64,000 nt of DNA. Source: Eubacterium sp. Lineage in GTDB: Bacteria > Bacillota > Clostridia > Lachnospirales > Lachnospiraceae. The position numbers and the translations under genes were made by a program. The stretch lies in NCBI GenBank assembly GCA_017477505.1, contig JAFUVQ010000054.1:143471-207470 (forward strand), given 5' to 3'. Shown here in pieces: positions 1-64,000 of the stretch. Within the stretch, counting starts at the first letter, position 1. Each line of letters begins with the position of its first letter. The notes beneath the pieces were generated by a model. The model did no database searches and was not told the origin of the DNA. It was given only the letters and a program-made list of their open reading frames with translations.

Positions 1-1
1 G

Positions 2-97
2 GGCCATTCAGAACGTCGAAGCACTGCTACGTACATCAATATCTACGGCGAGAAAAACCAGTATATTTTCGAGTCGGGTGTTGAATACTTCCTGTAA
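2..97 (+). CDS. C-terminal end of an unidentified protein (cut by window edge)
   Basis: An open frame runs from the window edge to a TAA at 95-97, giving about 31 residues that end in ESGVEYFL. The start lies outside the window. The fragment is too short to assign to a family. It reads in the same direction as the MoxR operon 84 bases downstream, so it could be the last gene of the preceding transcript. That it is coding is an inference from the uninterrupted frame and the spacing. Confidence 0.45.
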   Translation, partial: GHSERRSTATYINIYGEKNQYIFESGVEYFL

Positions 98-130
98 ACA
101 ATGCTAGTTACGTTATTTATTCTGTAAACA

Positions 131-160
131 GATTGATGGTGCATTATTGCATCATCAATC
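131..160. promoter_or_regulatory. Hairpin upstream of the MoxR operon
   Basis: GATTGATG (131-138) is exactly complementary to CATCAATC (153-160), and GCA/TGC in the loop can extend the stem. There is no T-run after it, so a terminator is unlikely. It sits about 20 bases before the moxR start and could be an operator or a 5' leader hairpin. Confidence 0.35.
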
Positions 161-181
161 GTAACCGGAACTGGTGATGGT

Positions 182-1138
182 ATGGATATAACAAATGTAA
201 GAGAAACATATACACGCGTTCTCGAAAATGTGAGGAAAGTCATTGTGGGGAAGGATGAGCTGTTTACGCTCATCTATACCGCAATGCTGACCGGCGGTCA
301 TATTCTTATTGAGGATAACCCGGGAACAGGTAAGACGCTTCTGGCAAGGACTATAGCCAGGAGTATCGAAGGCGATATGAAGAGAGTGCAGTTTACTCCG
401 GATCTTATGCCGCAGGATATTACAGGTCTTAATGTCTTTGATCAGAAGGAGAGCAGCTTCCGGCTTGTAAAGGGACCTGTTTTTACGAATATTCTTCTGG
501 CGGACGAGATCAACCGTGCGACTCCGAGAACTGGAAGCAGTCTTCTTGAAGCTATGGAAGAACGGAGTGTTACTATAGATGGTGAGACCATGAAACTGGA
601 CAAACCATTTATAGTTATGGCTACGGAGAATCCTATAGAGACGGTTGGTACCTATCCGCTTCCGGAAGCCCTTCTGGACCGTTTTCTTATAAAGGTTTCC
701 ATGGGGCATCTGCCGACAGATGAAGAGTGCGAGATACTTTCCAGATTCATGTCGGTTAATCCTTTTGATACGCTGGAGCCTGTAGTGACGAAAGAAGATA
801 TCCTCAGCAGCATGGAGGCAGTAAAAACAGTATTTGTTCATCCTGCAGTAGTAGAGTATATAGTTAATATAGCAGATGCCACAAGGAAGGCATCGAAGGT
901 TTCCATAGGGGTAAGCCCGAGGGCGTCCCTGAGCCTTATGCATGCTGCTCAGAGTTTTGCCGCTATATCGGGCAGAGACTTCGTTACACCTGATGATGTA
1001 AGATATCTTGCAGCCTATGTATTTAACCACAGAATCATCCTGTCCCGTGGAGACGGCGGATTTGATGCCGCAAAGGATATTCTGGAAGAGCTTATTCGAA
1101 CAGTCGCAGTACCTGTTGAAGACTGGAGCAGAGGATGA
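182..1138 (+). CDS. MoxR-family AAA+ ATPase
   Basis: This 318-residue protein is a MoxR-type AAA+ ATPase, a chaperone-like ATPase thought to help mature or activate partner proteins. Visible motifs are Walker A (DNPGTGKT, about residue 45), Walker B (LLADEINRA, about 106), a sensor-1 region (MATENPIE) and the C-terminal lid domain typical of the family. Length is normal. The stop overlaps the next gene (DUF58) in an ATGA arrangement, so translation is probably coupled. MoxR next to DUF58 is a classic pair in which DUF58 proteins are the usual partner; the actual client here is unknown. The ribosome binding site (GGTGAT) is weak and close to the start. Confidence 0.93.
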   Translation: MDITNVRETYTRVLENVRKVIVGKDELFTLIYTAMLTGGHILIEDNPGTGKTLLARTIARSIEGDMKRVQFTPDLMPQDITGLNVFDQKESSFRLVKGPVFTNILLADEINRATPRTGSSLLEAMEERSVTIDGETMKLDKPFIVMATENPIETVGTYPLPEALLDRFLIKVSMGHLPTDEECEILSRFMSVNPFDTLEPVVTKEDILSSMEAVKTVFVHPAVVEYIVNIADATRKASKVSIGVSPRASLSLMHAAQSFAAISGRDFVTPDDVRYLAAYVFNHRIILSRGDGGFDAAKDILEELIRTVAVPVEDWSRG

Positions 1139-2256
1139 GATTACTATCGGCAGTTATAATATTTGCAATTATATATGTCGTACAGAAAATGGTTTTTTCT
1201 AAAAACTGGAGAAAAGGGCTTGCTGTGTCCATGGGATTCAGCAGGAACTATATAGAGTGCGGGGAGAAAGCATGTCTTTTGGAAACTATTACAAATGACA
1301 AGCTTCTCCCTCTTCCTGTTTTTCATATCAAGTTTGCCATAGACAGAAGCCTGGAATTTGATGATATGAACAACTCTGTCGTAACGGATTTTTATCACAG
1401 GACAGATGTGTTCTCGCTTATGGGGCGTCAGAGGGTGGAGAGAAGTCTTTCATTTACCGGCACAAAAAGGGGTATATACAGCGTTCCTGCTGCAAATATA
1501 CTGGTGAAGGATTTCTTTCTTGTATCTTCTTATGCCAGAAGTATCTCACCGGAGGCGGAGATTTTTGTATTCCCCGAGAAGAAGAAATCCGTTCAGTATG
1601 ACCTGCTTTTTTCCGGTCTTACGGGTGATATTCTTTCCACCAGAAGGCTTATGACAAATGATCTTATGTTCCGCGGAGTAAGGGATTATATGCCTTATGA
1701 CAGGTACAGGGATATCAACTGGAAGCAGTCCGCAAGGGGAACAGGGCTTAAGACAAATATCTATGATTTCAGTATGGATATTGAGGTCAGGATTCTTATC
1801 GACCTTGATACCGATACCATGATCAGACCTGAAAAGCTGATAGAGGAGTCAATATCCATAGCCAGTTCCATAGCTCTTGATCTCCTTAGGAAGAATCTCT
1901 CTGTGTCACTTGAATCAAACGGAACGGATAAAGACGAAAGACCGGTTCCTGCCGTAGCGGCCGGGGCTGAAGGTTCTCATATTCTGGATATTGACAGAAA
2001 TCTGGCAGCTATAGAGGGCTCATCATTTTATGAAAGATTTCTTGATATGGTAAAAAATGAAATGATGCGCGGCAGTAGAAATGTGCATTATATTATCATT
2101 TCCCCATATTCCAAGGAAAGCCTTCTTTCCATCCTTGACAGAATGGTTAAGGAAGGAAGAAGCATATCTATGATAGTGCCTTATTATAATTCCCTGGGTT
2201 ACAGCCCTGTGAGGGATTATATAAGGGGCTGGGAGGTAGATATCTATGGAACATAA
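1135..2256 (+). CDS. DUF58 domain protein
   Basis: A 373-residue protein with one N-terminal membrane segment (about residues 4-20) followed by a long soluble part. The segment around residues 180-225 (YRDINWKQSARGTGL, then a beta strand leading into LIDLD) is the DUF58 signature, the start of a degenerate von Willebrand A-like fold. DUF58 proteins occur with MoxR ATPases and are presumed to be their membrane-linked partners. It starts inside the moxR stop codon and overlaps the next gene by 11 bases, so the three form one operon. The biochemical role is not established. Confidence 0.88.
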   Translation: MRLLSAVIIFAIIYVVQKMVFSKNWRKGLAVSMGFSRNYIECGEKACLLETITNDKLLPLPVFHIKFAIDRSLEFDDMNNSVVTDFYHRTDVFSLMGRQRVERSLSFTGTKRGIYSVPAANILVKDFFLVSSYARSISPEAEIFVFPEKKKSVQYDLLFSGLTGDILSTRRLMTNDLMFRGVRDYMPYDRYRDINWKQSARGTGLKTNIYDFSMDIEVRILIDLDTDTMIRPEKLIEESISIASSIALDLLRKNLSVSLESNGTDKDERPVPAVAAGAEGSHILDIDRNLAAIEGSSFYERFLDMVKNEMMRGSRNVHYIIISPYSKESLLSILDRMVKEGRSISMIVPYYNSLGYSPVRDYIRGWEVDIYGT

Positions 2257-3436
2257 AGTAGGAATTATCAGAAAAATCCTCAGGTTCATATATGATCTGA
2301 TCCTGTCCGGAATGCTCCTTATGGCAGCCACCCTTCTGGTCGATAAGGAGTATACGGAAGTGAGATTCCTGATTGTTATGGCAGGCATCACGCTGGTATC
2401 TTATATAGTAAGAGAATTTGTGGGAAGGATATGGCTTCAGAGCCTGATACATACCGCGCTGGCAGCGACAGCATGTTTTATCCCGGGAGAAGTTACAGCC
2501 AAATTTATGCTGGTGGTCATCACGGGAAGACTTTTTATAGAAGCATGTTTCTTTATAGCCAGAGATTTCAAAGTGGGATTTCTGACGGAAATCCCCTGGC
2601 CTGACATGACCATAGCTTTTATAATGACAGGCTTCGGATACTATGTAAAAGATAACAGAGTGATAAATGTAGTGCTGATATCCACAGTACTGATGATTAT
2701 CATTTATTTCATTATTGTCTACACTGACGGGATCTCATCATATCTAGCCAAGACCAGATATGTGGAGGGGCTTCCCGCGATTAATATCATTAAGACCAAT
2801 ACCATAATAGTAGCCGCAATAGTGATACTTACAATTTTCATAATCATACTATGCATCGATCTGGGAATGGGAGATATGGTGCGTATGATGGTAATGTTCA
2901 TAGCAAGGCTGATGATAATTCTTCTGGCGGTTGCTCTTATTATACTCCTGGCACCACTGGTCATGCTGCTGGTGGCAACAGGGGCTTTTCCGAATCTTGC
3001 CGGAATGGGGCGTGCCATAGACGACCAGATCAGGGAGAGAAATATTATAGACAGGATCATAGAGGTGATGGCTACAGCAGTTGTTATCATTTTCTTCTCA
3101 TATGTTCTCTTCAGATTCGCACGTTATCTGATGAAGCTTCTTATGATCAGGCGTAGCCCAAAGACTGACAGGATTGAGTTCCTCGGTAAAGCCGAGCAGA
3201 GCGACAGAGTCATAAAGAGGAAAAAAAGCGACGCGGATGATAGTTTTATTGACAGTGTGGTCAGAAGAAGGTATAAAAGAACAGTGCGGAAGTATAGAAG
3301 ATATTTCATTCCGGAAGAGTATGATACAACGGGAGATATAAAAAAGAGAATACTGTCCGAGAGTCATGATGATATTTCGGGTATAACATCACGGTATGAA
3401 AATGCCAGATACGGAAGAAGCGGGCAGGATAAATGA
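2246..3436 (+). CDS. Polytopic membrane protein with DUF4129-like C-terminus
   Basis: A 396-residue protein with roughly nine hydrophobic segments over residues 10-305 and a basic cytoplasmic tail. The tail (about 330-390) reads like DUF4129: a YKRTVRKYRR stretch, a T-G-I-KK-L element and a closing YENARYGRSG, close to the family's Y-x-x-ARYG ending. In many bacteria the third gene of MoxR-DUF58 operons is a transglutaminase-like membrane protein that ends in DUF4129; here membrane part and tail are present but no transglutaminase domain is seen. It probably works with the MoxR/DUF58 pair at the membrane. Its stop overlaps an in-frame upstream ATG of hisC. Confidence 0.72.
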   Translation: MEHKVGIIRKILRFIYDLILSGMLLMAATLLVDKEYTEVRFLIVMAGITLVSYIVREFVGRIWLQSLIHTALAATACFIPGEVTAKFMLVVITGRLFIEACFFIARDFKVGFLTEIPWPDMTIAFIMTGFGYYVKDNRVINVVLISTVLMIIIYFIIVYTDGISSYLAKTRYVEGLPAINIIKTNTIIVAAIVILTIFIIILCIDLGMGDMVRMMVMFIARLMIILLAVALIILLAPLVMLLVATGAFPNLAGMGRAIDDQIRERNIIDRIIEVMATAVVIIFFSYVLFRFARYLMKLLMIRRSPKTDRIEFLGKAEQSDRVIKRKKSDADDSFIDSVVRRRYKRTVRKYRRYFIPEEYDTTGDIKKRILSESHDDISGITSRYENARYGRSGQDK

Positions 3437-3447
3437 AAGGATATAAT

Positions 3448-4506
3448 ATGTTTAACTGGGAATCAAATGTAAGGCGTGTGGACCCATATGTTCCGGGTGA
3501 ACAGCCGAAGGAAGATAATATCATAAAGCTTAATACAAATGAAAATCCATATCCGCCTTCACCAAATGTGAAGATGGATGATGTGGATATAAGTTTATTC
3601 AGAAAGTACCCCGATCCTACAGCCGGGATGCTTGTTAAAACAATCGCCGAGTATCATGGAGTGAATGAAGATCAGGTTTTCGTCGGAGTGGGTTCAGACG
3701 ATGTTCTTGCAATGTCATTTATGACCTTCTTTAATTCAGAGAAGCCTATACTTTTCCCGGATATAACATATTCTTTCTATCCGGTGTGGGCAGAGGAGTT
3801 CAGGATTCCTTATAAGGCGGTTCCTCTGAATGATGATTTCAGAATCGTTAAGGAAGATTATTATACAGAAAACGGCGGAATAGTTTTCCCTAATCCGAAT
3901 GCACCGACGGGAATCGAAGAAAGCCTTTCATTTGTAAGAGATATACTTGATCATAACAGAGATTCGGTAGTTATCGTTGATGAGGCATATATCGATTTCG
4001 GAGGTGAGAGCGCCCTTTCTCTGATACCGGAATATGACAACCTTCTTGTTACAAGGACTTTTTCAAAATCCAGATCCATGGCAGGGCTTCGAATAGGCTA
4101 TGCCATCGGAAATGCAGAGATGATAAAATTCCTGTCGGATGTGAAATATTCATTTAATTCATATACCATGAACATGCCATCTATCATACTCGGTGTGAAG
4201 TCTATCGAAGATGATAAATACTTCAGGGAGACGGTTGAGAAGATCAAGGCTACAAGAGAGTGGTTCACTGAAGAATTAAGGAAGAGGGACTTCCACGTGC
4301 TTCCTTCATCTTCAAATTTTGTTTTTGCCGAGCATAAGGAACTTAGTGGTAGGGGTATCTTTGAAGCGGCTAAGAAGAAGGGCATTTATATGAGACATTT
4401 CAATGCGCCCCGTATCCAAAATTTCCTCAGGATCACCATAGGTACTGATGAGGAAATGAGGAGCGTGATCGAATTTCTTGATGAATTTTTTAAAATTTCT
4501 GCTTGA
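3448..4506 (+). CDS. hisC: Histidinol-phosphate aminotransferase
   Basis: A class I/II PLP-dependent aminotransferase of 352 residues that converts imidazole-acetol phosphate to histidinol phosphate in histidine synthesis. HisC features include the N-terminal NTNENPYPPSP, the NPNAPTG segment, VDEAYIDF and the PLP-lysine motif TFSKSRSMAGLRIGYA (lysine near residue 207). I chose ATG 3448 because AAAGGA lies 6 bases before it; an in-frame ATG at 3433 overlaps the previous stop but has no good ribosome binding site. No other his genes are near, so it sits as the last gene of the MoxR operon. Some HisC-type enzymes also act on aromatic keto acids, which would fit the neighbouring pheA operon, but that is inference. 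Confidence 0.9.
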   Translation: MFNWESNVRRVDPYVPGEQPKEDNIIKLNTNENPYPPSPNVKMDDVDISLFRKYPDPTAGMLVKTIAEYHGVNEDQVFVGVGSDDVLAMSFMTFFNSEKPILFPDITYSFYPVWAEEFRIPYKAVPLNDDFRIVKEDYYTENGGIVFPNPNAPTGIEESLSFVRDILDHNRDSVVIVDEAYIDFGGESALSLIPEYDNLLVTRTFSKSRSMAGLRIGYAIGNAEMIKFLSDVKYSFNSYTMNMPSIILGVKSIEDDKYFRETVEKIKATREWFTEELRKRDFHVLPSSSNFVFAEHKELSGRGIFEAAKKKGIYMRHFNAPRIQNFLRITIGTDEEMRSVIEFLDEFFKISA

Positions 4507-4531
4507 CGGGAGAAATACAATTTATTATAAT
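4503..4531 (+). promoter_or_regulatory. Promoter of the pheA leader
   Basis: TTGACG at 4503-4508, a 17-base spacer and a perfect TATAAT at 4526-4531 make a near-consensus sigma-A promoter that begins inside the hisC stop codon. Transcription would start near 4538, about 45 bases before the leader peptide. Confidence 0.75.
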
Positions 4532-4582
4532 CGTTTTCGTAATTTAAAGGAATAAAGCGTATTGTGCGCAGAGGTTGATTTC

Positions 4583-4696
4583 ATGACAGCATTAAGAACT
4601 GAAATGAATATTACAGCACAGGGATGCAGAGCATCCTTTATTTCTGATGCCTACTTTTACTTTTATTTTTATGGATTTAGGAGCTTAAAAGATTAG
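4583..4696 (+). CDS. Phe/Tyr-rich leader peptide of the pheA operon
   Basis: A 37-codon frame begins with ATG 4583, preceded by AGAGG at 4570-4574, and ends with TAG 4694. Residues 24-32 read YFYFYFYGF, seven of these nine codons packed into a continuous aromatic run (4652-4672) plus one more Phe codon at 4676. Such a run is the hallmark of an amino-acid attenuation leader. Charged tRNA-Phe or tRNA-Tyr shortage would stall the ribosome here. The stop codon touches the antiterminator arm (4695-4702), exactly where a sensing leader should end. It is too short for normal gene callers. Confidence 0.82.
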   Translation: MTALRTEMNITAQGCRASFISDAYFYFYFYGFRSLKD

Positions 4697-4770
4697 AAGC
4701 CGGCACGGAAGTATAAAGTATGAAATAATCATGGTTACTTACAGCGGCTTCTTTGATGAAGCCGCTTTTT
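4695..4770 (+). terminator. pheA attenuator: antiterminator/terminator switch
   Basis: The terminator stem is AGCGGCTTC (4743-4751) with GAAGCCGCT (4758-4766), followed by TTTT. The sequence AGAAGCCG at 4695-4702 is complementary to CGGCTTCT at 4745-4752, the 5' arm of that stem, so the two structures exclude each other. A ribosome stalled on the aromatic codons leaves 4695-4702 free and lets the operon be read; a ribosome that reaches the stop masks it and allows termination. Confidence 0.82.
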
Positions 4771-4900
4771 ATGTAGTAGTAAACTGCGTTTCCTACTACA
4801 TAACCCTCCGGGGGAAGCGCATTCGCGCGAGAGGTAGGATGCTTCGCATCCCGCGCTCAGCGCGGCGCATGTCGCGAGCAACATGCTTTATTATAAGAAA
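4771..4900. repeat. Intergenic hairpin repeat, copy A
   Basis: After the attenuator, the leader carries a block of nested inverted repeats: GTAGTA-AAACTGCGTTT-TACTAC, then AGCGCATTCGCGCGA, GGATGCTTCGCATCC and GCGCTCAGCGCG. Its first part recurs at 13421, 33420 and 45587; its last part (4853-4892) recurs almost exactly at 50783-50822. It is a dispersed non-coding repeat, not part of the pheA reading frame, although the frame stays open through it. Confidence 0.7.
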
Positions 4901-4913
4901 AGAGGAGAGAAAC

Positions 4914-6011
4914 ATGGACGAACTGATGACGAGCCGGCAGACTATCGAAGAGATTGATAAGGAAATGGCAAAGCTCTTTGAGAAGCGGATGGATGTGGCT
5001 GCTAAGATTGCGGCATATAAAAGAGAAAAGGGACTGGCTGTTAAGGACAGTGCCAGAGAGGATGCTCTTATAGAGAAAAACACCGGGAATATAGAGAATC
5101 CTGATTATGAAGGTTATTACGTAAATTTCTTAAGAAATACGATTGAGATTTCCAAAAGATATCAGGAGAAGCTTCTTTCGGGAATGAAAGTTGCCTATAG
5201 CGGAGCTGCAGGCGCATTTGCATATATAGCAGCAAAAACACTTTTCAGTGAAGCGGAGCTTATATGTAAACATGATTTCGGTCTTGCATATAAGAGTGTG
5301 GAAAATGGTGAATGTGACTGTGCGGTCCTTCCATTGGAAAACAGTTATGCGGGAGAGGTAAGTACGGTTCTTGATATGGCCTTTTCAGGAAGCCTTTTCA
5401 TCAATCAGGTAATAGACCTTCCGGTTAAGCATTGTCTTCTGGGACTTCCGGGAAGCGACAGAAACAGTATCAAGAAAGTAATCAGCCATCCGCAGGCTCT
5501 GGCACAGTGTGGTGATTATATAGAAAGACACGGCTTTACTACAAAGGGCTTCGGCAATACAGCTCTTGCAGCCGAAAGAGTTAAAGAGATGAATGATCCT
5601 TCTGTTGCTGCTATAGCATCAAAGGAAACAGCTGAGATCATGGGGCTCGAGATACTAGATGAAAATATTCAGGACAGCGGTATCAATACCACCAGATTCG
5701 GAGTTTTCTCAAGATCAGAGAATTCAAAGAAGCCTGAGGGAAGAAAAGATGATGAACAGTTCATCCTGGTATTTTCTGTAAAAAATGAAGCCGGTGCTCT
5801 TGCACAGACACTTAACATTATCGGCGCGCACGGTTATAATATGAGAAGCCTCAGAAGCCGTCCTATGAAGGGACTTCTCTGGGAGTATTACTTCTTCATC
5901 GAAGCGGAAGGAAATATTAATACTGAAAACGGACAGGATATGCTTAGAGAACTCGGAGCACTCTGCGCAAGGCTGAAGATGCTGGGTTCCTACAATACAT
6001 TTAATGCATAA
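4914..6011 (+). CDS. pheA: Bifunctional chorismate mutase/prephenate dehydratase
   Basis: A 365-residue P-protein that turns chorismate into prephenate and then phenylpyruvate, the committed branch to phenylalanine. Residues 1-85 are an AroQ-type chorismate mutase (helical, with RQTIEEIDKEMAKLFEKRMD). Residues about 92-275 are the prephenate dehydratase domain, with the NTTRFGVF catalytic motif near 258. Residues about 283-345 are an ACT domain (GALAQTLNIIGAHGYNM) for feedback by phenylalanine; the usual ESRP is SRP preceded by Arg here. ATG 4914 has AGAGGAGAG just upstream; the frame extends 183 bases further 5' but through a repeat and the attenuator. It is co-transcribed with the DAHP synthase downstream. 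Confidence 0.95.
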   Translation: MDELMTSRQTIEEIDKEMAKLFEKRMDVAAKIAAYKREKGLAVKDSAREDALIEKNTGNIENPDYEGYYVNFLRNTIEISKRYQEKLLSGMKVAYSGAAGAFAYIAAKTLFSEAELICKHDFGLAYKSVENGECDCAVLPLENSYAGEVSTVLDMAFSGSLFINQVIDLPVKHCLLGLPGSDRNSIKKVISHPQALAQCGDYIERHGFTTKGFGNTALAAERVKEMNDPSVAAIASKETAEIMGLEILDENIQDSGINTTRFGVFSRSENSKKPEGRKDDEQFILVFSVKNEAGALAQTLNIIGAHGYNMRSLRSRPMKGLLWEYYFFIEAEGNINTENGQDMLRELGALCARLKMLGSYNTFNA

Positions 6012-6048
6012 GTTTAGTTTATCATATTTGATTATTAGGAGGAATATC

Positions 6049-7077
6049 ATGAATTTAGAATGGAAGAGAGAACTGCCGTCAGCAAGAGTTGTAAAGGAAA
6101 TGTATCCTTTATCAGAGAAGGCAGCAGAGCAGAAGAAGGAAAATGATAAGGCAGTTCAGGATGTATTTCTTGGAAAGAGTGACAAGTTCATCCTTGTTAT
6201 AGGACCATGCTCAGCAGACAGAGCTGACGCAGTACTTGAATATATAGGAAGACTTAGAGAGGTACAGGACAAAGTCAGTGATAAGATAGTCATAGTTCCG
6301 AGAATATACACCAACAAGCCACGTACAACAGGCGTTGGATATAAGGGTATGCTTCATCAGCCGGATCCTGAAAGTGCACCTGATATGCTTAAGGGTATTA
6401 TGGCTATTAGAAAGCTTCATATAACCGCACTTGAGGAGACAGGCTTCTCATGTGCCGATGAGATGCTTTATCCGGAGAATCATTCATACCTTTCAGATGT
6501 TCTCTCATATGTTGCGGTAGGTGCAAGAAGTGTTGAAAATCAGATGCACCGTCTTACATCAAGCGGACTTGATATTCCTGTAGGTATGAAGAATCCTACA
6601 GGCGGTATGCTTTCGGTTATGATGAATGCCATGACTGCCGCACAGTCATCACATACATTTGTATATGCAGGCTGGGAGGTTAAGAGTAAGGGTAATCCTA
6701 TGGCTCATGCGATACTCCGTGGTTACTCACATAAATCCGGTCATTCTGCGCCTAACTACCATTACGAGGATCTGATGTTCCTTCATGAATTATATGAGAA
6801 GAGCAATCTCCAGAATCCTGCCGTAATAATCGATACGAACCATGCTAATTCCGACAAACAGTTTGATCAGCAGCCGCGTATCGCAAGTGAGATACTTCAC
6901 AGCATGAAGCTTTCCGATGATATAAGAAAGATGGTAAAGGGACTCATGATCGAGTCTTACCTTGTGGACGGCAATCAGAAGCCTGATGGCGGCGTTTACG
7001 GACAGTCCATAACGGATCCATGCCTTGGATGGGAAAAAACTGAGAAAATGATATATGATATAGCTGAGAAACTGTAA
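6049..7077 (+). CDS. 3-deoxy-7-phosphoheptulonate synthase (class I DAHP synthase)
   Basis: A 342-residue enzyme that condenses phosphoenolpyruvate and erythrose 4-phosphate, the first step of the shikimate pathway. Class I AroF/AroG/AroH motifs are visible: GPCSAD, a PRIYTNKPRTT segment, GYKGMLHQPD, KNPTGG, and DTNHANSDKQ near the C-terminus. The start at 6049 is set by AGGAGG 8 bases upstream. It follows pheA by 37 bases and ends the operon at the terminator at 7082. Placing the entry enzyme behind the Phe/Tyr attenuator means pathway entry and the phenylalanine branch share one control. Which isozyme name applies cannot be told from sequence alone. Confidence 0.94.
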   Translation: MNLEWKRELPSARVVKEMYPLSEKAAEQKKENDKAVQDVFLGKSDKFILVIGPCSADRADAVLEYIGRLREVQDKVSDKIVIVPRIYTNKPRTTGVGYKGMLHQPDPESAPDMLKGIMAIRKLHITALEETGFSCADEMLYPENHSYLSDVLSYVAVGARSVENQMHRLTSSGLDIPVGMKNPTGGMLSVMMNAMTAAQSSHTFVYAGWEVKSKGNPMAHAILRGYSHKSGHSAPNYHYEDLMFLHELYEKSNLQNPAVIIDTNHANSDKQFDQQPRIASEILHSMKLSDDIRKMVKGLMIESYLVDGNQKPDGGVYGQSITDPCLGWEKTEKMIYDIAEKL

Positions 7078-7081
7078 TTTT

Positions 7082-7123
7082 AATGCCCTCATTACCGGTA
7101 TTTTTGGTAATGAGGGCATTTTT
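7082..7123 (+). terminator. Rho-independent terminator of the pheA operon
   Basis: AATGCCCTCATTACC (7082-7096) pairs perfectly with GGTAATGAGGGCATT (7106-7120), followed by TTT. The 15-bp stem ends the pheA-DAHP synthase transcript. Confidence 0.92.
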
Positions 7124-7201
7124 GTTGCGCTTATGTTGCCATTTCAGTGATATAGTATTCCATAGATGTTAAAAATATGTTTCTTTATGGAGGAAAATGA
7201 T

Positions 7202-10200
7202 ATGCCTAAATTTCAGGGAATGAAAGAACTGGACAAATTTGCAAAGCCACATGCTTATCTTCTTAACGAGGAGGAACAGAAGTGGTTTGACAGTGAATGT
7301 GACAGGGTATACAAGCAGACAGGTTACCATATTAACAGAAGAAGTTCCGGTGATTCAGCTTTCAGAATGTTCCTTTTATCTGATAAGGGCTTTTCGGTAA
7401 AAGATATAGTTGATCTTGGTAAGATACCAAAGAATACACTTAAGTCATATATGCAGGAATTCTTTAATACCATCGCAGATCCGAAGAAGACTGCTGAAGA
7501 AAACCTTAATGAGGTCGGAAGAATTCACAGGAATGCATCCGAAAAGGTGGCTGAATATACTATTCCAAATCCCGGAAAGATCAAGAATCTTGACAGCCTT
7601 GGCGGTATACAGGCAGAGATGTATGTTCTTAATAACATGTTTATAGATGATACTCAGGATATGAAGGATTTCCTGGATGGTGACAGGGATCTTGAGAAGA
7701 AAAATGCTTTCTACAATGGCGCCGGCGGAGAGGCTAATTATGTTCCTACAAGAGGTAAATGGGCTGTAATGTCACAGTTTTACGGTGATATGTTCAATAA
7801 ACTCTGTAATGGTTTTTATCAGCCCCATGCAAGTGCCATGGTATTAGATGTTACCAAGGATTTCTTTGCTGAATTTGGCGGCAAAAAAATTAAGGATATT
7901 CCGGCCTACAGAGGCCCTGAATACATGCAGATAAGTGGGACTGTTACTATTGTATCAGCCATGGATACCGATAAACTCAGTGATCCGGAATATACTGCAT
8001 ATATTAACGGAAAAGCAAAAACATATCCGGGCAAAGAACAGTTTTCTCAGCAGATCAATAACAGTATACATGAATCACGAGTGCAGTTTAATAAGAAAAC
8101 CTCGTTATCAGTTGATAATCTGACAAATCATGCATTTGATGTATATGTAAAGGATTTTTCGGAGAATTCACTTAATATTGACCGGGTTGACAAGCTGTCC
8201 GAGAAAGAGCAGAAAAGACTCGCTGAAATCTATGACAGAACTATTGCTAAGCTTTATACCGGAGCTGCAATGCTCACAATCCAGAGCAAAGCGAAAGATC
8301 AGTTTGATTTCCTGTCAACTCCTGACGGAAAAACCATACGTGAAACAGTAAAAGAGAACTATAAGAACCTTTCTCCTCTTGAAGAGGAAAAAATAATGAA
8401 GATGGAGACTGTAAGACAGATCCTTAAAAATGAGGATGGTGTTAAGATACAGTTTGCCGGTTACGGAAGCAAGGGCGGAATCATAAAGACAGGTGAGAAC
8501 CGCCTTAAGAAGGTTCCTGATGATATAAAGTTCAATATTGATAAAGAAATCGTACAGAATGATGTCAAAGATTTTCATAACGATCCACTTAAGAAAAATG
8601 GCTGCAGCGATATGGGTCAGAAGTTTGCATACATAATCCGGGATTTTGCATCAAACCATGCAGATATTCTTAAGAAGCACAACATGACTGCCTATGACTG
8701 CTTTTATATTGGCGACAAGTCTCTGACAGAACTCTATAGGGAGAAGTATCCTAAAGAGAAAATAAATGAACAGGTGGCATCCGGATTCCTGGCTGCCGAG
8801 GCGGTAGGAAACAAGCCGATTTTTGCAACTGCTCTTACCGAGAATGCTAAGGGAGGCCTTATACGTAAGGCGGTTCCTGTTACATTTACAGGACAGGTGA
8901 GGGATGACTATAATCGTGTGGCACATAAAGAAGGTGTCAGAATGATGGGCAATCTTACGATAAAGGGTATCGAAAAGAGAGAAGAGGAAGCAAGGATACA
9001 TTATGATGCAAAGGGTATAGCTGCATATGATTCCATGGTTACCAGGGTGGAAGCCAAGGGAGCTGTGAAAACTGAGAAAACGATGAATAAGAAGAAAAAG
9101 GCTGCTAAGGTTCAGTTTGAAGATAAGCCTGACGAGACCATAAAGGATGTTGAAAAGAACTTTAAGGCAGTTGCAAGATATGGCATGGAAAAGGCTGATA
9201 TTCTTAATCAGCTTAAGGAATATCGTGCAGAACTTGCGCTCTCCCAGAAGGATGCTGAGGCTAACTTATTCGGTATGAAGAATGAAAAAGGCGAGGATCT
9301 TGTTGAAGGGTCAAAGCTTTATCAGGATATGACCAGGTCACTTGCAAAGGCGATAAAGGCATTTGAAGATGATAGCTGCTCTCATATCGAGATGATGGAG
9401 GCACTTAGTGAAATGAAGGTTAATTCTAAGAATTACCATGATGAGAGAGAAGGAGCTATTACAGAAACAGGTAAGATAAGAGAATTTGCATCTCTGGAAA
9501 TGCTGAACAATGTTGAGAATATGGCTGAACGCATGGATAATGCTTTAGAGAGTATAACAAACAGTAAGTCATTTAATCCTGACATGAAGATAGATGATCA
9601 GTTCTCTTTGAAAGATATCAATGAAGCTGTACGTGATTATGAGAAAACTCTTCCGACTGATCTATATTTAGACGCTGTATTGGATCCAATCAGGGGCAGA
9701 ATGAGCTTAGAGGCAAAGAATGATCTTAATGCTGATAAGGTAGCCCATGAAAGAAAGCTGTTCCTTGAAGAACTTAATGCAAGGCATAAGTTTGATATAG
9801 AAAATGCCGCATCATTTGAACCGAAGCAGGCAGGTGCCGATATAGCTGCACTTGCTGAGAATTATCTCGTAAAGAAGAATATTGACCTGGTGATGAAGGC
9901 AGATTCTCCTGAATATATAAAGGATCTTAAGCAGGATATATTTAAAGACCAGTTTGAAAAGGATCTTAAGAATCTCACGGAAAACAGTGCATTTAAGTAT
10001 ATTGTAGGCAAGTATCCTAATGATTGGGAGAAGAAATGGTCCAACATAGAACGTAAGTCAGAAGAACTTATGAGATCAAAGGACGACGCTCTCTATAATA
10101 TCGGTCATAACCATGGTTCGGCAGAGAAATTTATTACATCCGAGGCTTCCAAGGAAAACAGGTATAAGAATATGGCAACCGTTATGGTTGATAAGATTCT

Positions 10201-10477
10201 TTCTGACCCTGCAAATGAGCTTCTTCGTAATACTATGGCATTGGACAGCAAGAAAGAAGACCAGCTGGTTACATATGTAGCCGGAGAGCTTTCAAGAACA
10301 AAGATGCTGGATAAGCCTAATAAGATTGATACGAAGAAACTCTCAAGCACCCTCAAGGATGTGAACTTCAGCAAGAAGCTTCTTACCGGATTCTCAAAGG
10401 TGGAAAAAGCAAATGCAAAGAGAGAACATGATATGAATAAAAAGAAAACAACCGGTAAAGAAGTATCAAAAAAGTAA
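7202..10477 (+). CDS. Large hypothetical protein (1091 residues), function unknown
   Basis: I do not recognise this protein. It begins at ATG 7202 with GGAGG 8 bases upstream; an in-frame ATG 36 bases earlier lacks such a site. There is no signal peptide or clear membrane segment, and composition is strongly charged with many Lys/Glu-rich helices, so it is probably cytoplasmic. A lysine-rich linker (TMNKKKKAAK, near residue 630) divides an N-terminal half of mixed alpha/beta character from a C-terminal half that looks mostly helical, possibly coiled coil. The tail ends in a basic KKKTTGKEVSKK. It stands alone between two terminators and its codon use matches the neighbours. Its size and isolation suggest a lineage-specific protein; secretion by a non-classical route or a role as a large effector is only speculation. 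Confidence 0.85.
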   Translation: MPKFQGMKELDKFAKPHAYLLNEEEQKWFDSECDRVYKQTGYHINRRSSGDSAFRMFLLSDKGFSVKDIVDLGKIPKNTLKSYMQEFFNTIADPKKTAEENLNEVGRIHRNASEKVAEYTIPNPGKIKNLDSLGGIQAEMYVLNNMFIDDTQDMKDFLDGDRDLEKKNAFYNGAGGEANYVPTRGKWAVMSQFYGDMFNKLCNGFYQPHASAMVLDVTKDFFAEFGGKKIKDIPAYRGPEYMQISGTVTIVSAMDTDKLSDPEYTAYINGKAKTYPGKEQFSQQINNSIHESRVQFNKKTSLSVDNLTNHAFDVYVKDFSENSLNIDRVDKLSEKEQKRLAEIYDRTIAKLYTGAAMLTIQSKAKDQFDFLSTPDGKTIRETVKENYKNLSPLEEEKIMKMETVRQILKNEDGVKIQFAGYGSKGGIIKTGENRLKKVPDDIKFNIDKEIVQNDVKDFHNDPLKKNGCSDMGQKFAYIIRDFASNHADILKKHNMTAYDCFYIGDKSLTELYREKYPKEKINEQVASGFLAAEAVGNKPIFATALTENAKGGLIRKAVPVTFTGQVRDDYNRVAHKEGVRMMGNLTIKGIEKREEEARIHYDAKGIAAYDSMVTRVEAKGAVKTEKTMNKKKKAAKVQFEDKPDETIKDVEKNFKAVARYGMEKADILNQLKEYRAELALSQKDAEANLFGMKNEKGEDLVEGSKLYQDMTRSLAKAIKAFEDDSCSHIEMMEALSEMKVNSKNYHDEREGAITETGKIREFASLEMLNNVENMAERMDNALESITNSKSFNPDMKIDDQFSLKDINEAVRDYEKTLPTDLYLDAVLDPIRGRMSLEAKNDLNADKVAHERKLFLEELNARHKFDIENAASFEPKQAGADIAALAENYLVKKNIDLVMKADSPEYIKDLKQDIFKDQFEKDLKNLTENSAFKYIVGKYPNDWEKKWSNIERKSEELMRSKDDALYNIGHNHGSAEKFITSEASKENRYKNMATVMVDKILSDPANELLRNTMALDSKKEDQLVTYVAGELSRTKMLDKPNKIDTKKLSSTLKDVNFSKKLLTGFSKVEKANAKREHDMNKKKTTGKEVSKK

Positions 10478-10525
10478 AATAAGTTTAAAATAAAAATAAG
10501 AGTAATTACACGTAGTTGTGTTATA

Positions 10526-10569
10526 ATATGGCAGATGGGGACTCAAAACGGCTCATTTGCCATATTTTT
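10526..10569 (+). terminator. Stem-loop with T-run after the 1091-residue gene
   Basis: ATATGGCA (10526-10533) pairs with TGCCATAT (10558-10565), reinforced by ATG/CAT inside, and TTTT follows. It overlaps an extended -10-like TGTTATAAT (10519-10527), so the same stretch may hold the next gene's promoter. Confidence 0.6.
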
Positions 10570-10590
10570 GGAAAAGAGAGTGTATAACTT

Positions 10591-13005
10591 ATGGATCAGA
10601 AGGGCTTTACCAGAGAATTGGATAAGATGTTCCGTGAGGGCAGGGCTGATGAGGTGCCCTCATTTTTCGATGCCTGTATGAAAAAGGCAGAGACTGAAAA
10701 TGATAAAGAAGGCATCGCTGTTATATTAAATGAAGAGGTAGGTTATTATCGTCAGAACAGTGATTATGAGCGGGGTATAGCCAGCGGCAGGAAGGCAAAG
10801 GAAATTCTCGAGGAGCTTGGGCAGGAGGGAACGCTTCCGTATGCCATGACGCTTCTTAATCTTGCGACCATATACAGGGCAGCGGGTGAGCTGGAAAGCG
10901 CAGAGAAAACATATGGTAATGTTTATGAAATTTTTACCGCAGTGCTTTCACCTGATGACAGCAAGTTTACCGAGTATTATAATAACATTTCTCTTCTCTA
11001 TGAAGAGCAGGGACGATTTGACAAGGCTGAAGAATGCCTTATGGAGGCTATCAGAATCGGTGAAGCAAACGGGACTACTGTTTACCGTACGGCTGTCAGC
11101 TATGCCAACCTGGGGCAGGTTCTGCTTATGAATAAAAAGACGGGACTTGCCATGTATTATTTCATTAATTCGGACAAGCTCTTTAATGAAAAGAATCTGT
11201 ATGACAATCATCATGCTCTTGCGATATCGGGGATGGCCGAGGTTATGGAGAGGCGCGGTGAAACAGACAGGGCGCTTGAATACTACAGACAGGCTCTTGA
11301 TATGATCGAGAGTTTCATAGGCAGAAATAAGGACTGGGACAGGGTTTATGAAAGATATGAGGCCCTTCTTACTGAAGCCTTATGTGTTAAGGATAATGAT
11401 ATAGATAAACGGGAACAAAAAGATTCCAAAGTGAACGGAATGCTCCTTGCAGAGGATTTCTATGAAAAATACGGAAGGATCATGATTCATGAAAAGTTCC
11501 CGGAATACGAATCCCGTATTGCAGTTGGTAAGGTGGGTGAAGGTTCCGAATGTTTTGGTTATGATGATGCAATATCACGTGATCATGATTTTAAACCCGG
11601 ATTCTCCATGTGGCTTACCGATGAGGATTATGACAAGATCGGAGCAGAGCTTCAGGCAGAGTATGATCTGATATACGAGAAATACATTGCAGAGCCCGGT
11701 GACGGTATTGTCAGCAACACTATGAATGAGGATGATGAGGTCACAGGCAGGACCGGGGTCAGAAAGATAAGTGATTTTTATGCATCACTCACCGGTATTC
11801 CGGAAGGTCCGGAAAGTATAAAAGACTGGGTATCACTGCTGAGTGATGAAATGATCATAGGAGCTGCTGCTGCAACCAATGGCAGGATTTTCAGAGATGA
11901 TTTCGGAGAGTTTACGAGGGTAAGAAAGCGATTCGTTTCATTTTTCCCTGAAAGACTTTACGTTATGAAGGTTGCTGAAACCGTGACCAGACTCGGACAG
12001 GCGGCCCAGTATAATTACAAAAGGGCGGCAGTAAGAGGTGATGCGGTTTCCGCATCCCTTGAAAGAGACAAAGCCGTAAGGTATACTCTTTATGCTGTGT
12101 ATCTTTTCAACAGAGCATATCATCCACATGATAAATGGATGAGAAAGGGGATAGAAAGCTTTATACTTCTCCCTGAACTGGGTTATCTTCTGGATGATCT
12201 TGTAAGGCTGGATGTCATGGATATTTCAGCAAATGAGAGGTATCTTGAGCTGATATGTAAAGATATAATCGCGGTGATCAAGGAAGAAGGGCTGGTTTAC
12301 GGATACAGCACTTTCCTTCCGGATTATGCAGCGGGCTTTAACAGGCGTATAGAGCTTATGGATAAAAGCGTTCCTGAGCTTGCAGCTATGATCGCAAGGC
12401 TGGAATTCGATACATTTGACAAAGTCAGAAATAAGGGCGGCAGGGCCTTCTGTCAAAATGACTGGCCGACTTTCAGTATAATGAGAAAGAGTCAGTATCT
12501 TAACTGGACAGAGTCCATGCTTATTCAATATATTGTAGATTTTGAGGGAGCGCTTCTGGCCGGAAGGAATATGATAACCGAGAAATACGGTTATATGATG
12601 GAATCCACCAGACCTGAGGAGTTTGCCGAGATAAAGCGGAAGCTTCCGGAGGTTACCGAAAAGAAGAGAGCTTTAGTGGATGCTCTCGCGAAGATACATG
12701 TTGAGTGGACGGAGGATTTCGGAAGACGTTATCCGACGCTGATAAAACATGCCAGGACCATTCACAGCAGTGAGGATGTGCCGAGGGATACATCCTCGGA
12801 AACCTACCTCAAAGGTGAATTATATACCTATACAGACGTAATGCTCACAATGTACGGAAGGTTCATAGTTGAGAACTATAAGGCGGGTATCAACCTTACC
12901 GAGAAGACTGTGCTGAATACAGTGAAGATGTATGGCTATAAGGATCTGGAGGACGCAGCTGCCGGGATGTGTGATAAAAAGAGTAATAATCAGGAGGATC
13001 AGTAA
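10591..13005 (+). CDS. TPR - DUF4037 - DUF4125 fusion protein
   Basis: An 804-residue soluble protein with three parts. Residues 1-260 are tandem tetratricopeptide repeats (for example YAMTLLNLATIYRAAGELESAEKTY and YYNNISLLYEEQGRFDKAEECL, each split here only to name the units). Residues about 285-595 match the DUF4037 pattern, with GEGSECFGYDDAISRDHDF, which resembles a nucleotidyltransferase-fold pocket. Residues about 595-795 match DUF4125, with GGRAFCQNDWPTFSIMRKSQ and GRNMITEKYGYMM. DUF4037 and DUF4125 are often separate or paired in Firmicutes; their activity is undefined. The 3' end runs directly into the zinc-ribbon gene 2 bases later, so the two are co-translated. Confidence 0.82.
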   Translation: MDQKGFTRELDKMFREGRADEVPSFFDACMKKAETENDKEGIAVILNEEVGYYRQNSDYERGIASGRKAKEILEELGQEGTLPYAMTLLNLATIYRAAGELESAEKTYGNVYEIFTAVLSPDDSKFTEYYNNISLLYEEQGRFDKAEECLMEAIRIGEANGTTVYRTAVSYANLGQVLLMNKKTGLAMYYFINSDKLFNEKNLYDNHHALAISGMAEVMERRGETDRALEYYRQALDMIESFIGRNKDWDRVYERYEALLTEALCVKDNDIDKREQKDSKVNGMLLAEDFYEKYGRIMIHEKFPEYESRIAVGKVGEGSECFGYDDAISRDHDFKPGFSMWLTDEDYDKIGAELQAEYDLIYEKYIAEPGDGIVSNTMNEDDEVTGRTGVRKISDFYASLTGIPEGPESIKDWVSLLSDEMIIGAAAATNGRIFRDDFGEFTRVRKRFVSFFPERLYVMKVAETVTRLGQAAQYNYKRAAVRGDAVSASLERDKAVRYTLYAVYLFNRAYHPHDKWMRKGIESFILLPELGYLLDDLVRLDVMDISANERYLELICKDIIAVIKEEGLVYGYSTFLPDYAAGFNRRIELMDKSVPELAAMIARLEFDTFDKVRNKGGRAFCQNDWPTFSIMRKSQYLNWTESMLIQYIVDFEGALLAGRNMITEKYGYMMESTRPEEFAEIKRKLPEVTEKKRALVDALAKIHVEWTEDFGRRYPTLIKHARTIHSSEDVPRDTSSETYLKGELYTYTDVMLTMYGRFIVENYKAGINLTEKTVLNTVKMYGYKDLEDAAAGMCDKKSNNQEDQ

Positions 13006-13007
13006 AA

Positions 13008-13403
13008 ATGAAATGCAGATTTAGGTGCGGATGCGGCAATGTATTCGATGGTAATGAGTATACAAATGTATGCCCAAGGTGCGGAAGACCTCTTCCCGTG
13101 CAGAGCTGCGGAGCCTTACAGCTTTATCGTATGGGAAATTTCGCAGGCATGGCAGTGGGTATGGGCATCTACATAGATGATGTTCCTTTCGGGCATATTG
13201 CAAACAAAGAGAGTATAAGGCTTATAGTTCCTTATGGAACACATAAGATTCACGTTACTCATACAACTACCAGAGCATGCAATGATCCTCTTGTTACTGT
13301 TACGCCACAGATGCCGGTTGCATTTATGAAGGCACATTTCGCCGGTATGGGATTTACGATTCAGGTGGATTTTGCAAGACCGGAAGAGATGCCGCCGATC
13401 TAA
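13008..13403 (+). CDS. Small zinc-ribbon protein
   Basis: A 131-residue protein starting with a compact zinc ribbon: CRFRCGC near residues 3-9 and CPRCGR near 22-27. The rest (about 35-131) is a beta-rich domain with no hydrophobic helix, including a GTHKIHVTH stretch that resembles carbohydrate- or PEGA-like surface strands, though I cannot name it. AGGAGG lies inside the end of the preceding TPR gene, and the start is 2 bases after its stop, so the products are probably made together and may interact. Function unknown. Confidence 0.78.
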   Translation: MKCRFRCGCGNVFDGNEYTNVCPRCGRPLPVQSCGALQLYRMGNFAGMAVGMGIYIDDVPFGHIANKESIRLIVPYGTHKIHVTHTTTRACNDPLVTVTPQMPVAFMKAHFAGMGFTIQVDFARPEEMPPI

Positions 13404-13420
13404 GGCTGATCTATATTGTT

Positions 13421-13475
13421 ATGTAATATGAAACTGCGTTTCCTATTACGCAAACCCTTAAGGGAAATGCATGTT
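13421..13475. repeat. Intergenic hairpin repeat, copy B
   Basis: GTAATA-(T)GAAACTGCGTTTCC-TATTAC with a following AACCCTTAAGGG stem repeats the layout of 4771-4810. It lies between the zinc-ribbon gene and the exporter operon and has no coding content. Confidence 0.7.
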
Positions 13476-13551
13476 CGTTTAGCATTGTGTCAGGCTAAAA
13501 AATCTAGTTTAAAATAAAAGGAGAGTGGAAGGAAATCTTCCTAATGGCTAT

Positions 13552-14895
13552 ATGAATAAAAAACGTCTGATCATTATTATTTCAATAATTGCGGTGGTGC
13601 TTATAGGGGCCGGAGTAGGTGTATTTTTCCTCATGAAGAACTTCGGTGGAAAAAATGAAGGTAACGGAAAGCTGGTTTACGTTCAGAAGGTTTCCGAGCT
13701 TACCGGAAACAGCCTTGGAAATGCAAACCGTTTCATGGGAAAGGTTGAATCTCAGGAGATAGTTCCTATCCAGAAGGATGATACCAAGAAAGTAGGAGAA
13801 ATCTTTGTGGAGGAAGGTGATATCGTAGGTAAGGGTGACGAGCTTTTTGCTTATGATACCGAAGCTATGAAGATGGATCTGGATTCACTTAAACTTGAAC
13901 TTCAGAGTATCAGTAATTCCATAGCGAGTCTTTCTGCATCGGTTAAGGATTTTCAGGCTCAGAGGGCGGAAGCAAATGAAGAGGATAAGAAGGAATATAC
14001 TGCTCAGATCAACAGTACGAATGCTCAGATAGCTGAGGAAAGATATAATTATTCCGTAAAAGAAAAAGAGATAAGCCGTGCGGAAGAGGCAATCAAGAAC
14101 GCAGTGGTTGTTTCTCCGATGGACGGAATCATAAAATCCATAAAGCAGAATGCTGCCGGTGTCGGTGAAGAACAGAATCAGGAGTCAGGTTTTATAAACA
14201 TTATGGCTGCCGGAGAGTACCGTATAAAAGGTATCGCAACTGAAGAGACCATAACAACTGTTTATAAGGAAATGCCTGTACTGATTCATTCACGTACAGA
14301 TGAAACACTTGTCTGGCACGGAACTGTATCAAGTATTAATCTTGAACCCGAAGCACAGAATGGCGGAGGTGGATATTATGACGGAGGCGGAGAAACCTCT
14401 TCAAAATATTCATTTTACGTTGAACCTGATAATATAGATAACCTTATACTTGGTCAGCATCTTTATATAGAACCGGATCTCGGAATAGACGCACCCAAGG
14501 ATGGGCTGTATCTTCCGTCCTATTATGTGATGATTGAAGAAGACGGAAGTGCCTTTGTATGGAAGAAGGATGAGAAGGACAGAATCAGAAAGTCTCCTGT
14601 GACGCTGGGTGAATATGATGAGGAACGTGACTGTTATGAGATTAAGGACGGTCTTACAAAAGATGATTATATAGCGTTCCCTGATATAAATGTAGTTGAT
14701 GGAAATGAGACGACAACCAACTATGATGAAGTAATGGAACAGATGATGAATGAAGAGGGAGGAGACGGACAGTCTTATCCTGATGGACAGATTCCTGATG
14801 GCATGATAGATGATGGTATGATGGATGATGGAATGACTGATGGCGGAATGGGTGATGATGTTTACGATATGGCAACACCGGAAGATGCCGAATGA
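13552..14895 (+). CDS. HlyD/MacA-type efflux adaptor (first of two)
   Basis: A 447-residue membrane fusion protein anchored by one N-terminal helix (IIIISIIAVVLIGAGVGVFF). It has a barrel-sandwich half (KVGEIFVEEGDIVGKGDELF), a coiled-coil hairpin around residues 110-185, and the returning lipoyl half (VVVSPMDGIIKSI). It would link the ABC transporter's permease to the cell exterior. The start is uncertain: GTG 13525 is in frame but directly abuts GGAGA; ATG 13552 overlaps the TGA of a three-codon ATG-GCT-ATA frame at 13544 whose GGAAGGA is well placed. The C-terminus carries a repetitive Asp/Gly/Met tail (DGM repeats, about residues 410-440), unusual for the family. Confidence 0.85.
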   Translation: MNKKRLIIIISIIAVVLIGAGVGVFFLMKNFGGKNEGNGKLVYVQKVSELTGNSLGNANRFMGKVESQEIVPIQKDDTKKVGEIFVEEGDIVGKGDELFAYDTEAMKMDLDSLKLELQSISNSIASLSASVKDFQAQRAEANEEDKKEYTAQINSTNAQIAEERYNYSVKEKEISRAEEAIKNAVVVSPMDGIIKSIKQNAAGVGEEQNQESGFINIMAAGEYRIKGIATEETITTVYKEMPVLIHSRTDETLVWHGTVSSINLEPEAQNGGGGYYDGGGETSSKYSFYVEPDNIDNLILGQHLYIEPDLGIDAPKDGLYLPSYYVMIEEDGSAFVWKKDEKDRIRKSPVTLGEYDEERDCYEIKDGLTKDDYIAFPDINVVDGNETTTNYDEVMEQMMNEEGGDGQSYPDGQIPDGMIDDGMMDDGMTDGGMGDDVYDMATPEDAE

Positions 14896-14910
14896 TAAGT
14901 GGAGACATAA

Positions 14911-15657
14911 ATGTTACTTGAATTAAAGAGTATTTATAAAAATTACATACAGGGAAATATGGAAGTTCCTGTTCTTAAGGATATTAATCTGGGCATCAGC
15001 GAAGGTGAATACGTCGCTATAATGGGACCTTCCGGATCGGGAAAGTCCACGCTTATGAATATCATAGGCTGTCTGGATCAGCCGACTTCGGGTGAATACT
15101 TCTTTGAGGATGAAGAGATAAGTAACTTCAACGACAGAAAGCTTTCAGAGCTCAGAAATAAGAAGATAGGCTTTGTGTTCCAGAATTTTAATCTTCTTCC
15201 GAGACAGTCCGCACTTCAGAATGTTGAACTTCCTCTTCAGTATGCCAAGGTTCCGAGAGGAGACAGACGTGCTATGTGTGAGGAGGCACTCACTAAAGTG
15301 GGACTTGCCGAAAGAATGACTTTCGAACCGAACCAGCTATCCGGTGGACAGAAACAGCGAGTTGCGATAGCAAGAGCTATGGTGAACAAACCGAGCATAC
15401 TTCTTGCCGATGAGCCCACGGGAGCTCTTGACAGTAAATCCGGAATACAGGTAATGAGGCTTTTCAGAGAACTTCATGAGGGCGGAGTTACTATTATAAT
15501 GATAACTCATTCCCGTGAGATAGCAGAGCATGCAGATCGTATCATTACAATATTTGACGGTGAGATACAAAGTGATGAGATAAATACCGAGATAAGGATT
15601 CCGCCTGAAATACCGGAAACTGACACGGCAGAGAAGAAAGAGGATGCGATAGTATGA
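14911..15657 (+). CDS. ABC exporter ATP-binding protein (MacB/LolD/YknY type)
   Basis: A 248-residue ATPase with Walker [10 protein letters not shown] (about residue 39), Q-loop FQNFNLLPR, signature [14 protein letters not shown] and Walker [12 protein letters not shown]. This combination is typical of the stand-alone ATPase of FtsX/MacB-like exporters. It lies between two adaptor genes and overlaps the second by 4 bases (ATGA), so the four genes 13552-18325 form one operon. Substrate is unknown; relatives export lipoproteins, peptides or antimicrobials. Confidence 0.95.
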
Positions 15658-17063
15658 AGAAAGTGATCATAATTATTATTACGGTTGCGGTTTCAATAGC
15701 TCTTATAGTAGGTGGTATCTTTATCTACAGAACCCATAAGAGAAACAGTAATCCGGCAAAGGTCTACAGTGTGAGTAATTTCCTTGATTTCTTCGGCTAC
15801 AGCAGTGAGTCCATGGATGGTTCCGTGACCTATGAGGATGAGCAGACTGTCATAGTCGGTGCGGGTCAGACTATTGAAGAGGTCTATGTCAAAAAGGGAC
15901 AGAAGGTGAAGACCGGAGATCCGATACTTAAGTATGATATGACATTGTATCAGCTGAAGATAAATACAGTCAGAGCAAATATAAGTCTGAATAACGCCCG
16001 TCTGGAGGCGGCTAACAGGAAACTGACAAAGCTTAAAAATACTACGCCTGTTGAAAAAAATGATGAGCCTGATAATCCGGATGAAACGGATACAGGTGAA
16101 CCTACTACGGAGCCTGAAACTGAGCATAAGCCGGTAAAGCCGGATGCAACACCGGGTGATCCGGAATACGGAGTTATCGGAATATTTAATAAGGACGGTA
16201 CACCGTATAAAGAACCGGGTCAGGACGATGAAAATGCTGATAACGGTGAAGGTGAAAACGGCGATGCCGGTGACGGAAACACCGGTGATGGCGAAAACGG
16301 AGACGGGAATTTCGAACAGTCCTATACCAAGGAAGAGCTGGCAACTGCCATCAGGGAAACACAGGATACCATCAGAGACCTGAAGCTCAATAATCAGAGA
16401 AATCAGCTCCAGATCAAGAAGTACCAGAATACCATTGAGAACGGAACAGTCATTGCCAAGATGGACGGAGTGATCGAAGAACTGGATGTCTCCGAAGAGC
16501 AGATAGGTAAGGGTGAACCGGTTGTCAGGTTAAAGGGTGAAGGTCAGAGCATAGTTTCAGTCAATGTGAGTGAATGGATGATCGACAAGGTTCATGTCGG
16601 TGATGAACTGTCTGTATTATGTTATGATAATGGAGAGAGTTATGCGGGAAAGATAACGGAAATATCTCTCACACCTTTAGCAGAGGAGGGTATGTCCTAC
16701 GGAAGTTCTACAGCTTCCCAGTATCCTGTAACAATTACCATAACAGATGAAAATGAAATGGATCAGTACTCCTGGGTTCAGGTTAACCTTGAAGACAAGG
16801 GTGATTCCGACGAACCGGAAATGGTAATCTCACTTCCTCTTTTCATGCTGAAGGATGAAAACGGTAATTACTATGTCATGAAGGAAGTTGATGGGGAACT
16901 GAAAAAACAGTATGTTAAAACAGGAAAGATATACTGGGGTCAGTATATGAGTATTAAAGAGGGATTGACAGAGGAAGACTGGATCGCATTCCCTTATTCC
17001 AAAGATGCAAATGAAGGAAGGACTACGGTTCATTCCGAAAATCTGGAGGAGCTTGAGAGGTAG
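15654..17063 (+). CDS. HlyD/MacA-type efflux adaptor (second of two)
   Basis: A 469-residue membrane fusion protein with an N-terminal helix (residues 4-24), a lipoyl half (VYVKKGQKVKTGDPIL), a hairpin and a second lipoyl half (GTVIAKMDGVIEELDVSEEQIGKG). The hairpin is interrupted by a long low-complexity insert rich in Glu, Asp, Gly, Asn and Pro (about residues 128-225), including GDAGDGNTGDGENGDG. It shares the plan of the first adaptor but little sequence, so the pair may form a hetero-oligomer. It overlaps the ATPase gene and is followed 5 bases later by the permease. Confidence 0.85.
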   Translation: MKKVIIIIITVAVSIALIVGGIFIYRTHKRNSNPAKVYSVSNFLDFFGYSSESMDGSVTYEDEQTVIVGAGQTIEEVYVKKGQKVKTGDPILKYDMTLYQLKINTVRANISLNNARLEAANRKLTKLKNTTPVEKNDEPDNPDETDTGEPTTEPETEHKPVKPDATPGDPEYGVIGIFNKDGTPYKEPGQDDENADNGEGENGDAGDGNTGDGENGDGNFEQSYTKEELATAIRETQDTIRDLKLNNQRNQLQIKKYQNTIENGTVIAKMDGVIEELDVSEEQIGKGEPVVRLKGEGQSIVSVNVSEWMIDKVHVGDELSVLCYDNGESYAGKITEISLTPLAEEGMSYGSSTASQYPVTITITDENEMDQYSWVQVNLEDKGDSDEPEMVISLPLFMLKDENGNYYVMKEVDGELKKQYVKTGKIYWGQYMSIKEGLTEEDWIAFPYSKDANEGRTTVHSENLEELER

Positions 17064-17068
17064 GAAGC

Positions 17069-18325
17069 ATGCTTGAAAATATTAGGCTTTCATTTCAGGG
17101 TATACTTGCACATAAGATGAGATCGTTTCTTACGATGCTGGGTATCATTATAGGTATAGCGTCTATCATTGCGATAGTATCCACTATAAAGGGAACCAGT
17201 GATCAGATAAGACGTAATCTTATCGGTAACGGAAACAGTAAAGTTGAGGTTTCCATGATGCAGAACGGCTACAAGGTTTCTGTCTCGGAGGCTGACAGCA
17301 CAAAGATTCCTATACTTACTGACGCTATGGTGGAGGAGATGGAAGCGCTTCCCGGCGTTGATATTGTTGCAGGTTATTATGATTCAAATGTATACAGCGG
17401 TGTCTATTATAAAGATAAAAGCGTTGAAGGATTAAATATACTCGGTACCGATAACAGATATCTCGAGATTGAGGATTATGTAGTTACCAAGGGCCGGAAA
17501 TTCATAGAGAGAGATTTTAAAGAATATAAAAATGTATGTATAGTCACCAGAGATATAGCCACATCACTCTTTGAAGGAGAGAATCCGGTGGATAAGACTA
17601 TAGAGATATACGGGATTCCATTTACCGTTGTCGGAGTCGTTGCCCAGGAGGATAATTTCGATATGAATGTCGAAAGTGTCGCTGAGTGGTATACTTATTT
17701 CGGAACTGATAATGCCGGAGCGGTTATCATACCTAAGGTTCTGTGGCAGGAGCTTTTTGCATTTGATAAACCGAGCAATCTTGTCGTAAGAGCAGATTCC
17801 GTCGAGGATATGTCAACAGCGGGCAAGGGTGTTTCGGATTATATGAATCAGTTCATTAAGACAGAAACCGATGATGCCGTTACCTATAAGGCAGAGGATA
17901 CGCTGGAGAAGGCTAGAGAACTTCAGGAACTCTCAAATTCCACGAACAGCCAGCTTATCTGGATAGCCAGTATATCACTTCTGGTAGGTGGTATCGGTGT
18001 TATGAATATAATGCTTGTGTCTGTCACTGAAAGGACCAGGGAGATAGGACTCAAGAAGGCACTCGGTGCGAGAAAGGGCGTTATACTAGGACAGTTTCTT
18101 ACCGAGGCAGCTGTTCTTACCAGTCTTGGCGGACTGATAGGAGTCGGAGCAGGTATAGGACTGGCCTTCATAATATCGAAGGCAGCCGAGGTTCCGGTTT
18201 CCATAAGCGTTCCTGCCATAGCAGTTTCGGTTATATTCTCTATGGTAATAGGAATTTTGTTCGGACTTCTTCCGTCGATTAAGGCATCTAATCTTAATCC
18301 TATAGATGCCCTCAGATATGAATAA
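17069..18325 (+). CDS. MacB/FtsX-like ABC permease
   Basis: A 418-residue permease with the MacB layout: an N-terminal helix (HKMRSFLTMLGIIIGIASII), a large external MacB-type domain (about 45-280), then three helices (about 290-410). The cytoplasmic motif TERTREIGLKKALGARKGVI between helices is diagnostic for FtsX/MacB permeases. It completes the exporter with the ATPase and two adaptors upstream. Unlike Gram-negative MacB, ATPase and permease are separate, as in Bacillus YknYZ. Confidence 0.93.
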   Translation: MLENIRLSFQGILAHKMRSFLTMLGIIIGIASIIAIVSTIKGTSDQIRRNLIGNGNSKVEVSMMQNGYKVSVSEADSTKIPILTDAMVEEMEALPGVDIVAGYYDSNVYSGVYYKDKSVEGLNILGTDNRYLEIEDYVVTKGRKFIERDFKEYKNVCIVTRDIATSLFEGENPVDKTIEIYGIPFTVVGVVAQEDNFDMNVESVAEWYTYFGTDNAGAVIIPKVLWQELFAFDKPSNLVVRADSVEDMSTAGKGVSDYMNQFIKTETDDAVTYKAEDTLEKARELQELSNSTNSQLIWIASISLLVGGIGVMNIMLVSVTERTREIGLKKALGARKGVILGQFLTEAAVLTSLGGLIGVGAGIGLAFIISKAAEVPVSISVPAIAVSVIFSMVIGILFGLLPSIKASNLNPIDALRYE

Positions 18326-18346
18326 GGATGAGAGGGAGCTTTAGTT

Positions 18347-19435
18347 TTGAAAATAATGCATATAGCGGATGTGCATCTTGATTCGGCAATGAGTGCACAT
18401 TTATCAAATGAAAAGAGAAGTGAGAGGCGTGCAGAACTGCTCGCCTCCTTTGTGCGTCTTGTAGAGGCTGCCAAAACTGAAAAAGTAAAGGCAGTACTTA
18501 TCTCGGGAGACCTCTTTGATACGGGAAAGGTTAAGTCGGTGACTGCAAAGACTGTTATGAATGCCATAGCAGGAGCTGCTGACATCTCATTTTTCTATAT
18601 CAGAGGAAATCATGATAATCAGGACGTTTTCAGAGGAAGAGATGACATTCCGCCGAATCTCCATCTTTTTGGAACGGAGTGGAAGACCTACAGCATCTCT
18701 GATGTTATAGATATTACCGGAGTTGAGCTTGCAGGAAGAAACAGTTCGGCTGTTGATGCATCTCTTGTCCTTAATAATGACAAATATAATATCGTAATGC
18801 TTCACGGAAGTGTAGTCATGAGTCATACCGTGAAGGATAAGGAATTTATAAATGTTAAGGGTCTTAAAAATAAGGGCATAGATTATCTGGCTCTCGGACA
18901 TATACACTCATTTAAGGATGACAGGCTGGATGGCAGAGCAGTACTTGTTTATCCAGGATCTCCTTTTGGAAGGGGCTTTGATGAATGCGGTGAAAAAGGC
19001 TATGTCATTCTTGATATTGATGAGTACAGTAAAAGTGCGGAATACAGATTCGTTTCATTTCCCGCAAGACGCCTTTATATGCCGGAAGTTGATGTCACCG
19101 GTCTTAATTCTGTATTTGAGATTACAGGCAGAATAAGAGAAGAACTTAAATGTTATGACAGAGAAAATCTATTGGAGGTAGTACTTAAAGGAGAGGTTGA
19201 TGCACTCCTGGAGATAGACCTTCCATTTATAGAAAAGTGCTTTGAAGAGGATTATTATTTCTTCAAATGTAAAAATGAAACAAAGATACATGTGGATATT
19301 GATGATTTCAGGAAGGATGCGACCCTCCGAGGAGAGTTCGTACGACTTGTCATGTCCAAAGAGGACATATCCGAAGAAGACAGAGCAAGGATCGTAAGGC
19401 TGGGAATTTCGGCACTTGCCGGTGAGAAGATATAG
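18347..19435 (+). CDS. SbcD/YhaO-like metallophosphoesterase (DNA nuclease subunit)
   Basis: A 362-residue calcineurin-fold phosphoesterase. Metal-binding motifs are in order: DVHLD (about 8-12), GDLFD, RGNHDNQD and GHIHS. It resembles the exonuclease subunit of SbcCD and Bacillus YhaO, which process DNA ends. Translation probably starts at TTG 18347 (MKIMHIADVHLD), since GAGGGAG lies upstream and the family begins this way. The following ATPase overlaps in frame context with AGGAGG inside the end of this gene, giving the usual nuclease-ATPase pair. Confidence 0.88.
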   Translation: MKIMHIADVHLDSAMSAHLSNEKRSERRAELLASFVRLVEAAKTEKVKAVLISGDLFDTGKVKSVTAKTVMNAIAGAADISFFYIRGNHDNQDVFRGRDDIPPNLHLFGTEWKTYSISDVIDITGVELAGRNSSAVDASLVLNNDKYNIVMLHGSVVMSHTVKDKEFINVKGLKNKGIDYLALGHIHSFKDDRLDGRAVLVYPGSPFGRGFDECGEKGYVILDIDEYSKSAEYRFVSFPARRLYMPEVDVTGLNSVFEITGRIREELKCYDRENLLEVVLKGEVDALLEIDLPFIEKCFEEDYYFFKCKNETKIHVDIDDFRKDATLRGEFVRLVMSKEDISEEDRARIVRLGISALAGEKI

Positions 19436-19445
19436 GAGGAAGAGT

Positions 19446-21923
19446 ATGAAGCTTATCAGTTGCCATATTGAGAATTTCGGCAAGCTCCATGATCTTACTT
19501 ATGAATTCTCATCAAAGGTAAATGTGATCAATGCCGAAAACGGTTACGGAAAGTCCACCCTCGCTGCATTTATCAAGGTCATGTTTTATGGCTTTGACAA
19601 CGAGAAGAAACGTGATGTTTTTGAAAATGAAAGAAAACGTTATTCACCCTGGCAGAAAGGGCCTTACGGCGGAAGTATAAGATTTGAGAAGGATGGCAGG
19701 CAGTATTCGGTTGCCAGGATATTCGGTGCCAAAGAGAGTGAAGACAGCTACAGTTTAAGGAACGCTGTGACCAATCTTGAGACTGATGAATGGAAAGGGA
19801 ATCTGGGAGAAGAGCTTTTTGGTATAGACAGCGAATCATTTAAAAGAACTATATATATATCCCAGAGTGATGCCGGAACTCATGCCACTGACAGTATAAA
19901 CGCAAAGATGGGAAATATCTCCCTTATGACAAATGACCTTGCAAATTATGATAAGGTTGACCTGATGCTGAAGGATTCTCTTAATGCTATAAGTCCTAAA
20001 CGTTCTACGGGAGAACTGTCGAAGCTTAAGTCGAGGATTACCGAACTTGATGCCGAGATAAAGAGAAAAAATCAGATAGAGAGAAGCCTTAAGGAAATAG
20101 CCGATAAAAAAGCTGCAGGTGAGAGTGAATACAAGGAACTTAAAGATAAACAGAACAGTCTTGCTGAAAAAAGCAGGCTTCTTACGAAGAAAAATGAACT
20201 CAGACTGAAGAAGGCCGAATATTATTCACTTTTAGACAAGGCCGACAGCTCAAAAGAAAAAGTATTTTCATATACTCTTACGGCAACAGAGGAAGAAAAA
20301 CTGAAAAGGACAAATGAAATCTTCAGTGGAAATGTGCCTTCGGATGAGGATATGAAGAATAATGCTGCTGATATAAGCAGTATCAGAAGTCTTGCAGTGG
20401 AAGAAAGACAGTATCTTGTATCGGATGCTGACCGAAAGAGATATGAGGAACTTTCGGAACTGTTCAGAGATTCCGAGATTACGGAGAAGGATGCCAGCAG
20501 TGCCATAGCAGATATGAATGAAGCTGCTATGATAGAGAATTCACTTAAGGATAAAGACAAGCTGCTTCAGGCATATGAAAGAGAGAAGCTGTCGGAAGAA
20601 AAAAGACAGAGGGTAAGAAGCTCGCTGATTCTGGTTGCAGCCGGAATTATCTTCGGACTCGGAGGCGTCGTGTTGATCATGCATAAGGCACTCACACTTT
20701 CGGTGATTCTTCTTCTTGCGGGCCTGGTATGTATTGTTTTCGGGCTTTATATGAAATTTGTGGCTCCGAAGAAGGATAAAGCGGAAGTTGATCATAGTAC
20801 AGACAAAATTGATGATCTGAAGAGTGAGATGGATCGTGACAGGAGAAATGCCGAGAGATTAAGAAATAATATATCCAGCATACTCGGGCTGTCAGATATA
20901 GAGGCAGACAAAAGCGACGCCGAAAGACTTGCTGCCATAAGAGCTCTCATTTATGAATATGAGGAGCTGGCTCACATAATAAGAGAGAAAGAGTCGGCAA
21001 GCAGGCTTTCCGAGATTCAGATGATTAATGAAAGAGTCAGGTCTTTCCTTGGAGGTTTCTACTATATGGAAGAGGAGCCTCTTGAAAAAGCATATGTGAT
21101 CACTGATTCTTATATCAGATTTCTTGAGGAAACTCACAGGAAACTCGAGGATGATATAGAGGATTATACAGAGCTTTCGGGCAAAAAAGCCGAGTATATG
21201 CGTGCCATAAAAGGTTATGAGGAAAGGAAGAAGGCAGCGGATAATTATCTTAAGATAACTGCGGGCCTTGCAGATTTCCTGAATGAAGAAGATGCGGAGG
21301 ATGACGACGCGGAGGACAGTGGTGATGTTCTTTCCGGGATAAATCAAAAGATAGAGGAATATACCGAAAGCCTTGAAAAGATCAGCAGAAGCCTGCTGGG
21401 GTATGAAAGGCAGGAGGATGATCTTTATTCCGAACTGGAACAGATACGTGTTTATGAAGATGAACTCGAAGAAGCCGGAAACAGGGAAAAGGAACTGCTT
21501 GAAAAAGAAAGACTTATAACCATGACAAGGAGTCTTCTCAGAGAGGCAAAGGAGAATTTCACGGCTCAGTATATGGCACCGCTCCTCAGTGCATTTTCAA
21601 AGTACTATAAGAAACTGTCTCTTAAAGAGGCGGATAATTATAATATAGATGCGGATATGAAACTCAGTGTTAAGGAGTTTGGCGCTGACAGAGATGTGGG
21701 ATTCTTAAGCCGCGGCAATCAGGATCTGGTGGGTATAGCTTTCCGTATGGCACTTATCGAGGCTATGTACAAGGAAGAAAAACCATTTATCATTTATGAC
21801 GATCCTTTTACCGATTTGGATGAGGAAAAGGTCAAGTGCGGCATTGAATTCGTAAAGGAAATTTCTGAAGATTACCAGGTTATTTATTTTACCTGTCACA
21901 GCAGTCGCGAGATTAAGGACTGA
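19446..21923 (+). CDS. YhaN/SbcC-like AAA ATPase with central membrane hairpin
   Basis: An 825-residue SMC-like ATPase. Walker A is NGYGKST (about 32-38); the ABC-type signature region and Walker B (IIYDDPFTDLDEEKV) are near 755-800. Between lie long coiled coils and, at about 391-438, two adjacent hydrophobic helices. Paired membrane helices within a coiled-coil ATPase match YhaN of Bacillus, not classical SbcC, so this unit with the upstream phosphoesterase is best seen as a YhaO-YhaN system. The start at 19446 has AGGAGG nine bases before it. Its likely task is processing DNA near the membrane, as an inference from family. Confidence 0.87.
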   Translation: MKLISCHIENFGKLHDLTYEFSSKVNVINAENGYGKSTLAAFIKVMFYGFDNEKKRDVFENERKRYSPWQKGPYGGSIRFEKDGRQYSVARIFGAKESEDSYSLRNAVTNLETDEWKGNLGEELFGIDSESFKRTIYISQSDAGTHATDSINAKMGNISLMTNDLANYDKVDLMLKDSLNAISPKRSTGELSKLKSRITELDAEIKRKNQIERSLKEIADKKAAGESEYKELKDKQNSLAEKSRLLTKKNELRLKKAEYYSLLDKADSSKEKVFSYTLTATEEEKLKRTNEIFSGNVPSDEDMKNNAADISSIRSLAVEERQYLVSDADRKRYEELSELFRDSEITEKDASSAIADMNEAAMIENSLKDKDKLLQAYEREKLSEEKRQRVRSSLILVAAGIIFGLGGVVLIMHKALTLSVILLLAGLVCIVFGLYMKFVAPKKDKAEVDHSTDKIDDLKSEMDRDRRNAERLRNNISSILGLSDIEADKSDAERLAAIRALIYEYEELAHIIREKESASRLSEIQMINERVRSFLGGFYYMEEEPLEKAYVITDSYIRFLEETHRKLEDDIEDYTELSGKKAEYMRAIKGYEERKKAADNYLKITAGLADFLNEEDAEDDDAEDSGDVLSGINQKIEEYTESLEKISRSLLGYERQEDDLYSELEQIRVYEDELEEAGNREKELLEKERLITMTRSLLREAKENFTAQYMAPLLSAFSKYYKKLSLKEADNYNIDADMKLSVKEFGADRDVGFLSRGNQDLVGIAFRMALIEAMYKEEKPFIIYDDPFTDLDEEKVKCGIEFVKEISEDYQVIYFTCHSSREIKD

Positions 21924-21924
21924 T

Positions 21925-21953
21925 TTGACATACATTGGGTGAAATGCTAGAAT
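21925..21953 (+). promoter_or_regulatory. Promoter of the Fur-like/lipid kinase operon
   Basis: TTGACA (21925-21930), a 17-base spacer and TAGAAT (21948-21953). Transcription would start near 21960, before a GC-rich palindrome GGCCGCGCGGCC (21972-21983) in the leader, which is unusual in this AT-leaning context and may be a hairpin or operator. Confidence 0.7.
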
Positions 21954-22020
21954 CTAACTTGATTTTGAGGCGGCCGCGCGGCCACTTATATATTCGTTTT
22001 ATAATTGTTTTGGAGTATTT

Positions 22021-22428
22021 ATGCTTAGGGAAGAAGTAATAGAAAAACTTAAAGAAAGCGGATGCAGGATTACGAAACAGAGACTTCTCATTCTCGATAC
22101 CATACTTGAAGGGGATTTCACCTGCGCTAAGGATATCTACTATAAGGTTGCCGAGGAAAACAGCGGTATAGGCTTTGCGACTGTCTACAGGATGATGAAT
22201 ACTCTTGAAGAGATAGGTGCTATAGACAGAAGCAGCATGTATAAGATAAACGGTCAGGATGATATCAGTAAGTGCGACAAATGTATGATAAAGCTTTCGG
22301 ATGATACCACGGTGGATCTTTCGGAAGAAAAATGGAATGAGATACTCCGCGAGGGACTTAAGGCCTGCGGATATATAGATGATCAAAGAATACAGAACAT
22401 CGTCAGAAAGGTTGAGAGACAGGTATAA
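22021..22428 (+). CDS. Fur-fold transcription regulator lacking canonical metal ligands
   Basis: A 135-residue protein whose first 80 residues are clearly Fur-like: RITKQRLLILDTIL, then a winged helix with GIGFATVYRMMNTLEEIGAIDR. The C-terminal half is abnormal. The HHxH-type segment and the downstream His/Glu ligands of the regulatory metal site are absent; one CDKC pair (near residues 82-85) remains and the second zinc CxxC is missing. It may therefore bind DNA without sensing iron, zinc or peroxide in the usual way. It is the first gene of a two-gene transcript with the lipid kinase 18 bases downstream. Confidence 0.85.
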   Translation: MLREEVIEKLKESGCRITKQRLLILDTILEGDFTCAKDIYYKVAEENSGIGFATVYRMMNTLEEIGAIDRSSMYKINGQDDISKCDKCMIKLSDDTTVDLSEEKWNEILREGLKACGYIDDQRIQNIVRKVERQV

Positions 22429-22446
22429 AAGGGGGGTTATAGGGGT

Positions 22447-23403
22447 ATGTATTATTTTATAGTAAACAGGACGGGCGGAAGTGGAAGAGCAGCAAAGACC
22501 TGGCATAAGGTTAGAATGATGCTCCGTAATAATCAGATGGAATATAAGGCATTTCTTACGAAATATGAAGGACATGCGACTGTTCTTGCCAAGAATATTT
22601 CCAGGCTTCCGGATTCCGAGATAAAGCTTATAGTTGTCGGCGGAGATGGTACGGTAAATGAAGTTCTTAACGGAATAGAGGATTTTGACCGTGTCTCACT
22701 GGGCGTTATAGCAACAGGTTCCGCAAATGATTTTATTAACGGTATCGGTATTCCGAGGGATACAGAGGCAGCTATTCAGAGAATTCTGGATCCTAAGGAT
22801 AATCTGACTATAGATATAGGCAGAGTAACCGCTGACGGAAGAAGACCGAGATATTTCGGTATCAGCTGCGGCGTCGGACTTGATGCCATAGTGTGTAAGA
22901 AAGCGCTCACAAGTAAGCTTAAAAGATTTCTGAATAAGCTCGGATGCGGTTCTCTTACATATGTCATTCTTACCGTAGTCAATCTTTTTACCATGGAATA
23001 TATCAGGGCAAATGTAAGATATTCTATGGACGAGGCAAAGACTGAAGATGATTATAACAGTGAGGGCACTGTTACCGAAGAATATAAGAAACTTATCTTC
23101 CTTGCGGCTATGAATCTTCCGGCCGAAGGAGGAAATGTACCTATGAGACCTGATGCTCTTCCCGATGACGGCAAGATATCAGCTCTTGTTGCCGACGGTA
23201 TAGGAAAGGTGCGTGCATTTATAAGCCTTCCTAAGCTTGTTGCTGCAAAACACAGTGGAATCAGAGGTTTCCACTTTGAAGATGCAAAGTATATAGATAT
23301 TGAACTTGAGAGACCTGCAGTACTCCATGTTGACGGGGAATACTACGGGGATGTCAGCAATATTCATATAGAATCATGCTATAAAAAACTTAAACTGCTC
23401 TAA
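22447..23403 (+). CDS. Diacylglycerol/YegS-family lipid kinase
   Basis: A 318-residue kinase with the NAD-kinase-like fold. Motifs include the N-terminal VNRTGGSGRA, the nucleotide-binding GGDGTVNEVLNG (about 66-77) and ATGSANDF. These match the DagK/YegS/LCB5 catalytic domain, which phosphorylates diacylglycerol or related lipids, recycling lipid freed by teichoic acid synthesis in Firmicutes. The C-terminal domain with HVDGEYYGD fits the family. The ribosome binding site GGGGGG-like purine run sits directly upstream of ATG 22447. Confidence 0.92.
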   Translation: MYYFIVNRTGGSGRAAKTWHKVRMMLRNNQMEYKAFLTKYEGHATVLAKNISRLPDSEIKLIVVGGDGTVNEVLNGIEDFDRVSLGVIATGSANDFINGIGIPRDTEAAIQRILDPKDNLTIDIGRVTADGRRPRYFGISCGVGLDAIVCKKALTSKLKRFLNKLGCGSLTYVILTVVNLFTMEYIRANVRYSMDEAKTEDDYNSEGTVTEEYKKLIFLAAMNLPAEGGNVPMRPDALPDDGKISALVADGIGKVRAFISLPKLVAAKHSGIRGFHFEDAKYIDIELERPAVLHVDGEYYGDVSNIHIESCYKKLKLL

Positions 23404-23429
23404 AACGGGCTGAGAAAGGAACTGTAAAA

Positions 23430-24560
23430 ATGAAGAAGAAAATTGCTCTGTTACTTGCGATGGCTATGATGACCGTAGGTCTTTCCGGGTGCGCCGGAAC
23501 AGGAAAGGCAACTACCGAAGAACTGATGACAACGGGTACAGTGTCAGATGCAACAACGGAAGCTGTGGTCGCTGAAGCTGAGGAGGCAACTCAGGGTGAG
23601 GCAACAAAGGGTGAAGCAGAAAAGGCAGAGGAACCGGCACCGAGTACATTTATAGGCTCAGACAGTGCTGAAATCCGTATAGGTTCTCTAAAAGGACCTA
23701 CAACCATGGGACTTGTTAATCTTATGGCTAAGACTGAAGCCGGAGAGGCAGAGCAGAATTATTCTTATGAGATAGCAACAGATGCGTCTGTGATAACCGC
23801 AAAGCTTGTTAAGGGTGATCTTGATATAGCGCTAATCCCCGCAAATGCTGCAAGTGTTCTTTATAATAAGACAGAAGGAAAGATTCAGGTTCTTAATATC
23901 AACACACTGGGAGTTCTTTACTGTGTAACAGGCAATAAGGATATCAAGAAGATATACGGACTTGCAGGTAAGACCGTAGTTATGACCGGACAGGGAACAA
24001 CACCTGAGTATGTCACCAAGTATCTTCTCAATGCATACGGAATTACGGATTGTACTATAGAATATAAGTCAGAGGCAACTGAGGTTGTTGCTGCCATAAC
24101 TAAGGATCCTGAACTTATAGGAATCCTTCCGCAGCCATTTGCAACTGTTGCAACTATTCAGAACAGTGACCTCAGACAGGCTTTCTCACTTACAACAGAA
24201 TGGAACAAGATAGCAGGCAGTGCTACTCTCGTAACCGGAGTTACGGTTGTAAGAAAGGATTTCGCAGATAAGAATCCGGACAAGCTTGCCGCATTTATGA
24301 AGGAAGCAGAGGAAAGTGCCAATACTGCGAATAAAGATGTGGCAGGTACGGCAGAACTGGTAGCAAAGTACGGTATCATAGAGAAGGCGCCTGTTGCAGA
24401 AAAAGCAATTCCTCAGTGCAATATAACATATATTGACGGAGAGAAGATGAAGAACGGACTCTCCGGATATCTTTCTATCCTGGAAGGATATAATCCTGAA
24501 TCAATAGGAGGAGAGCTTCCGGCAGATGATTTCTATTATATTCCGGAGGCTGCGGAATGA
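23430..24560 (+). CDS. NitT/TauT-type ABC substrate-binding lipoprotein
   Basis: A 376-residue exported lipoprotein: a lysine-rich start, a hydrophobic core and the lipobox LSGC near residue 20. A Thr/Glu/Ala-rich linker (about 25-75) precedes the binding domain, which resembles SsuA/ThiY/NMT1-type periplasmic proteins (RIGSLKGPTTMGLVNLM; GKTVVMTGQGTTPEYV). It begins a three-gene importer operon whose permease overlaps by 4 bases. No TPP, SAM or other riboswitch is seen in the 26-base gap before it, so the substrate cannot be inferred. Confidence 0.9.
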   Translation: MKKKIALLLAMAMMTVGLSGCAGTGKATTEELMTTGTVSDATTEAVVAEAEEATQGEATKGEAEKAEEPAPSTFIGSDSAEIRIGSLKGPTTMGLVNLMAKTEAGEAEQNYSYEIATDASVITAKLVKGDLDIALIPANAASVLYNKTEGKIQVLNINTLGVLYCVTGNKDIKKIYGLAGKTVVMTGQGTTPEYVTKYLLNAYGITDCTIEYKSEATEVVAAITKDPELIGILPQPFATVATIQNSDLRQAFSLTTEWNKIAGSATLVTGVTVVRKDFADKNPDKLAAFMKEAEESANTANKDVAGTAELVAKYGIIEKAPVAEKAIPQCNITYIDGEKMKNGLSGYLSILEGYNPESIGGELPADDFYYIPEAAE

Positions 24561-25279
24561 AAAAGAAGCTGATCATAGCAGCTGTATGGCTCATTATATG
24601 GGAGCTTATTGCAAGGCTGATCAACAATGTAATACTTATAGCAGGACCGATAGATACGATGCTTTCCCTGGTGAAATCACTGGGGAAAGTGTCTTTTTAT
24701 ATAAGCATACTGGAATCATTTCTGCATATAACAGGCGGTTTCCTTATCGGGAGCCTGCTTGGAACAGGGCTGGCTGCTCTTTCCAAAAGATACACTCTGT
24801 TCGGGGATTTTATAAAACCGTTTATCCATATGCTTAAAACAGTTCCTGTTGCATGTTTTGTTGTAATACTTCTTATATGGTTCGGAAGCAGCGGCATTTC
24901 ATTTATAATATCCATGATGATAACGCTTCCCGTACTCTATAACAATACTCTGCGGGGACTAAAGGAAGTTCCTTCCGATATGACCGAACTTGCAAATGTC
25001 TATAAAATGAAACGCTTCAGGGTATTCCGTTATATAACATTTCCCTCTATTCACCCATATCTTCTGGCAGCATTTGAAACGGCCATCGGAATGGCCTGGA
25101 AGAGCGGCGTTGCGGCTGAGGTTATTGGACAGTCTCAGAATACGATAGGAAACTCGGTATATATATCAAAGATATATCTGGATACGGCAGGGCTTTTCTC
25201 CTGGACACTGGTTGTTGTTCTCTGTTCATGGGTTTTTGAGAAGCTTTTCATAGGATTGTTCAGATTATTAAAGAGATAG
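24557..25279 (+). CDS. NitT/TauT-type ABC permease
   Basis: A 240-residue membrane protein with about six helices and the binding-protein-dependent permease loop near residues 135-195 (LKEVPSDMTELANVYKM, then the EAA-like GMAWKSGVAAEVIG). It matches SsuC/ThiX-type inner membrane subunits. It starts within the stop of the binding protein gene and ends 4 bases before the ATPase gene. Confidence 0.93.
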   Translation: MKKKLIIAAVWLIIWELIARLINNVILIAGPIDTMLSLVKSLGKVSFYISILESFLHITGGFLIGSLLGTGLAALSKRYTLFGDFIKPFIHMLKTVPVACFVVILLIWFGSSGISFIISMMITLPVLYNNTLRGLKEVPSDMTELANVYKMKRFRVFRYITFPSIHPYLLAAFETAIGMAWKSGVAAEVIGQSQNTIGNSVYISKIYLDTAGLFSWTLVVVLCSWVFEKLFIGLFRLLKR

Positions 25280-25283
25280 AACT

Positions 25284-25946
25284 ATGAAGATAAGGTTAGA
25301 AAATATAAGTAAATCATTTGAAGAAAAAAATGTGCTGCGCGATATATCTTTTGTTTTTGAAGAGGGCAGGATCTATCTTCTTTCCGGTGAATCCGGCTCG
25401 GGAAAGTCGACTCTTATTTCCCTTCTGGCCGGACTGGCTCTGCCGGACGGCGGAAGTATATTTTATGAGGACGGACAGAAAATAACGGAAGTGAATTCCG
25501 GGACCAGGCTGAGAAGACTTCCATATCAGCTTCCGGATATGAGCATAGTATTTCAGGAGGACAGGCTGCTTCCTGACAGAACGGCATTTGAAAATGTAAA
25601 GATATTCTGTGACGGGGCAGATTCTTCGGAGATACGGGAATTGATCGGGAGACTTCTACCGGAGGATGCAGCGGAAAAGAAGATTTCGGAATATTCCGGA
25701 GGAATGAAAAGACGTGTGGCACTGATACGTGCGCTTATGAGAAAGGGGAAGGTGCTTCTTCTGGATGAACCCTTTAACGGATTGGATCCAGAGAATACAA
25801 AAAAGGCATTTCAGCTTATAAATGAGAAAAGAGGAGACCGCATTGTCGTCATGGCATCCCATATACAGAACCTTAACTGTATTTCGGAATTCGGAGATAC
25901 GAAAAAAACGGTACATTTTCATAATATAAATTTAACTTTAATGTAA
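25284..25946 (+). CDS. NitT/TauT-type ABC importer ATPase
   Basis: A 220-residue ATPase with Walker A SGESGSGKST (about 34-43), Q-loop FQEDRLLPD, signature YSGGMKRRVALIRA and Walker B LLLDEPFNGLD. It is a little shorter than typical SsuB/ThiZ proteins, with a compact C-terminus. It completes the importer encoded by 23430-25946. Confidence 0.93.
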   Translation: MKIRLENISKSFEEKNVLRDISFVFEEGRIYLLSGESGSGKSTLISLLAGLALPDGGSIFYEDGQKITEVNSGTRLRRLPYQLPDMSIVFQEDRLLPDRTAFENVKIFCDGADSSEIRELIGRLLPEDAAEKKISEYSGGMKRRVALIRALMRKGKVLLLDEPFNGLDPENTKKAFQLINEKRGDRIVVMASHIQNLNCISEFGDTKKTVHFHNINLTLM

Positions 25947-25965
25947 GTCGCATATATGGTAGAAT
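25937..25965 (+). promoter_or_regulatory. Candidate promoter of the hydrogenase gene
   Basis: TTTAAT (25937-25942), a 17-base spacer and TAGAAT (25960-25965), about 30 bases before the ATG at 25996. The -35 box is weak. Confidence 0.45.
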
Positions 25966-25995
25966 ATAAGCACGTATGATTAGGAGTCTAGTATT

Positions 25996-27510
25996 ATGGT
26001 AACCAACGACGAAGGAATAGTTAGTTTTAAACATAAAGTAATGGAAGAGGTCGCAAGGCTTGCCTGGGAAGGAAAGCTTTCCGATGATTATTTTGAGGAA
26101 CTTGTATATAAGCTTATACCGGGGCCAAAGGCTACCTATAGATGCTGTATATATAAAGAAAGAGAACTGGTGAGACAGCGTATCAATCTTTCTTTGGGCA
26201 AGAATCCTACTCCGGAGAAAAAGAATTCAAAAAATGTTATCCAGGTGCTTGATCCCGCATGTGATGAGTGCCCGATAGCATCCTATGTTGTGACGGATAA
26301 TTGCAGGAACTGTATGGGAAAGGCATGTATCAATTCATGCCCTTTTGGCGCGATAAGCGTTGGGCGTGACAGAACTCATATAGATCCGTCAAAGTGCAAG
26401 GAATGCGGCAAGTGTGCGGCAGCGTGTCCATATAATGCCATAGCTCATCTGGAGAGACCATGTAAGAAGGCATGTTCGGTAGGCGCCATAACTTATAATG
26501 ATGACGGACTCTGTATCATCGATGAAGAAAAATGTATACAGTGCGGTCATTGCATTCATACCTGTCCTTTTGGCGCAATTACATCCAAGTCATATCTTGT
26601 GGATATTATAAATGAGATCAGAGCAGGCAAGAAGGTTATAGCCATGTGCGCACCGGCTACCGAGGGACAGTTCGGCTCGGATATTTCCATGGCAAGTGTA
26701 AGAGAAGCACTTAAAGAGATGGGATTCTTTGACATGGTTGAGGTCGGTCTCGGCGGTGATATGACTGCGGTATATGAGTCTCTTGAATGGATGGAGGCTC
26801 TTGAGGAAGGCAGGAAGCTTACGACATCCTGCTGCCCGGCATTTATAAATATGATGAAAAAGAATTTCCCGGATCTGTATCATAATAATAAATCAGAAAC
26901 AATCTCGCCTATGTGCGCTGTTTCGAGATATCTTAAAAGCATTCATCCCGGGTGTATTACTGTATTTATCGGTCCGTGCATTGCCAAAAAAGCGGAATCT
27001 CAGGACAAGGATATTCCCGATAATGCGGATTATGTAATGACCTATGGTGAATTCAGAGCTCTTCTCAGGTCTAAGGATACGAAACTTAAGCCTGTTGAGG
27101 AAGGATACCAGGAAGCGTCTCTCTGGGGCAAGCGTTTTGCGGGAAGCGGCGGAGTTGCCGGAGCGGTTCTCGAATGCATGGCTGAGAGGGGCTGTGATAC
27201 AAGCAGCATTACTCTCAAAAAATGTGCAGGCAGTCAGGAATGCAAGACGGCACTTATGCTTCTTAAGGCAGGAAGGCTGCAGGAGGACTTCATAGAAGGA
27301 ATGATGTGCCCGGGCGGCTGCGTTGGAGGACCTTCGAAGCATAAGGCTGAAAATGAGATAATCAAGGCAAGAGAAGGACTGCTTAAGAAAGCAGACAATA
27401 GGCATGTAATGGATAATATCAAGAATTATCCTATGGATAGTTTCTCGATGTACAGAGATGGTCATATGGAGCCGGAGCATGATCCGGATATTGAAAGGAA
27501 GGAACAATGA
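25996..27510 (+). CDS. Monomeric [FeFe] hydrogenase-like iron-sulfur protein (group B type)
   Basis: A 504-residue protein. Cysteine clusters around 103-115, 134-144 and 180-190 (CKECGKCAAAC and CIQCGHCIHTC) form ferredoxin-like [4Fe-4S] sites. The H-cluster motifs follow: TSCCPAF near 277, GPCIAKKAE near 327 and MMCPGGCVGGP near 436. These differ from the group A forms TSCCPGW, MPCxxKxxE and GGGQP and agree with group B enzymes of clostridia. An extra cysteine-rich N-terminal part is present. It would exchange electrons between ferredoxin and protons or act as a hydrogen/redox sensor; no maturation genes are nearby. It is followed by two membrane protein genes, the first overlapping by 4 bases. 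Confidence 0.86.
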   Translation: MVTNDEGIVSFKHKVMEEVARLAWEGKLSDDYFEELVYKLIPGPKATYRCCIYKERELVRQRINLSLGKNPTPEKKNSKNVIQVLDPACDECPIASYVVTDNCRNCMGKACINSCPFGAISVGRDRTHIDPSKCKECGKCAAACPYNAIAHLERPCKKACSVGAITYNDDGLCIIDEEKCIQCGHCIHTCPFGAITSKSYLVDIINEIRAGKKVIAMCAPATEGQFGSDISMASVREALKEMGFFDMVEVGLGGDMTAVYESLEWMEALEEGRKLTTSCCPAFINMMKKNFPDLYHNNKSETISPMCAVSRYLKSIHPGCITVFIGPCIAKKAESQDKDIPDNADYVMTYGEFRALLRSKDTKLKPVEEGYQEASLWGKRFAGSGGVAGAVLECMAERGCDTSSITLKKCAGSQECKTALMLLKAGRLQEDFIEGMMCPGGCVGGPSKHKAENEIIKAREGLLKKADNRHVMDNIKNYPMDSFSMYRDGHMEPEHDPDIERKEQ

Positions 27511-27968
27511 TAGACGAGCAGAAGGTCAGGCTTATGACTAAGATTGCTGTTTTTGAAGAGAAAGAAGAAAACAGTGAGCTTATAATGAGTAAATATTTCC
27601 TGAAGGACTATGTAAAATTCCATTGTCTAACAACGTTGCTGAGTTCAACGTTCTGTTACTGGATAATCGTGGCGGCATATGTTTTCATTAATTTTGACAA
27701 TATTCTGTCAGAGCTTAAACTGGAAGATTATTTCGATGTTATAGCACAGCTGATGAAATGGTATGTGATATTCTGCGGCGTTTTCTTCATAATCGGTTTT
27801 ATTGTTTATACTATAAGATTCATGGTGGCCAGGAAAGATATTCTGGCATATAACAAGAATCTTACGAGATTATATAATTACCTTGATGATGAGGAAATGC
27901 GTGATAATCGCGGTACGGTCGGTAACAGCTTCGGCGATGACACCTATGATATGGGAGAGGATAAATAG
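27507..27968 (+). CDS. Small membrane protein, function unknown
   Basis: A 153-residue protein with two hydrophobic helices (about 46-66 and 90-116) and polar ends; both termini are probably cytoplasmic. I recognise no family. Its start overlaps the hydrogenase stop (ATGA) and it ends 2 bases before the next membrane protein gene, so all three are co-translated. The context suggests a membrane partner of its neighbours, but nothing in the sequence shows the role. Confidence 0.75.
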   Translation: MIDEQKVRLMTKIAVFEEKEENSELIMSKYFLKDYVKFHCLTTLLSSTFCYWIIVAAYVFINFDNILSELKLEDYFDVIAQLMKWYVIFCGVFFIIGFIVYTIRFMVARKDILAYNKNLTRLYNYLDDEEMRDNRGTVGNSFGDDTYDMGEDK

Positions 27969-27970
27969 CG

Positions 27971-29149
27971 ATGAAATATTTACTTAAGATAAGAAACAGG
28001 ATCAGGGATGCAATCAGAGAATATGATGAGATAGTCACTCCTGTATTAAAGTTTATCTGGTGCTTTGTCTGTTTTTATTCAATACACATGATGTTTGGGT
28101 ATTCTGATCTCTTTGGTCAGATTCCTGTAATATTCCTTCTTTCGGTAATATTTGCGATATTCAGTGATAAATTCATGTTCTTCGTGGCGGGTATCATTTT
28201 TACCATGAATGTTTATGAAGTATCTCTTGAAGCGGCAGTTCTTTTCGGAGTTATCTATATAGCAATCTATTGCATGTATATAAGATTCTTCCCAAACTAT
28301 GGATATGTGATTTTCATCGCTGCTATCTGCTGTATGATCCATATGGAATTCCTTATTCCACTTGTGGTAGGTATGATCGCAGGTGTAGGCGGCATCGTAC
28401 CTGCAGCTGCAGGACTTCTTATATATAATTTCTCGGTTGCACTTAAGGATATTGACCAGATGAACAAAAGTCTTACGGCTCCTGAAGGAACAGAAGCCTT
28501 TAAGTTCCTGGTAGAAAATGTGCTTAAGGATAAGAATATGATGCTTATGGCTATAGTATTTGCGGTTGCCATAATTGTTATCCATATAGTAAGAAAGATT
28601 TCATTTAATTATTCGGTATATGTTGCAGTGCTGCTTGGTGCTGTATCTTCTGTAGGTGCCTATGTTGTAGCGGCAGGATCCCTCGGAATTGATGCAGATG
28701 TACCTTCAGTTTTACTCGGAACCTTCATGGGACTTGTTATCGCACTTGTGATACAGGTCTTCAGAGGAATCCTGGATTACAAGCATACTGAAAATGTACA
28801 GTTTGAGGATGATGATTATTATTACTATGTGAAGGCTGTACCGAAGATTGATCCTGAAAAGAAGAAACATGTAGCGCCTAAGAGAAAGGTTCGTAAGAAG
28901 AAGGTCGTTAAGAAAGTCAGACGTGAATATGATGATTATGATTCATATGATGATTATCCTGCAGCTGAGAAGACTGCTCCGGCAGATAATTTTGCTCCTG
29001 CCGGTGACCTTGATTCAGGAGATACTAAGGCAGAAGATACTTCTTCAGCAGAATCATCAGGTGATTCTGTAATGGATAATGCGGCAGAAAGAGGTGAAGA
29101 GAGAAGACCTTCATCAGGAAATGACAACAGAAGAAAGAAAAGAAGATAA
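27971..29149 (+). CDS. Polytopic membrane protein with basic/acidic tail
   Basis: A 392-residue protein with about seven or eight hydrophobic helices over residues 25-265 and a hydrophilic C-terminus of about 115 residues. The tail has a lysine-rich block (KKKHVAPKRKVRKKKVVKKV), then a DYDSYDDY cluster and a Ser/Glu/Asp-rich end finishing in RRKKRR. Family not recognised. It lies 49 bases before cdaA in the same direction and may be co-expressed with the c-di-AMP module. The tail could bind nucleic acid or acidic partners; this is speculation. Confidence 0.75.
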   Translation: MKYLLKIRNRIRDAIREYDEIVTPVLKFIWCFVCFYSIHMMFGYSDLFGQIPVIFLLSVIFAIFSDKFMFFVAGIIFTMNVYEVSLEAAVLFGVIYIAIYCMYIRFFPNYGYVIFIAAICCMIHMEFLIPLVVGMIAGVGGIVPAAAGLLIYNFSVALKDIDQMNKSLTAPEGTEAFKFLVENVLKDKNMMLMAIVFAVAIIVIHIVRKISFNYSVYVAVLLGAVSSVGAYVVAAGSLGIDADVPSVLLGTFMGLVIALVIQVFRGILDYKHTENVQFEDDDYYYYVKAVPKIDPEKKKHVAPKRKVRKKKVVKKVRREYDDYDSYDDYPAAEKTAPADNFAPAGDLDSGDTKAEDTSSAESSGDSVMDNAAERGEERRPSSGNDNRRKKRR

Positions 29150-29197
29150 TCCCAAAGGCAGTCACTTAGATTAAAAATAAAGCAGAAAGGAGTCGGA

Positions 29198-30079
29198 ATG
29201 GATAGAATTCTTCAATACTTAAGTTCATATTTTGACTGGTTTTTCATTCCGAAGATCACTGTATTTGATGTAATTGATGTGGTTGTTGTTACATTAATAG
29301 TCTATGAACTCCTGATCTGGATTAAGAATACCCGTGCATGGACACTCCTAAAGGGTATAGTATTCATACTTGGCATTATGATAGTTGCGTATGCTTTCAA
29401 GCTGAATACTATTCTGTTCATAACCAGAAATGTTTTCAGTATCGGTATCATTGCAATCGTTATACTTTTCCAGCCGGAGCTGAGACGTGCCCTTGATGAA
29501 CTGGGACGAAACAGGTTTACTGACAGTATCGGTAATTTTTTCGCAAAACTGTTCGGAGTAGGACGAAAAGAGGTGACCATAGGACTCAGTGATAAGAGTA
29601 TATATGAAATAGTCAAGGCTTCTCTTGATATGAGCAGGGCGAAGACGGGAGCTCTTATTGTCATTGAAAATGATACACCTCTTGGTGAATATGAAAGCAC
29701 AGGTATATCTATAGATGCGGCTATTTCCGCACAGCTTCTGACTAATATTTTTGAGAAAAATACACCTCTTCATGACGGTGCGGTAATAGTCAGAGACAAT
29801 CGTATAGTATCAGCAACCTGTTATCTTCCTCTTACAGACAGAAATGACCTTACCAAGGAACTTGGTACGAGACACAGAGCCGGTATCGGCATAAGTGAAG
29901 TGTCCGACAGTGTCACCATTATTGTATCAGAGGAGACGGGTTCTATTTCCGTTGCAAAGAAAGGCAATATTCTTAGAAATCTTTCCGAGAATGGTCTCAG
30001 AGAGCAGCTTCTCGACCTCCAGATCAAGCCTGTTGAAAAACACAGGAAGAAATCAAGGAAGGGAGGTCTTAAGATATGA
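29198..30079 (+). CDS. cdaA: Diadenylate cyclase CdaA
   Basis: A 293-residue membrane enzyme that makes c-di-AMP from two ATP. Three N-terminal helices (about 26-95) precede the DAC domain. Catalytic motifs are DGA (residues 193-195, in PLHDGAVIV) and RHR (225-227, in TRHRAGIG). Length matches CdaA. It overlaps the start of the YbbR-domain gene by 4 bases, the normal cdaA-cdaR arrangement. AAAGGAG precedes ATG 29198. c-di-AMP controls potassium and osmolyte balance and wall stability in Firmicutes. Confidence 0.97.
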   Translation: MDRILQYLSSYFDWFFIPKITVFDVIDVVVVTLIVYELLIWIKNTRAWTLLKGIVFILGIMIVAYAFKLNTILFITRNVFSIGIIAIVILFQPELRRALDELGRNRFTDSIGNFFAKLFGVGRKEVTIGLSDKSIYEIVKASLDMSRAKTGALIVIENDTPLGEYESTGISIDAAISAQLLTNIFEKNTPLHDGAVIVRDNRIVSATCYLPLTDRNDLTKELGTRHRAGIGISEVSDSVTIIVSEETGSISVAKKGNILRNLSENGLREQLLDLQIKPVEKHRKKSRKGGLKI

Positions 30080-31335
30080 GTCTGAAGAATTTCCTTAAAA
30101 AATGGGTTATAAAGAACTTCCAGTATAAACTTTTGGCATTTCTTATTGCAGTAGTTCTCTGGTTTATAGTAATGCATGTGGATAATTATATGATCACCAA
30201 GACCATATACGGCATTCCTGTAGAGACCTTGAACGGAGAAGCTATAGAGGAAACAGGCAATCTCTATGCCATAACAGACGGTGAAACAGTTGATATCATC
30301 GTAAAGGGTGAGAGAAGTATAGTTGATGAGCTCCGTGCTGACGACTTCAAGGCGACGGCGGATCTTTCGAAGCTTTCGCTTACAAATGCAGCCAAAATTG
30401 ATGTGAAGGCTATGAACGGTAAGGTGAGTGAAGCAATAACCATCACATGTCTTAATGAATATGTGAATCTCAGTATAGAGCCTATGGTAGAGAAGAATCT
30501 TTCCATTTCCATCTATCCTGAGGGAAATGTAGCCAGCGGCTTTGCTCTTGGCAACATGGTGGCAACGCCTAACCTTATAACAGTTTCCGGACCTGAGACG
30601 GTTATCGACAAGATCGTTACCGTCAGAGCTGTTGTAAATGTACAGAATACACGTACTTCTTTCAGTACCGAAGCATCTCTGGTATGCCTGGACAGCAGTG
30701 GAAATGCCATAAATGCCAAGCAGGTCAAGCTCAGCAGTGATAAGGTTGATGTAAGTGTTGCAGTATATCCTGTGAAGTCGGTGAACGTAAGTGTAAAATC
30801 AACAGGTAATGTTGCCGATGGATATAAACTTGAGGAAATAACCTATAATCCTGATGTTATAAATGTTGCTGGCGAAGTGGCAGTTCTCGATGCACTTTCA
30901 GCTATAGAGATTAATGATATCTCCGTGGCCGGCAAGAGTGAGGATTATGAGTTAAATGTAGATATAGCGGATTATCTTCCTGAAGGAGTTATGCTCGCTG
31001 ATGAAAATACTCAGATAGCAATCAAGGTTACTATAGCTAAGATTGTTCAGAAGGTCATATCAGTTACTACCAGTGACCTTTCACTGCTGAATGCTTCTGA
31101 CGATCTCGAATACAGAGTTGTTATACCGGGAAGTTACAGGCTGATGGTTTCAGCTACAGAAGATGATATACAGGATATCGATATTTCCGATCTTGAATTA
31201 TCGCTTGATGTGAAGGACCTCAAAGCAGGTACACATGAAGTTGTTGTTAATTACAAGCAGAGTGAAGATTATACAGTTACCATGAATGGGGCGGCGACTG
31301 TTATAATCAAGAACAAAGAGGAAGGTGGGGAGTAA
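30076..31335 (+). CDS. cdaR: YbbR-domain regulator of CdaA
   Basis: A 419-residue protein with one N-terminal membrane helix (LLAFLIAVVLWFIVMHV) and an extracytoplasmic part built of four YbbR repeats, each about 80 residues with a conserved beta pattern (for example NLITVSGPETVID and PDVINVAGEVAVLDAL). CdaR proteins bind and modulate CdaA. The usual third gene glmM is absent; a sirtuin gene follows instead. Confidence 0.93.
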   Translation: MSLKNFLKKWVIKNFQYKLLAFLIAVVLWFIVMHVDNYMITKTIYGIPVETLNGEAIEETGNLYAITDGETVDIIVKGERSIVDELRADDFKATADLSKLSLTNAAKIDVKAMNGKVSEAITITCLNEYVNLSIEPMVEKNLSISIYPEGNVASGFALGNMVATPNLITVSGPETVIDKIVTVRAVVNVQNTRTSFSTEASLVCLDSSGNAINAKQVKLSSDKVDVSVAVYPVKSVNVSVKSTGNVADGYKLEEITYNPDVINVAGEVAVLDALSAIEINDISVAGKSEDYELNVDIADYLPEGVMLADENTQIAIKVTIAKIVQKVISVTTSDLSLLNASDDLEYRVVIPGSYRLMVSATEDDIQDIDISDLELSLDVKDLKAGTHEVVVNYKQSEDYTVTMNGAATVIIKNKEEGGE

Positions 31336-31339
31336 GCTT

Positions 31340-32062
31340 ATGGATGATGAAATCAAAAAATTGCAGGAAGCAGTAGACGAATCAAACTATATCGTATTCT
31401 TCGGGGGCGCCGGAGTTTCAACAGAAAGCGGAATACCTGACTTCAGAAGCCAGGATGGGCTATATCATCAGAAGTATAAATATCCGCCGGAAACCATAGT
31501 AAGTCATACATTTTTTGTTACAAAGACTGAAGAATTCTATGAGTTTTACAGAGATAAGATGATAGCTCCGGATGCAAAACCGAATGCTGCACATCTTAAG
31601 CTTGCGGAGATGGAACAAAAGGGTAAGCTTAAGGCTGTCATTACACAGAATATAGACGGACTTCATCAGGATGCGGGCAGTAAGGAAGTGCTTGAGCTTC
31701 ATGGTTCGGTAAGGAGAAATTACTGCACAAGATGTCATAAGTTCTTTGATGTGGATTATATCTATAATTCAAAAGGTATACCAAAGTGCGAATGCGGCGG
31801 GCTTATAAAGCCTGACGTGGTTCTCTATGAGGAAGGTCTCGATAATGATATTATCTCAAGAACCATAGACCATATCCGTAACGCCGATATGCTCATAATC
31901 GGAGGTACATCATTGGTTGTATATCCTGCGGCAGGATTTATCGATTTCTTCAAGGGAAAACATCTGGCAGTTATCAATATGTCGGAGACGGCGCGAAGCA
32001 CCTCTGCAGATATCATCATACGTGATAAGATTGGACAGGTAATGAGTCAGATTACCGTTTAA
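31340..32062 (+). CDS. NAD-dependent protein deacylase (sirtuin)
   Basis: A 240-residue Sir2-family enzyme that removes acyl groups from lysines with NAD as co-substrate. Motifs: GAGVSTESGIPDFRS, TQNIDGLH with the catalytic histidine in LELHGSV, the zinc cysteines CTRC and CECG, and GGTSLVVYPAAG. ATG 31340 is preferred over an in-frame GTG at 31325 because GGGGAG lies 7-8 bases upstream. The gene overlaps nothing but follows cdaR by 4 bases, so it is probably the last gene of that operon. Confidence 0.94.
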   Translation: MDDEIKKLQEAVDESNYIVFFGGAGVSTESGIPDFRSQDGLYHQKYKYPPETIVSHTFFVTKTEEFYEFYRDKMIAPDAKPNAAHLKLAEMEQKGKLKAVITQNIDGLHQDAGSKEVLELHGSVRRNYCTRCHKFFDVDYIYNSKGIPKCECGGLIKPDVVLYEEGLDNDIISRTIDHIRNADMLIIGGTSLVVYPAAGFIDFFKGKHLAVINMSETARSTSADIIIRDKIGQVMSQITV

Positions 32063-32100
32063 TATGTTTGAAATAATAAGACAATGTTTGTAAACTGTAA

Positions 32101-32140
32101 AAGCCTATCGAAAATGTCATGATTTTCGATAGGCTTTTTT
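32101..32140. terminator. Bidirectional terminator between sirtuin and prs
   Basis: AAGCCTATCGAAAAT (32101-32115) pairs perfectly with ATTTTCGATAGGCTT (32122-32136), with TTTT on the plus side and an A-rich flank giving T's on the minus side. It serves the converging sirtuin and prs transcripts. Confidence 0.92.
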
Positions 32141-32145
32141 ATCAT

Positions 32146-33354
32146 TTACAGCATCGGAACCTTGTAGTTCGGGCTGATAGTATGTGTATTTCTGTATTCG
32201 TTGATACGGGCCTGTATACGCTCTGAAGGATCCAGAAGGTCGCTTATGGATGCGTCATGATTCAGATGATCAATGATGATGGCGATATACTTGCTCATAT
32301 CTGCACTGTCGTACCAGGTACGGTCGAAGAGTGCAGGCTTCTGATATGTAAGGTTTGTTGTTATAACCTTGGTTATGATCTTTTCATCAAATGCACGGTC
32401 AAATATTTCAAGGCCGGCTGTGAAAAGACCGAAGGTTGCAAGACAGAATACCCGTTTTGCATTACGTTTCTTAAGTTCCTTTGCAACGTCCAGCATGCTT
32501 TCTCCGGAAGCTATCATGTCATCGATAATGATAACATCCTTGCCCTCTACGGAGTCACCAAGGAATTCGTGAGCAACGATAGGATTCTTGCCGTTTACGA
32601 TACGTGTATAGTCACGTCTCTTGTAGAACATTCCCACGTCAACGCCGAAGTGATTTGCAAAGTAGATGGCTCTGTGCATAGCTCCCTCATCCGGGCTTAT
32701 GATCATAAGATGATCTGAATCAAGCTCAAGATCAGGAGTAGAGATAAGAAGTCTCTTGATGAACTGATATGTAGGCATGATAGACTCAAAGCCGTTAAGA
32801 GGTATTGCATTCTGAACACGTGGATCATGTGCATCAAATGTAATGATATTCTCAACACCCATTCCTACAAGCTCCTGAAGTGCGAGAGCGCAGTCAAGAG
32901 ATTCACGGCTGTTACGCTTATGCTGTCTTGATTCATAAAGGAAAGGCATTATTACATTTACACGTTTGCTCTTTCCGCCGATAGCAGCGATGATACGCTT
33001 AAGATCCTGATAATGATCATCAGGAGACATAGGAACCATTCGTCCGCCGAGATTATATTCTATGCTGTAATTTCCTACATCAACGAGAATGTAGATATCA
33101 GTGCCTCTGATAGACTCCTTAAGGGTGCCTTTAGCCTCACCAGAAGCAAAACGCGGGCATTCAGATTCGATTATGTAGGATTCTTTCTCGTAGCCAAGAA
33201 GCATAAATTCATCTGCTGAGGCAAGATCATCTCTTTCTTTTCTCCATTTAACAAGATAGTTGTTGACTTTCTTGCCGAGTTCGGAGCAGCTGTTCATAGG
33301 GATGATGCCCAGGCGTCCTGCAGGTATGGTGATAAGTTTACTTGAGTCAGGCAT
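32146..33354 (-). CDS. prs: Ribose-phosphate pyrophosphokinase
   Basis: A 402-residue PRPP synthetase homologue, which makes PRPP from ribose 5-phosphate and ATP. Visible are the LGGRMVPM/DD-containing N-terminal region, a RQHKRNSRESL flexible loop segment, the ribose-phosphate binding DVIIIDDMIASGESM, and DHL/DEG motifs. It is longer than the standard 310-320 residue enzyme, a form common in Clostridiales. On the minus strand GGAGG lies 8 bases before the ATG at 33354; an upstream in-frame start at 33369 overlaps that site. It stands alone between terminator and repeat. Confidence 0.9.
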   Translation of the reverse strand: MPDSSKLITIPAGRLGIIPMNSCSELGKKVNNYLVKWRKERDDLASADEFMLLGYEKESYIIESECPRFASGEAKGTLKESIRGTDIYILVDVGNYSIEYNLGGRMVPMSPDDHYQDLKRIIAAIGGKSKRVNVIMPFLYESRQHKRNSRESLDCALALQELVGMGVENIITFDAHDPRVQNAIPLNGFESIMPTYQFIKRLLISTPDLELDSDHLMIISPDEGAMHRAIYFANHFGVDVGMFYKRRDYTRIVNGKNPIVAHEFLGDSVEGKDVIIIDDMIASGESMLDVAKELKKRNAKRVFCLATFGLFTAGLEIFDRAFDEKIITKVITTNLTYQKPALFDRTWYDSADMSKYIAIIIDHLNHDASISDLLDPSERIQARINEYRNTHTISPNYKVPML

Positions 33355-33419
33355 GTTTAAAACCTCCATTTTTTGAGTGTGTTAATGGGTTCGTTAAGTG
33401 GCGGATGAGCCACATATTT

Positions 33420-33450
33420 ATGTAATTGGAAACTGAGTTTCCGATTATAT
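33420..33450. repeat. Intergenic hairpin repeat, copy C
   Basis: GTAATTGGAAAC-TGA-GTTTCCGATTAT forms a near-perfect hairpin of the same family as copies at 4771, 13421 and 45587. It lies between the 3' end of the DnaI-like gene and the prs start and may also terminate the former. Confidence 0.65.
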
Positions 33451-34437
33451 ACCCAGCTTTGAGTATCTGATGTTGCGGCCGAAGAATCGTAAGACTTTAT
33501 AGTTTCCGAGTATTCTGGAAACAGTTCTCTCGGTGTATCTTGATTTCAGTTCATTCGGATCCAGGTTAGTGGAAATAATTGTTGAATTCTTTCTTACAAG
33601 TCTCTGGTTGATAACTTCGAAAAATGAACTCTGCACAAATGAGTTTATGCTTTCTGTTCCGAGGTCATCTATTATAAGAAGTTCAGAACTGAAAAGTCTT
33701 TTATAGAGTCCTGAAATCCTTTCATCTTTTCTGTTTCTTACATATTCTGAATAAAGTTCGAAAAGTTCATTACTGGATACGTAAAGCACTTCGTGACCGT
33801 TATCCAGAAGCTCTTTGGCAATACAGTTGCACAGATAGGTCTTTCCGAGACCTATGGGGCCGAAGAGTAGTATGTTACTTCCTTTCGAACCGGTATCAAA
33901 TTCTTCGGTAAATGATTTTGCCGCGTTTACTACACGCTGTATATTATCATAAGGCGAAATTTTCTCATTTTCTGGAACATTTTTTGAAAAGTAATCAAAT
34001 GAGAAGTTCTGAAAATTTTCAACGTTAAGTACATTTATAAGATTGGAATTCTTATATAATTCGGCAGTGATGGTATTTCTGAGACAGGTGCACATCCTGC
34101 CGTCGATGTAGCCTGTATCTTTGCAGATCCCACAGGTGTATACCCGGTCCATATAATCGGCCGGATATCCGTTTTCTGTCAATATCTTCTTTTTGGATGC
34201 GGTAAGTTCTTCGGTTTTTCTCTTTATGGTTTCGGCATCCGGTGCATTGGCAGGATCGGTAATCCTTTTTCTTGCAGCATCTATGGCGAGAGATTTTATC
34301 TCTTTATCGATGCGGTCTATCTCCGGAAGTTTATCATAAATCTCTTCTTTATGTTTTTCCTGAAGCAGAAGATTCTGAAGACTCCGGTTGCCGTATTCTG
34401 CCATGATTCTGTCCATATTAACGGAATATAGGTTCAT
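33445..34437 (-). CDS. DnaI/DnaC-like replicative helicase loader
   Basis: A 330-residue AAA+ protein. The N-terminal part has a zinc-like cysteine set (CGICKDTGYIDGRMCTC), and the C-terminal AAA+ domain has Walker A GPIGLGKT (about residue 190), Walker B LLIIDDLGTE and STNLDPNEL. This fits the DnaC/DnaI loader that places the replicative helicase on DNA. Its start overlaps the stop of the DnaD-like gene by one base, the classic primosome operon. Confidence 0.92.
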   Translation of the reverse strand: MNLYSVNMDRIMAEYGNRSLQNLLLQEKHKEEIYDKLPEIDRIDKEIKSLAIDAARKRITDPANAPDAETIKRKTEELTASKKKILTENGYPADYMDRVYTCGICKDTGYIDGRMCTCLRNTITAELYKNSNLINVLNVENFQNFSFDYFSKNVPENEKISPYDNIQRVVNAAKSFTEEFDTGSKGSNILLFGPIGLGKTYLCNCIAKELLDNGHEVLYVSSNELFELYSEYVRNRKDERISGLYKRLFSSELLIIDDLGTESINSFVQSSFFEVINQRLVRKNSTIISTNLDPNELKSRYTERTVSRILGNYKVLRFFGRNIRYSKLGI

Positions 34438-35516
34438 CAGTCTGTTTCTCCCATAAAGTGCCTTGCAATTCTATTGAAATCGTCATCCTCTGCAGAAGAT
34501 TTTCCGGAGGCTTTAGGCATTTCGGTATGCCTCTTAGTTTCCAGAGCGGCAATGTCCGAAACTACATGTACTCCGGCGGTTTTCCATTTTTCAATGATAC
34601 CATTTACGTATGGAAAGTTTGCGGAATTAGGTTTTGCAATATTTGCCTTCTTACAGGCTTCTATAATAATGTCATCAGAGAAGAGGTCATCATATACCCA
34701 TTTATTTATATATTTAAGCTCGGATGGAGTAGGAGAAACCCTTCCGCCTATGCCCAGATTCTTCATAATATTCTTATAAAGATCCCTGAACTGAGCTATG
34801 TCCTCCGCAGCCTGTTCTCTGGTTTTATAGCCCCGCTTAAACCACTCTATGGCAGTTTTCTCTATAGCGGAACCTGTTGTCTTCTTGAGAGTGGCACAGT
34901 ATTCAAGAAGATATTCCATCAGTTCAAAGTTGAAGCCGAGCTTGTCCTGTATATAGATAAATGAGTTGATGTCGCTCTGGGTAAGAGGTCTGTCAAAATA
35001 TGCTTCGGCCTGGCTCAGAATTTCCTGGAAGTTCTCATCATAATTCTTGGCATTGACAATTTCACTACTTACTCTGCCTTTGGCAGGAACTACGGGAGTC
35101 CGCACTTCCGTTTCAGATGTATCTTCAACATCTTCGTTTTTTGCTTTCTTAGTATCCGAAAGATTGAATACGGCTGTGATATCAACTTCCTTCTTGGCTT
35201 TGTTTCTGATGGCAGGACTGTTTCTGAGGTCCTTCAGAATAATGCCGGAGATATTCTCGGAGCTGTCATAGGTGAATGAGAGTACGTCATTCTTAACCCA
35301 GTACTTGATAGCCCTGGTCACATCGTTTTCGGTGCAGTTGAAATGGTCTGCAATATCAGATATATGGAAACTGCTGTTACTATGGAAAAGTCTTACAAGA
35401 TATATATAGACTTTGACAAAGTCGCCATTGGCATCTGCCATGTAATGATCGATAAAGATATTAGAAATGCTCGAGTAGGTCTCGTTATTCTCAGTTGATA
35501 TATTGATTGTGTTCAT
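34437..35516 (-). CDS. DnaD-like primosome protein
   Basis: A 359-residue replication initiation protein. The N-terminus (about 10-95) is a winged helix that would oligomerise; the C-terminal DnaD_2 part ends in a conserved block near residues 250-300 with YINKWVYDDLFSDDIIIEAC and PYVNGIIEKWKTAGV, which binds DNA. A linker (about 110-150) is acidic and probably disordered. It is the first gene of the operon with the DnaI-like loader and has an extended -10 promoter at 35592-35619. Confidence 0.9.
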   Translation of the reverse strand: MNTINISTENNETYSSISNIFIDHYMADANGDFVKVYIYLVRLFHSNSSFHISDIADHFNCTENDVTRAIKYWVKNDVLSFTYDSSENISGIILKDLRNSPAIRNKAKKEVDITAVFNLSDTKKAKNEDVEDTSETEVRTPVVPAKGRVSSEIVNAKNYDENFQEILSQAEAYFDRPLTQSDINSFIYIQDKLGFNFELMEYLLEYCATLKKTTGSAIEKTAIEWFKRGYKTREQAAEDIAQFRDLYKNIMKNLGIGGRVSPTPSELKYINKWVYDDLFSDDIIIEACKKANIAKPNSANFPYVNGIIEKWKTAGVHVVSDIAALETKRHTEMPKASGKSSAEDDDFNRIARHFMGETD

Positions 35517-35591
35517 TTATGTTATCTCCAAAAAACCTATAGCATTCACTTCGCGGCATATCTCAGCCGACTGTGAATTCCTGGGATTCTG

Positions 35592-35619
35592 ATTATAACA
35601 CGTTAAAAAATAATTGCAA
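35592..35619 (-). promoter_or_regulatory. Promoter of the DnaD-DnaI-like operon
   Basis: Read on the minus strand: TTGCAA (35619-35614), a 16-base spacer ending in TGT, then TATAAT (35597-35592), an extended -10 promoter about 76 bases before the DnaD-like start. Confidence 0.7.
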
Positions 35620-35654
35620 ATCGAGCGGGCTGTTGTTTTAATCAGTTTACTATA

Positions 35655-35761
35655 TGTTGATAATGTTGATAACTTGTGTTTCTTTTCGATATATATGGCG
35701 GGGAATCCTTATAAATACAGCATTCCGGGAATTGTCAGTCTATATGTTTCTATGTTGATAA
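35655..35761. promoter_or_regulatory. Three TTATCAACA motifs (DnaA-box-like) upstream of the primosome operon
   Basis: TGTTGATAA occurs at 35655-35663 and directly again at 35664-35672, and a third time at 35753-35761. Its complement TTATCAACA differs at one position from the DnaA box TTATCCACA. All lie between the DnaD promoter and the murC terminator. DnaA control is an inference. Confidence 0.4.
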
Positions 35762-35791
35762 AAAACACTGCCGAGAGCTTTCGGCAGTGTT
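35761..35791 (-). terminator. Terminator of murC
   Basis: CACTGCCGA (35766-35774) pairs with TCGGCAGTG (35781-35789); on the minus strand the stem is followed by TTTTT (35765-35761). It lies 16 bases after the murC stop. Confidence 0.88.
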
Positions 35792-35805
35792 GATATGTTG
35801 ACAGC

Positions 35806-37188
35806 TTATTCTTTCAGCAGGTTTTCTCCAAGGTTTACAATGTTTCCGGCACCCATAGTTATTAACAAATCATTTTCTTTAGAATTTTTTAAAAAATATT
35901 TTTCTATCTCTGAAAATGCACCCAGATATACGCAATCCTTACCTTCGTCACGGAGAAGCTTCTCTATATCCATGGATGAAATAGTGCCGTTATCCTTCTC
36001 ACGTGCAGCATAAATATCCGCAAGCATGATATGATCAGCTATGGATAGAGCTTTAGCGAAGTCAGGCAGAAGAGCGGCAGTTCTGGAATAGGTATGAGGC
36101 TGGAATGCCACCCACACATCACCTTTGGCAATCTCCTTGGCAACAGTGAGAGTTGCGGCAATTTCAGTCGGATGATGTGCATAATCGTCCACGACTGTGA
36201 TGCCGTTAGGAAGAGTTCCTTTATATTCAAAACGTCTTTTGGCACTGCTGCATTTCTTCAGACCTTCAAGTATGCTGTTCATATCTACTCCGAGTATGTC
36301 TGCAGCTGCTATGGCAGAAAGAGAGTTAACCGCATTGTGAATGCCTGTCACTGAAAGCGATACATTTGTTACATATTTTCCTTCTTTATATAAGTCATAT
36401 GAAGGGTGACCCAGTGCATTAAGAGTGATATCTTTTGCCTGGTAGGTATTTCCGTCCTTCATGCCGAATGTGATGACACGTCTTTCCAGACCTTCGGTTA
36501 CTCTTTCGGTAAAATCCATATCACCGTTTATGATAAGTATTCCTTCCGGCTTGAGTTTTGTTGCAAAAACTCTGAAGGATTCTATGATATTCTCGATATT
36601 TTTGAAGAAATCGAGGTGATCGTTGTCTATATTAAGGATAATGCTGATATATGGCTTGAATGAATGATAGCTGTTGGTATATTCGCAGGCCTCTGTTATG
36701 AAATATGGAGATTTGCCTACGCGTATATTTCCGCCTATAAGATCAAGGATTCCGCCTATGGAAATGGTAGGATCCTTTTCGGCCTCCATGAAAATGTGGG
36801 AAAGAAGAGAAGTGGTTGTGGTCTTGCCGTGAGTTCCGGCTACAGCTATGCTGTATTTATAGAAATCCATGATCTGACCGAGAAGCTCGGCTCTTGTGAG
36901 CATAGGGATTCCTGCCTCTTTGGCAGCCTGGAATTCTTCGTTGTCTTCTCTGATGGCAGCCGTATATACCACAAGGTCGATGTTACTCGTTATATTTTCT
37001 TTCTTCTGTCCGATATAGACCTTTGCTCCTTTAGCAATGAGAGCCTTGACTATATCAGATTCACTCATATCAGAACCCTGTACTGTAAAGCCTTCTGAAA
37101 GGAGGATCTCAGCAAGTCCGCTCATGCTGATTCCGCCAATGCCCATAAAATGAACAGTAATCTTTTCGTCGAAGTTTAAAGTATACAT
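35806..37188 (-). CDS. murC: UDP-N-acetylmuramate-L-alanine ligase
   Basis: A 460-residue Mur ligase that adds L-alanine to UDP-MurNAc in peptidoglycan synthesis in the cytoplasm. Motifs: the N-terminal HFMGIGGISMSGLAEIL nucleotide-sugar binding loop, the ATP loop AGTHGKTTTTSLL (about 113-125), NIDNDHLDFF, and the C-terminal DDYAHHPTEI and FQPHTYSRT. Length is standard. It is single-gene, between a terminator and a divergent promoter region shared with the zinc-ribbon gene at 37382. Confidence 0.96.
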   Translation of the reverse strand: MYTLNFDEKITVHFMGIGGISMSGLAEILLSEGFTVQGSDMSESDIVKALIAKGAKVYIGQKKENITSNIDLVVYTAAIREDNEEFQAAKEAGIPMLTRAELLGQIMDFYKYSIAVAGTHGKTTTTSLLSHIFMEAEKDPTISIGGILDLIGGNIRVGKSPYFITEACEYTNSYHSFKPYISIILNIDNDHLDFFKNIENIIESFRVFATKLKPEGILIINGDMDFTERVTEGLERRVITFGMKDGNTYQAKDITLNALGHPSYDLYKEGKYVTNVSLSVTGIHNAVNSLSAIAAADILGVDMNSILEGLKKCSSAKRRFEYKGTLPNGITVVDDYAHHPTEIAATLTVAKEIAKGDVWVAFQPHTYSRTAALLPDFAKALSIADHIMLADIYAAREKDNGTISSMDIEKLLRDEGKDCVYLGAFSEIEKYFLKNSKENDLLITMGAGNIVNLGENLLKE

Positions 37189-37280
37189 TTGAAATGCCTT
37201 TCTGTTAAAAATACCATGTTACCAATGAATTGTACCACAGGTGCGGAAGTAGTAAAATAGTAAAAATAAACATAGATTTC

Positions 37281-37309
37281 TTGATTTATTCAGATTAAAG
37301 TGTTATATT
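37281..37309 (+). promoter_or_regulatory. Promoter of the zinc-ribbon membrane protein gene
   Basis: TTGATT (37281-37286), a 17-base spacer and TATATT (37304-37309) with an extended TGT before it. Transcription would start near 37316. Confidence 0.65.
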
Positions 37310-37326
37310 TGTCGTGTATGTTTAAA

Positions 37327-37355
37327 AAGTCATTTATGATGACTTCAATTTTTTT
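37327..37355 (+). terminator. Leader hairpin with T-run (possible attenuator)
   Basis: AAGTCAT (37327-37333) pairs with ATGACTT (37339-37345) and is followed by CAA and seven T's. It lies about 10 bases after the predicted transcription start and before the ribosome binding site of the gene at 37382, so it could be a premature terminator. Confidence 0.5.
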
Positions 37356-37381
37356 GTATAAATCAGGAAGGGGAAAGATTT

Positions 37382-37882
37382 ATGGTTTGTCAGAATTGTG
37401 GTAGCCAGGTTATGGACGGAAGTACAGTATGTCCTAATTGCGGTATGATGATACAGGCACCGGGATATGGTCAGGATCCATATGGTCAGCCTGCCCAGAA
37501 TCCATATGGTCAGCCGGCACAGGATCCGTATGCTCAGCAGAATACATATCAGCCACAGGGTGCTTATGGAATGCAGGATCAGTATCAGCAGCCATCATAT
37601 GCTTCACAGCCAATGGGCGGTGGAATGATGAATGATCCGGCAGCTGAAAGCAGTGTCAGAGCAGCAAAGACTCTTGGTATTTTAGCTATCTGTATCGGAA
37701 CTCTCTGTGTTCCGCTTGCAGGATGGATTATGGGTGGTATCGGTCTTGGAAAGGCAAATAAAGCTCCGGCTTATCTTGCTGACCAGGCTAAGACTGCAAG
37801 AATCCTTAATATCATCGGGCTTATCGGTTCTACAGTAAATGCTGTACTCGGTGTTGTAATAATGCTTGCACAGCAGAGCTAA
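37382..37882 (+). CDS. Zinc-ribbon, PYGQPAQ-repeat membrane protein
   Basis: A 166-residue protein in three parts: a zinc ribbon (CQNCG at 3-7, CPNCG at 19-23), a disordered Pro/Gln/Tyr-rich stretch with PYGQPAQ repeats (about 30-80), and two membrane helices (about 97-120 and 135-160) separated by a short polar loop. This plan (ribbon, low-complexity linker, DUF4190/CD225-like helices) is common in Firmicutes and of unknown role. A related gene converges on it across a shared terminator. Confidence 0.78.
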   Translation: MVCQNCGSQVMDGSTVCPNCGMMIQAPGYGQDPYGQPAQNPYGQPAQDPYAQQNTYQPQGAYGMQDQYQQPSYASQPMGGGMMNDPAAESSVRAAKTLGILAICIGTLCVPLAGWIMGGIGLGKANKAPAYLADQAKTARILNIIGLIGSTVNAVLGVVIMLAQQS

Positions 37883-37912
37883 ATTCAGACTGTTATATCT
37901 CAGTGATAGAAG

Positions 37913-37946
37913 AAAAAACCATGGGTTTTGGTTCCCATGGTTTTTT
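37913..37946. terminator. Bidirectional terminator between convergent zinc-ribbon genes
   Basis: AAAAAACCATGGG pairs with CCCATGGTTTTTT (13 bp) around a short loop, 37913-37946, with A/T tracts on both sides. Confidence 0.9.
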
Positions 37947-37987
37947 GTTGTCTTATGGAATTGTCGGAAATGATAAATTTCTCTATA

Positions 37988-38605
37988 TTATATCTCTCCG
38001 AGAGCTGCAATCATGGCAATTACGAAAATGGCAAGCACTATGGCAGCAATAATCGTGGTTATAAGGCTTGTGACAAATCCGGCCTTTCTCATACCACCGG
38101 TATATCCTTTACGTTTTGACGCACCGGCAAGGCATAGACCTATAATACCGCAGATTACACCGATAAATGAAAGGTAAACCGTAAATGTACATACCAGTGA
38201 TGATATACCCAGTATCATACTTGCTATGGCCTGACCTTTGCCATATTGAGGAGCCTTTGGCTGACTGCTGTAATTTGGAACGGAATTGTTGTAGGCAGAT
38301 GTCGGCTGGGCATAAGAAGGAGCACCACCCATTGCAGCCGGAGGGAGAGAATATGATCCCTGTGGCTGTCCGAATATCTCCTGACGGTATCCGCCGCCCA
38401 TGCTGTCGTAGCTTCCGTTTACTCCCGGAGCAGGTCCGGGTGAAGGCGCCGGATTAGGTGACATTCCATAATCAGAGCCGAGAGAATCAGGTCTGTAGAA
38501 GCCGCTTCCTCCGGCATTTCCCTGATCCTGATTTATAGAATTACCGCATACGCTGCAGAAATTAAAACCGTCCGGTATATTATTACCGCAATATATACAT
38601 TTCAT
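37988..38605 (-). CDS. Zinc-ribbon, Pro/Gly-rich DUF4190-like membrane protein
   Basis: A 205-residue protein with a zinc ribbon (CIYCGNNI, CSVCGNSI), a long Pro/Gly/Ser/Tyr-rich linker (about 25-120) and membrane helices near 130-165 and 180-205, the first with IASMILGISSLVCTF as in DUF4190. The ATG at 38605 has GAGGA 6-7 bases upstream; an in-frame ATG 15 bases before overlaps it. It has the same domain plan as the convergent gene at 37382, so the two may be functional relatives. Role unknown. Confidence 0.76.
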   Translation of the reverse strand: MKCIYCGNNIPDGFNFCSVCGNSINQDQGNAGGSGFYRPDSLGSDYGMSPNPAPSPGPAPGVNGSYDSMGGGYRQEIFGQPQGSYSLPPAAMGGAPSYAQPTSAYNNSVPNYSSQPKAPQYGKGQAIASMILGISSLVCTFTVYLSFIGVICGIIGLCLAGASKRKGYTGGMRKAGFVTSLITTIIAAIVLAIFVIAMIAALGEI

Positions 38606-38633
38606 ATCTGGTCCTCGCAATTGAATTTTATTT

Positions 38634-38666
38634 AACTGTTCGGAAGACTGATATACCCGAACAGTT
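38634..38666. promoter_or_regulatory. Inverted repeat upstream of the minus-strand zinc-ribbon gene
   Basis: AACTGTTCGG (38634-38643) and CCGAACAGTT (38657-38666) are perfect 10-bp arms separated by 13 bases, between the gene start at 38605 and its likely promoter. No T-run follows, so an operator or a leader hairpin is more likely than a terminator. Confidence 0.5.
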
Positions 38667-38719
38667 ATGCATTGTATATAATATTAGCGTTTCATCTGTC
38701 AAAGTCAAGACATAAATTC

Positions 38720-38747
38720 TTGACATATCTCAACTTGGTAGTAAAAT
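38720..38747 (+). promoter_or_regulatory. Promoter of ilvE
   Basis: TTGACA (38720-38725), a 16-base spacer and TAAAAT (38742-38747), 37 bases before the ilvE start. Confidence 0.68.
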
Positions 38748-38783
38748 GTTATCTAGTTATTTTACAAGAATGGAGATGTTGTT

Positions 38784-39806
38784 ATGGAGAAGAAAAACAT
38801 TGACTGGAGTAACCTAGGGTTTGGATATATGGAGACAGATAAGAGCTATGTGTCTTTATATAAGGATGGTGCATGGGACGAAGGCACTATGACAAGTGAT
38901 CATAATATCACGATCAATGAATGCGCATGTGTTCTTCAGTATGCTCAGACCTGCTTTGAAGGTCTTAAGGCTTATACTACTGAGGACGGAAGGATTGTTA
39001 CATTCAGACCTGACCTCAATGCAAAGAGAATGGAGGATACAGCTAAGAGACTCGAGATGCCTGTATTCCCTGTTGAAAGATTCATCGATGCTGTTGTTGA
39101 GACAGTAAAGGCAAATGAAGCATGGGTTCCGCCATATGGCTCCGGAGCAACACTTTATATCAGACCATATATGTTTGGTTCTAATGCGGTTATAGGTGTT
39201 AAGCCTGCAGAAGAGTATATGTTCAGAATTCTTACAACTCCTGTTGGACCTTACTTCAAGGGCGGTGCAAAGCCGATAACTATCAGAGTAAGCGATTTTG
39301 ACAGAGCGGCTCCTCACGGAACCGGACACATCAAGGCCGGTCTTAACTATGCCATGAGCCTTCATGCAATAGTTGATGCTCATGCAAAGGGATTTGATGA
39401 GAATATGTATCTTGATCCGGGTTCAAGAACCAAGGTTGAAGAGACCGGTGGTGCCAATATGATATTCATCAAGGACAACAAGTTTATTACACCTAAGTCA
39501 GACAGTATACTTCCTTCGGTTACACGTCGTTCTCTTGAGGTGGTTGCCAAGGATTATCTGGGAATGGAAGTGGAAGAGAGAGAAGTATTCTTCGATGAGG
39601 TTTCTTCATTTGACGAGTGCGGTCTCTGCGGAACAGCAGCAGTTATATCTCCTGTCGGCAAAATCAATGATCATGGCAAAGAGATATGCTTCCCAAGCGG
39701 CATGGATGAGATGGGACCTGTTACCAAGAAGCTTTATGATACTCTTACAGGAATCCAGATGGGCAGAATAGAAGCTCCTGAAGGATGGATCAAAGAGATT
39801 ATTTAA
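38784..39806 (+). CDS. ilvE: Branched-chain amino acid aminotransferase
   Basis: A 340-residue class IV PLP aminotransferase that interconverts Leu, Ile and Val with their keto acids. Motifs: FEGLKAYTTEDGRI, YIRPYMFG, the PLP lysine in GHIKAGLNYA (about residue 182), and EETGGANMIF with the following T-SILPSVTR. Length and N-terminal extension match the longer IlvE type II form of Gram-positives. GGAG precedes ATG 38784 and a promoter and terminator flank it, so it is monocistronic. Confidence 0.94.
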   Translation: MEKKNIDWSNLGFGYMETDKSYVSLYKDGAWDEGTMTSDHNITINECACVLQYAQTCFEGLKAYTTEDGRIVTFRPDLNAKRMEDTAKRLEMPVFPVERFIDAVVETVKANEAWVPPYGSGATLYIRPYMFGSNAVIGVKPAEEYMFRILTTPVGPYFKGGAKPITIRVSDFDRAAPHGTGHIKAGLNYAMSLHAIVDAHAKGFDENMYLDPGSRTKVEETGGANMIFIKDNKFITPKSDSILPSVTRRSLEVVAKDYLGMEVEEREVFFDEVSSFDECGLCGTAAVISPVGKINDHGKEICFPSGMDEMGPVTKKLYDTLTGIQMGRIEAPEGWIKEII

Positions 39807-39818
39807 TAGATATTTATA

Positions 39819-39850
39819 AGCCGCACATCCCTAATCGGCTGTGCGGCTTC
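39819..39850 (+). terminator. Stem-loop after ilvE
   Basis: AAGCCGCACA (39819-39828) pairs perfectly with TGTGCGGCTT (39841-39850). The following bases are mixed, not a clean T-run, so termination may be weak. Confidence 0.6.
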
Positions 39851-39887
39851 TGCTGTATAATAGGAAATGAAAAAAAGGAAACGATTC

Positions 39888-40385
39888 ATGAGTTTTAAGA
39901 AGATTTTGATTCTGTCTTTTGTTCTGCTTCTTTCGCTCAGTCTCTTCACTGCATGCGGCAGGGCCGAGAAATTCCGTAAAGGAAATATAAGTATCACACT
40001 TACTGAGGATTTTACCGAAAAGCAGGATGAGGCTGCGCAGTTTTATTATGAGAGTCCTGATGTTGTGGTTCTTGGAACCAGGACAAGCTCTCAGGATCTG
40101 GAGAAGACGGGGGATGAGTATGCAGATTCCTTTGCTGATTATATCCAGAGCTATATGTCTGCAAATGGAATAAGCCAGAATACTACAATCAATGAAGAAA
40201 AGGATTTCTTCTATATAGAAACAACAGAAAGATTAAATGATACGGATTATGCTTATCTTATAAGCTTCTATGAAAATGAAGGAGATTACTGGGTCGTCAG
40301 ATTTGCCTGCTACAAGGAGGCATACCCTTCATTTGAAAAGAATATGAAGAAATGGGCAGAATCTGTAAGCTTTACCGGAGAGTAG
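39888..40385 (+). CDS. Lipoprotein, function unknown
   Basis: A 165-residue exported lipoprotein: basic start, hydrophobic core and lipobox LFTAC near residue 23. The mature part is a small alpha/beta domain of about 140 residues with aromatic strands (EDFTEKQDE, DFFYIETTERL, DYWVVRFACY), similar in plan to PsbP-like or short sensor lipoproteins but not assignable. ATG 39888 has AAAGGA 8 bases before; an upstream in-frame ATG 21 bases earlier is possible. It precedes the exporter genes by 7 bases and may belong with them. Confidence 0.72.
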   Translation: MSFKKILILSFVLLLSLSLFTACGRAEKFRKGNISITLTEDFTEKQDEAAQFYYESPDVVVLGTRTSSQDLEKTGDEYADSFADYIQSYMSANGISQNTTINEEKDFFYIETTERLNDTDYAYLISFYENEGDYWVVRFACYKEAYPSFEKNMKKWAESVSFTGE

Positions 40386-40392
40386 CAGACTC

Positions 40393-41163
40393 ATGGATCA
40401 GGATACCAGATCAAAAAATTTATTCATATTGACAGAATTGGTCAAGAAAGGCATCAAGCTGAAGTACAGACGTTCCTATCTGGGGATTCTCTGGTCACTT
40501 TTTGAACCTCTTCTTACCATGATAGTGCTCACAATAGTATTCGGAACTCTACTGGGTTATAATGAAAAGACATTTCCTGTATATATACTTTCGGGGCGTC
40601 TTCTCTACAGCTTTTTTTCGCAGTCAACCACAGCAGCTCTCAAATCCATAAGAGCAAATGCGGCGATGATAAGAAAGGTTTATGTACCCAAGCTTCTGTA
40701 CCCTCTGTCGGGAATCTTGTTTAATTTCATCATTTTCCTGATATCCCTTGTTGTACTGGCTGCGGTGGCTATAATCCTGGGTATTTATCCGACGGTTTAT
40801 CTTCTCCTTGCAGTTATACCACTTACAGTGCTGCTGCTTCTGTCTCTTGGTGTGGGAGTAATACTTTCAACTGTGGGCGTATTCTTCAGGGATATGGAGT
40901 ATCTCTGGAATGTTGCGCTGATGCTTATAATGTACACATGCGCAATATTCTATAAGACTGCAAGACTGATGGGATCACGCTGGGCGTTCGTGCTTAAACT
41001 GAATCCGCTTTATTGTGTAATTGATAATTTCAGAAGCTGTATCTTCGGAGAACCGATGAATCTTCATTTTCTGCTGTATTCATTTGCATTCTCGGTCATA
41101 TCCATAGGCCTGGGAATTCTGTTTTTCAAAAAGAATGAAGATAAGTTTATTCTCAGTATTTAA
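40393..41163 (+). CDS. ABC-2 type polysaccharide/teichoic acid export permease
   Basis: A 256-residue permease with six membrane helices. The N-terminus (LIFELVKKGIKLKYRRSYLG-like segment) and the central FRDMEYLWNVALMLIMYTCAIFY region match the TagG/RfbA/Wzm family, which exports teichoic acids or polysaccharides linked to undecaprenyl diphosphate. Its stop TAA overlaps the ATG of the ATPase gene by one base. Nearby uppP would recycle the lipid carrier. No glycosyltransferases are seen here. Confidence 0.9.
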   Translation: MDQDTRSKNLFILTELVKKGIKLKYRRSYLGILWSLFEPLLTMIVLTIVFGTLLGYNEKTFPVYILSGRLLYSFFSQSTTAALKSIRANAAMIRKVYVPKLLYPLSGILFNFIIFLISLVVLAAVAIILGIYPTVYLLLAVIPLTVLLLLSLGVGVILSTVGVFFRDMEYLWNVALMLIMYTCAIFYKTARLMGSRWAFVLKLNPLYCVIDNFRSCIFGEPMNLHFLLYSFAFSVISIGLGILFFKKNEDKFILSI

Positions 41164-41927
41164 TGGTGCGGCTCGTGGAAAAATATATGGAAGATGTTGT
41201 TTTAAATGTTAATAATGTAGGCATGAAGTTCAACCTGAGTAAGGAGAAGAACGACAGCCTGAAGGAATACTTCATAAAGCTTATGCAGCATAAACTGAAG
41301 TATGATGAGTTCTGGGCGCTGAAGGACGTTTCATTTTCATTGGAAAAAGGAGACAGGCTCGGGATACTCGGACTAAACGGGTCGGGCAAATCGACTTTGC
41401 TCAAAGTGGTTGCCGGAGTTTACCGGCCGACTACGGGAAGTGTGGAACGCCGTGGCGTCATAGCTCCCCTTATAGAGCTCGGCGCAGGCTTCGATCCTCA
41501 GTATACGGGAAGGGAAAATATATTCCTTTATGGGGCGGTTCTTGGATTCACCCGTAAATTCCTTAAGGATAAGGTTGATGAGATCATTGAATTCTCAGAA
41601 CTTTCGGAATTCATCGATGTGCCTGTGAAGAATTATTCATCAGGAATGAAGGCCAGACTCGGATTTGCCATAGCAACGGTTGTTGAGCCGGATATACTGA
41701 TACTTGATGAGATTCTTTCGGTGGGCGATGCCAAGTTCAAGAGGAAGAGTGAGGCGAGACTGATGCAGCTTCTTGACAAAAGGGTTACTGTGCTGTTTGT
41801 GTCACATAATCTCCCGCAGGTACGCCGCATTTGTAATAAGGCGATCATCCTTGAAAAAGGAAATATGATAATGAGCGGTGATATGGAAAGTGTTACCGCG
41901 GTTTATGAAGAGAAAACCGGTAAATGA
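41163..41927 (+). CDS. Polysaccharide/teichoic acid exporter ATPase
   Basis: A 254-residue TagH/Wzt-type ATPase with Walker A GLNGSGKST (about 75-83), the family-typical IELGAGFDPQYTGRENIFLYG, signature YSSGMKARLGFAIAT and Walker B ILILDEILSVGD. It lacks the extra C-terminal carbohydrate-binding domain of long Wzt proteins. Translation is coupled to the permease by TAATG; an in-frame ATG at 41187 is an alternative start. Confidence 0.92.
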   Translation: MVRLVEKYMEDVVLNVNNVGMKFNLSKEKNDSLKEYFIKLMQHKLKYDEFWALKDVSFSLEKGDRLGILGLNGSGKSTLLKVVAGVYRPTTGSVERRGVIAPLIELGAGFDPQYTGRENIFLYGAVLGFTRKFLKDKVDEIIEFSELSEFIDVPVKNYSSGMKARLGFAIATVVEPDILILDEILSVGDAKFKRKSEARLMQLLDKRVTVLFVSHNLPQVRRICNKAIILEKGNMIMSGDMESVTAVYEEKTGK

Positions 41928-41996
41928 CATAGTCCGGAAGCACTTTGATCAGGAATAAGGGTAATAAGACTAATGATGATAATGGAAGGAAAAGCT

Positions 41997-42851
41997 ATGA
42001 TTTTTCTTGAGATACTTAAGATAATTTTTCATGGAATTGTAGAAGGGGTAACCGAGTGGCTTCCTATAAGCAGTACGGGACATATGCTGATTGTGGATCA
42101 GTTCCTGCACCTCAGGATGTCTGAAGGTTTCAAGGAAATGTTCTTTGTTGTTATTCAGCTTGGTGCCATACTTGCAGTGGTTTATATGTACTGGGATAAG
42201 CTGTGGCCGGTACAGAAGGGAAGTAAGGGAGAACTGAGTGTCAATAAGAATATCATTGACATGTGGCTTAAGGTCATAGTTGCCTGCATACCTGCGGTTA
42301 TTATGGGATTCTTCTTTGATGACTGGATGGAAGAACACTTCTATAATCCTATCGTTATATCCATTGCGCTTATAGTTTACGGTGTTTGGTTTATATGGAT
42401 AGAGACTAAGAATAAGGGCAGGAAGGCGAAAATTACTAAGATGTCCAGGCTGGATTTTAAGACGGCTCTTCTTATAGGATGCTTCCAGGTGCTGGCTCTT
42501 GTTCCGGGTACATCAAGATCCGGTGCTACCATAATAGGAGGACTTACACTCGGGTTATCCAGACAGCTGGCAGCCAGCTTTACATTTTTCCTTGGAATCC
42601 CGGTTATGTTTGGTGCAAGTGTTCTGAAGATATTCAAGTATGTGACAAGCGACGGCTTTTCACTTAAGGCATATGAAGTGTTCTCGCTTCTTCTCGGAAT
42701 GCTGGTTGCCTTCGGAGTATCGGTAGTAGTCATTAAGTACTTTATGGAATATATCAAAAAACATGATTTTAAGGTGTTCGGTTATTATCGAATCGCACTT
42801 GGCGTCATAGTACTCCTCATCTTTGGAATCAAAGCCATTGTTGGGGCTTAA
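41997..42851 (+). CDS. uppP: Undecaprenyl-diphosphatase
   Basis: A 284-residue polytopic enzyme (BacA/UppP) that dephosphorylates undecaprenyl diphosphate to recycle the lipid carrier for wall synthesis and gives some bacitracin tolerance. Both active-site motifs are clear: EGVTEWLPISSTGHM (about 13-27) and PGTSRSGATIIGG (about 165-177). About eight helices are present. ATG 41997 with GGAAGG 7 bases upstream is preferred over an in-frame ATG at 41973. Confidence 0.95.
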   Translation: MIFLEILKIIFHGIVEGVTEWLPISSTGHMLIVDQFLHLRMSEGFKEMFFVVIQLGAILAVVYMYWDKLWPVQKGSKGELSVNKNIIDMWLKVIVACIPAVIMGFFFDDWMEEHFYNPIVISIALIVYGVWFIWIETKNKGRKAKITKMSRLDFKTALLIGCFQVLALVPGTSRSGATIIGGLTLGLSRQLAASFTFFLGIPVMFGASVLKIFKYVTSDGFSLKAYEVFSLLLGMLVAFGVSVVVIKYFMEYIKKHDFKVFGYYRIALGVIVLLIFGIKAIVGA

Positions 42852-42883
42852 GTATTAAGAAATAAACGAAATTCATAGATTTT

Positions 42884-42950
42884 GGGCTTGATTTTCCATC
42901 CTGCATATGTTAGACTATGCAAGCGTGGGATTTGAAGCCCTTATTTTTTT
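42884..42950 (+). terminator. Imperfect terminator after uppP with overlapping promoter motif
   Basis: GGGCTT (42884-42889) pairs with AAGCCC (42935-42940) around a GCATA/TATGC inner stem, followed by a run of T's (42944-42950). The same bases contain TTGATT, a 17-base gap and an extended -10 TGTTAGACT, so this stretch could also be the rpmG operon's promoter. The two readings are not resolved by sequence alone. Confidence 0.6.
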
Positions 42951-42967
42951 GCGTGCAATAAAGTAGC

Positions 42968-43140
42968 TGTTCATGTACACATGCACATGTAAATTCGTCA
43001 GCTGCTTGCAGCTGTAAGAATTTAGAGGTGCATGTGTACCTGGAACAGGTACGCCTCACGACATCGATGAACACGAGCAGCTATGCTGCGACATACGCGA
43101 AGCGGATGGTTCATCGATTGAGGGATGGCGTACATGAACA
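42968..43140. repeat. Multi-arm palindromic element upstream of rpmG
   Basis: An 11-bp outer stem, TGTTCATGTAC (42968-42978) with GTACATGAACA (43130-43140), encloses three inner hairpins. Arm 1: GTACACATGCAC (42975-42986) with GTGCATGTGTAC (43028-43039), extended by TAAATTC/GAATTTA and CAGCTGC/GCAGCTG. Arm 2: GTACCTG/CAGGTAC (43036-43052). Arm 3: ATCGATGAAC (43063-43072) with GTTCATCGAT (43109-43118), containing GCAGC/GCTGC. Arm 1 competes with the outer stem and with arm 2 over the shared GTAC bases. No reading frame is conserved. It would fold in the 5' leader of rpmG if transcribed from upstream, or be a dispersed repetitive element. Confidence 0.75.
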
Positions 43141-43179
43141 GTGTATTCCCGCTAAAAATAATATATGGAGGTGAAAGTT

Positions 43180-43329
43180 GTGCGAGTAAGGATCACACTG
43201 GCATGTCAGGAATGTAAACAGCGTAACTACAATCTGACAAAGGATAAGAAAACGCATCCTGACAGAATGGAAACAAAGAAGTATTGCAGATTCTGCAAGG
43301 CTCACACTATGCATAAGGAAACCAAATAA
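43180..43329 (+). CDS. rpmG: Ribosomal protein L33
   Basis: A 49-residue ribosomal protein of the large subunit, too short for many gene callers. It starts at GTG 43180, six bases after GGAGGTG, and reads [17 protein letters not shown]; the four cysteines CQEC and CRFC bind zinc as in the zinc-containing L33 form. It is followed 18 bases later by secE, then nusG, rplK and rplA, a common Firmicute order. Confidence 0.95.
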
Positions 43330-43347
43330 GGAAAGGGAGGTATAGTC

Positions 43348-43560
43348 ATGTCAGAAAAGACTGAAAAGAAAGAAAAATCACCTGCCCTTAAGAGAAGCTG
43401 GTTTCAGGAGCTTAAAGCAGAGTTCGGCAAGATAACCTGGCCGGGAAAGAGTCAGATCGTTCGTGAGACAGTTGCGGTAACTGTAGTAGCTGTCATTCTG
43501 GGACTTATTATAGTCTTCGTTGATTGGGCTCTTAAGTATGGACTTAGTTTTATTTGGTAG
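43348..43560 (+). CDS. secE: Protein translocase subunit SecE
   Basis: A 70-residue membrane protein with a basic N-terminal part, the family hallmark FQELKAEFGKITWPGKSQI (about 23-41) and one membrane helix (about 46-66). It stabilises SecY in the translocon. Normal length for Firmicutes. nusG starts 9 bases downstream after AGGAGG. Confidence 0.96.
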   Translation: MSEKTEKKEKSPALKRSWFQELKAEFGKITWPGKSQIVRETVAVTVVAVILGLIIVFVDWALKYGLSFIW

Positions 43561-43569
43561 GAGGAAGTT

Positions 43570-44232
43570 ATGGCAGATTTTTTAGAAAATGAAGCTGCTG
43601 AGGCTGAAAATCTTGAGCCTGTTTCGGAAGTAACTCCGGAAGAGACTGCAGAAACAGCCGAGACAGAGGTAGTAACACCTGCCAGGCCGCCAATAAAGAG
43701 TGTTAAGCAGAAGGCTGACACTGAACCAAAATGGTATGTTGTTCATACATATTCCGGATATGAGAACAAGGTTAAGGCAGATATCGAGAAAACCATTGAG
43801 AATCGTAAACTTGAAGACATGATGTTTGAAGTCATGGTTCCGCTTCAGGAAACAGTTGAGATGAAGAATGGTGTCAGAAAGACGATGTCGAAGAAAATGT
43901 TCCCGGGTTATGTGCTTGTTCACATGATCAAGAACGACGTAACATGGTATGTTGTAAGAAATACCAGAGGTGTTACGGGATTCGTAGGACCGGGATCTGA
44001 ACCGGTACCTCTTACTCCGACTGAGATGGCCAAACTTGGCGTCAGAGTCGATAATATCGAGATAGACGTTGAAGTGGGCGATTATATCAGAGTAATTGCA
44101 GGTGCATGGGAAGGAACGGAAGGAACTATCAAGAGTGTAAACCCTGCTAAGCAGGTTGTAACTTTAGACGTTGATATATTCGGACGTTCTACATCTGTTG
44201 AAATCGGATTAGGTGATATTCAGAAGATGTAA
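43570..44232 (+). CDS. nusG: Transcription termination/antitermination protein NusG
   Basis: A 220-residue NusG. The NGN domain begins near residue 53 (KWYVVHTYSGYENKV) and the KOW domain lies near the end (VGDYIRVIAGAWEGTEGTI). An acidic, probably disordered N-terminal extension of about 50 residues (AEAENLEPVSEVTPEETAE) makes it longer than the 175-180 residue E. coli protein. It binds RNA polymerase and links it to the ribosome and to Rho. Confidence 0.96.
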   Translation: MADFLENEAAEAENLEPVSEVTPEETAETAETEVVTPARPPIKSVKQKADTEPKWYVVHTYSGYENKVKADIEKTIENRKLEDMMFEVMVPLQETVEMKNGVRKTMSKKMFPGYVLVHMIKNDVTWYVVRNTRGVTGFVGPGSEPVPLTPTEMAKLGVRVDNIEIDVEVGDYIRVIAGAWEGTEGTIKSVNPAKQVVTLDVDIFGRSTSVEIGLGDIQKM

Positions 44233-44236
44233 CAAC

Positions 44237-44283
44237 GTGGAAGAGAATGTAAAATATCTCAAATGCATTTTCGTTATTACCAC
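44237..44283 (+). promoter_or_regulatory. L1-binding-site-like RNA motif before rplK
   Basis: GTGG (44237-44240) pairs with CCAC (44280-44283); AA then GAGA (44243-44246) pairs with TCTC (44257-44260); the 3' side ends ATTACCAC. The pattern GTGGAAGAG...ATTACCAC is repeated before rplA. It resembles the 23S rRNA site of protein L1 (GUGGGAGG...AUACCAC), the known basis of L1 autoregulation. Confidence 0.6.
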
Positions 44284-44305
44284 ATAATTAGGAGGAAAGC
44301 TAAAA

Positions 44306-44731
44306 ATGGCTAAGAAAGTACAAGGATACATTAAATTACAGATTCCTGCAGGAAAGGCAACTCCTGCACCACCTGTTGGTCCTGCTCTTGGACAGCATGG
44401 TGTAAATATCGTTCAGTTTACAAAGGAGTTTAATGCAAAGACTGCAAGCATGGGAGATACAATCATTCCTGTAGTTATCACAGTTTATGCAGACAGAAGC
44501 TTCAGCTTCATCACAAAGACTCCGCCAGCTGCAGTTCTTCTTAAGAAAGCTGCCGGAATTGCAAAGGCATCCGGAGAGCCAAACAAGAAGAAGGTAGCAA
44601 AGGTAACTAAGGCTCAGGTTAAGGAAATCGCTGAGCAGAAGATGCCTGACCTCAATGCTGCATCTATCGAAGCTGCAGAAAGCATGATTGCCGGAACAGC
44701 AAGATCTATGGGTATTGAAGTAGTAGACTAA
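44306..44731 (+). CDS. rplK: Ribosomal protein L11
   Basis: A 141-residue L11 of normal length with the proline-rich [19 protein letters not shown] near the N-terminus and [17 protein letters not shown] in the middle. L11 binds the GTPase centre of 23S rRNA. AGGAGG precedes the start, just after the L1-like motif at 44237. It forms the L11 operon with rplA. Confidence 0.97.
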
Positions 44732-44748
44732 TTACGATTATAAGAATA

Positions 44749-44781
44749 GTGGAAGAGGTTCGCTACCTCGATAATTACCAC
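44749..44781 (+). promoter_or_regulatory. L1-binding-site-like RNA motif before rplA
   Basis: GTGG (44749-44752) pairs with CCAC (44778-44781) and GAGG (44755-44758) pairs with CCTC (44766-44769), leaving AA on one side and GATAATTA on the other. This asymmetric internal loop flanked by short helices is what L1 recognises in 23S rRNA. It ends one base before AGGAGG, so L1 binding would block translation of its own gene. Confidence 0.68.
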
Positions 44782-44797
44782 AGGAGGAAATCAAAAA

Positions 44798-45496
44798 ATG
44801 AAAAAAGGTAAAAGATATAACGAGATTTCAAAGCTCGTTGAGAAAAGCAAATTATATGATCTTGAAGAGGCTGTATCAATCATAAAGAAATCAGCTAACG
44901 CAAAGTTCGATGAGACTGTTGAAGCACACCTTCGTCTCGGCGTTGACGGACGTCATGCAGATCAGCAGGTACGTGGTGCTGTTGTACTTCCTCACGGAAC
45001 AGGTAAGACAGTAAGAGTACTTGTATTTGCAAAGGGTGATAAGGTTGATCAGGCACTTGCTGCAGGCGCTGACTATGCAGGCGGCGATGAGCTCGTTCCA
45101 AAGATTCAGAACGAAGGATGGCTTGATTTCGATGTAGTTATTGCTACACCTGATATGATGGGTGTTGTTGGACGTCTCGGACGTGTACTCGGACCTAAGG
45201 GTCTCATGCCAAATCCAAAGGCAGGTACAGTTACTATGGACGTTGTTAAGGCAATCGAGGAAGTTAAAGCCGGTAAGATTGAGTACAGACTTGACAAGGC
45301 AAACATAATCCATGTGCCAGTGGGAAAGGCTTCTTTCACAGAGGAGCAGATCGCAGACAACTTTAAGGCTCTTATGAAGGCTGTTGTTAAGGCTAGACCA
45401 GCAGCTGCAAAGGGTCAGTATCTTAAGAGTGTTACCATCGCTTCAACAATGGGCCCTGGTATCAAGCTTAATACTGCAAGATTCCTTGAGCAGTAA
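44798..45496 (+). CDS. rplA: Ribosomal protein L1
   Basis: A 232-residue L1 with standard motifs [34 protein letters not shown] and the C-terminal [10 protein letters not shown]. It forms the L1 stalk near the E site and represses its own operon. A strong terminator follows at 45529, so rplJ-rplL are not downstream here as they are in E. coli and B. subtilis. Confidence 0.97.
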
Positions 45497-45528
45497 TAAC
45501 AGAATCATAACGATATAAAGTATATTTA

Positions 45529-45586
45529 AAAATGACGGGTGTCAGGTCTTTCGTATTACGGAAGAATATGATGCCCGTCATTTTTA
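45529..45586 (+). terminator. Terminator after rplA
   Basis: AAAAATGACGGG pairs with CCCGTCATTTTT (12 bp), with an inner TCTTTCG/CGGAAGA stem, ending in T's at 45582-45586. Confidence 0.9.
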
Positions 45587-45614
45587 AGTAACAGGAAACT
45601 TTGTTTCCATAATT
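45587..45614. repeat. Intergenic hairpin repeat, copy D
   Basis: GTAACAGGAAAC-TTT-GTTTCC, the same GGAAAC/GTTTCC core and flanks as the copies at 4771, 13421 and 33420, directly after the rplA terminator. Confidence 0.55.
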
Positions 45615-45619
45615 TAAGG

Positions 45620-45648
45620 TTGAATTTAGTATTGATTTTTAGTACAAT
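45620..45648 (+). promoter_or_regulatory. Promoter of the ACP gene cluster
   Basis: TTGAAT (45620-45625), a 17-base spacer and TACAAT (45643-45648), followed by 71 bases to the ACP start. Confidence 0.65.
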
Positions 45649-45719
45649 CTTATGTAGTTGATTTATGCGGTGTTATGGGATTTGCCGCAAATTACAAAAT
45701 AATAAGGGGGTAAAGTTAC

Positions 45720-45974
45720 ATGGATAAAGAGAAAGTAACTGCGGAGCTTAAGGACCTTCTGGCAGAAGTGATGCCTGAGCTGGGTGACGTTGATTTTACC
45801 AAAAGTATTACGAATGAATATGGGGTTAATTCCATCTCCATAATCAGACTTATCGTTGCGATTGAAAGCAGGTTCAAGATCGCCTTTACGGATTATGAAC
45901 TTGATCTTGGAGCATACGATACATTTAACGATCTTGTGAGCGTGATCGCTGATAAGATTGACAAGCTTGATTAA
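45720..45974 (+). CDS. Acyl carrier protein
   Basis: An 84-residue acidic protein of the four-helix ACP fold. The carrier serine is in GVNSIS (Ser38); the usual Asp before it is Asn here, so the common DSL/DSI motif is altered. This points away from the standard fatty-acid ACP (which is usually in the fab operon) toward a dedicated carrier. It is followed 20 bases later by a BtrH-like gene and, after a terminator, by a phosphopantetheinyl transferase that could load it. Confidence 0.85.
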   Translation: MDKEKVTAELKDLLAEVMPELGDVDFTKSITNEYGVNSISIIRLIVAIESRFKIAFTDYELDLGAYDTFNDLVSVIADKIDKLD

Positions 45975-45994
45975 TTTGTGGGGAGGGTAAATAT

Positions 45995-47056
45995 ATGTCA
46001 AATTCTAAAAAACTACCTGTTACATATCCTATGATCACATCCTGGCAGTGGCATGCTACACTTTTCTCGATTCTTTCGGATGATGACAATGCCAGAAAAT
46101 GGATATTCAGTAATTATATTCAGCTGAGATGCTATAATATCACAGAAATCTTTACAGGAGATGATATGCTTCTTGCAGATATCATGCCGGGAAGCAGTTC
46201 TCTTAAGGAATGTCCATATCTTATAGCATCACTTATGACAAATGAGATGATCAGCAGCTACTGCGGAAATATCATCGATTTCATTATCAAGACTATAGAT
46301 CTTAACGGTTATGTATACGGCGTTTTTGATGAAGCTAAGATTCTCTGTGATTCAGAGGTTGATTATAAGTTCCCTCATGAGCTTTTCATCTATGGTTATG
46401 ACATGGATAAGGAGATTTTCTATGTAGGTGACTTCACATTTAAGGATCATTATTCATTTAATACAGTAAGCTTTGAGGATATAAGACGCGGTTATGATGA
46501 TATCACTGCATCCGATGACCATATGTTCAAGGATGATTATAAGGGACGTCGTGGTCTTTATGTAATCACAAAGAATACAGAGACTCAGTATTATGATGTT
46601 GACCTCAAGTTCATCCGCGATACACTTAGTGAGTATCTTAACTCTGTTGATACCAAGGATCATTTCCGTATGATGAGAAACCGTTTCAGCGATACTACAT
46701 TTGGTGTAAATGTATATGACAGAGTTCTCGAGAGAATAGAAGGACAGCTTGCCAAGGAAGAACCTGATTATGATATCAGAGCACTTCATCTTATGTATGA
46801 CCATAAAGTTCTTATGTATGAGCGTATCAAGTATCTCATGCAGAATGATTACATCGCTTATGATGAAGCACTTCTTAAGAATTATGAGCTTGTAGTTAAG
46901 AATATGCTTACAGCCCGTAACCTTCTTATCAAGATATCCATCAATGATGATGTATCCCAGGTTAATAAGTTCAAGATGTATTTCGGAATTGCAAAAGAGA
47001 AGGAAGTAGCAGTACTCCTTGAAGTAGTTGCAAGACTGGATGAGAAACTCGCATAA
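45995..47056 (+). CDS. BtrH_N/C39-like-fold protein (possible acyltransferase)
   Basis: A 353-residue soluble protein. The N-terminal 190 residues resemble the BtrH_N plan: a ligand region SWQWHATL where such proteins normally carry a reactive Cys, then GYVYGVFDEAKI, HELFIYGYDMDKE with a conserved His-Asp pair, and YVGDFTF. BtrH moves an acyl group from ACP to an amine in butirosin synthesis. The nucleophilic Cys is not where expected, so it may be catalytically different. The C-terminal 150 residues are helical. Being beside an ACP, a role in acyl transfer or in holding an ACP-bound intermediate is plausible. Assignment is by pattern only. Confidence 0.55.
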   Translation: MSNSKKLPVTYPMITSWQWHATLFSILSDDDNARKWIFSNYIQLRCYNITEIFTGDDMLLADIMPGSSSLKECPYLIASLMTNEMISSYCGNIIDFIIKTIDLNGYVYGVFDEAKILCDSEVDYKFPHELFIYGYDMDKEIFYVGDFTFKDHYSFNTVSFEDIRRGYDDITASDDHMFKDDYKGRRGLYVITKNTETQYYDVDLKFIRDTLSEYLNSVDTKDHFRMMRNRFSDTTFGVNVYDRVLERIEGQLAKEEPDYDIRALHLMYDHKVLMYERIKYLMQNDYIAYDEALLKNYELVVKNMLTARNLLIKISINDDVSQVNKFKMYFGIAKEKEVAVLLEVVARLDEKLA

Positions 47057-47070
47057 TAAAGAGATTCAGT

Positions 47071-47102
47071 AAAGACCGGGGCATTTGCTCCGGTCTTTTT
47101 TT
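47071..47102 (+). terminator. Terminator after the BtrH-like gene
   Basis: AAGACCGG (47072-47079) pairs with CCGGTCTT (47090-47097), followed by five T's. Confidence 0.9.
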
Positions 47103-47125
47103 CCGAAATCCTCTGAAAGGAAACT

Positions 47126-47788
47126 GTGATTATAATGACTATATATGTATATGACATAGAAAAGGATGAATATGGGTTTGGGACGCATTTCACGGATAAT
47201 GCATCCATAAGAGCTGTGCTCTCGGACTGGAGATATGCCAAAACATCTGTTATTAAAAATGAAAAAGCCAAAAAACTCTCATTTATGGCAGGAATGCTTT
47301 TCCAGAAGGGGATGAAAGATATCTACGGAATCGATAAGGATGATATAGTTATTAATGAAAATGAATACGGTTGTCCAAAGCTAGTCGGGAAAGATATACA
47401 TTTCAGTATTTCACATGCCGGAATTTTTGTAGCTGTAGCATTTTCGGATAAAGAGACAGGCGTTGACATAGAACATAAGGATGACAGAGGCGGCCTTATT
47501 ACGAGAAGGATGTTTACTGAAAATGAAAGGCAACATGTCGAATCTGCGGATAACGAAGAAGAAGTGAAGAAAAGGTTCCTTTTTGTATGGACCAGAAAAG
47601 AAAGCTATCTCAAATATATAGGTGAAGGCATAAGAAGACCGCTCATAAGCTTTGATGTCATGAGCGGTGAAGAACTGGGCGTAGTATTTGAAACTAAAGA
47701 AATATCCGGATATACGCTGTCACTCTGTATGCCGGATGGAAGTGAAGAAAAAAAGTGGATTATTCTCCCAGAGTTTTCTCACCTTTAG
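47126..47788 (+). CDS. 4'-phosphopantetheinyl transferase (Sfp type)
   Basis: A 220-residue enzyme that transfers phosphopantetheine from CoA to carrier protein serines. Sfp-family motifs are present: ISHAGIFVAVAF, TGVDIEHKD (about 110-118, with the Mg-binding Asp and Glu) and the WTRKESYLKYIGEG helix (about 155-168). A GTG start at 47126 lies 5 bases after AAAGG and is more likely than ATG 47135. The last 29 bases overlap the convergent XRE gene. The nearest substrate is the ACP at 45720. Confidence 0.9.
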   Translation: MIIMTIYVYDIEKDEYGFGTHFTDNASIRAVLSDWRYAKTSVIKNEKAKKLSFMAGMLFQKGMKDIYGIDKDDIVINENEYGCPKLVGKDIHFSISHAGIFVAVAFSDKETGVDIEHKDDRGGLITRRMFTENERQHVESADNEEEVKKRFLFVWTRKESYLKYIGEGIRRPLISFDVMSGEELGVVFETKEISGYTLSLCMPDGSEEKKWIILPEFSHL

Positions 47789-48191
47789 AATAAAGCAGTT
47801 CATTTGTTTCGGAAACGCTGGATTTATGAGAAATCGAATAGATGATAAGAGCGTCACGTTTGTTCTTGGCATAGAGTATGCCTTCTTCAAGAAGCTCCAG
47901 ATATCTTAAGGTCTCTTCAAGAGTGAAACCTGCAGCTATGGCAAGTGATATGGCGTTGTCGCGTCCGGGACGGCGGGAACCGTTCATCATCTGATAGCAG
48001 TAAGTGCGGCTGATACCGCTTGATTTGGCGATTGTATTCTTCTTTGTTCCGTGTCTGGTTCTGATGGATTCAAAGTATGACATATAATCAAGATCTTGAT
48101 ATTCGTCGATTCTTTCTATGTAAGAATCAAGGTCTGATTCGTTTTTTACTTCTGAATTAAGTACGTTCAGAAGATCGTTCGTTGTACGCAT
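47760..48191 (-). CDS. Helix-turn-helix (XRE-like) regulator
   Basis: A 143-residue protein with an HTH in the middle (about 50-105: KKNTIAKSSGISRTYCYQMMNGSRRPGRDNAI split as family pattern), preceded by an acidic helical N-terminus and followed by a helix with YSISHKSSVSE. It is transcribed away from a serine/threonine kinase gene across an 84-base gap. Divergent HTH-kinase pairs recur in Lachnospiraceae; the Ser-rich C-terminal end might be a phosphorylation target, which is inference. The gene's 3' end overlaps that of the PPTase gene. Confidence 0.8.
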   Translation of the reverse strand: MRTTNDLLNVLNSEVKNESDLDSYIERIDEYQDLDYMSYFESIRTRHGTKKNTIAKSSGISRTYCYQMMNGSRRPGRDNAISLAIAAGFTLEETLRYLELLEEGILYAKNKRDALIIYSISHKSSVSETNELLYSKGEKTLGE

Positions 48192-48275
48192 GGCGATGTC
48201 CTTTCGTCAGTGTTATGATGGTTAGATAATAACATATCATTTGTATATTTCAACTGTAAATTAATTGGTAGAGAA

Positions 48276-49388
48276 ATGGATAATAATGCTGTTGTTCAAT
48301 CATATATAGAAAATAACTATGAGGAAGTATCTTCTCTTAAGGATGACGGAAGTGTTGCGCTGATAAGAAACATTGTAGACGGGAAGTACTATGTCCGCAA
48401 GCTGAAGAAGGTCTATAATATTGATATTTATAAGACTCTGGTTGAAAAAAACATCGACGGAATTCCGAAGATATTCGAAATGTACGAAGGAAAGGACGGA
48501 CTTGTTATAGTTGAGGAATACCTGGAAGGGGAGACTCTGGATGTGTTTCTTCAGAACGGTGATGCAGTAGGCGAGGACAGGGAAGCATTTATCTCGGATA
48601 CAGGGATTAAATTATGTAAGATATTGGAAGAAATGCATTTAATGAATCCTCCGATCATACATAGGGATATAAAACCTCAGAATATTATGATACTGGGGGA
48701 TAAAGTATATCTCCTGGACTTTAATATCTCAAGAGAGTTCAAAGGAAAAGGTGAAAAAGATACATTTGTTATGGGAACGCCGGAATTCGCGGCACCGGAA
48801 CAGTTTGGATTCTCTGAAAGCGATGCAAGAACAGATGTATATGCTCTTGGTATTACAATAAAGTATATGGCTGATAAGCTTTCTGTTAAGTCTTCAAAAC
48901 TGAATTCGATAATAAAAAAGGCTGCGGCATTTGATCCCAGGGACAGATATCAGAGTGTAGGTGAACTTGAAAAAGCGTTGATGTCCCAGAATGGTAAAAC
49001 TATCAAGGTTTTCCTGAGGAGATTTGCCCTTCCCGGTTTCAGGCAGAGAAAACTGACACATATAATAACGGCTATATTCGGATATACTTTCCTGACATGT
49101 ATACTATGGGACTTTCATATGGGGAACTCGCCTTATGAGGGGATTTATGGAGTAATATACGACCGCTCAGGCGGTATATTTCTTCTGTTCTGCGTGATAA
49201 TGCTTATAGTATATGATTTTGATTATCTGGGCTTTCGTTCTAAAACCTGTCCGTGGATGAGAAAAATCAAGAACAGTTTTTTGAAAGTAATATTGATATT
49301 AGCTATCGACTTTGCATTTTTGGTAATGATGTTTTTTCTCTATGTACTTTTTATAGCCACAGTCTGCGGCGGGCACGAGATTGCATGA
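48276..49388 (+). CDS. Membrane-anchored serine/threonine protein kinase
   Basis: A 370-residue Hanks-type kinase of about 255 residues followed by three membrane helices near 268-290, 300-320 and 340-365. Catalytic features: the VAIK-like Lys in YYVRKLKK, the catalytic loop HRDIKPQN, DFNIS in place of DFG (metal-binding Asp kept), and GTPEFAAPEQFG. The N-terminal glycine loop is weak. There are no PASTA repeats, so it is not the PrkC type; the sensor could be the small loops of the membrane part. Likely partner is the divergent HTH gene. Confidence 0.86.
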   Translation: MDNNAVVQSYIENNYEEVSSLKDDGSVALIRNIVDGKYYVRKLKKVYNIDIYKTLVEKNIDGIPKIFEMYEGKDGLVIVEEYLEGETLDVFLQNGDAVGEDREAFISDTGIKLCKILEEMHLMNPPIIHRDIKPQNIMILGDKVYLLDFNISREFKGKGEKDTFVMGTPEFAAPEQFGFSESDARTDVYALGITIKYMADKLSVKSSKLNSIIKKAAAFDPRDRYQSVGELEKALMSQNGKTIKVFLRRFALPGFRQRKLTHIITAIFGYTFLTCILWDFHMGNSPYEGIYGVIYDRSGGIFLLFCVIMLIVYDFDYLGFRSKTCPWMRKIKNSFLKVILILAIDFAFLVMMFFLYVLFIATVCGGHEIA

Positions 49389-49440
49389 TGATAACGTAAG
49401 TGATTGCATAAGTGTTTACGTGATGATAACGTAAGTGATT
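49386..49440. repeat. 20-bp direct repeat before pfp
   Basis: TGATGATAACGTAAGTGATT occurs identically at 49386-49405 and 49421-49440, 35 bases apart. TTACGT/ACGTAA within it also forms an inverted repeat. The pair lies between the kinase gene and the phosphofructokinase gene and may be a repeated operator. Confidence 0.75.
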
Positions 49441-49540
49441 TCGTGTTGTGCAGGTGATGAAAATGTGATAATATGTAACGCGCTGTGCGAAACAGTGATT
49501 CAAATTATATACTTTTTATTATTGACGGGAGACAGATCGG

Positions 49541-50779
49541 ATGAAGAAAAATGTTATAGTAGCTCAATCAGGCGGACCGACAACAGCTATTAATGCCTCA
49601 CTCGCAGGTGTGATCAATGCGACGGTAAGAAGTGAGAAATATGACAAAGTATATGGTGCTCTTCACGGTATACAGGGAGTATTCAAAAGGGAGTTTTTAG
49701 AGCTTAGCGACATGGATGATGCCACATATCCATCGGTTGATCTTCTCAGAAACAGCCCGGCTATGTACCTTGGCTCATGCAGATATAAGATGCCTTCATT
49801 TGAGGAAAAACCGGAAGTATATGAAGGGATTTTTAAGACCTTTGAAGATATGAATGTGGGAGCTTTTTTCTATATCGGCGGAAATGATTCTATGGATACA
49901 GCCGCAAAGCTTTCAGCTTATGCAAAGAGTATTGAATCCGATATCATGATAGCGGGAGTTCCGAAGACCATAGATAATGATATAGTTCTTACGGATCATA
50001 CCCCGGGATATGGTTCTGCCGCCAAGTATATTGCTGCTACAATGCTTGAAATAGCTCATGATACATACATTTACGATCTTCCATGCGTTACCATAGTTGA
50101 GATTATGGGAAGAGATGCCGGCTGGCTTACAGCAGCTGCTGCACTGGCAAGAAATACATATAACAGAACACCTCAGCTCATCTATCTGCCGGAAGTTCCG
50201 TTTGAGATTGATCAGTTCCTTACAGACCTTAAGGAGGAACTCAAAAAGAGTAATAACGTAGTTATAGCTGTTTCCGAGGGGATCAGAGATAAGAACGGCG
50301 AATATGTATCTGCAGGTGTAGCGAAAAATGATCAGTTTGGTCATGCTCAACTTTCCGGAGCAGGAAAAGCTCTTGAGACAGTAGTAAAGAAAGAACTTGG
50401 AATCAAATGCCGTTCCATAGAGTTGAATATACTTCAGAGATGTGCTGCACATCTTGCATCCAGGACAGATCTGGAAGAGGCGATGAAGCTTGGAGAAACA
50501 GCGGTCAGAATGACCGAAGAGGGCAGGACAGGATTCGTTCCTACCATAAAAAGAAAATCTGATATTCCATATCTTTATGATATAGTGCCGGAGGATGTTT
50601 CACTTATTGCAAACTCTGCGAAGTCCGTTCCGTTAGAGTGGATAACCGGGTCACATAATGATGTTACCAAAGAGATGATAGATTATATACGTCCGCTAAT
50701 CCGGGGCGAAGTATCCGTATCATTCCGTGACGGACTGCCGGTATATATACAGATACCGCATCTTACTGACAGAAACTGA
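49541..50779 (+). CDS. pfp: PPi-dependent phosphofructokinase
   Basis: A 412-residue phosphofructokinase that phosphorylates fructose 6-phosphate. Two residues mark the PPi type: Asp after Asn in GGNDS (ATP enzymes have GGDGS) and Lys in VPKTIDNDI (ATP enzymes have Gly). The active-site MGRDAGWLTA is present. The enzyme is reversible and would serve glycolysis and gluconeogenesis. GGGAG precedes the start, and the 20-bp repeats lie upstream. Confidence 0.94.
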   Translation: MKKNVIVAQSGGPTTAINASLAGVINATVRSEKYDKVYGALHGIQGVFKREFLELSDMDDATYPSVDLLRNSPAMYLGSCRYKMPSFEEKPEVYEGIFKTFEDMNVGAFFYIGGNDSMDTAAKLSAYAKSIESDIMIAGVPKTIDNDIVLTDHTPGYGSAAKYIAATMLEIAHDTYIYDLPCVTIVEIMGRDAGWLTAAAALARNTYNRTPQLIYLPEVPFEIDQFLTDLKEELKKSNNVVIAVSEGIRDKNGEYVSAGVAKNDQFGHAQLSGAGKALETVVKKELGIKCRSIELNILQRCAAHLASRTDLEEAMKLGETAVRMTEEGRTGFVPTIKRKSDIPYLYDIVPEDVSLIANSAKSVPLEWITGSHNDVTKEMIDYIRPLIRGEVSVSFRDGLPVYIQIPHLTDRN

Positions 50780-50782
50780 CAC

Positions 50783-50822
50783 GGCTCGGCGCGGCGCATG
50801 TCGCAAGCAACATGTTTTATTC
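50783..50822. repeat. Intergenic hairpin repeat, copy E
   Basis: GCTCGGCGCGGCGCATGTCG and the following AGCAACATG match 4853-4892 with few differences (for example CGAAGC versus CGAGC). GCATG/CATGT arms form a hairpin. It lies directly after pfp. Confidence 0.7.
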
Positions 50823-50869
50823 CATAATTCTGGATGTAAAGGGTAAGATGAAAAGGGGCAGGATGAGAC

Positions 50870-51568
50870 ATGAAAAAGAAATTACTGGCAATACCATTGA
50901 TCATTTTTATTATTATATTTGCGGACATAATTCTGTTCATAGTTGATTATTATCATGCAACAGATGATGTAAAGAATTATATGAATAAAGAGGGCGATGT
51001 GAAGGTCGCTGAAATTTCAGAAGGACTTTTCATAGATGGTCCTGGCACGGAAGGGGCACTGATTTTTTATCCCGGTGCGAGGGTTGAATATACGTCATAT
51101 CTTCCACTTTTATACAAAGTTGCTGAAGGCGGTATTGACTGCTTCCTGGTTGAAATGCCTGTAAATGTTTCACTTCTGAATCAGGATGCTGCTGATGATA
51201 TAATTGAAAATTATGATTATGAAAAATGGTATCTGGGAGGACATTCTCTTGGTGGGGTATCGGCTTCTATGTATGCAGCCGGTCATGAATTAGACGGGAT
51301 GGTCTTTCTGGCGTCATATCCATTTAAACCGATTGATGAACCTGCTCTTGAAATGTACGGCAGTAATGACAAAATTCTGAAAGAAAAAAAGAGAAGCAAG
51401 TCAGATAAGAATCTTTCCGCTGATTCGGTAATAGAAGTCATTGAGGGCGGAAATCATGCACAGTTTGGAAACTATGGCAAACAGCGAGGAGATGGGGAAG
51501 CTTCTATATCAAGAGATAAGCAGCAGGAGATAACCGCTCAGAGGATACTTGAATTCTTTGATGAATAA
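50870..51568 (+). CDS. Membrane-anchored alpha/beta hydrolase
   Basis: A 232-residue protein with an N-terminal helix (ITLFIIFADIILFIVDYY-like, about 7-24) as signal anchor. The nucleophile elbow GHSLGGVSA (about 124-132) and the late GGNHAQFGNYGKQ with catalytic His mark the Abhydrolase_5-like family. It may be an esterase or lipase acting outside the membrane; the substrate is unknown. It begins the transition to the acquired islet. Confidence 0.85.
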   Translation: MKKKLLAIPLIIFIIIFADIILFIVDYYHATDDVKNYMNKEGDVKVAEISEGLFIDGPGTEGALIFYPGARVEYTSYLPLLYKVAEGGIDCFLVEMPVNVSLLNQDAADDIIENYDYEKWYLGGHSLGGVSASMYAAGHELDGMVFLASYPFKPIDEPALEMYGSNDKILKEKKRSKSDKNLSADSVIEVIEGGNHAQFGNYGKQRGDGEASISRDKQQEITAQRILEFFDE

Positions 51569-51648
51569 AAAATGAGGCTTTATCACATTTCTCTCTGTGA
51601 TACAATACAAAACATTTATCATTATGAGCTTCGCTCGTGTCTTTATTA

Positions 51649-52290
51649 TTACGAGTAAAACCTTCGATACATGAATTTGCATCCGTTGTCATATTCCGGC
51701 TCAAGTGGTGTATATATATCATTTTCAGAAAATTCCTGGAAGTCAAAGGTGTTTCTATAATACGATACAAGAGTTTCGTCTCCAGCAGCGTATAGATAAA
51801 CCATATGAACTCCAATCTTTGTGCCTACGTCTTTAATGACCGGGTAAATATACATAGGATATAGGTATTTCCCAAGATATTTAATTGGTTTTTCTCCGTT
51901 GGTTAATGAATTTCTATACTTGTCGTTTACTGCAAAATGAGATATTTCGATTCCAGGAAGTATTTCGGGAAATACTTTCACACCCTCTGTCTTAAAAATG
52001 GTTTGTTGTTCATCAAGCGACAAGGATTCGTTCATATTTGCAGCAAGCATACCGGCTTTCAGACCAAAATATGCAACAATTTCATGAGTATTGCTATCTT
52101 TGATAAGATAGATTTTGACTAAATCGTTTCTATCATCGCTCCATGCACATACTTTGAGATATGCTTCCAAACCAATAACTTTATCGGGAAGCTGTGAGTA
52201 ACCAGCTTCCCGATAAATAGTAAAGTCATTTATTAATGTGAGATTTTCAATGTTTGAACACAGTAGTTCGCAATAAAAAGGATTATTCAT
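51649..52290 (-). CDS. Acetyltransferase-like (GNAT-type) protein
   Basis: A 213-residue soluble protein with a GNAT-like strand/helix order: an IEISHFAVNDKYRN segment where acyltransferases bind the acetyl-CoA pantetheine and VIKDVGTKIGVHMVYLYAA towards the C-terminus. The Q/RxxGxG/A loop is not typical, so the assignment is moderate. It overlaps the stop of a 55-residue gene upstream by ATGA, under one promoter. In many bacteria a small protein overlapping a GNAT gene is an antitoxin-toxin pair (TacT-like); here that is inference. AT-rich codon use differs from the flanks. Confidence 0.6.
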   Translation of the reverse strand: MNNPFYCELLCSNIENLTLINDFTIYREAGYSQLPDKVIGLEAYLKVCAWSDDRNDLVKIYLIKDSNTHEIVAYFGLKAGMLAANMNESLSLDEQQTIFKTEGVKVFPEILPGIEISHFAVNDKYRNSLTNGEKPIKYLGKYLYPMYIYPVIKDVGTKIGVHMVYLYAAGDETLVSYYRNTFDFQEFSENDIYTPLEPEYDNGCKFMYRRFYS

Positions 52291-52454
52291 ATCCTTGCTC
52301 CTTGCTCGCGTAGTTCTTTAAGGGCTTCTTCGGCTTTCTTTGCTGCATCATATTTAACTGGAGGAGTTTTAAATATCCGGATATATGCTCTTAATCCTTC
52401 TGGACCATTTAATCTCAGCATTAAGGGCTTTGAATAATCTCTTGGTTTATACAT
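52287..52454 (-). CDS. 55-residue protein paired with the acetyltransferase-like gene
   Basis: A short gene starting at ATG 52454 with GGAGGTGA 7 bases before it (minus strand). It encodes a basic/acidic helical protein (MYKPRDYSKPLMLRL... ending in a Lys/Glu-rich helix AAKKAEEALKELREQ). Its TGA overlaps the next gene's ATG (ATGA), so the two are co-translated. No family recognised. It is the first gene after the perfect promoter at 52629, the position of an antitoxin or partner protein. Confidence 0.75.
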   Translation of the reverse strand: MYKPRDYSKPLMLRLNGPEGLRAYIRIFKTPPVKYDAAKKAEEALKELREQGARI

Positions 52455-52582
52455 AAACTGTCACCTCCCTTGCTATCCCTTGCTATTTATGCGTAAAGTA
52501 TATCATATTTTCTTAGAGTTATCTATATGGAGTCATCTATGACTCGCTTTATTAACCAGTCAATTTCAGTTGATTTTACTTG

Positions 52583-52611
52583 TTGAAATACATCTGTCAT
52601 TATGGTAATGT
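52583..52611 (+). promoter_or_regulatory. Candidate promoter of the XRE gene
   Basis: TTGAAA (52583-52588), a 17-base spacer and TAATGT (52606-52611). The first operator arm overlaps its -10 end, so the repressor could control itself. Confidence 0.45.
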
Positions 52612-52651
52612 AACCATTGGTTAATTCTATTATAGGTTATCCAATGGTTAC
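52610..52651. promoter_or_regulatory. Inverted-repeat operator of the divergent islet promoter
   Basis: GTAACCATTGG (52610-52620) and CCAATGGTTAC (52641-52651) are exact 11-bp arms, 31 bp centre to centre (about three helical turns). One arm lies in the spacer of the minus-strand promoter, the other near its start site. The XRE gene at 52683 begins 31 bases beyond and is the likely binder. Confidence 0.78.
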
Positions 52652-52657
52652 TGTCAA
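52629..52657 (-). promoter_or_regulatory. Perfect consensus promoter of the 55-residue/acetyltransferase operon
   Basis: On the minus strand: TTGACA (52657-52652), exactly 17 bases, TATAAT (52634-52629). Both boxes match consensus, so unrepressed transcription would be strong; start near 52622, giving a 5' leader of about 165 bases before the ATG at 52454. Confidence 0.85.
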
Positions 52658-52682
52658 TGTTTTTTTGAAAAAGGATTAAAAT

Positions 52683-53024
52683 ATGAGAACAGAGATAAAT
52701 CCGGAATGCCTTAAGGCGGCTCGTTTAAAAAAAGGAATCACTATGGCTGAAGCAGCGAGGCAACTGAACATTTCAAAAATAGGATATTGTAGATATGAAT
52801 ATGGTGACAGGACTCCTTCAATGCAGATGGTAGAGGCAATTGCCAGATGTTTTGATACTTCTGTTTCATATCTGATTGGAGAAACTACTGATGATATGCC
52901 GGATTCTATAACAATAAATCGAGAAGATGATGCAGAACTGTTTGAATTTATTGTAAAACTTAGAGAGGATGAGAATCTTATTAGTAGAATGATGGCTTAT
53001 CTTAATGGGATTGATAATAATTGA
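52683..53024 (+). CDS. XRE-family repressor
   Basis: A 113-residue phage-repressor-like regulator with the HTH at about 9-63 (LKKGITMAEAARQL, NISKIGYCRYEYGDRTPS, MQMVEAIARCFDTSVSYLIGE). The short C-terminal part (about 70-113) is for dimer formation. AAAAGGATT precedes the start. It diverges from the 55-residue/acetyltransferase operon and faces the inverted repeat at 52610-52651. A perfect 15-bp bidirectional terminator ends it. Confidence 0.9.
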   Translation: MRTEINPECLKAARLKKGITMAEAARQLNISKIGYCRYEYGDRTPSMQMVEAIARCFDTSVSYLIGETTDDMPDSITINREDDAELFEFIVKLREDENLISRMMAYLNGIDNN

Positions 53025-53050
53025 GTTGTTCTGGGTAATATGTGGATAAC

Positions 53051-53089
53051 ATACAAAAACGAGGCTTGTGATTGGCCTCGTTTTTGTAT
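53051..53089. terminator. Bidirectional terminator between XRE and RHH genes
   Basis: ATACAAAAACGAGGC (53051-53065) pairs exactly with GCCTCGTTTTTGTAT (53075-53089), 15 bp with A and T tracts on both flanks. Confidence 0.93.
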
Positions 53090-53109
53090 GCAAGAAGCAT
53101 ACCAAATGT
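53088..53109. repeat. GTATGC-N5-GCATACCAAAT hairpin motif, first copy
   Basis: GTATGC and GCATAC frame a five-base loop and are followed by CAAAT. The same unit occurs at 55927-55946. The two copies bracket the RHH/SPFH/zinc-ribbon genes. Confidence 0.6.
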
Positions 53110-53128
53110 TAGAAATAATGGAGTAAAA

Positions 53129-53290
53129 TTAATTATCACAATCAATGCCATTAATATGTTTTTTCAGGACCATATTGATATATTGACTAAAGCTTCTGTC
53201 GTCATTTTCGGCAAGAGATTTTATTTTTTCAACTACGTTATCATCAAGTGAAATGCTTACTTTTATCTTCATAGGTTTTTGGTCGATCAT
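53129..53290 (-). CDS. Ribbon-helix-helix DNA-binding protein
   Basis: A 53-residue CopG/Arc-type protein: a strand MKIKVSISLDD, then two helices (NVVEKIKSLAE and SFSQYINMVLKKHI). The start at 53290 is set by AGGAGG 9 bases upstream; an earlier in-frame start is much weaker. It diverges from the SPFH gene and its upstream region carries three 10-bp direct repeats at 53364-53390, a typical operator for such proteins. No toxin gene lies next to it on the same strand. Confidence 0.82.
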   Translation of the reverse strand: MIDQKPMKIKVSISLDDNVVEKIKSLAENDDRSFSQYINMVLKKHINGIDCDN

Positions 53291-53363
53291 TTCTGAAAAC
53301 CTCCTGATTCCGGTTTGTATGTTAATCGATTTGATTGTATTACAAAATATGATGTGATATACT

Positions 53364-53390
53364 AAAGTAGTATAAAGTAGCATAAAGTAG
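53364..53390. promoter_or_regulatory. Three 10-bp iterons (likely RHH operator)
   Basis: AAAGTAG recurs three times with TAT or CAT between (53364-53370, 53374-53380, 53384-53390), one unit per helical turn, directly before the SPFH gene's GGAAGGTG. Ribbon-helix-helix repressors bind such arrays cooperatively. Confidence 0.7.
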
Positions 53391-53403
53391 GAAGGTGATA
53401 TTT

Positions 53404-54510
53404 ATGGGAATAGTCAGAGCTTTTGCAGGTGCGCTTGGCGGAACATTTGCTGATCAATGGAAAGAAATAGTAACAGCAGGAGCTTTTAGTGAACATACGG
53501 TAGTTGCTCCAGGGCTGCTTAGGACAACTAATAAAGGTAGGGGAGTAAACTATAAGGGATCAGACGGTGTTATTTCTAATGGTTCCAGGATATATGTTCC
53601 TGAGAATACTGCAGCAATCATCTTTAACCAAGGAGGGATAGAAGGGATTATAGCAGAACCGGGAGGATATGTTTATAACACCGGTGAACAGAGTATTTTC
53701 AGTGGTGGCGGATTTGGTTCATTTGTAAATACTGTTGTTGACAGGGTGAGCTATGGCGGTCAGACTGCTAGTAATGTAAGGGCCGTTTTTGTAAATCTTA
53801 GAGAAATAAGAGATATTAAATTTGGAACACAAGGCGCTCTTATGTATAATGACAGATTCTATGGGGCAGATCTTGAAATAATGGCTCATGGTTGTTTTTC
53901 TGTCAGGGTTTTTGATCCTAATCTTTTCATAAGATATTTTGTTCCTGCGAATGTATCGTTTTATACATTTGACGATAAAAAGGTTAAGAATCAGATCCTT
54001 ACAGATTTTATGCAATCATTTGTTGTTGCACTGAATTCACTTTCGAAGGATTATAGAATATCTCAGTTACCTGCTCAGGCAAATGAAATAACTATGACAA
54101 TTGCAAATGATATGCAGAACGTTGGCTCATGGCCGTCCAGATTTGGATTTTGTATAACTAAGGTCAGTATTGCGAATATTGAATTCTCACCTGATTCGAA
54201 GGAATTAGTTCGAGAATATTCAAGGAATAAGATGAGTTTGTCTGCATATGAGGATATCTCACAGAGGGCAGCAAATATAGGTGCACAGCAGCAGATGGCT
54301 GAGGGGATTAAGAATAAAGGACTTGGAAGTGGCGCTGCAGGAATGTTTATCGGTATGAATATGTCTCAGAATCTGCCACAGAATAATACACGGCAAATGT
54401 CACTCGATGAGCAGATTGAGAGCCTTAAAAAGTTAAAGGAATTGGTTGATGCCGGAATTCTTAGTGATGAAGAGTTTGAAAGAAAAAAGAAAGAAATAAT
54501 GGGACTGTAA
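53404..54510 (+). CDS. SPFH/SHOCT-domain protein (YdjI-like)
   Basis: A 368-residue protein of the SPFH (stomatin/prohibitin-like) group: GQTASNVRAVFVNLREI and GRF... strands near residues 110-180 with helical C-terminal part. The last 40 residues, beginning LDEQIESLKKLKELVDAGILS split here and ending DEEFERKKKEIMGL, are a SHOCT motif often found at the end of SPFH/YdjI-type proteins. Such proteins assemble on membranes and are tied to stress. It starts at ATG 53404 after GGAAGGTG and precedes a zinc-ribbon membrane protein by 12 bases, the frequent partner. Confidence 0.75.
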   Translation: MGIVRAFAGALGGTFADQWKEIVTAGAFSEHTVVAPGLLRTTNKGRGVNYKGSDGVISNGSRIYVPENTAAIIFNQGGIEGIIAEPGGYVYNTGEQSIFSGGGFGSFVNTVVDRVSYGGQTASNVRAVFVNLREIRDIKFGTQGALMYNDRFYGADLEIMAHGCFSVRVFDPNLFIRYFVPANVSFYTFDDKKVKNQILTDFMQSFVVALNSLSKDYRISQLPAQANEITMTIANDMQNVGSWPSRFGFCITKVSIANIEFSPDSKELVREYSRNKMSLSAYEDISQRAANIGAQQQMAEGIKNKGLGSGAAGMFIGMNMSQNLPQNNTRQMSLDEQIESLKKLKELVDAGILSDEEFERKKKEIMGL

Positions 54511-54522
54511 AGGAGATAAATT

Positions 54523-55908
54523 ATGGATACTCAAATGAAATGCCCGTCGTGTGGAGCACCTCTTGAAGGCGGTACTTGCTCATATTGCGGATATACAGTT
54601 CCCAATATGGCAAAAGCAAATACTAACATGGATCAGAATAACAATGCTGTTCATCAACAGAATAATTCGCAAAAAGGAACGTATCCGCCTGTTGGGAGTG
54701 TACAGACAGGTATGAATCCTCAACAGGGAGTCTATAATCAGCAAGGGATTGATTCTCAGCGTGGAATGTATCAACAACAAAATACAATTCAACAGCAGAA
54801 CAGAATGAATAATCAGATAAATCAAGTTCAGCCTAAAAAGAGAAAAACTTGGTTGTGGGTTCTTGGATGGATATTCTGTTTTCCAATTCCTCTAAGTATT
54901 CTCATTTGGCGTATAAAAGTGCTGAAACCCTGGTTTAAGGTTGTGTTGATAGCACTCTTGTGGATTATAGTTTTATTAATAGGCAGGTTTAGAGGTAATA
55001 ATGATAGTACAACAAACCGTTCTACAAGTATTCAAACTGATACAGTAACTACTACAGAGTCAAGAACAGAAGCTACAACAAAGGCTACTACTGAGACCAA
55101 AACAGATGTGAAAGAGGATGCTAAAGAAAAGAAAAATGCTTTTGAAACTGGGGAAGTAAGTGAGTTTGTTTATGAAGGGTGTACATTTAGTGTTCCTGAT
55201 TATTTTATAGATAATAAAGATGAAAATAGAATGTATGCTGAAAAAGGTGATTCACTCGTAGTACTACAGTTTCAAAAGGCTAGTGTTGCATATAAAGAGT
55301 TTTCTGAGGACGAATATGATACGGTCGATAAAGAATTTGTTGACTCATTTGTTGATGGTATGAAGCAGGATAATACAAATACTGTAACCAATGTTGATTA
55401 TAAAAGAGATAAAATAAACGGTATAGACTGTATCCTTTTAGTATATAATATTTATTTATCGGAGTATCAAAAAACATTAGATTGTGGTTACTGTTTCTAT
55501 GACATTAATGGCGAATATGTAATTGCTGTCGGCCTAAGTTGCACATATGATTGTAAATATGATTATAATGATGATTATGTTGGTGTATTAAAGTCGATTG
55601 TTATTGGTGATGATTCAATTACCAAGGAAGTGACAGATGATAACGAAGTTACACCTGAAGTAAAGGAATTTCTTGACAGCTACGAAGAATTCATGGATGA
55701 CTACATTGAGTTCATGGAATCATATGATTCAAGTGATGCGGCACAATTGGTAAAGTATGCGGAACTTTTGGCAGATTACGCTGATTTCTCCAAGAAGATT
55801 GAAGAAATGGATGATAAGGAAATGTCAGATGCTGATAATAAGTACTATATAGAAGTGACAACCAGAGTGAGCAAAAAACTTATGGATGCGTCTATTAATA
55901 CACCGTAG
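54523..55908 (+). CDS. Zinc-ribbon membrane protein with DUF6591-like C-terminus
   Basis: A 461-residue protein. Residues 6-20 hold a zinc ribbon (CPSCG, CSYCG). A Gln/Asn-rich disordered part (about 25-100) leads to paired hydrophobic helices (about 110-160), then a Thr-rich linker (TDTVTTTESRTEATTKATTE, about 175-195), an external domain, and a C-terminal helix block (EFLDSYEEFMDDYIEFMESY) like the DUF6591 family. It lies in operon with the SPFH-SHOCT gene. Its probable task is membrane stress sensing with that partner, by context. AT-rich and with less biased codons than the core genes. Confidence 0.72.
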   Translation: MDTQMKCPSCGAPLEGGTCSYCGYTVPNMAKANTNMDQNNNAVHQQNNSQKGTYPPVGSVQTGMNPQQGVYNQQGIDSQRGMYQQQNTIQQQNRMNNQINQVQPKKRKTWLWVLGWIFCFPIPLSILIWRIKVLKPWFKVVLIALLWIIVLLIGRFRGNNDSTTNRSTSIQTDTVTTTESRTEATTKATTETKTDVKEDAKEKKNAFETGEVSEFVYEGCTFSVPDYFIDNKDENRMYAEKGDSLVVLQFQKASVAYKEFSEDEYDTVDKEFVDSFVDGMKQDNTNTVTNVDYKRDKINGIDCILLVYNIYLSEYQKTLDCGYCFYDINGEYVIAVGLSCTYDCKYDYNDDYVGVLKSIVIGDDSITKEVTDDNEVTPEVKEFLDSYEEFMDDYIEFMESYDSSDAAQLVKYAELLADYADFSKKIEEMDDKEMSDADNKYYIEVTTRVSKKLMDASINTP

Positions 55909-55926
55909 TTTAATCTGTGATTGTTT

Positions 55927-55946
55927 GTATGCAGCCAGCATACCAA
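55927..55946. repeat. GTATGC-N5-GCATACCAAAT hairpin motif, second copy
   Basis: Same as the unit at 53088, with a different loop (AGCCA). Both are followed by an AT-rich stretch with TAAAAT/ATAAT, and both sit just after an operon end. Confidence 0.6.
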
Positions 55947-55986
55947 ATTATATTAAAAATGTAATAAAATAATGACAATGAGAACT

Positions 55987-56037
55987 GCACTCCCATGAAT
56001 ATACCTACATAAGTGCTTGATAATTGGGAGTGCTTTT
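55987..56037 (+). terminator. Terminator after the zinc-ribbon/DUF6591-like gene
   Basis: GCACTCCCA (55987-55995) pairs with TGGGAGTGC (56025-56033), followed by TTTTC. The loop is long (29 bases). Confidence 0.75.
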
Positions 56038-56075
56038 CTTAGTTTATTATCATTTCATTATGAGGAGGGTATCGC

Positions 56076-57392
56076 ATGGACAATAATATGCAAAATGAGG
56101 CTTTTCAGCCGCAGAACGGTATGCAGCCGCAACAGCAGCCGCAGCAGCCGAAGACGATGGAAGGCAGAGTGTCGGGAATGAGTATTACTGCATTGATTCT
56201 GTCTATCATAGGATGTACCGGCGTTGTAGGCCTGATTCTGGCTATCATTGATGTAACGAAAAAGGATGGAAGAAAGAAGGTTCTTTCCATAATCGCTCTG
56301 GTTATATGCGCTATTTGGGCTGTGATCGGAATTGTTATGGGAATGGTAACAAAGAGGGCGGCTAAAGAAGTGACTTCAGCTATAGAAGAAGAACTCTCTA
56401 CTGAATTCACATTTGACGTAACAACTGAGGAAGAAAAAGAAGATACAACTGAAGCTGAGAAGGATACAGAAGCTGAACCTGAAGAGTCTGAGTATTACTT
56501 CAAGGATATGGAAGTTGTTACTGAAGATTACACGATTAAGATCACAGACTGGAAGATAATTCAGCAGGGTGAAGCAGGAAATGAATATGGCAGTTCTCCT
56601 GTTATAGCTTTCTGGTATGATACAACAAATACTTCCGGCAACAGCATCGATCCGATGTCAGCCTGGATTTATATTATGGAGGCATATCAGGATAATGATC
56701 CGAATGCCGTAAATGATCTCAGTGTAGGAATGCTTCCGGACAGCCAGTTCACAGAGTCACAGATGCAGGATATCAAGAAGGACGGAACTGTTCAAAATGC
56801 CATGGCCTATGAATTGAGTGATACTGAGACTCCTGTTGTTCTTACCGCAAAGGCAAGCATGATCGGAAAAGAGATAGACAGCATGGAGTTCGATATAGTA
56901 AATATGTCTGCAAAGAATTCCGATGGCGTATCTGCTACGGGTGGAAATACTGACAGCAAGGAAAAGAGTGAAAAGGCTGAACCGTCATTTGAAGACGGGG
57001 TTATAGTAACGAATGACTATACCATGACCATTACTGATTATAAGATAATCCAGCCGGGAGAAGAGGGTAACAAGTATGGCAAGTCACCGGTTATAGCATT
57101 CTGGTATGATACCACAAATACATCGGGCAAGAAGGTAAATCCTTCAACTGCCTGGATATATATAATGGAAGTTGTTCAGGATAACGATTCAAACGCAGTT
57201 AATAAACTTTCTGTAGGTATGCTTCCTGATGATCAATTCACATCAACTCAGCTTCAGGACATCAAGGAGGGTGGCACAGTTGCAAATGCTGTTGCCTATG
57301 AACTTACCGATGATTCAACCCCTGTAACACTTATCGCAAAAAATGGTATGCTGGGTAAGGAAATCGGTCAGCAGACATTTGAAATAAAATAA
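56076..57392 (+). CDS. DUF4190 + tandem DUF5067 membrane protein
   Basis: A 438-residue protein. The N-terminus is Gln/Pro-rich (about 6-30), then two membrane helices (about 38-62 and 72-92) as in DUF4190, then two tandem copies of a roughly 120-residue DUF5067-like domain (about 150-275 and 315-435). Each copy has the sequence pattern SPVIAFWYDTTNTSG, then AWIYIMEA/AWIYIMEV with QDND, LSVGMLP and GKEI. The two halves are about 60 percent identical by eye, indicating an internal duplication. The domain is external; the fold is probably immunoglobulin-like. Function unknown. It belongs to the zinc-ribbon/SPFH group by location. Confidence 0.82.
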   Translation: MDNNMQNEAFQPQNGMQPQQQPQQPKTMEGRVSGMSITALILSIIGCTGVVGLILAIIDVTKKDGRKKVLSIIALVICAIWAVIGIVMGMVTKRAAKEVTSAIEEELSTEFTFDVTTEEEKEDTTEAEKDTEAEPEESEYYFKDMEVVTEDYTIKITDWKIIQQGEAGNEYGSSPVIAFWYDTTNTSGNSIDPMSAWIYIMEAYQDNDPNAVNDLSVGMLPDSQFTESQMQDIKKDGTVQNAMAYELSDTETPVVLTAKASMIGKEIDSMEFDIVNMSAKNSDGVSATGGNTDSKEKSEKAEPSFEDGVIVTNDYTMTITDYKIIQPGEEGNKYGKSPVIAFWYDTTNTSGKKVNPSTAWIYIMEVVQDNDSNAVNKLSVGMLPDDQFTSTQLQDIKEGGTVANAVAYELTDDSTPVTLIAKNGMLGKEIGQQTFEIK

Positions 57393-57429
57393 TATTTTTC
57401 TCCTATATATTACCATAAATCTTTCAATA

Positions 57430-57477
57430 AATATGCAGAGCTTCAGCGGTTTTTTCTGAAGAAACTCTGCATATTTT
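57430..57477 (+). terminator. Terminator after the DUF5067 gene
   Basis: AATATGCAGAG (57430-57440) pairs with CTCTGCATATT (57465-57475), and CTTCAG (57441-57446) with CTGAAG (57456-57461), then TTTATT. Confidence 0.9.
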
Positions 57478-57542
57478 ATTGTTTTTATAATGTTTTGACT
57501 TTATAATATGAATATATATGCAATAAAGAATCGGGGAATGAT

Positions 57543-58445
57543 ATGGTTTATACGGTTACATTTAATCCATCGCTGGATCATATAGTAGAAGTGGATGACT
57601 TCAGGACGGGTATTACAAACAGGGTGACAGCTGAAGAAATGAGACCCGGAGGTAAGGGGATAAATGTATCCATCGTTCTGAAAGAACTTGGAATTGAAAG
57701 CTCGGCAATTTATTATTCCGCCGGATTTGTCGGTGACGAGATTACGAGGCTTATTACCGAAAGTGGTATCAATGCCTCAGAGATTAAACTCTCCCGGGGC
57801 TGTTCAAGAATCAATCTCAAGCTTAAATCCATAGACGGAACTGAGATTAACGGCATGGGGCCTGATATTGATGAAGACTCAATAAATAAGCTGTATGATA
57901 AGCTTGGGGATTTAAAAGATGGTGATATCCTTGTTCTTGCCGGCAGTATTCCGCCTACCATGCCGAAAACTATATACAGCGATATTATGGAAAGACTGAA
58001 GGGACGGGATATCAGAATTGTTGTGGATGCAACGGGAGAACTTCTTCTTAACGTTCTGGAATTTAAGCCATTTCTTATAAAGCCCAATGATCAGGAATTA
58101 GGGGAACTGTTCAGGGTTGATATTACAACAAAAGAAAGTGTGATTCCATTTGCCCGAAAGCTGCGGGAAATTGGAGCTGAAAATGTGATCGTTTCAATGG
58201 CTGGCGAAGGGGCAGTACTTATCGATAAGGATGGAAATGTAACGATGCTGGATGCTCCACAGGGAAAGCTTATAAACGCAGTTGGTGCGGGAGACTCCAT
58301 GGTGGCCGGCTTTATCGCCGGAATCATTAAAACCGGTAATCCGAAAGAAGCATTTAAACTGGGAATTGCAGCGGGTTCCGCAACGGCATTCTCAGAATGG
58401 CTGGCTGAAGGGAACAGTATTACTGGTTTATATGACGCAATGTGA
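57543..58445 (+). CDS. fruK: 1-phosphofructokinase family sugar kinase
   Basis: A 300-residue PfkB-fold kinase of the FruK/LacC group, which phosphorylates fructose 1-phosphate (or tagatose 6-phosphate). Motifs: TFNPSLDHIV at the start, the GGKGINVS loop (about 37-44), LAGSIPP and the ATP/catalytic NAVGAGDSMVAG (about 246-257). FruK fits best, but LacC cannot be excluded without alignment. No fructose PTS gene or DeoR regulator is adjacent, so it is an isolated copy. A weak promoter-like TTGACT lies upstream at 57490. Confidence 0.85.
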   Translation: MVYTVTFNPSLDHIVEVDDFRTGITNRVTAEEMRPGGKGINVSIVLKELGIESSAIYYSAGFVGDEITRLITESGINASEIKLSRGCSRINLKLKSIDGTEINGMGPDIDEDSINKLYDKLGDLKDGDILVLAGSIPPTMPKTIYSDIMERLKGRDIRIVVDATGELLLNVLEFKPFLIKPNDQELGELFRVDITTKESVIPFARKLREIGAENVIVSMAGEGAVLIDKDGNVTMLDAPQGKLINAVGAGDSMVAGFIAGIIKTGNPKEAFKLGIAAGSATAFSEWLAEGNSITGLYDAM

Positions 58446-58498
58446 CAGCGTTTTTACAGGACGATAAATGGTTATCTTCAACTAAAATGGGGTGAAGT

Positions 58499-59917
58499 AT
58501 GATAACACAGGATATTATATTAAAAAGAATAGCAGAGGCACTGCTGGCTGATTATTCCAGTGTTTACTATGTTAATGCGGTTACAAATGAGTATTTGTGG
58601 TATTCGGTTGATTCTAAATTTCATTCTCTCAACCTTGAACAGTCAGGAGATGATTTCTTTAAGAATCTGATCCGTGATTGTAAGAAGGTTATTTACGAGG
58701 AAGATCAGCATATATTCATTGAAGATATTCAGAAAGAAAATCTCCTTGCAGTAATGCAGAAGGATACTATGCAGAGCATCAACTATCGTCTTATGATAAA
58801 TGGTGTTCCTACATGGCACTCTCTTAAGCTGATACGCGGGCTGGATGAAACCGGTGATTATTTTGTTCTGGGAGTCACCAATATTGACGACGAGATAAAT
58901 CGCAGAAAGATGGAAGAGGAGACAGCAAGGCAGAAGGAGATTTATGACCAGATAACATCGAGTCTTGCTGAACAGTATGATACCCTGTATTACGTGGATA
59001 TTGAAACTAATACTTATGTTGAGATATCATCAACCGACGATTATAAAAAGCTTAATGTTCCTGCAACAGGAAATGATTTCTTTGCTGAAAGCAGGAGAAG
59101 TATCAGAAAATATGTTCATCCTGAGGATCAGGATTGGGTAATGAGTGTTCATCACAAGGATGTCATGCTTAAAAACCTTGAAAACAGACATTCATTTTCG
59201 ATTGCTTATAGGCTGGTAGTAGCTGGACAGATAAAGAATATCCGCCATATCGAGATTATGGCCAGGGATAAGAAACATATTATAATTTGTATTGAAAATA
59301 TAGATGCAGAAGTTCAGGCCAGTCAGGCTATGAGAGAAACTGAAGAGAAGAGTATTACCTATGCCAGGATAGCTGAGAGCCTGGCGCTCCATTACGATCT
59401 GATTTATTATATCGACTGCAAAAATGATCACTATACTGAGTTTTCAACCCATAAAATATATGGTGAACTGGAGATTCAGGAAGAAGGGGATGATTTCTTT
59501 TATCATGCCGGACATAATATAGACAGAATAATTAATCCGGAAGATAAAGAGAGACTCAGGTATTTTATCGGTAAGGATAACCTGATCTCGCAGCTTGACA
59601 GTAATAAACAGCTGGTAATTGATTACAGAATGATAATTGACGGGACAAAGAATCAGTATACCAGAATGACTGTCATGTGGTCGTCCGACAGAAGTCATTT
59701 CATAATGTGTATAGAAAATCGTGACGAATCCGTTAAGAAAGAAAAAGAACACCTTAAGGCTCTTAAAATGGCAAATGAAATGGCCAGAAGAGATGAGCTT
59801 ACAGGGACTAAGAACATGATGGCCTATAAGGAGATTGAGAAGGATCTTCAGGATTTAATCGATACCGACAGCAAGGAGCCTTTCGGAATACTTATCTGTG
59901 ATATAAATGAGTTGTAA
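58499..59917 (+). CDS. N-terminal part: three PAS-like repeats and the start of GGDEF
   Basis: If the TAA is real, translation yields 472 residues: three tandem units of about 125-150 residues, each opening with an A-x-SLA-x-YD-x-x-YYVD-like pattern and a G-x-DFF element, then the first half of the GGDEF domain. The product lacks the GGDEF active site and so could at best sense a ligand. GGGGTGAAG precedes the start. Confidence 0.6.
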   Translation: MITQDIILKRIAEALLADYSSVYYVNAVTNEYLWYSVDSKFHSLNLEQSGDDFFKNLIRDCKKVIYEEDQHIFIEDIQKENLLAVMQKDTMQSINYRLMINGVPTWHSLKLIRGLDETGDYFVLGVTNIDDEINRRKMEEETARQKEIYDQITSSLAEQYDTLYYVDIETNTYVEISSTDDYKKLNVPATGNDFFAESRRSIRKYVHPEDQDWVMSVHHKDVMLKNLENRHSFSIAYRLVVAGQIKNIRHIEIMARDKKHIIICIENIDAEVQASQAMRETEEKSITYARIAESLALHYDLIYYIDCKNDHYTEFSTHKIYGELEIQEEGDDFFYHAGHNIDRIINPEDKERLRYFIGKDNLISQLDSNKQLVIDYRMIIDGTKNQYTRMTVMWSSDRSHFIMCIENRDESVKKEKEHLKALKMANEMARRDELTGTKNMMAYKEIEKDLQDLIDTDSKEPFGILICDINEL

Positions 59918-59977
59918 AAAATAAATGATACCGAAGGTCATAAGGCCGGAGATGAGTATATAAAGGCTGCTTGCAAA

Positions 59978-61957
59978 ATGATATGTACGGAATTCGCTCA
60001 CAGTCCTGTATTCCGTATAGGCGGGGACGAATTTGCTGTTGTTCTCATGGGACAGGATTATCAGGACAGAGAGAAACTTCTTGTTCAGCTAAGACGGAAA
60101 GTAGAGGAGAACATCAGTGGCCGTGACGGAACGGTTGTTGCTTCCGGTCTTGCAAAGTATCTGCCGGATAAGGATAAAACTGTTCTGGATGTATTTAACC
60201 GCGCGGATACACGAATGTATGAGAATAAGACTCATCTGAAGGAACTGAAGATGATCAGTGAGACTCACGCTGTTCTGAACAACAATGAGTATATGAAAAT
60301 TCCGGAAGAACGCCGGAATAAGCTGGATTCTTTGTATGAGGCATTTTCAATTGTATCAGAAGGTACATATGTATATCTTTGTGATATGAAATATGATTTT
60401 TCCAGGTGGTCTAAAAATGCAGTTAATACCTATGGACTTCCATCGGAATATATGTATGGGGCCGGTGATATATGGGAAAACCATATCCATCCTGAAGACA
60501 GGGAGGCGTATCACAAAGGAATTGATGCCATTTTCACAGGAAAAGCAGCAGGACATGATATGCAGTACCGTGCCCAGCGGACGAATGGGGAATATGATGT
60601 ATGTACCTGCCGTGGTGTTGTAATAAGGGATCCTTCCGGAAATCTTGATTACTTTGCAGGTACAATCCGTAATCATAGTATTCAAGGGCATATTGACACA
60701 CTTACCGGTCTAAGGAATCAGTATGGATTTTTTGAGGATCTTGAAGGGTGGATACACCGTAATACTGAAATAACAGTAGTACTCCTGGGTATCAGTAAAT
60801 TTTCGGAGATAAATGAGATGTACGGTTATCATTTCGGTAATCGTGTTCTTCAGGCATTTTCAAGGAAAATATATGAAACTGTCGGTAATACCGGGCACTG
60901 CTACAGAATAGACGGAACCAAATTTGCTGTTATAAGTAATACGATTGGGATATCAGATGTTAAGGAATACTATGAAGCTTTCCGTGCATTTTTCCGTGAG
61001 GGCATCATGGTGGATGATAAAAGAATTATTCTTGATGTTAATTGCGGCAGCCTTGAGGTGGATAATACTGATTTTGATACCCAGACCATATATGCCTGTC
61101 TGAATTATGCATATAGTGAGTCGAAGCTCCGTATGCAGGGAGATCTTGTAGAGTTTCATAATGATCTTAATTCTGACAACAGGTACAAGCTGGAGAAGCT
61201 TCATGCCATTCGTGCGTCCGTCATGCATGGTTACAAGGGCTTTTATCTTTTGTATCAACCGGTTGTTGATGCAAAATCAGAAAAACTGATAGGAGCGGAA
61301 GCACTGCTCAGATGGAAGGATGATGTATATGGAATGGTACCTCCGGATCAGTTCATACCGCTTTTGGAGGTGGATCCGCTGTTTCCTGAACTGGGTGAAT
61401 GGATACTTAAAGAATCAATACTTGCTGCAAAACAGATTTTAGATATTAACCCGGACTTTGTGGTCAGTGTTAATCTTTCATATTCACAGCTGGAAAAGCC
61501 TGATTTTGTGGATATGGTCCTGAGAATACTGAACGAAATGGATTATCCACCTGAACGTCTGTGTCTGGAGGTTACGGAGAGATGCCGTCTGCTGGATATT
61601 GAGCTGCTTAAAAATGTGCTGTCCAGTCTGAAGGCCAGAGGAGTACTTATAGCGCTGGATGACTTTGGTACGGGATTTTCATCTGTAGGTATTGTAAAAG
61701 AGCTGCCATTTGACATTATTAAGATAGACAGGTCGTTTGTTCAGAGAATAGAAGAAGACGATGTTGAAAGAGAATTGATAAAGCATTTTGCAAGTCTTGC
61801 TTCTTTGTTCGGAGCGAAGGTTAGTGTGGAAGGAATCGAGACTGTAGGTATGAGGGATATACTCCAGCAATTCAGAGTTGAGAGCTTCCAGGGATACTAT
61901 TATGCAAAGCCTCTGATGCTTGATAAAATCATTGAATGGAATGGAAAAAAGCCTTGA
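59978..61957 (+). CDS. C-terminal part: GGDEF, PAS, degenerate GGDEF, EAL
   Basis: The downstream part of 659 residues from the first ATG (59978) has GGDEF (about 19-25), a PAS-like domain (about 120-230), a second GGDEF with GTKF instead of GGDEF (about 305), and a full EAL phosphodiesterase domain (EALLRW near 433; DDFGTGFSS near 565). No ribosome binding site precedes 59978, so it is probably not translated on its own. The EAL part keeps its catalytic Glu and Asp residues. Confidence 0.55.
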   Translation: MICTEFAHSPVFRIGGDEFAVVLMGQDYQDREKLLVQLRRKVEENISGRDGTVVASGLAKYLPDKDKTVLDVFNRADTRMYENKTHLKELKMISETHAVLNNNEYMKIPEERRNKLDSLYEAFSIVSEGTYVYLCDMKYDFSRWSKNAVNTYGLPSEYMYGAGDIWENHIHPEDREAYHKGIDAIFTGKAAGHDMQYRAQRTNGEYDVCTCRGVVIRDPSGNLDYFAGTIRNHSIQGHIDTLTGLRNQYGFFEDLEGWIHRNTEITVVLLGISKFSEINEMYGYHFGNRVLQAFSRKIYETVGNTGHCYRIDGTKFAVISNTIGISDVKEYYEAFRAFFREGIMVDDKRIILDVNCGSLEVDNTDFDTQTIYACLNYAYSESKLRMQGDLVEFHNDLNSDNRYKLEKLHAIRASVMHGYKGFYLLYQPVVDAKSEKLIGAEALLRWKDDVYGMVPPDQFIPLLEVDPLFPELGEWILKESILAAKQILDINPDFVVSVNLSYSQLEKPDFVDMVLRILNEMDYPPERLCLEVTERCRLLDIELLKNVLSSLKARGVLIALDDFGTGFSSVGIVKELPFDIIKIDRSFVQRIEEDDVERELIKHFASLASLFGAKVSVEGIETVGMRDILQQFRVESFQGYYYAKPLMLDKIIEWNGKKP

Positions 61958-62025
61958 AATTCTAGTGTTTGAGGTTTATAATCAGAGCATAGATAAACCC
62001 ATCTTTGACACTTAAAAGACATAAA

Positions 62026-62077
62026 AACAGCCGCAAAGCTAGTGTTTACTAGGCTATGCGGCTGTTCAGTTTTTTTC
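62026..62077. terminator. Terminator inside the IS left end
   Basis: AACAGCCGCA (62026-62035) pairs with TGCGGCTGTT (62057-62066), with an inner CTAGT/ACTAG stem, followed by CAG and seven T's. It would stop transcription entering from the EAL gene. Confidence 0.85.
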
Positions 62078-62131
62078 GTGAAATGCGTAACACTTCTAAA
62101 AGGAAGCCTCGCCTTACGGCGAGCCTTTGAT

Positions 62132-63862
62132 TTAAAGGCCCTTGGTCCTCCTTATGATTCCAGCCATGGACTTTGGTGTTGTTAATTCGTAATCAGTTCT
62201 AATCCCTGCATTTTCATGTATAGCATCTGTGAGTTCAGTACGTGTGTAGCAAGGGATATATCCATATTCATCTATTTTTCTCATATCCATGGACCTGAGA
62301 GTGTTTATAATCTCTTCGCAGGTATATTTATCATCCAACTGTTTTTCAAGAATCCTGTAAATCATGAGTGCGATAAAGCATGTAAGAAAATGCGCTTGTA
62401 TACGGTCGTCCCGCTGAAGATATACAGGTCTAGCTTCAAATTCAGATTTCATTATCCTGAAAGATTCTTCTATTTCCCAGCGGTCATGGTTTATTTTTGC
62501 TATGTCAGCCGGGTCGTCATCAAGATTGGTACATACTGCATAAAAACCATCGTACCTAGATTCCTCTTTTATAGCAGCTTCGTTTAAATCATATCTGGCT
62601 TTTTCAGCTATTTCTCCATCAGAGGTATAAGGAGTTTTCTTGATGAAACGTTTTGCGTCAGATTGCGATCGTCTGTCTGAAGATGCCGGACGTTCAAGAT
62701 ATTTCTTTGCACGTTCTATTTGGCGTTCTCTGATGTTTTTTTGGTAATCTCTGTATTTTAATGAGTATGTTACTACAAGAGTCTGGTCAAATGTGATATC
62801 ACGTTCTTCATCATAACCTTCTATATATCTCTGCTTGTAAAAAATCTTATTCCTGTTTTCAGGAGTATCCTCAAGTTTTGATATATCATATTTCTTTTTG
62901 CTTCCTTCAAGTGTCCAGCCTGTGGTAGAAAGACACCATTCCTTTAGTTCTGTTTTCAGTTTTTTTATGGACTGAGTTGTAATGAATGCCCTTTCTCCAA
63001 AGTTGTTGAATCTGCGGTTCGCATCTGATGAGAGTCCAGCGTCGGTACATATGACAAACTTTGATAACTCAAAGTCTTTCATGATCTGCATTTCCAAAGG
63101 TTTTAATGAAAGCTGTTCATTTTGATTCCCTGGATTGATACAGAATGCCAGCGGGATTCCGGACTTGTCCATAAACAGTCCCATCTGAACTATAGGGTTA
63201 GGCCTATGTTCTTTGCTTGGACCATACTGTTTTATACCGGCTTCCTGTTCAATCTCAAAGAAGAAGTTTGTACAGTCATAGAAGAGTACGCCTGTATTTC
63301 TCTTCATAAGTTTCTTTGAACGTTTATATAACTCAGCCTGAATATAATCAGAGTTATCTGAAAGTACAGACAGAGCTCTGTAAATCTGATGGAGGTCAAA
63401 GTCTGGCTGCTCTAAATATTTCTTGGACTGTTCATAACAAGAAAGCTTGGAAGATGGGAAAAGAATCCTTCCATAGATAAGTCGGGAGAGTATAGAGTTA
63501 AGGTCATAAGCAAAAGAATTATCTTTCTTTATCTTGTTGCAAATGGAATTCAGCCCGAGTTTATAGTAGATGTCCTGGAGGAAGAGATATCCGGCATTAA
63601 AAGAGTTCTGTTTATCAACCTGAATGAATGCGTCTGTCTGAAATGGAATCAGTACTTTATGATTGCTTGATTCTTTATCAGCCCTGAGTTTTTCTATATA
63701 TTCATTTGCCCATGTATCAGCATCATCAACATTATACTTAGAACATATTTCAGAAGCCCTTCCCAGATTCTCAATAATCTCAGTGCTTCTTTTACCTCCT
63801 CGGCGGACATCCTGAATTACATGGTATGTCGGATCCTTAGCTTTGCTTTTCATAATGCGCAT
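62132..63862 (-). CDS. IS1634-type DDE transposase
   Basis: A 576-residue transposase of the IS1634/IS4-superfamily kind. DDE features: YDCTN (first Asp, about residue 210), CTDAGL (second Asp, about 275), and WEIEESFRIMKSEF (Glu, about 490) with the YREK-like neighbourhood QRDDRIQAHF. The start at 63862 (MRIMKSK) has GAGGTG upstream; an in-frame start at 63934 adds 24 residues and overlaps the end of the element. The gene is intact, so the element may be active. Confidence 0.85.
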   Translation of the reverse strand: MRIMKSKAKDPTYHVIQDVRRGGKRSTEIIENLGRASEICSKYNVDDADTWANEYIEKLRADKESSNHKVLIPFQTDAFIQVDKQNSFNAGYLFLQDIYYKLGLNSICNKIKKDNSFAYDLNSILSRLIYGRILFPSSKLSCYEQSKKYLEQPDFDLHQIYRALSVLSDNSDYIQAELYKRSKKLMKRNTGVLFYDCTNFFFEIEQEAGIKQYGPSKEHRPNPIVQMGLFMDKSGIPLAFCINPGNQNEQLSLKPLEMQIMKDFELSKFVICTDAGLSSDANRRFNNFGERAFITTQSIKKLKTELKEWCLSTTGWTLEGSKKKYDISKLEDTPENRNKIFYKQRYIEGYDEERDITFDQTLVVTYSLKYRDYQKNIRERQIERAKKYLERPASSDRRSQSDAKRFIKKTPYTSDGEIAEKARYDLNEAAIKEESRYDGFYAVCTNLDDDPADIAKINHDRWEIEESFRIMKSEFEARPVYLQRDDRIQAHFLTCFIALMIYRILEKQLDDKYTCEEIINTLRSMDMRKIDEYGYIPCYTRTELTDAIHENAGIRTDYELTTPKSMAGIIRRTKGL

Positions 63863-64000
63863 ATTCGGCACCTCACAAAATCTTGTATCAGTACCTCTAT
63901 TATAGCACAATATACGAATATACGCAATACACAATCTTGAAAATTGACAAAAAATTAAAGCCTGGCAAGGCTTTGCGGGTTTTGGGGTGTCAAACTCCCG

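Follow-up and report, generated by a model that had tools for sequence, protein, structure and literature searches.

The pheA gene of Escherichia coli and other gammaproteobacteria is preceded by a leader (pheL) that combines aromatic codons, a protector, an antiterminator and a terminator ahead of the coding region for chorismate mutase-prephenate dehydratase. The classical E. coli pheA leader is Phe-only. A NusA-sensitive pause has been measured at the E. coli/gammaproteobacterial pheL (PMC9291695). Another described motif, uORFC-13-1, places an upstream open reading frame (uORF) with one or more Phe codons and a terminator before aroF, and its authors suggest a further paired substructure (PMC8632094). 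Within the Firmicutes, an otherwise T-box-using phylum, leader-peptide attenuation is reported for histidine-codon leaders before his or hisS/hisZ genes (PMC9413887, PMC2965389) and for the branched-chain ilv-leu operon of Staphylococcus aureus, where a leader with Leu and Ile codons has mutational and reporter support (PMC5794164). T-boxes likewise sense tRNA charging through a terminator and an antiterminator, and they need no translation of a leader. In the openly accessible literature searched, no pheA leader-peptide attenuator in Clostridia was found.

The present analysis concerns a stretch of 64,000 nucleotides from Eubacterium sp. (Lachnospiraceae; contig JAFUVQ010000054.1), hereafter the window, in which a leader rich in Phe and Tyr codons precedes pheA and a DAHP synthase gene. 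It is very probable (roughly 0.88) that this leader acts as a ribosome-mediated transcription attenuator, sensing charged tRNA-Phe and tRNA-Tyr and gating both genes. The mechanism is classical attenuation, and what sets the window switch apart is its bivalence and a hairpin within the leader frame. It shares the elements of pheL, but its pause-type hairpin lies inside the leader frame, separate from the protector, its operon includes the DAHP synthase and the window has no Rfam match. The uORFC-13-1 motif resembles it in setting a Phe-codon uORF and a terminator before a DAHP synthase gene, but is reported only from Acholeplasma and environmental sequences; one or more Phe codons are required of it, its description mentions no run of Tyr codons, and the gene downstream is aroF rather than pheA (PMC8632094). 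The histidine leaders and the ilv-leu leader differ in codons and genes, the former also in lineage (PMC9413887, PMC2965389, PMC5794164), and the T-box differs in that the window carries no T-box signature.

Leader anatomy and folding of the proposed switch

Inspection and folding of the leader, all of whose features lie on the forward strand, demonstrate the anatomy and energetics of an attenuator. The upstream hisC ends at 4506, and a sigma-70-type promoter occupies 4503-4531 (TTGACG at 4503-4508, 17 nt, TATAAT at 4526-4531; 11 of 12 consensus bases). A translatable frame with Shine-Dalgarno-like site, start and stop follows (4570-4696): AGAGG at 4570-4574 stands 8 nt 5' of the ATG at 4583, from which 37 sense codons (MTALRTEMNITAQGCRASFISDAYFYFYFYGFRSLKD; 4583-4696 including the stop) run to the TAG at 4694-4696, while an alternative in-frame start, TTG at 4562, would give a leader of 44 aa. 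The control codons, Y F Y F Y F Y G F at 4652-4678, form a cluster for end products of the operon, with eight Phe or Tyr in ten residues against a maximum of five among 20 shuffles of the 500-nt upstream region. Promoter, ribosome-binding site and the 37-codon leader with its YFYFYFYGF run had been proposed in a sequence-only reading of this DNA, and each was found in its place, exact to the base.

Downstream of these codons, arm 2 of the antiterminator (AGAAGCCG, 4695-4702) begins within the leader stop codon and is complementary to 4745-4752. Arm 3 covers 4743-4752, where 4743-4751 forms the 5' side of the terminator and 4745-4752 also pairs with arm 2; arm 4, the 3' side of the terminator to 4766, and the U-tract occupy 4758-4770. 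The intrinsic terminator at 4743-4766 (4743-4751 with 4758-4766; 9 bp, a loop of 6, then TTTTATGT) lies before the first structural gene, and the control-codon region can instead pair with a stretch that includes arm 2 (the protector, 1:2; -17.8 kcal/mol for 4639-4710). The 8-bp antiterminator touching the leader stop and the 9-bp terminator with its T-run had likewise been predicted and are both present. The RNA of 4538-4775 is unusually stable (z = -3.89; none of 200 shuffles equally stable), and the antiterminator complementarity has a shuffle p of 0.035. A stretch with repeat copies (4766-4892; D1 4766-4822, D2 4855-4892) separates the terminator from pheA (4914-6011), whose chorismate mutase, prephenate dehydratase and ACT domains all score over the Pfam cut-off; a class I (aroFGH-type) DAHP synthase gene follows at 6049-7077. 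Pfam domains bear out both gene identities as first read from the sequence.

The unit was compared with a genus set of 61 genomes, 58 of which match the pheA protein. Only one holds a close copy of the window pheA, Lachnospiraceae bacterium YSB2008 (G003), at 90% identity. Both promoter hexamers (TTGACG and TATAAT) recur there, as do the GCxASFISxA core of the leader, its aromatic run, arm 2 and the terminator. The leader frame is homologous and intact apart from a 3-nt gap where the aromatic run begins; its antiterminator complementarity has a p of 0.005, and the repeat stretch has no counterpart there. The sequence-only reading had staked its case on leader frame and alternating stems being kept in close relatives, and in this one relative they are. 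A scan for promoters is by itself not above chance (6 found, 7.3 expected); the promoter draws its support from YSB2008, where both hexamers are kept while most of the spacer has diverged. The same comparison bears on the reading that the aromatic frame and the complementarity arose by chance and that 4743-4766 is a plain terminator of hisC, which ends just 5' of the unit. In YSB2008 the leader-terminator unit sits behind a different gene (a putative purA, not hisC), a promoter-like site separates hisC from the leader, and leaders rich in Phe and Tyr are enriched across relatives (see below), so that a coincidence of this kind deserves almost no credence.

In the proposed ribosome-mediated switch, transcription would start from the 4503-4531 promoter, and RNA polymerase would probably be held briefly at the in-frame hairpin (4620-4638) until the ribosome arrives. 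With Phe or Tyr in short supply, the ribosome is expected to stall on 4652-4678, short of arm 2 (4695-4702), which could then pair with arm 3 (4745-4752); this pairing would block the terminator and let the operon be read. With both amino acids plentiful, the ribosome would proceed to the TAG at 4694-4696 and mask arm 2, and the terminator at 4743-4766 would form. In the absence of translation, arm 2 would tend to be held in the protector fold.

Folding of the nascent RNA, before RNA polymerase has completed the terminator, agrees with this scheme. With RNA masked to a downstream edge at the A-site plus 14 nt (an assumed footprint), the probability of the 2:3 pairing is 0.96 with the A-site on any aromatic codon at 4652-4676, 0.62 at codon 4685 and 0.00 from codon 4688 to the stop at 4694. 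By folding, the antiterminator is mutually exclusive with the terminator, free at the stall and masked at the stop, as a ribosome-mediated transcription attenuator should be. In the nascent RNA free of ribosomes P(1:2) is 0.31 and P(2:3) 0.51, and an untranslated leader would accordingly not be tightly shut off. Over the full leader, again with no ribosome, P(1:2) is 0.67 and the terminator reaches 0.98. At equilibrium the complete RNA with a stalled ribosome gives the terminator a probability of 0.37-0.97, mostly in its favour, and the switch must therefore be kinetic.

The YSB2008 leader folds like that of the window although its stop lies 3' of arm 2. There a ribosome on the aromatic run leaves the terminator arm held at 0.78; this value drops to 0.41-0.69 at the intermediate codons and to 0.11-0.35 at the five final positions. 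Two further relatives were folded. One (L077) behaves like YSB2008, while the other (L097) fits less well, its hold on the terminator arm dropping already within the aromatic run.

Related leaders and the amino acids probably sensed

After YSB2008 the next relative is L036, whose pheA is 68% identical; its leader call is weak and it lacks a terminator. In most other members of the genus the match is confined to the dehydratase part (34-43% identity) and lies within longer frames. Twenty-eight genus loci (L008-L035) were scanned over 700 nt, of which only L008-L011 are a fair test of leader absence; for most of L012-L035 a frame of 560-690 aa surrounds the match and the 700 nt are therefore largely coding. 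L008 and L009, two genomes with a pheA copy at 48%, show no leader in the upstream scan. L010 carries at 1304-1402 a Phe-rich leader (MESAFVLACDFFASFIWFAFFTGKK...) and then a terminator before a prephenate dehydratase gene, perhaps a Phe-only relative. In three genomes (G001, G002, G032) the match is split (42-69% identity) over frames of about 300 aa, with residues of about 171-254 missing between the pieces.

For a wider set of pheA loci, the family was searched first, and 20 of its 396 genomes, the own genome among them, gave a match at E<=1e-85; a search of genome contigs with a pheA alignment supplied the rest (best 80 of 575). The 101 loci gave 100 rows, L137 being too short, and 35 rows scored at least six Phe or Tyr in ten. 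Once duplicate contig stretches (L095 of L007 and L065 of L037, both with a leader; L042/L089, without) are removed, 97 distinct pheA loci remain, of which 33 have such a leader; among 2000 shuffles the share is 1.65%. Counts given over 98 loci (terminators, palindrome, choice on Phe or Tyr) keep both L042 and L089, and the terminator and hairpin tests cover 35 leader loci, these 33 together with L043 and L044, which score 5 and were included by hand. All of the 35 but the doubtful L036 have a terminator between leader and pheA. Antiterminator complementarity reaches p<0.05 in 15 of 34 leader loci where 1.7 are expected, the other 19 not being significant singly. Strong terminators (at least as stable as -9 kcal/mol) lie no further than 200 nt from pheA in 32/35 leader loci and 17/63 others. 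Thirteen of those 17 (all but L078, L080, L086 and L102) were read by eye, and five proved to hold leaders missed by the criterion (L064, L088, L090, L108, L110). Two loci, L039 and L074, have a promoter-like sequence and a terminator with no leader frame, and are possibly lost leaders.

On a tree of 95 pheA proteins (without L095, L065, L137, L101, L132 and L096, with L108 labelled as leader and the bootstrap not settled), the leader label is clustered, with 19 changes against 28.5 in shuffles and none of 500 as low. Sixty of the 95 rows are labelled leaderless, some adjoining leader rows, and leaders are absent from all nine rows labelled Bacteroidota (eight) or Treponema (one). The window and YSB2008 belong to a section of the tree with 36 rows, 16 of them leader rows, and 11 of these 16 have a hairpin of the AVRFFAY type discussed below (at least 6 of 8 pairs). 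On this evidence, classical leader-peptide attenuation with Phe/Tyr bivalence recurs at pheA operons of Clostridia, a group for which T-boxes would be expected; many of these operons come, to judge by record titles, from gut and rumen samples. A sequence search for further leader copies in the own genome returned only the leader itself and one 24-nt match (E 0.36); a search there for the Phe/Tyr codon pattern was uninformative, with 5 sites against 17 in the backward control. At L049 a leader of this kind stands directly behind a tRNA gene (Rfam tRNA match).

That both Phe and Tyr are sensed, as had been suspected from the window alone, is well supported by codon choice across loci. Loci picked on Phe alone (at least four in ten) number 30 of 98, against 10.1% of shuffles, and Tyr makes up 24.6% of their other residues against 5.1% in shuffles. 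The other residues hardly move: in loci and shuffles, respectively, Ile stands at 6.4 and 6.5%, Asn at 4.7 and 5.3% and Trp at 0.6 and 1.1%, with Ser about level and Leu lower. Picking on Tyr alone gives 19 of 98 loci (0.7% of shuffles), with Phe at 37.6% against 4.8% and Trp, over few residues, at 1.8% against 0.0%. Selection on either of the two residues enriches the other but hardly Trp, which argues for dual sensing. Per ten-residue segment, the related leaders hold 3.43 Phe and 3.37 Tyr, about equal numbers, whereas the pheL leader of E. coli reads Phe alone.

That precedent invites the alternative of a Phe-only attenuator in which the Tyr codons are filler, U/A-rich and serving to keep the region weakly structured, and the L010 leader in the same genus (FFASFIWFAFF, before prephenate dehydratase) has no Tyr. 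Against this, the other U/A-rich residues Ile and Asn are not raised where Tyr is up about five-fold in Phe-picked loci, and 33 of 35 leaders have at least two Tyr in their ten-residue segment (a segment chosen on Phe plus Tyr); a Phe-only switch is accordingly unlikely. A different sensor would be the nascent peptide itself, arresting the ribosome on binding free Phe or Tyr in the manner of TnaC rather than reporting tRNA charging. The non-aromatic residues GCxASFISxA common to the window and YSB2008 would suit such a peptide, but that stretch also encodes the conserved hairpin and may be kept on that account, leaders from other lineages have by eye little in common beyond their aromatic runs, and arrest by excess amino acid would turn a biosynthetic operon on at the wrong time. 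Peptide-mediated arrest is thus very improbable, and sensing of both tRNAs through the translating ribosome is the reading followed here.

A hairpin inside the leader frame

Within the window leader and shortly 5' of the aromatic run, at 4620-4638, lies a hairpin (AGGGATGC-AGA-GCATCCTT, then TATTTCTG) that is a candidate RNA polymerase pause hairpin; its stem is kept in YSB2008. The sequence-only reading did not describe it. Related leaders have GCAGTACG-N8-CGTACTGC (encoding AVRFFAYC) in a comparable place, in several of them followed directly by TTTTTTTATTATTTT, that is, by Phe/Tyr codons.

Against synonymous recoding, the hairpin reaches p<0.05 in 8 of 35 leaders (1.75 expected). Seven of these are AVRFFAY leaders and the eighth, L063, has another hairpin; further AVRFFAY leaders give 0.053 (L040), 0.093 (L067), 0.152 (L043) and, in the opposite direction, 0.861 (L038). 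The window (p 0.093) and YSB2008 (0.099) are not significant singly. With only 8 of 35 leaders at p<0.05, the in-frame hairpin was rejected as a general leader feature.

Covariation was examined in 12 loci chosen for the hairpin. These are 20 candidates less nine with 3 to 7 of 8 pairs (L044, L105, L046, L069, L071, L082, L113, L132 and L109), plus L064. Both sides change in four of the eight pairs (none of 500 shuffles; at most one pair when slid), as in the compensatory GTAATACG/CGTATTAC of L064. In these 12 sequences 92.7% of cells pair (1/500 shuffles), a percentage biased upward by the choice of loci, and further pair types are not in excess (363/500 shuffles). When the AVRFFAY hairpin pattern was searched in 397 family genomes with one mismatch allowed, nine genomes matched and the backward control also gave nine matches. 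Judged by coordinates, the three exact matches and one with a mismatch (L148) fall at pheA leaders; the one-mismatch matches L140, L141, L142, L145 and L146 are not leaders.

The attenuation model requires RNA polymerase to wait for the ribosome (PMC1183508), and hairpin-linked pauses have been studied at trpL, hisL and pheL (PMC9291695). By analogy, the in-frame hairpin of this subset of leaders is likely an RNA polymerase pause site, separate from the protector. To read it as an early terminator would be bolder. In a tentative scheme, the U-tract of the hairpin would be the Phe/Tyr control codons themselves (UUU UUU UAU UAU UUU), with pause or early terminator and sensor in the same bases; such a two-checkpoint attenuator, possible but doubtful, would test leader translation at the first hairpin and Phe/Tyr supply at the second, conventional terminator. 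The hairpin offers a compact test of the idea that RNA polymerase and ribosome have to keep in step for attenuation.

As to its origin, the window hairpin (GGATGC-N3-GCATCC) is not unique, with five sites in the genome including one in the adjoining repeat stretch, and its sequence may for that reason derive from a repeat. The stretch at 4766-4892 includes GGATGCTTCGCATCC, the same stem as the leader hairpin. It is rich in palindromes, and related copies occur at 13416-13472 and 33415-33471 (D1) and at 50784-50821 (D2).

Operon context and possible further control

T-boxes are in use in this bacterium besides the attenuator, as the sequence-only reading had led one to expect of a Firmicute. 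RF00230 matches, all outside the window, lie over the cut-off at leuA and pheST and below it at trpE, thrS and aspS (gene names read from sequence). This use elsewhere in the genome raises the alternative that the pheA leader is itself a T-box, or another untranslated leader that binds tRNA or a ligand. The window, however, has no Rfam match at gathering score, RF00230 included. In the 800 nt before pheA, a strict regular expression picked up the T-box core motif at none of 101 loci, and 20 related leader loci yield no T-box, their only Rfam matches being one tRNA and one cobalamin riboswitch; an untranslated sensor is therefore a far-fetched reading. Nor do Rfam leader families such as Phe_leader match the window at gathering score. 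A translated attenuator at pheA would leave the cell with two sensing systems for the same tRNA-Phe, the pheST T-box and the pheA leader, which could be compared directly.

The DAHP synthase of the window operon is the only one found in the genome (one PF00793 match and no PF01474; genome 96.95% complete), and because of this the entire aromatic pathway appears to lie behind the switch, with Trp left unread. A leader that lacks a Trp codon and stands before the only DAHP synthase found poses a testable question, namely how the supply of Trp and folate is secured. Sensing of Phe and Tyr together fits the physiology, since pheA makes prephenate, which is common to both. As in the window, pheA is followed by DAHP synthase in L007, L036, L038 and L044; other leader loci have aroB, aroC or shikimate dehydrogenase after pheA (seven proteins in five loci, both shikimate dehydrogenases scoring below curated cut-offs). 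Upstream of tyrA in the own genome no attenuator was found by eye. The TyrA protein (prephenate dehydrogenase; L158 1216-2292, contig C39) has an N-terminal DAHP-synthase ferredoxin-like domain (PF18152).

A further element may act on the promoter region. The palindrome CTTTA-N6-TAAAG occurs exactly in L007, L037, L039 and L046, by eye beside the promoter, at a position that varies among loci relative to the -35 and -10 hexamers. These are four in 98 loci where 0.09 are expected, a figure that overstates the case since the pattern was defined after L007, L037 and L039 had been seen; only L046 is independent of that choice, and L037 and L039 are sisters on the tree. With one mismatch allowed, the palindrome is present in 13 of 98 loci (2.84 expected), among them the window, where the possible operator ATTTAAAGGAATAAAG at 4542-4557 departs from the pattern at one base. 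The palindrome may be the site of a further regulator. In the own genome the narrower pattern WTTTAAAGSRATAAAG matches the window site exactly and one other site with one mismatch.
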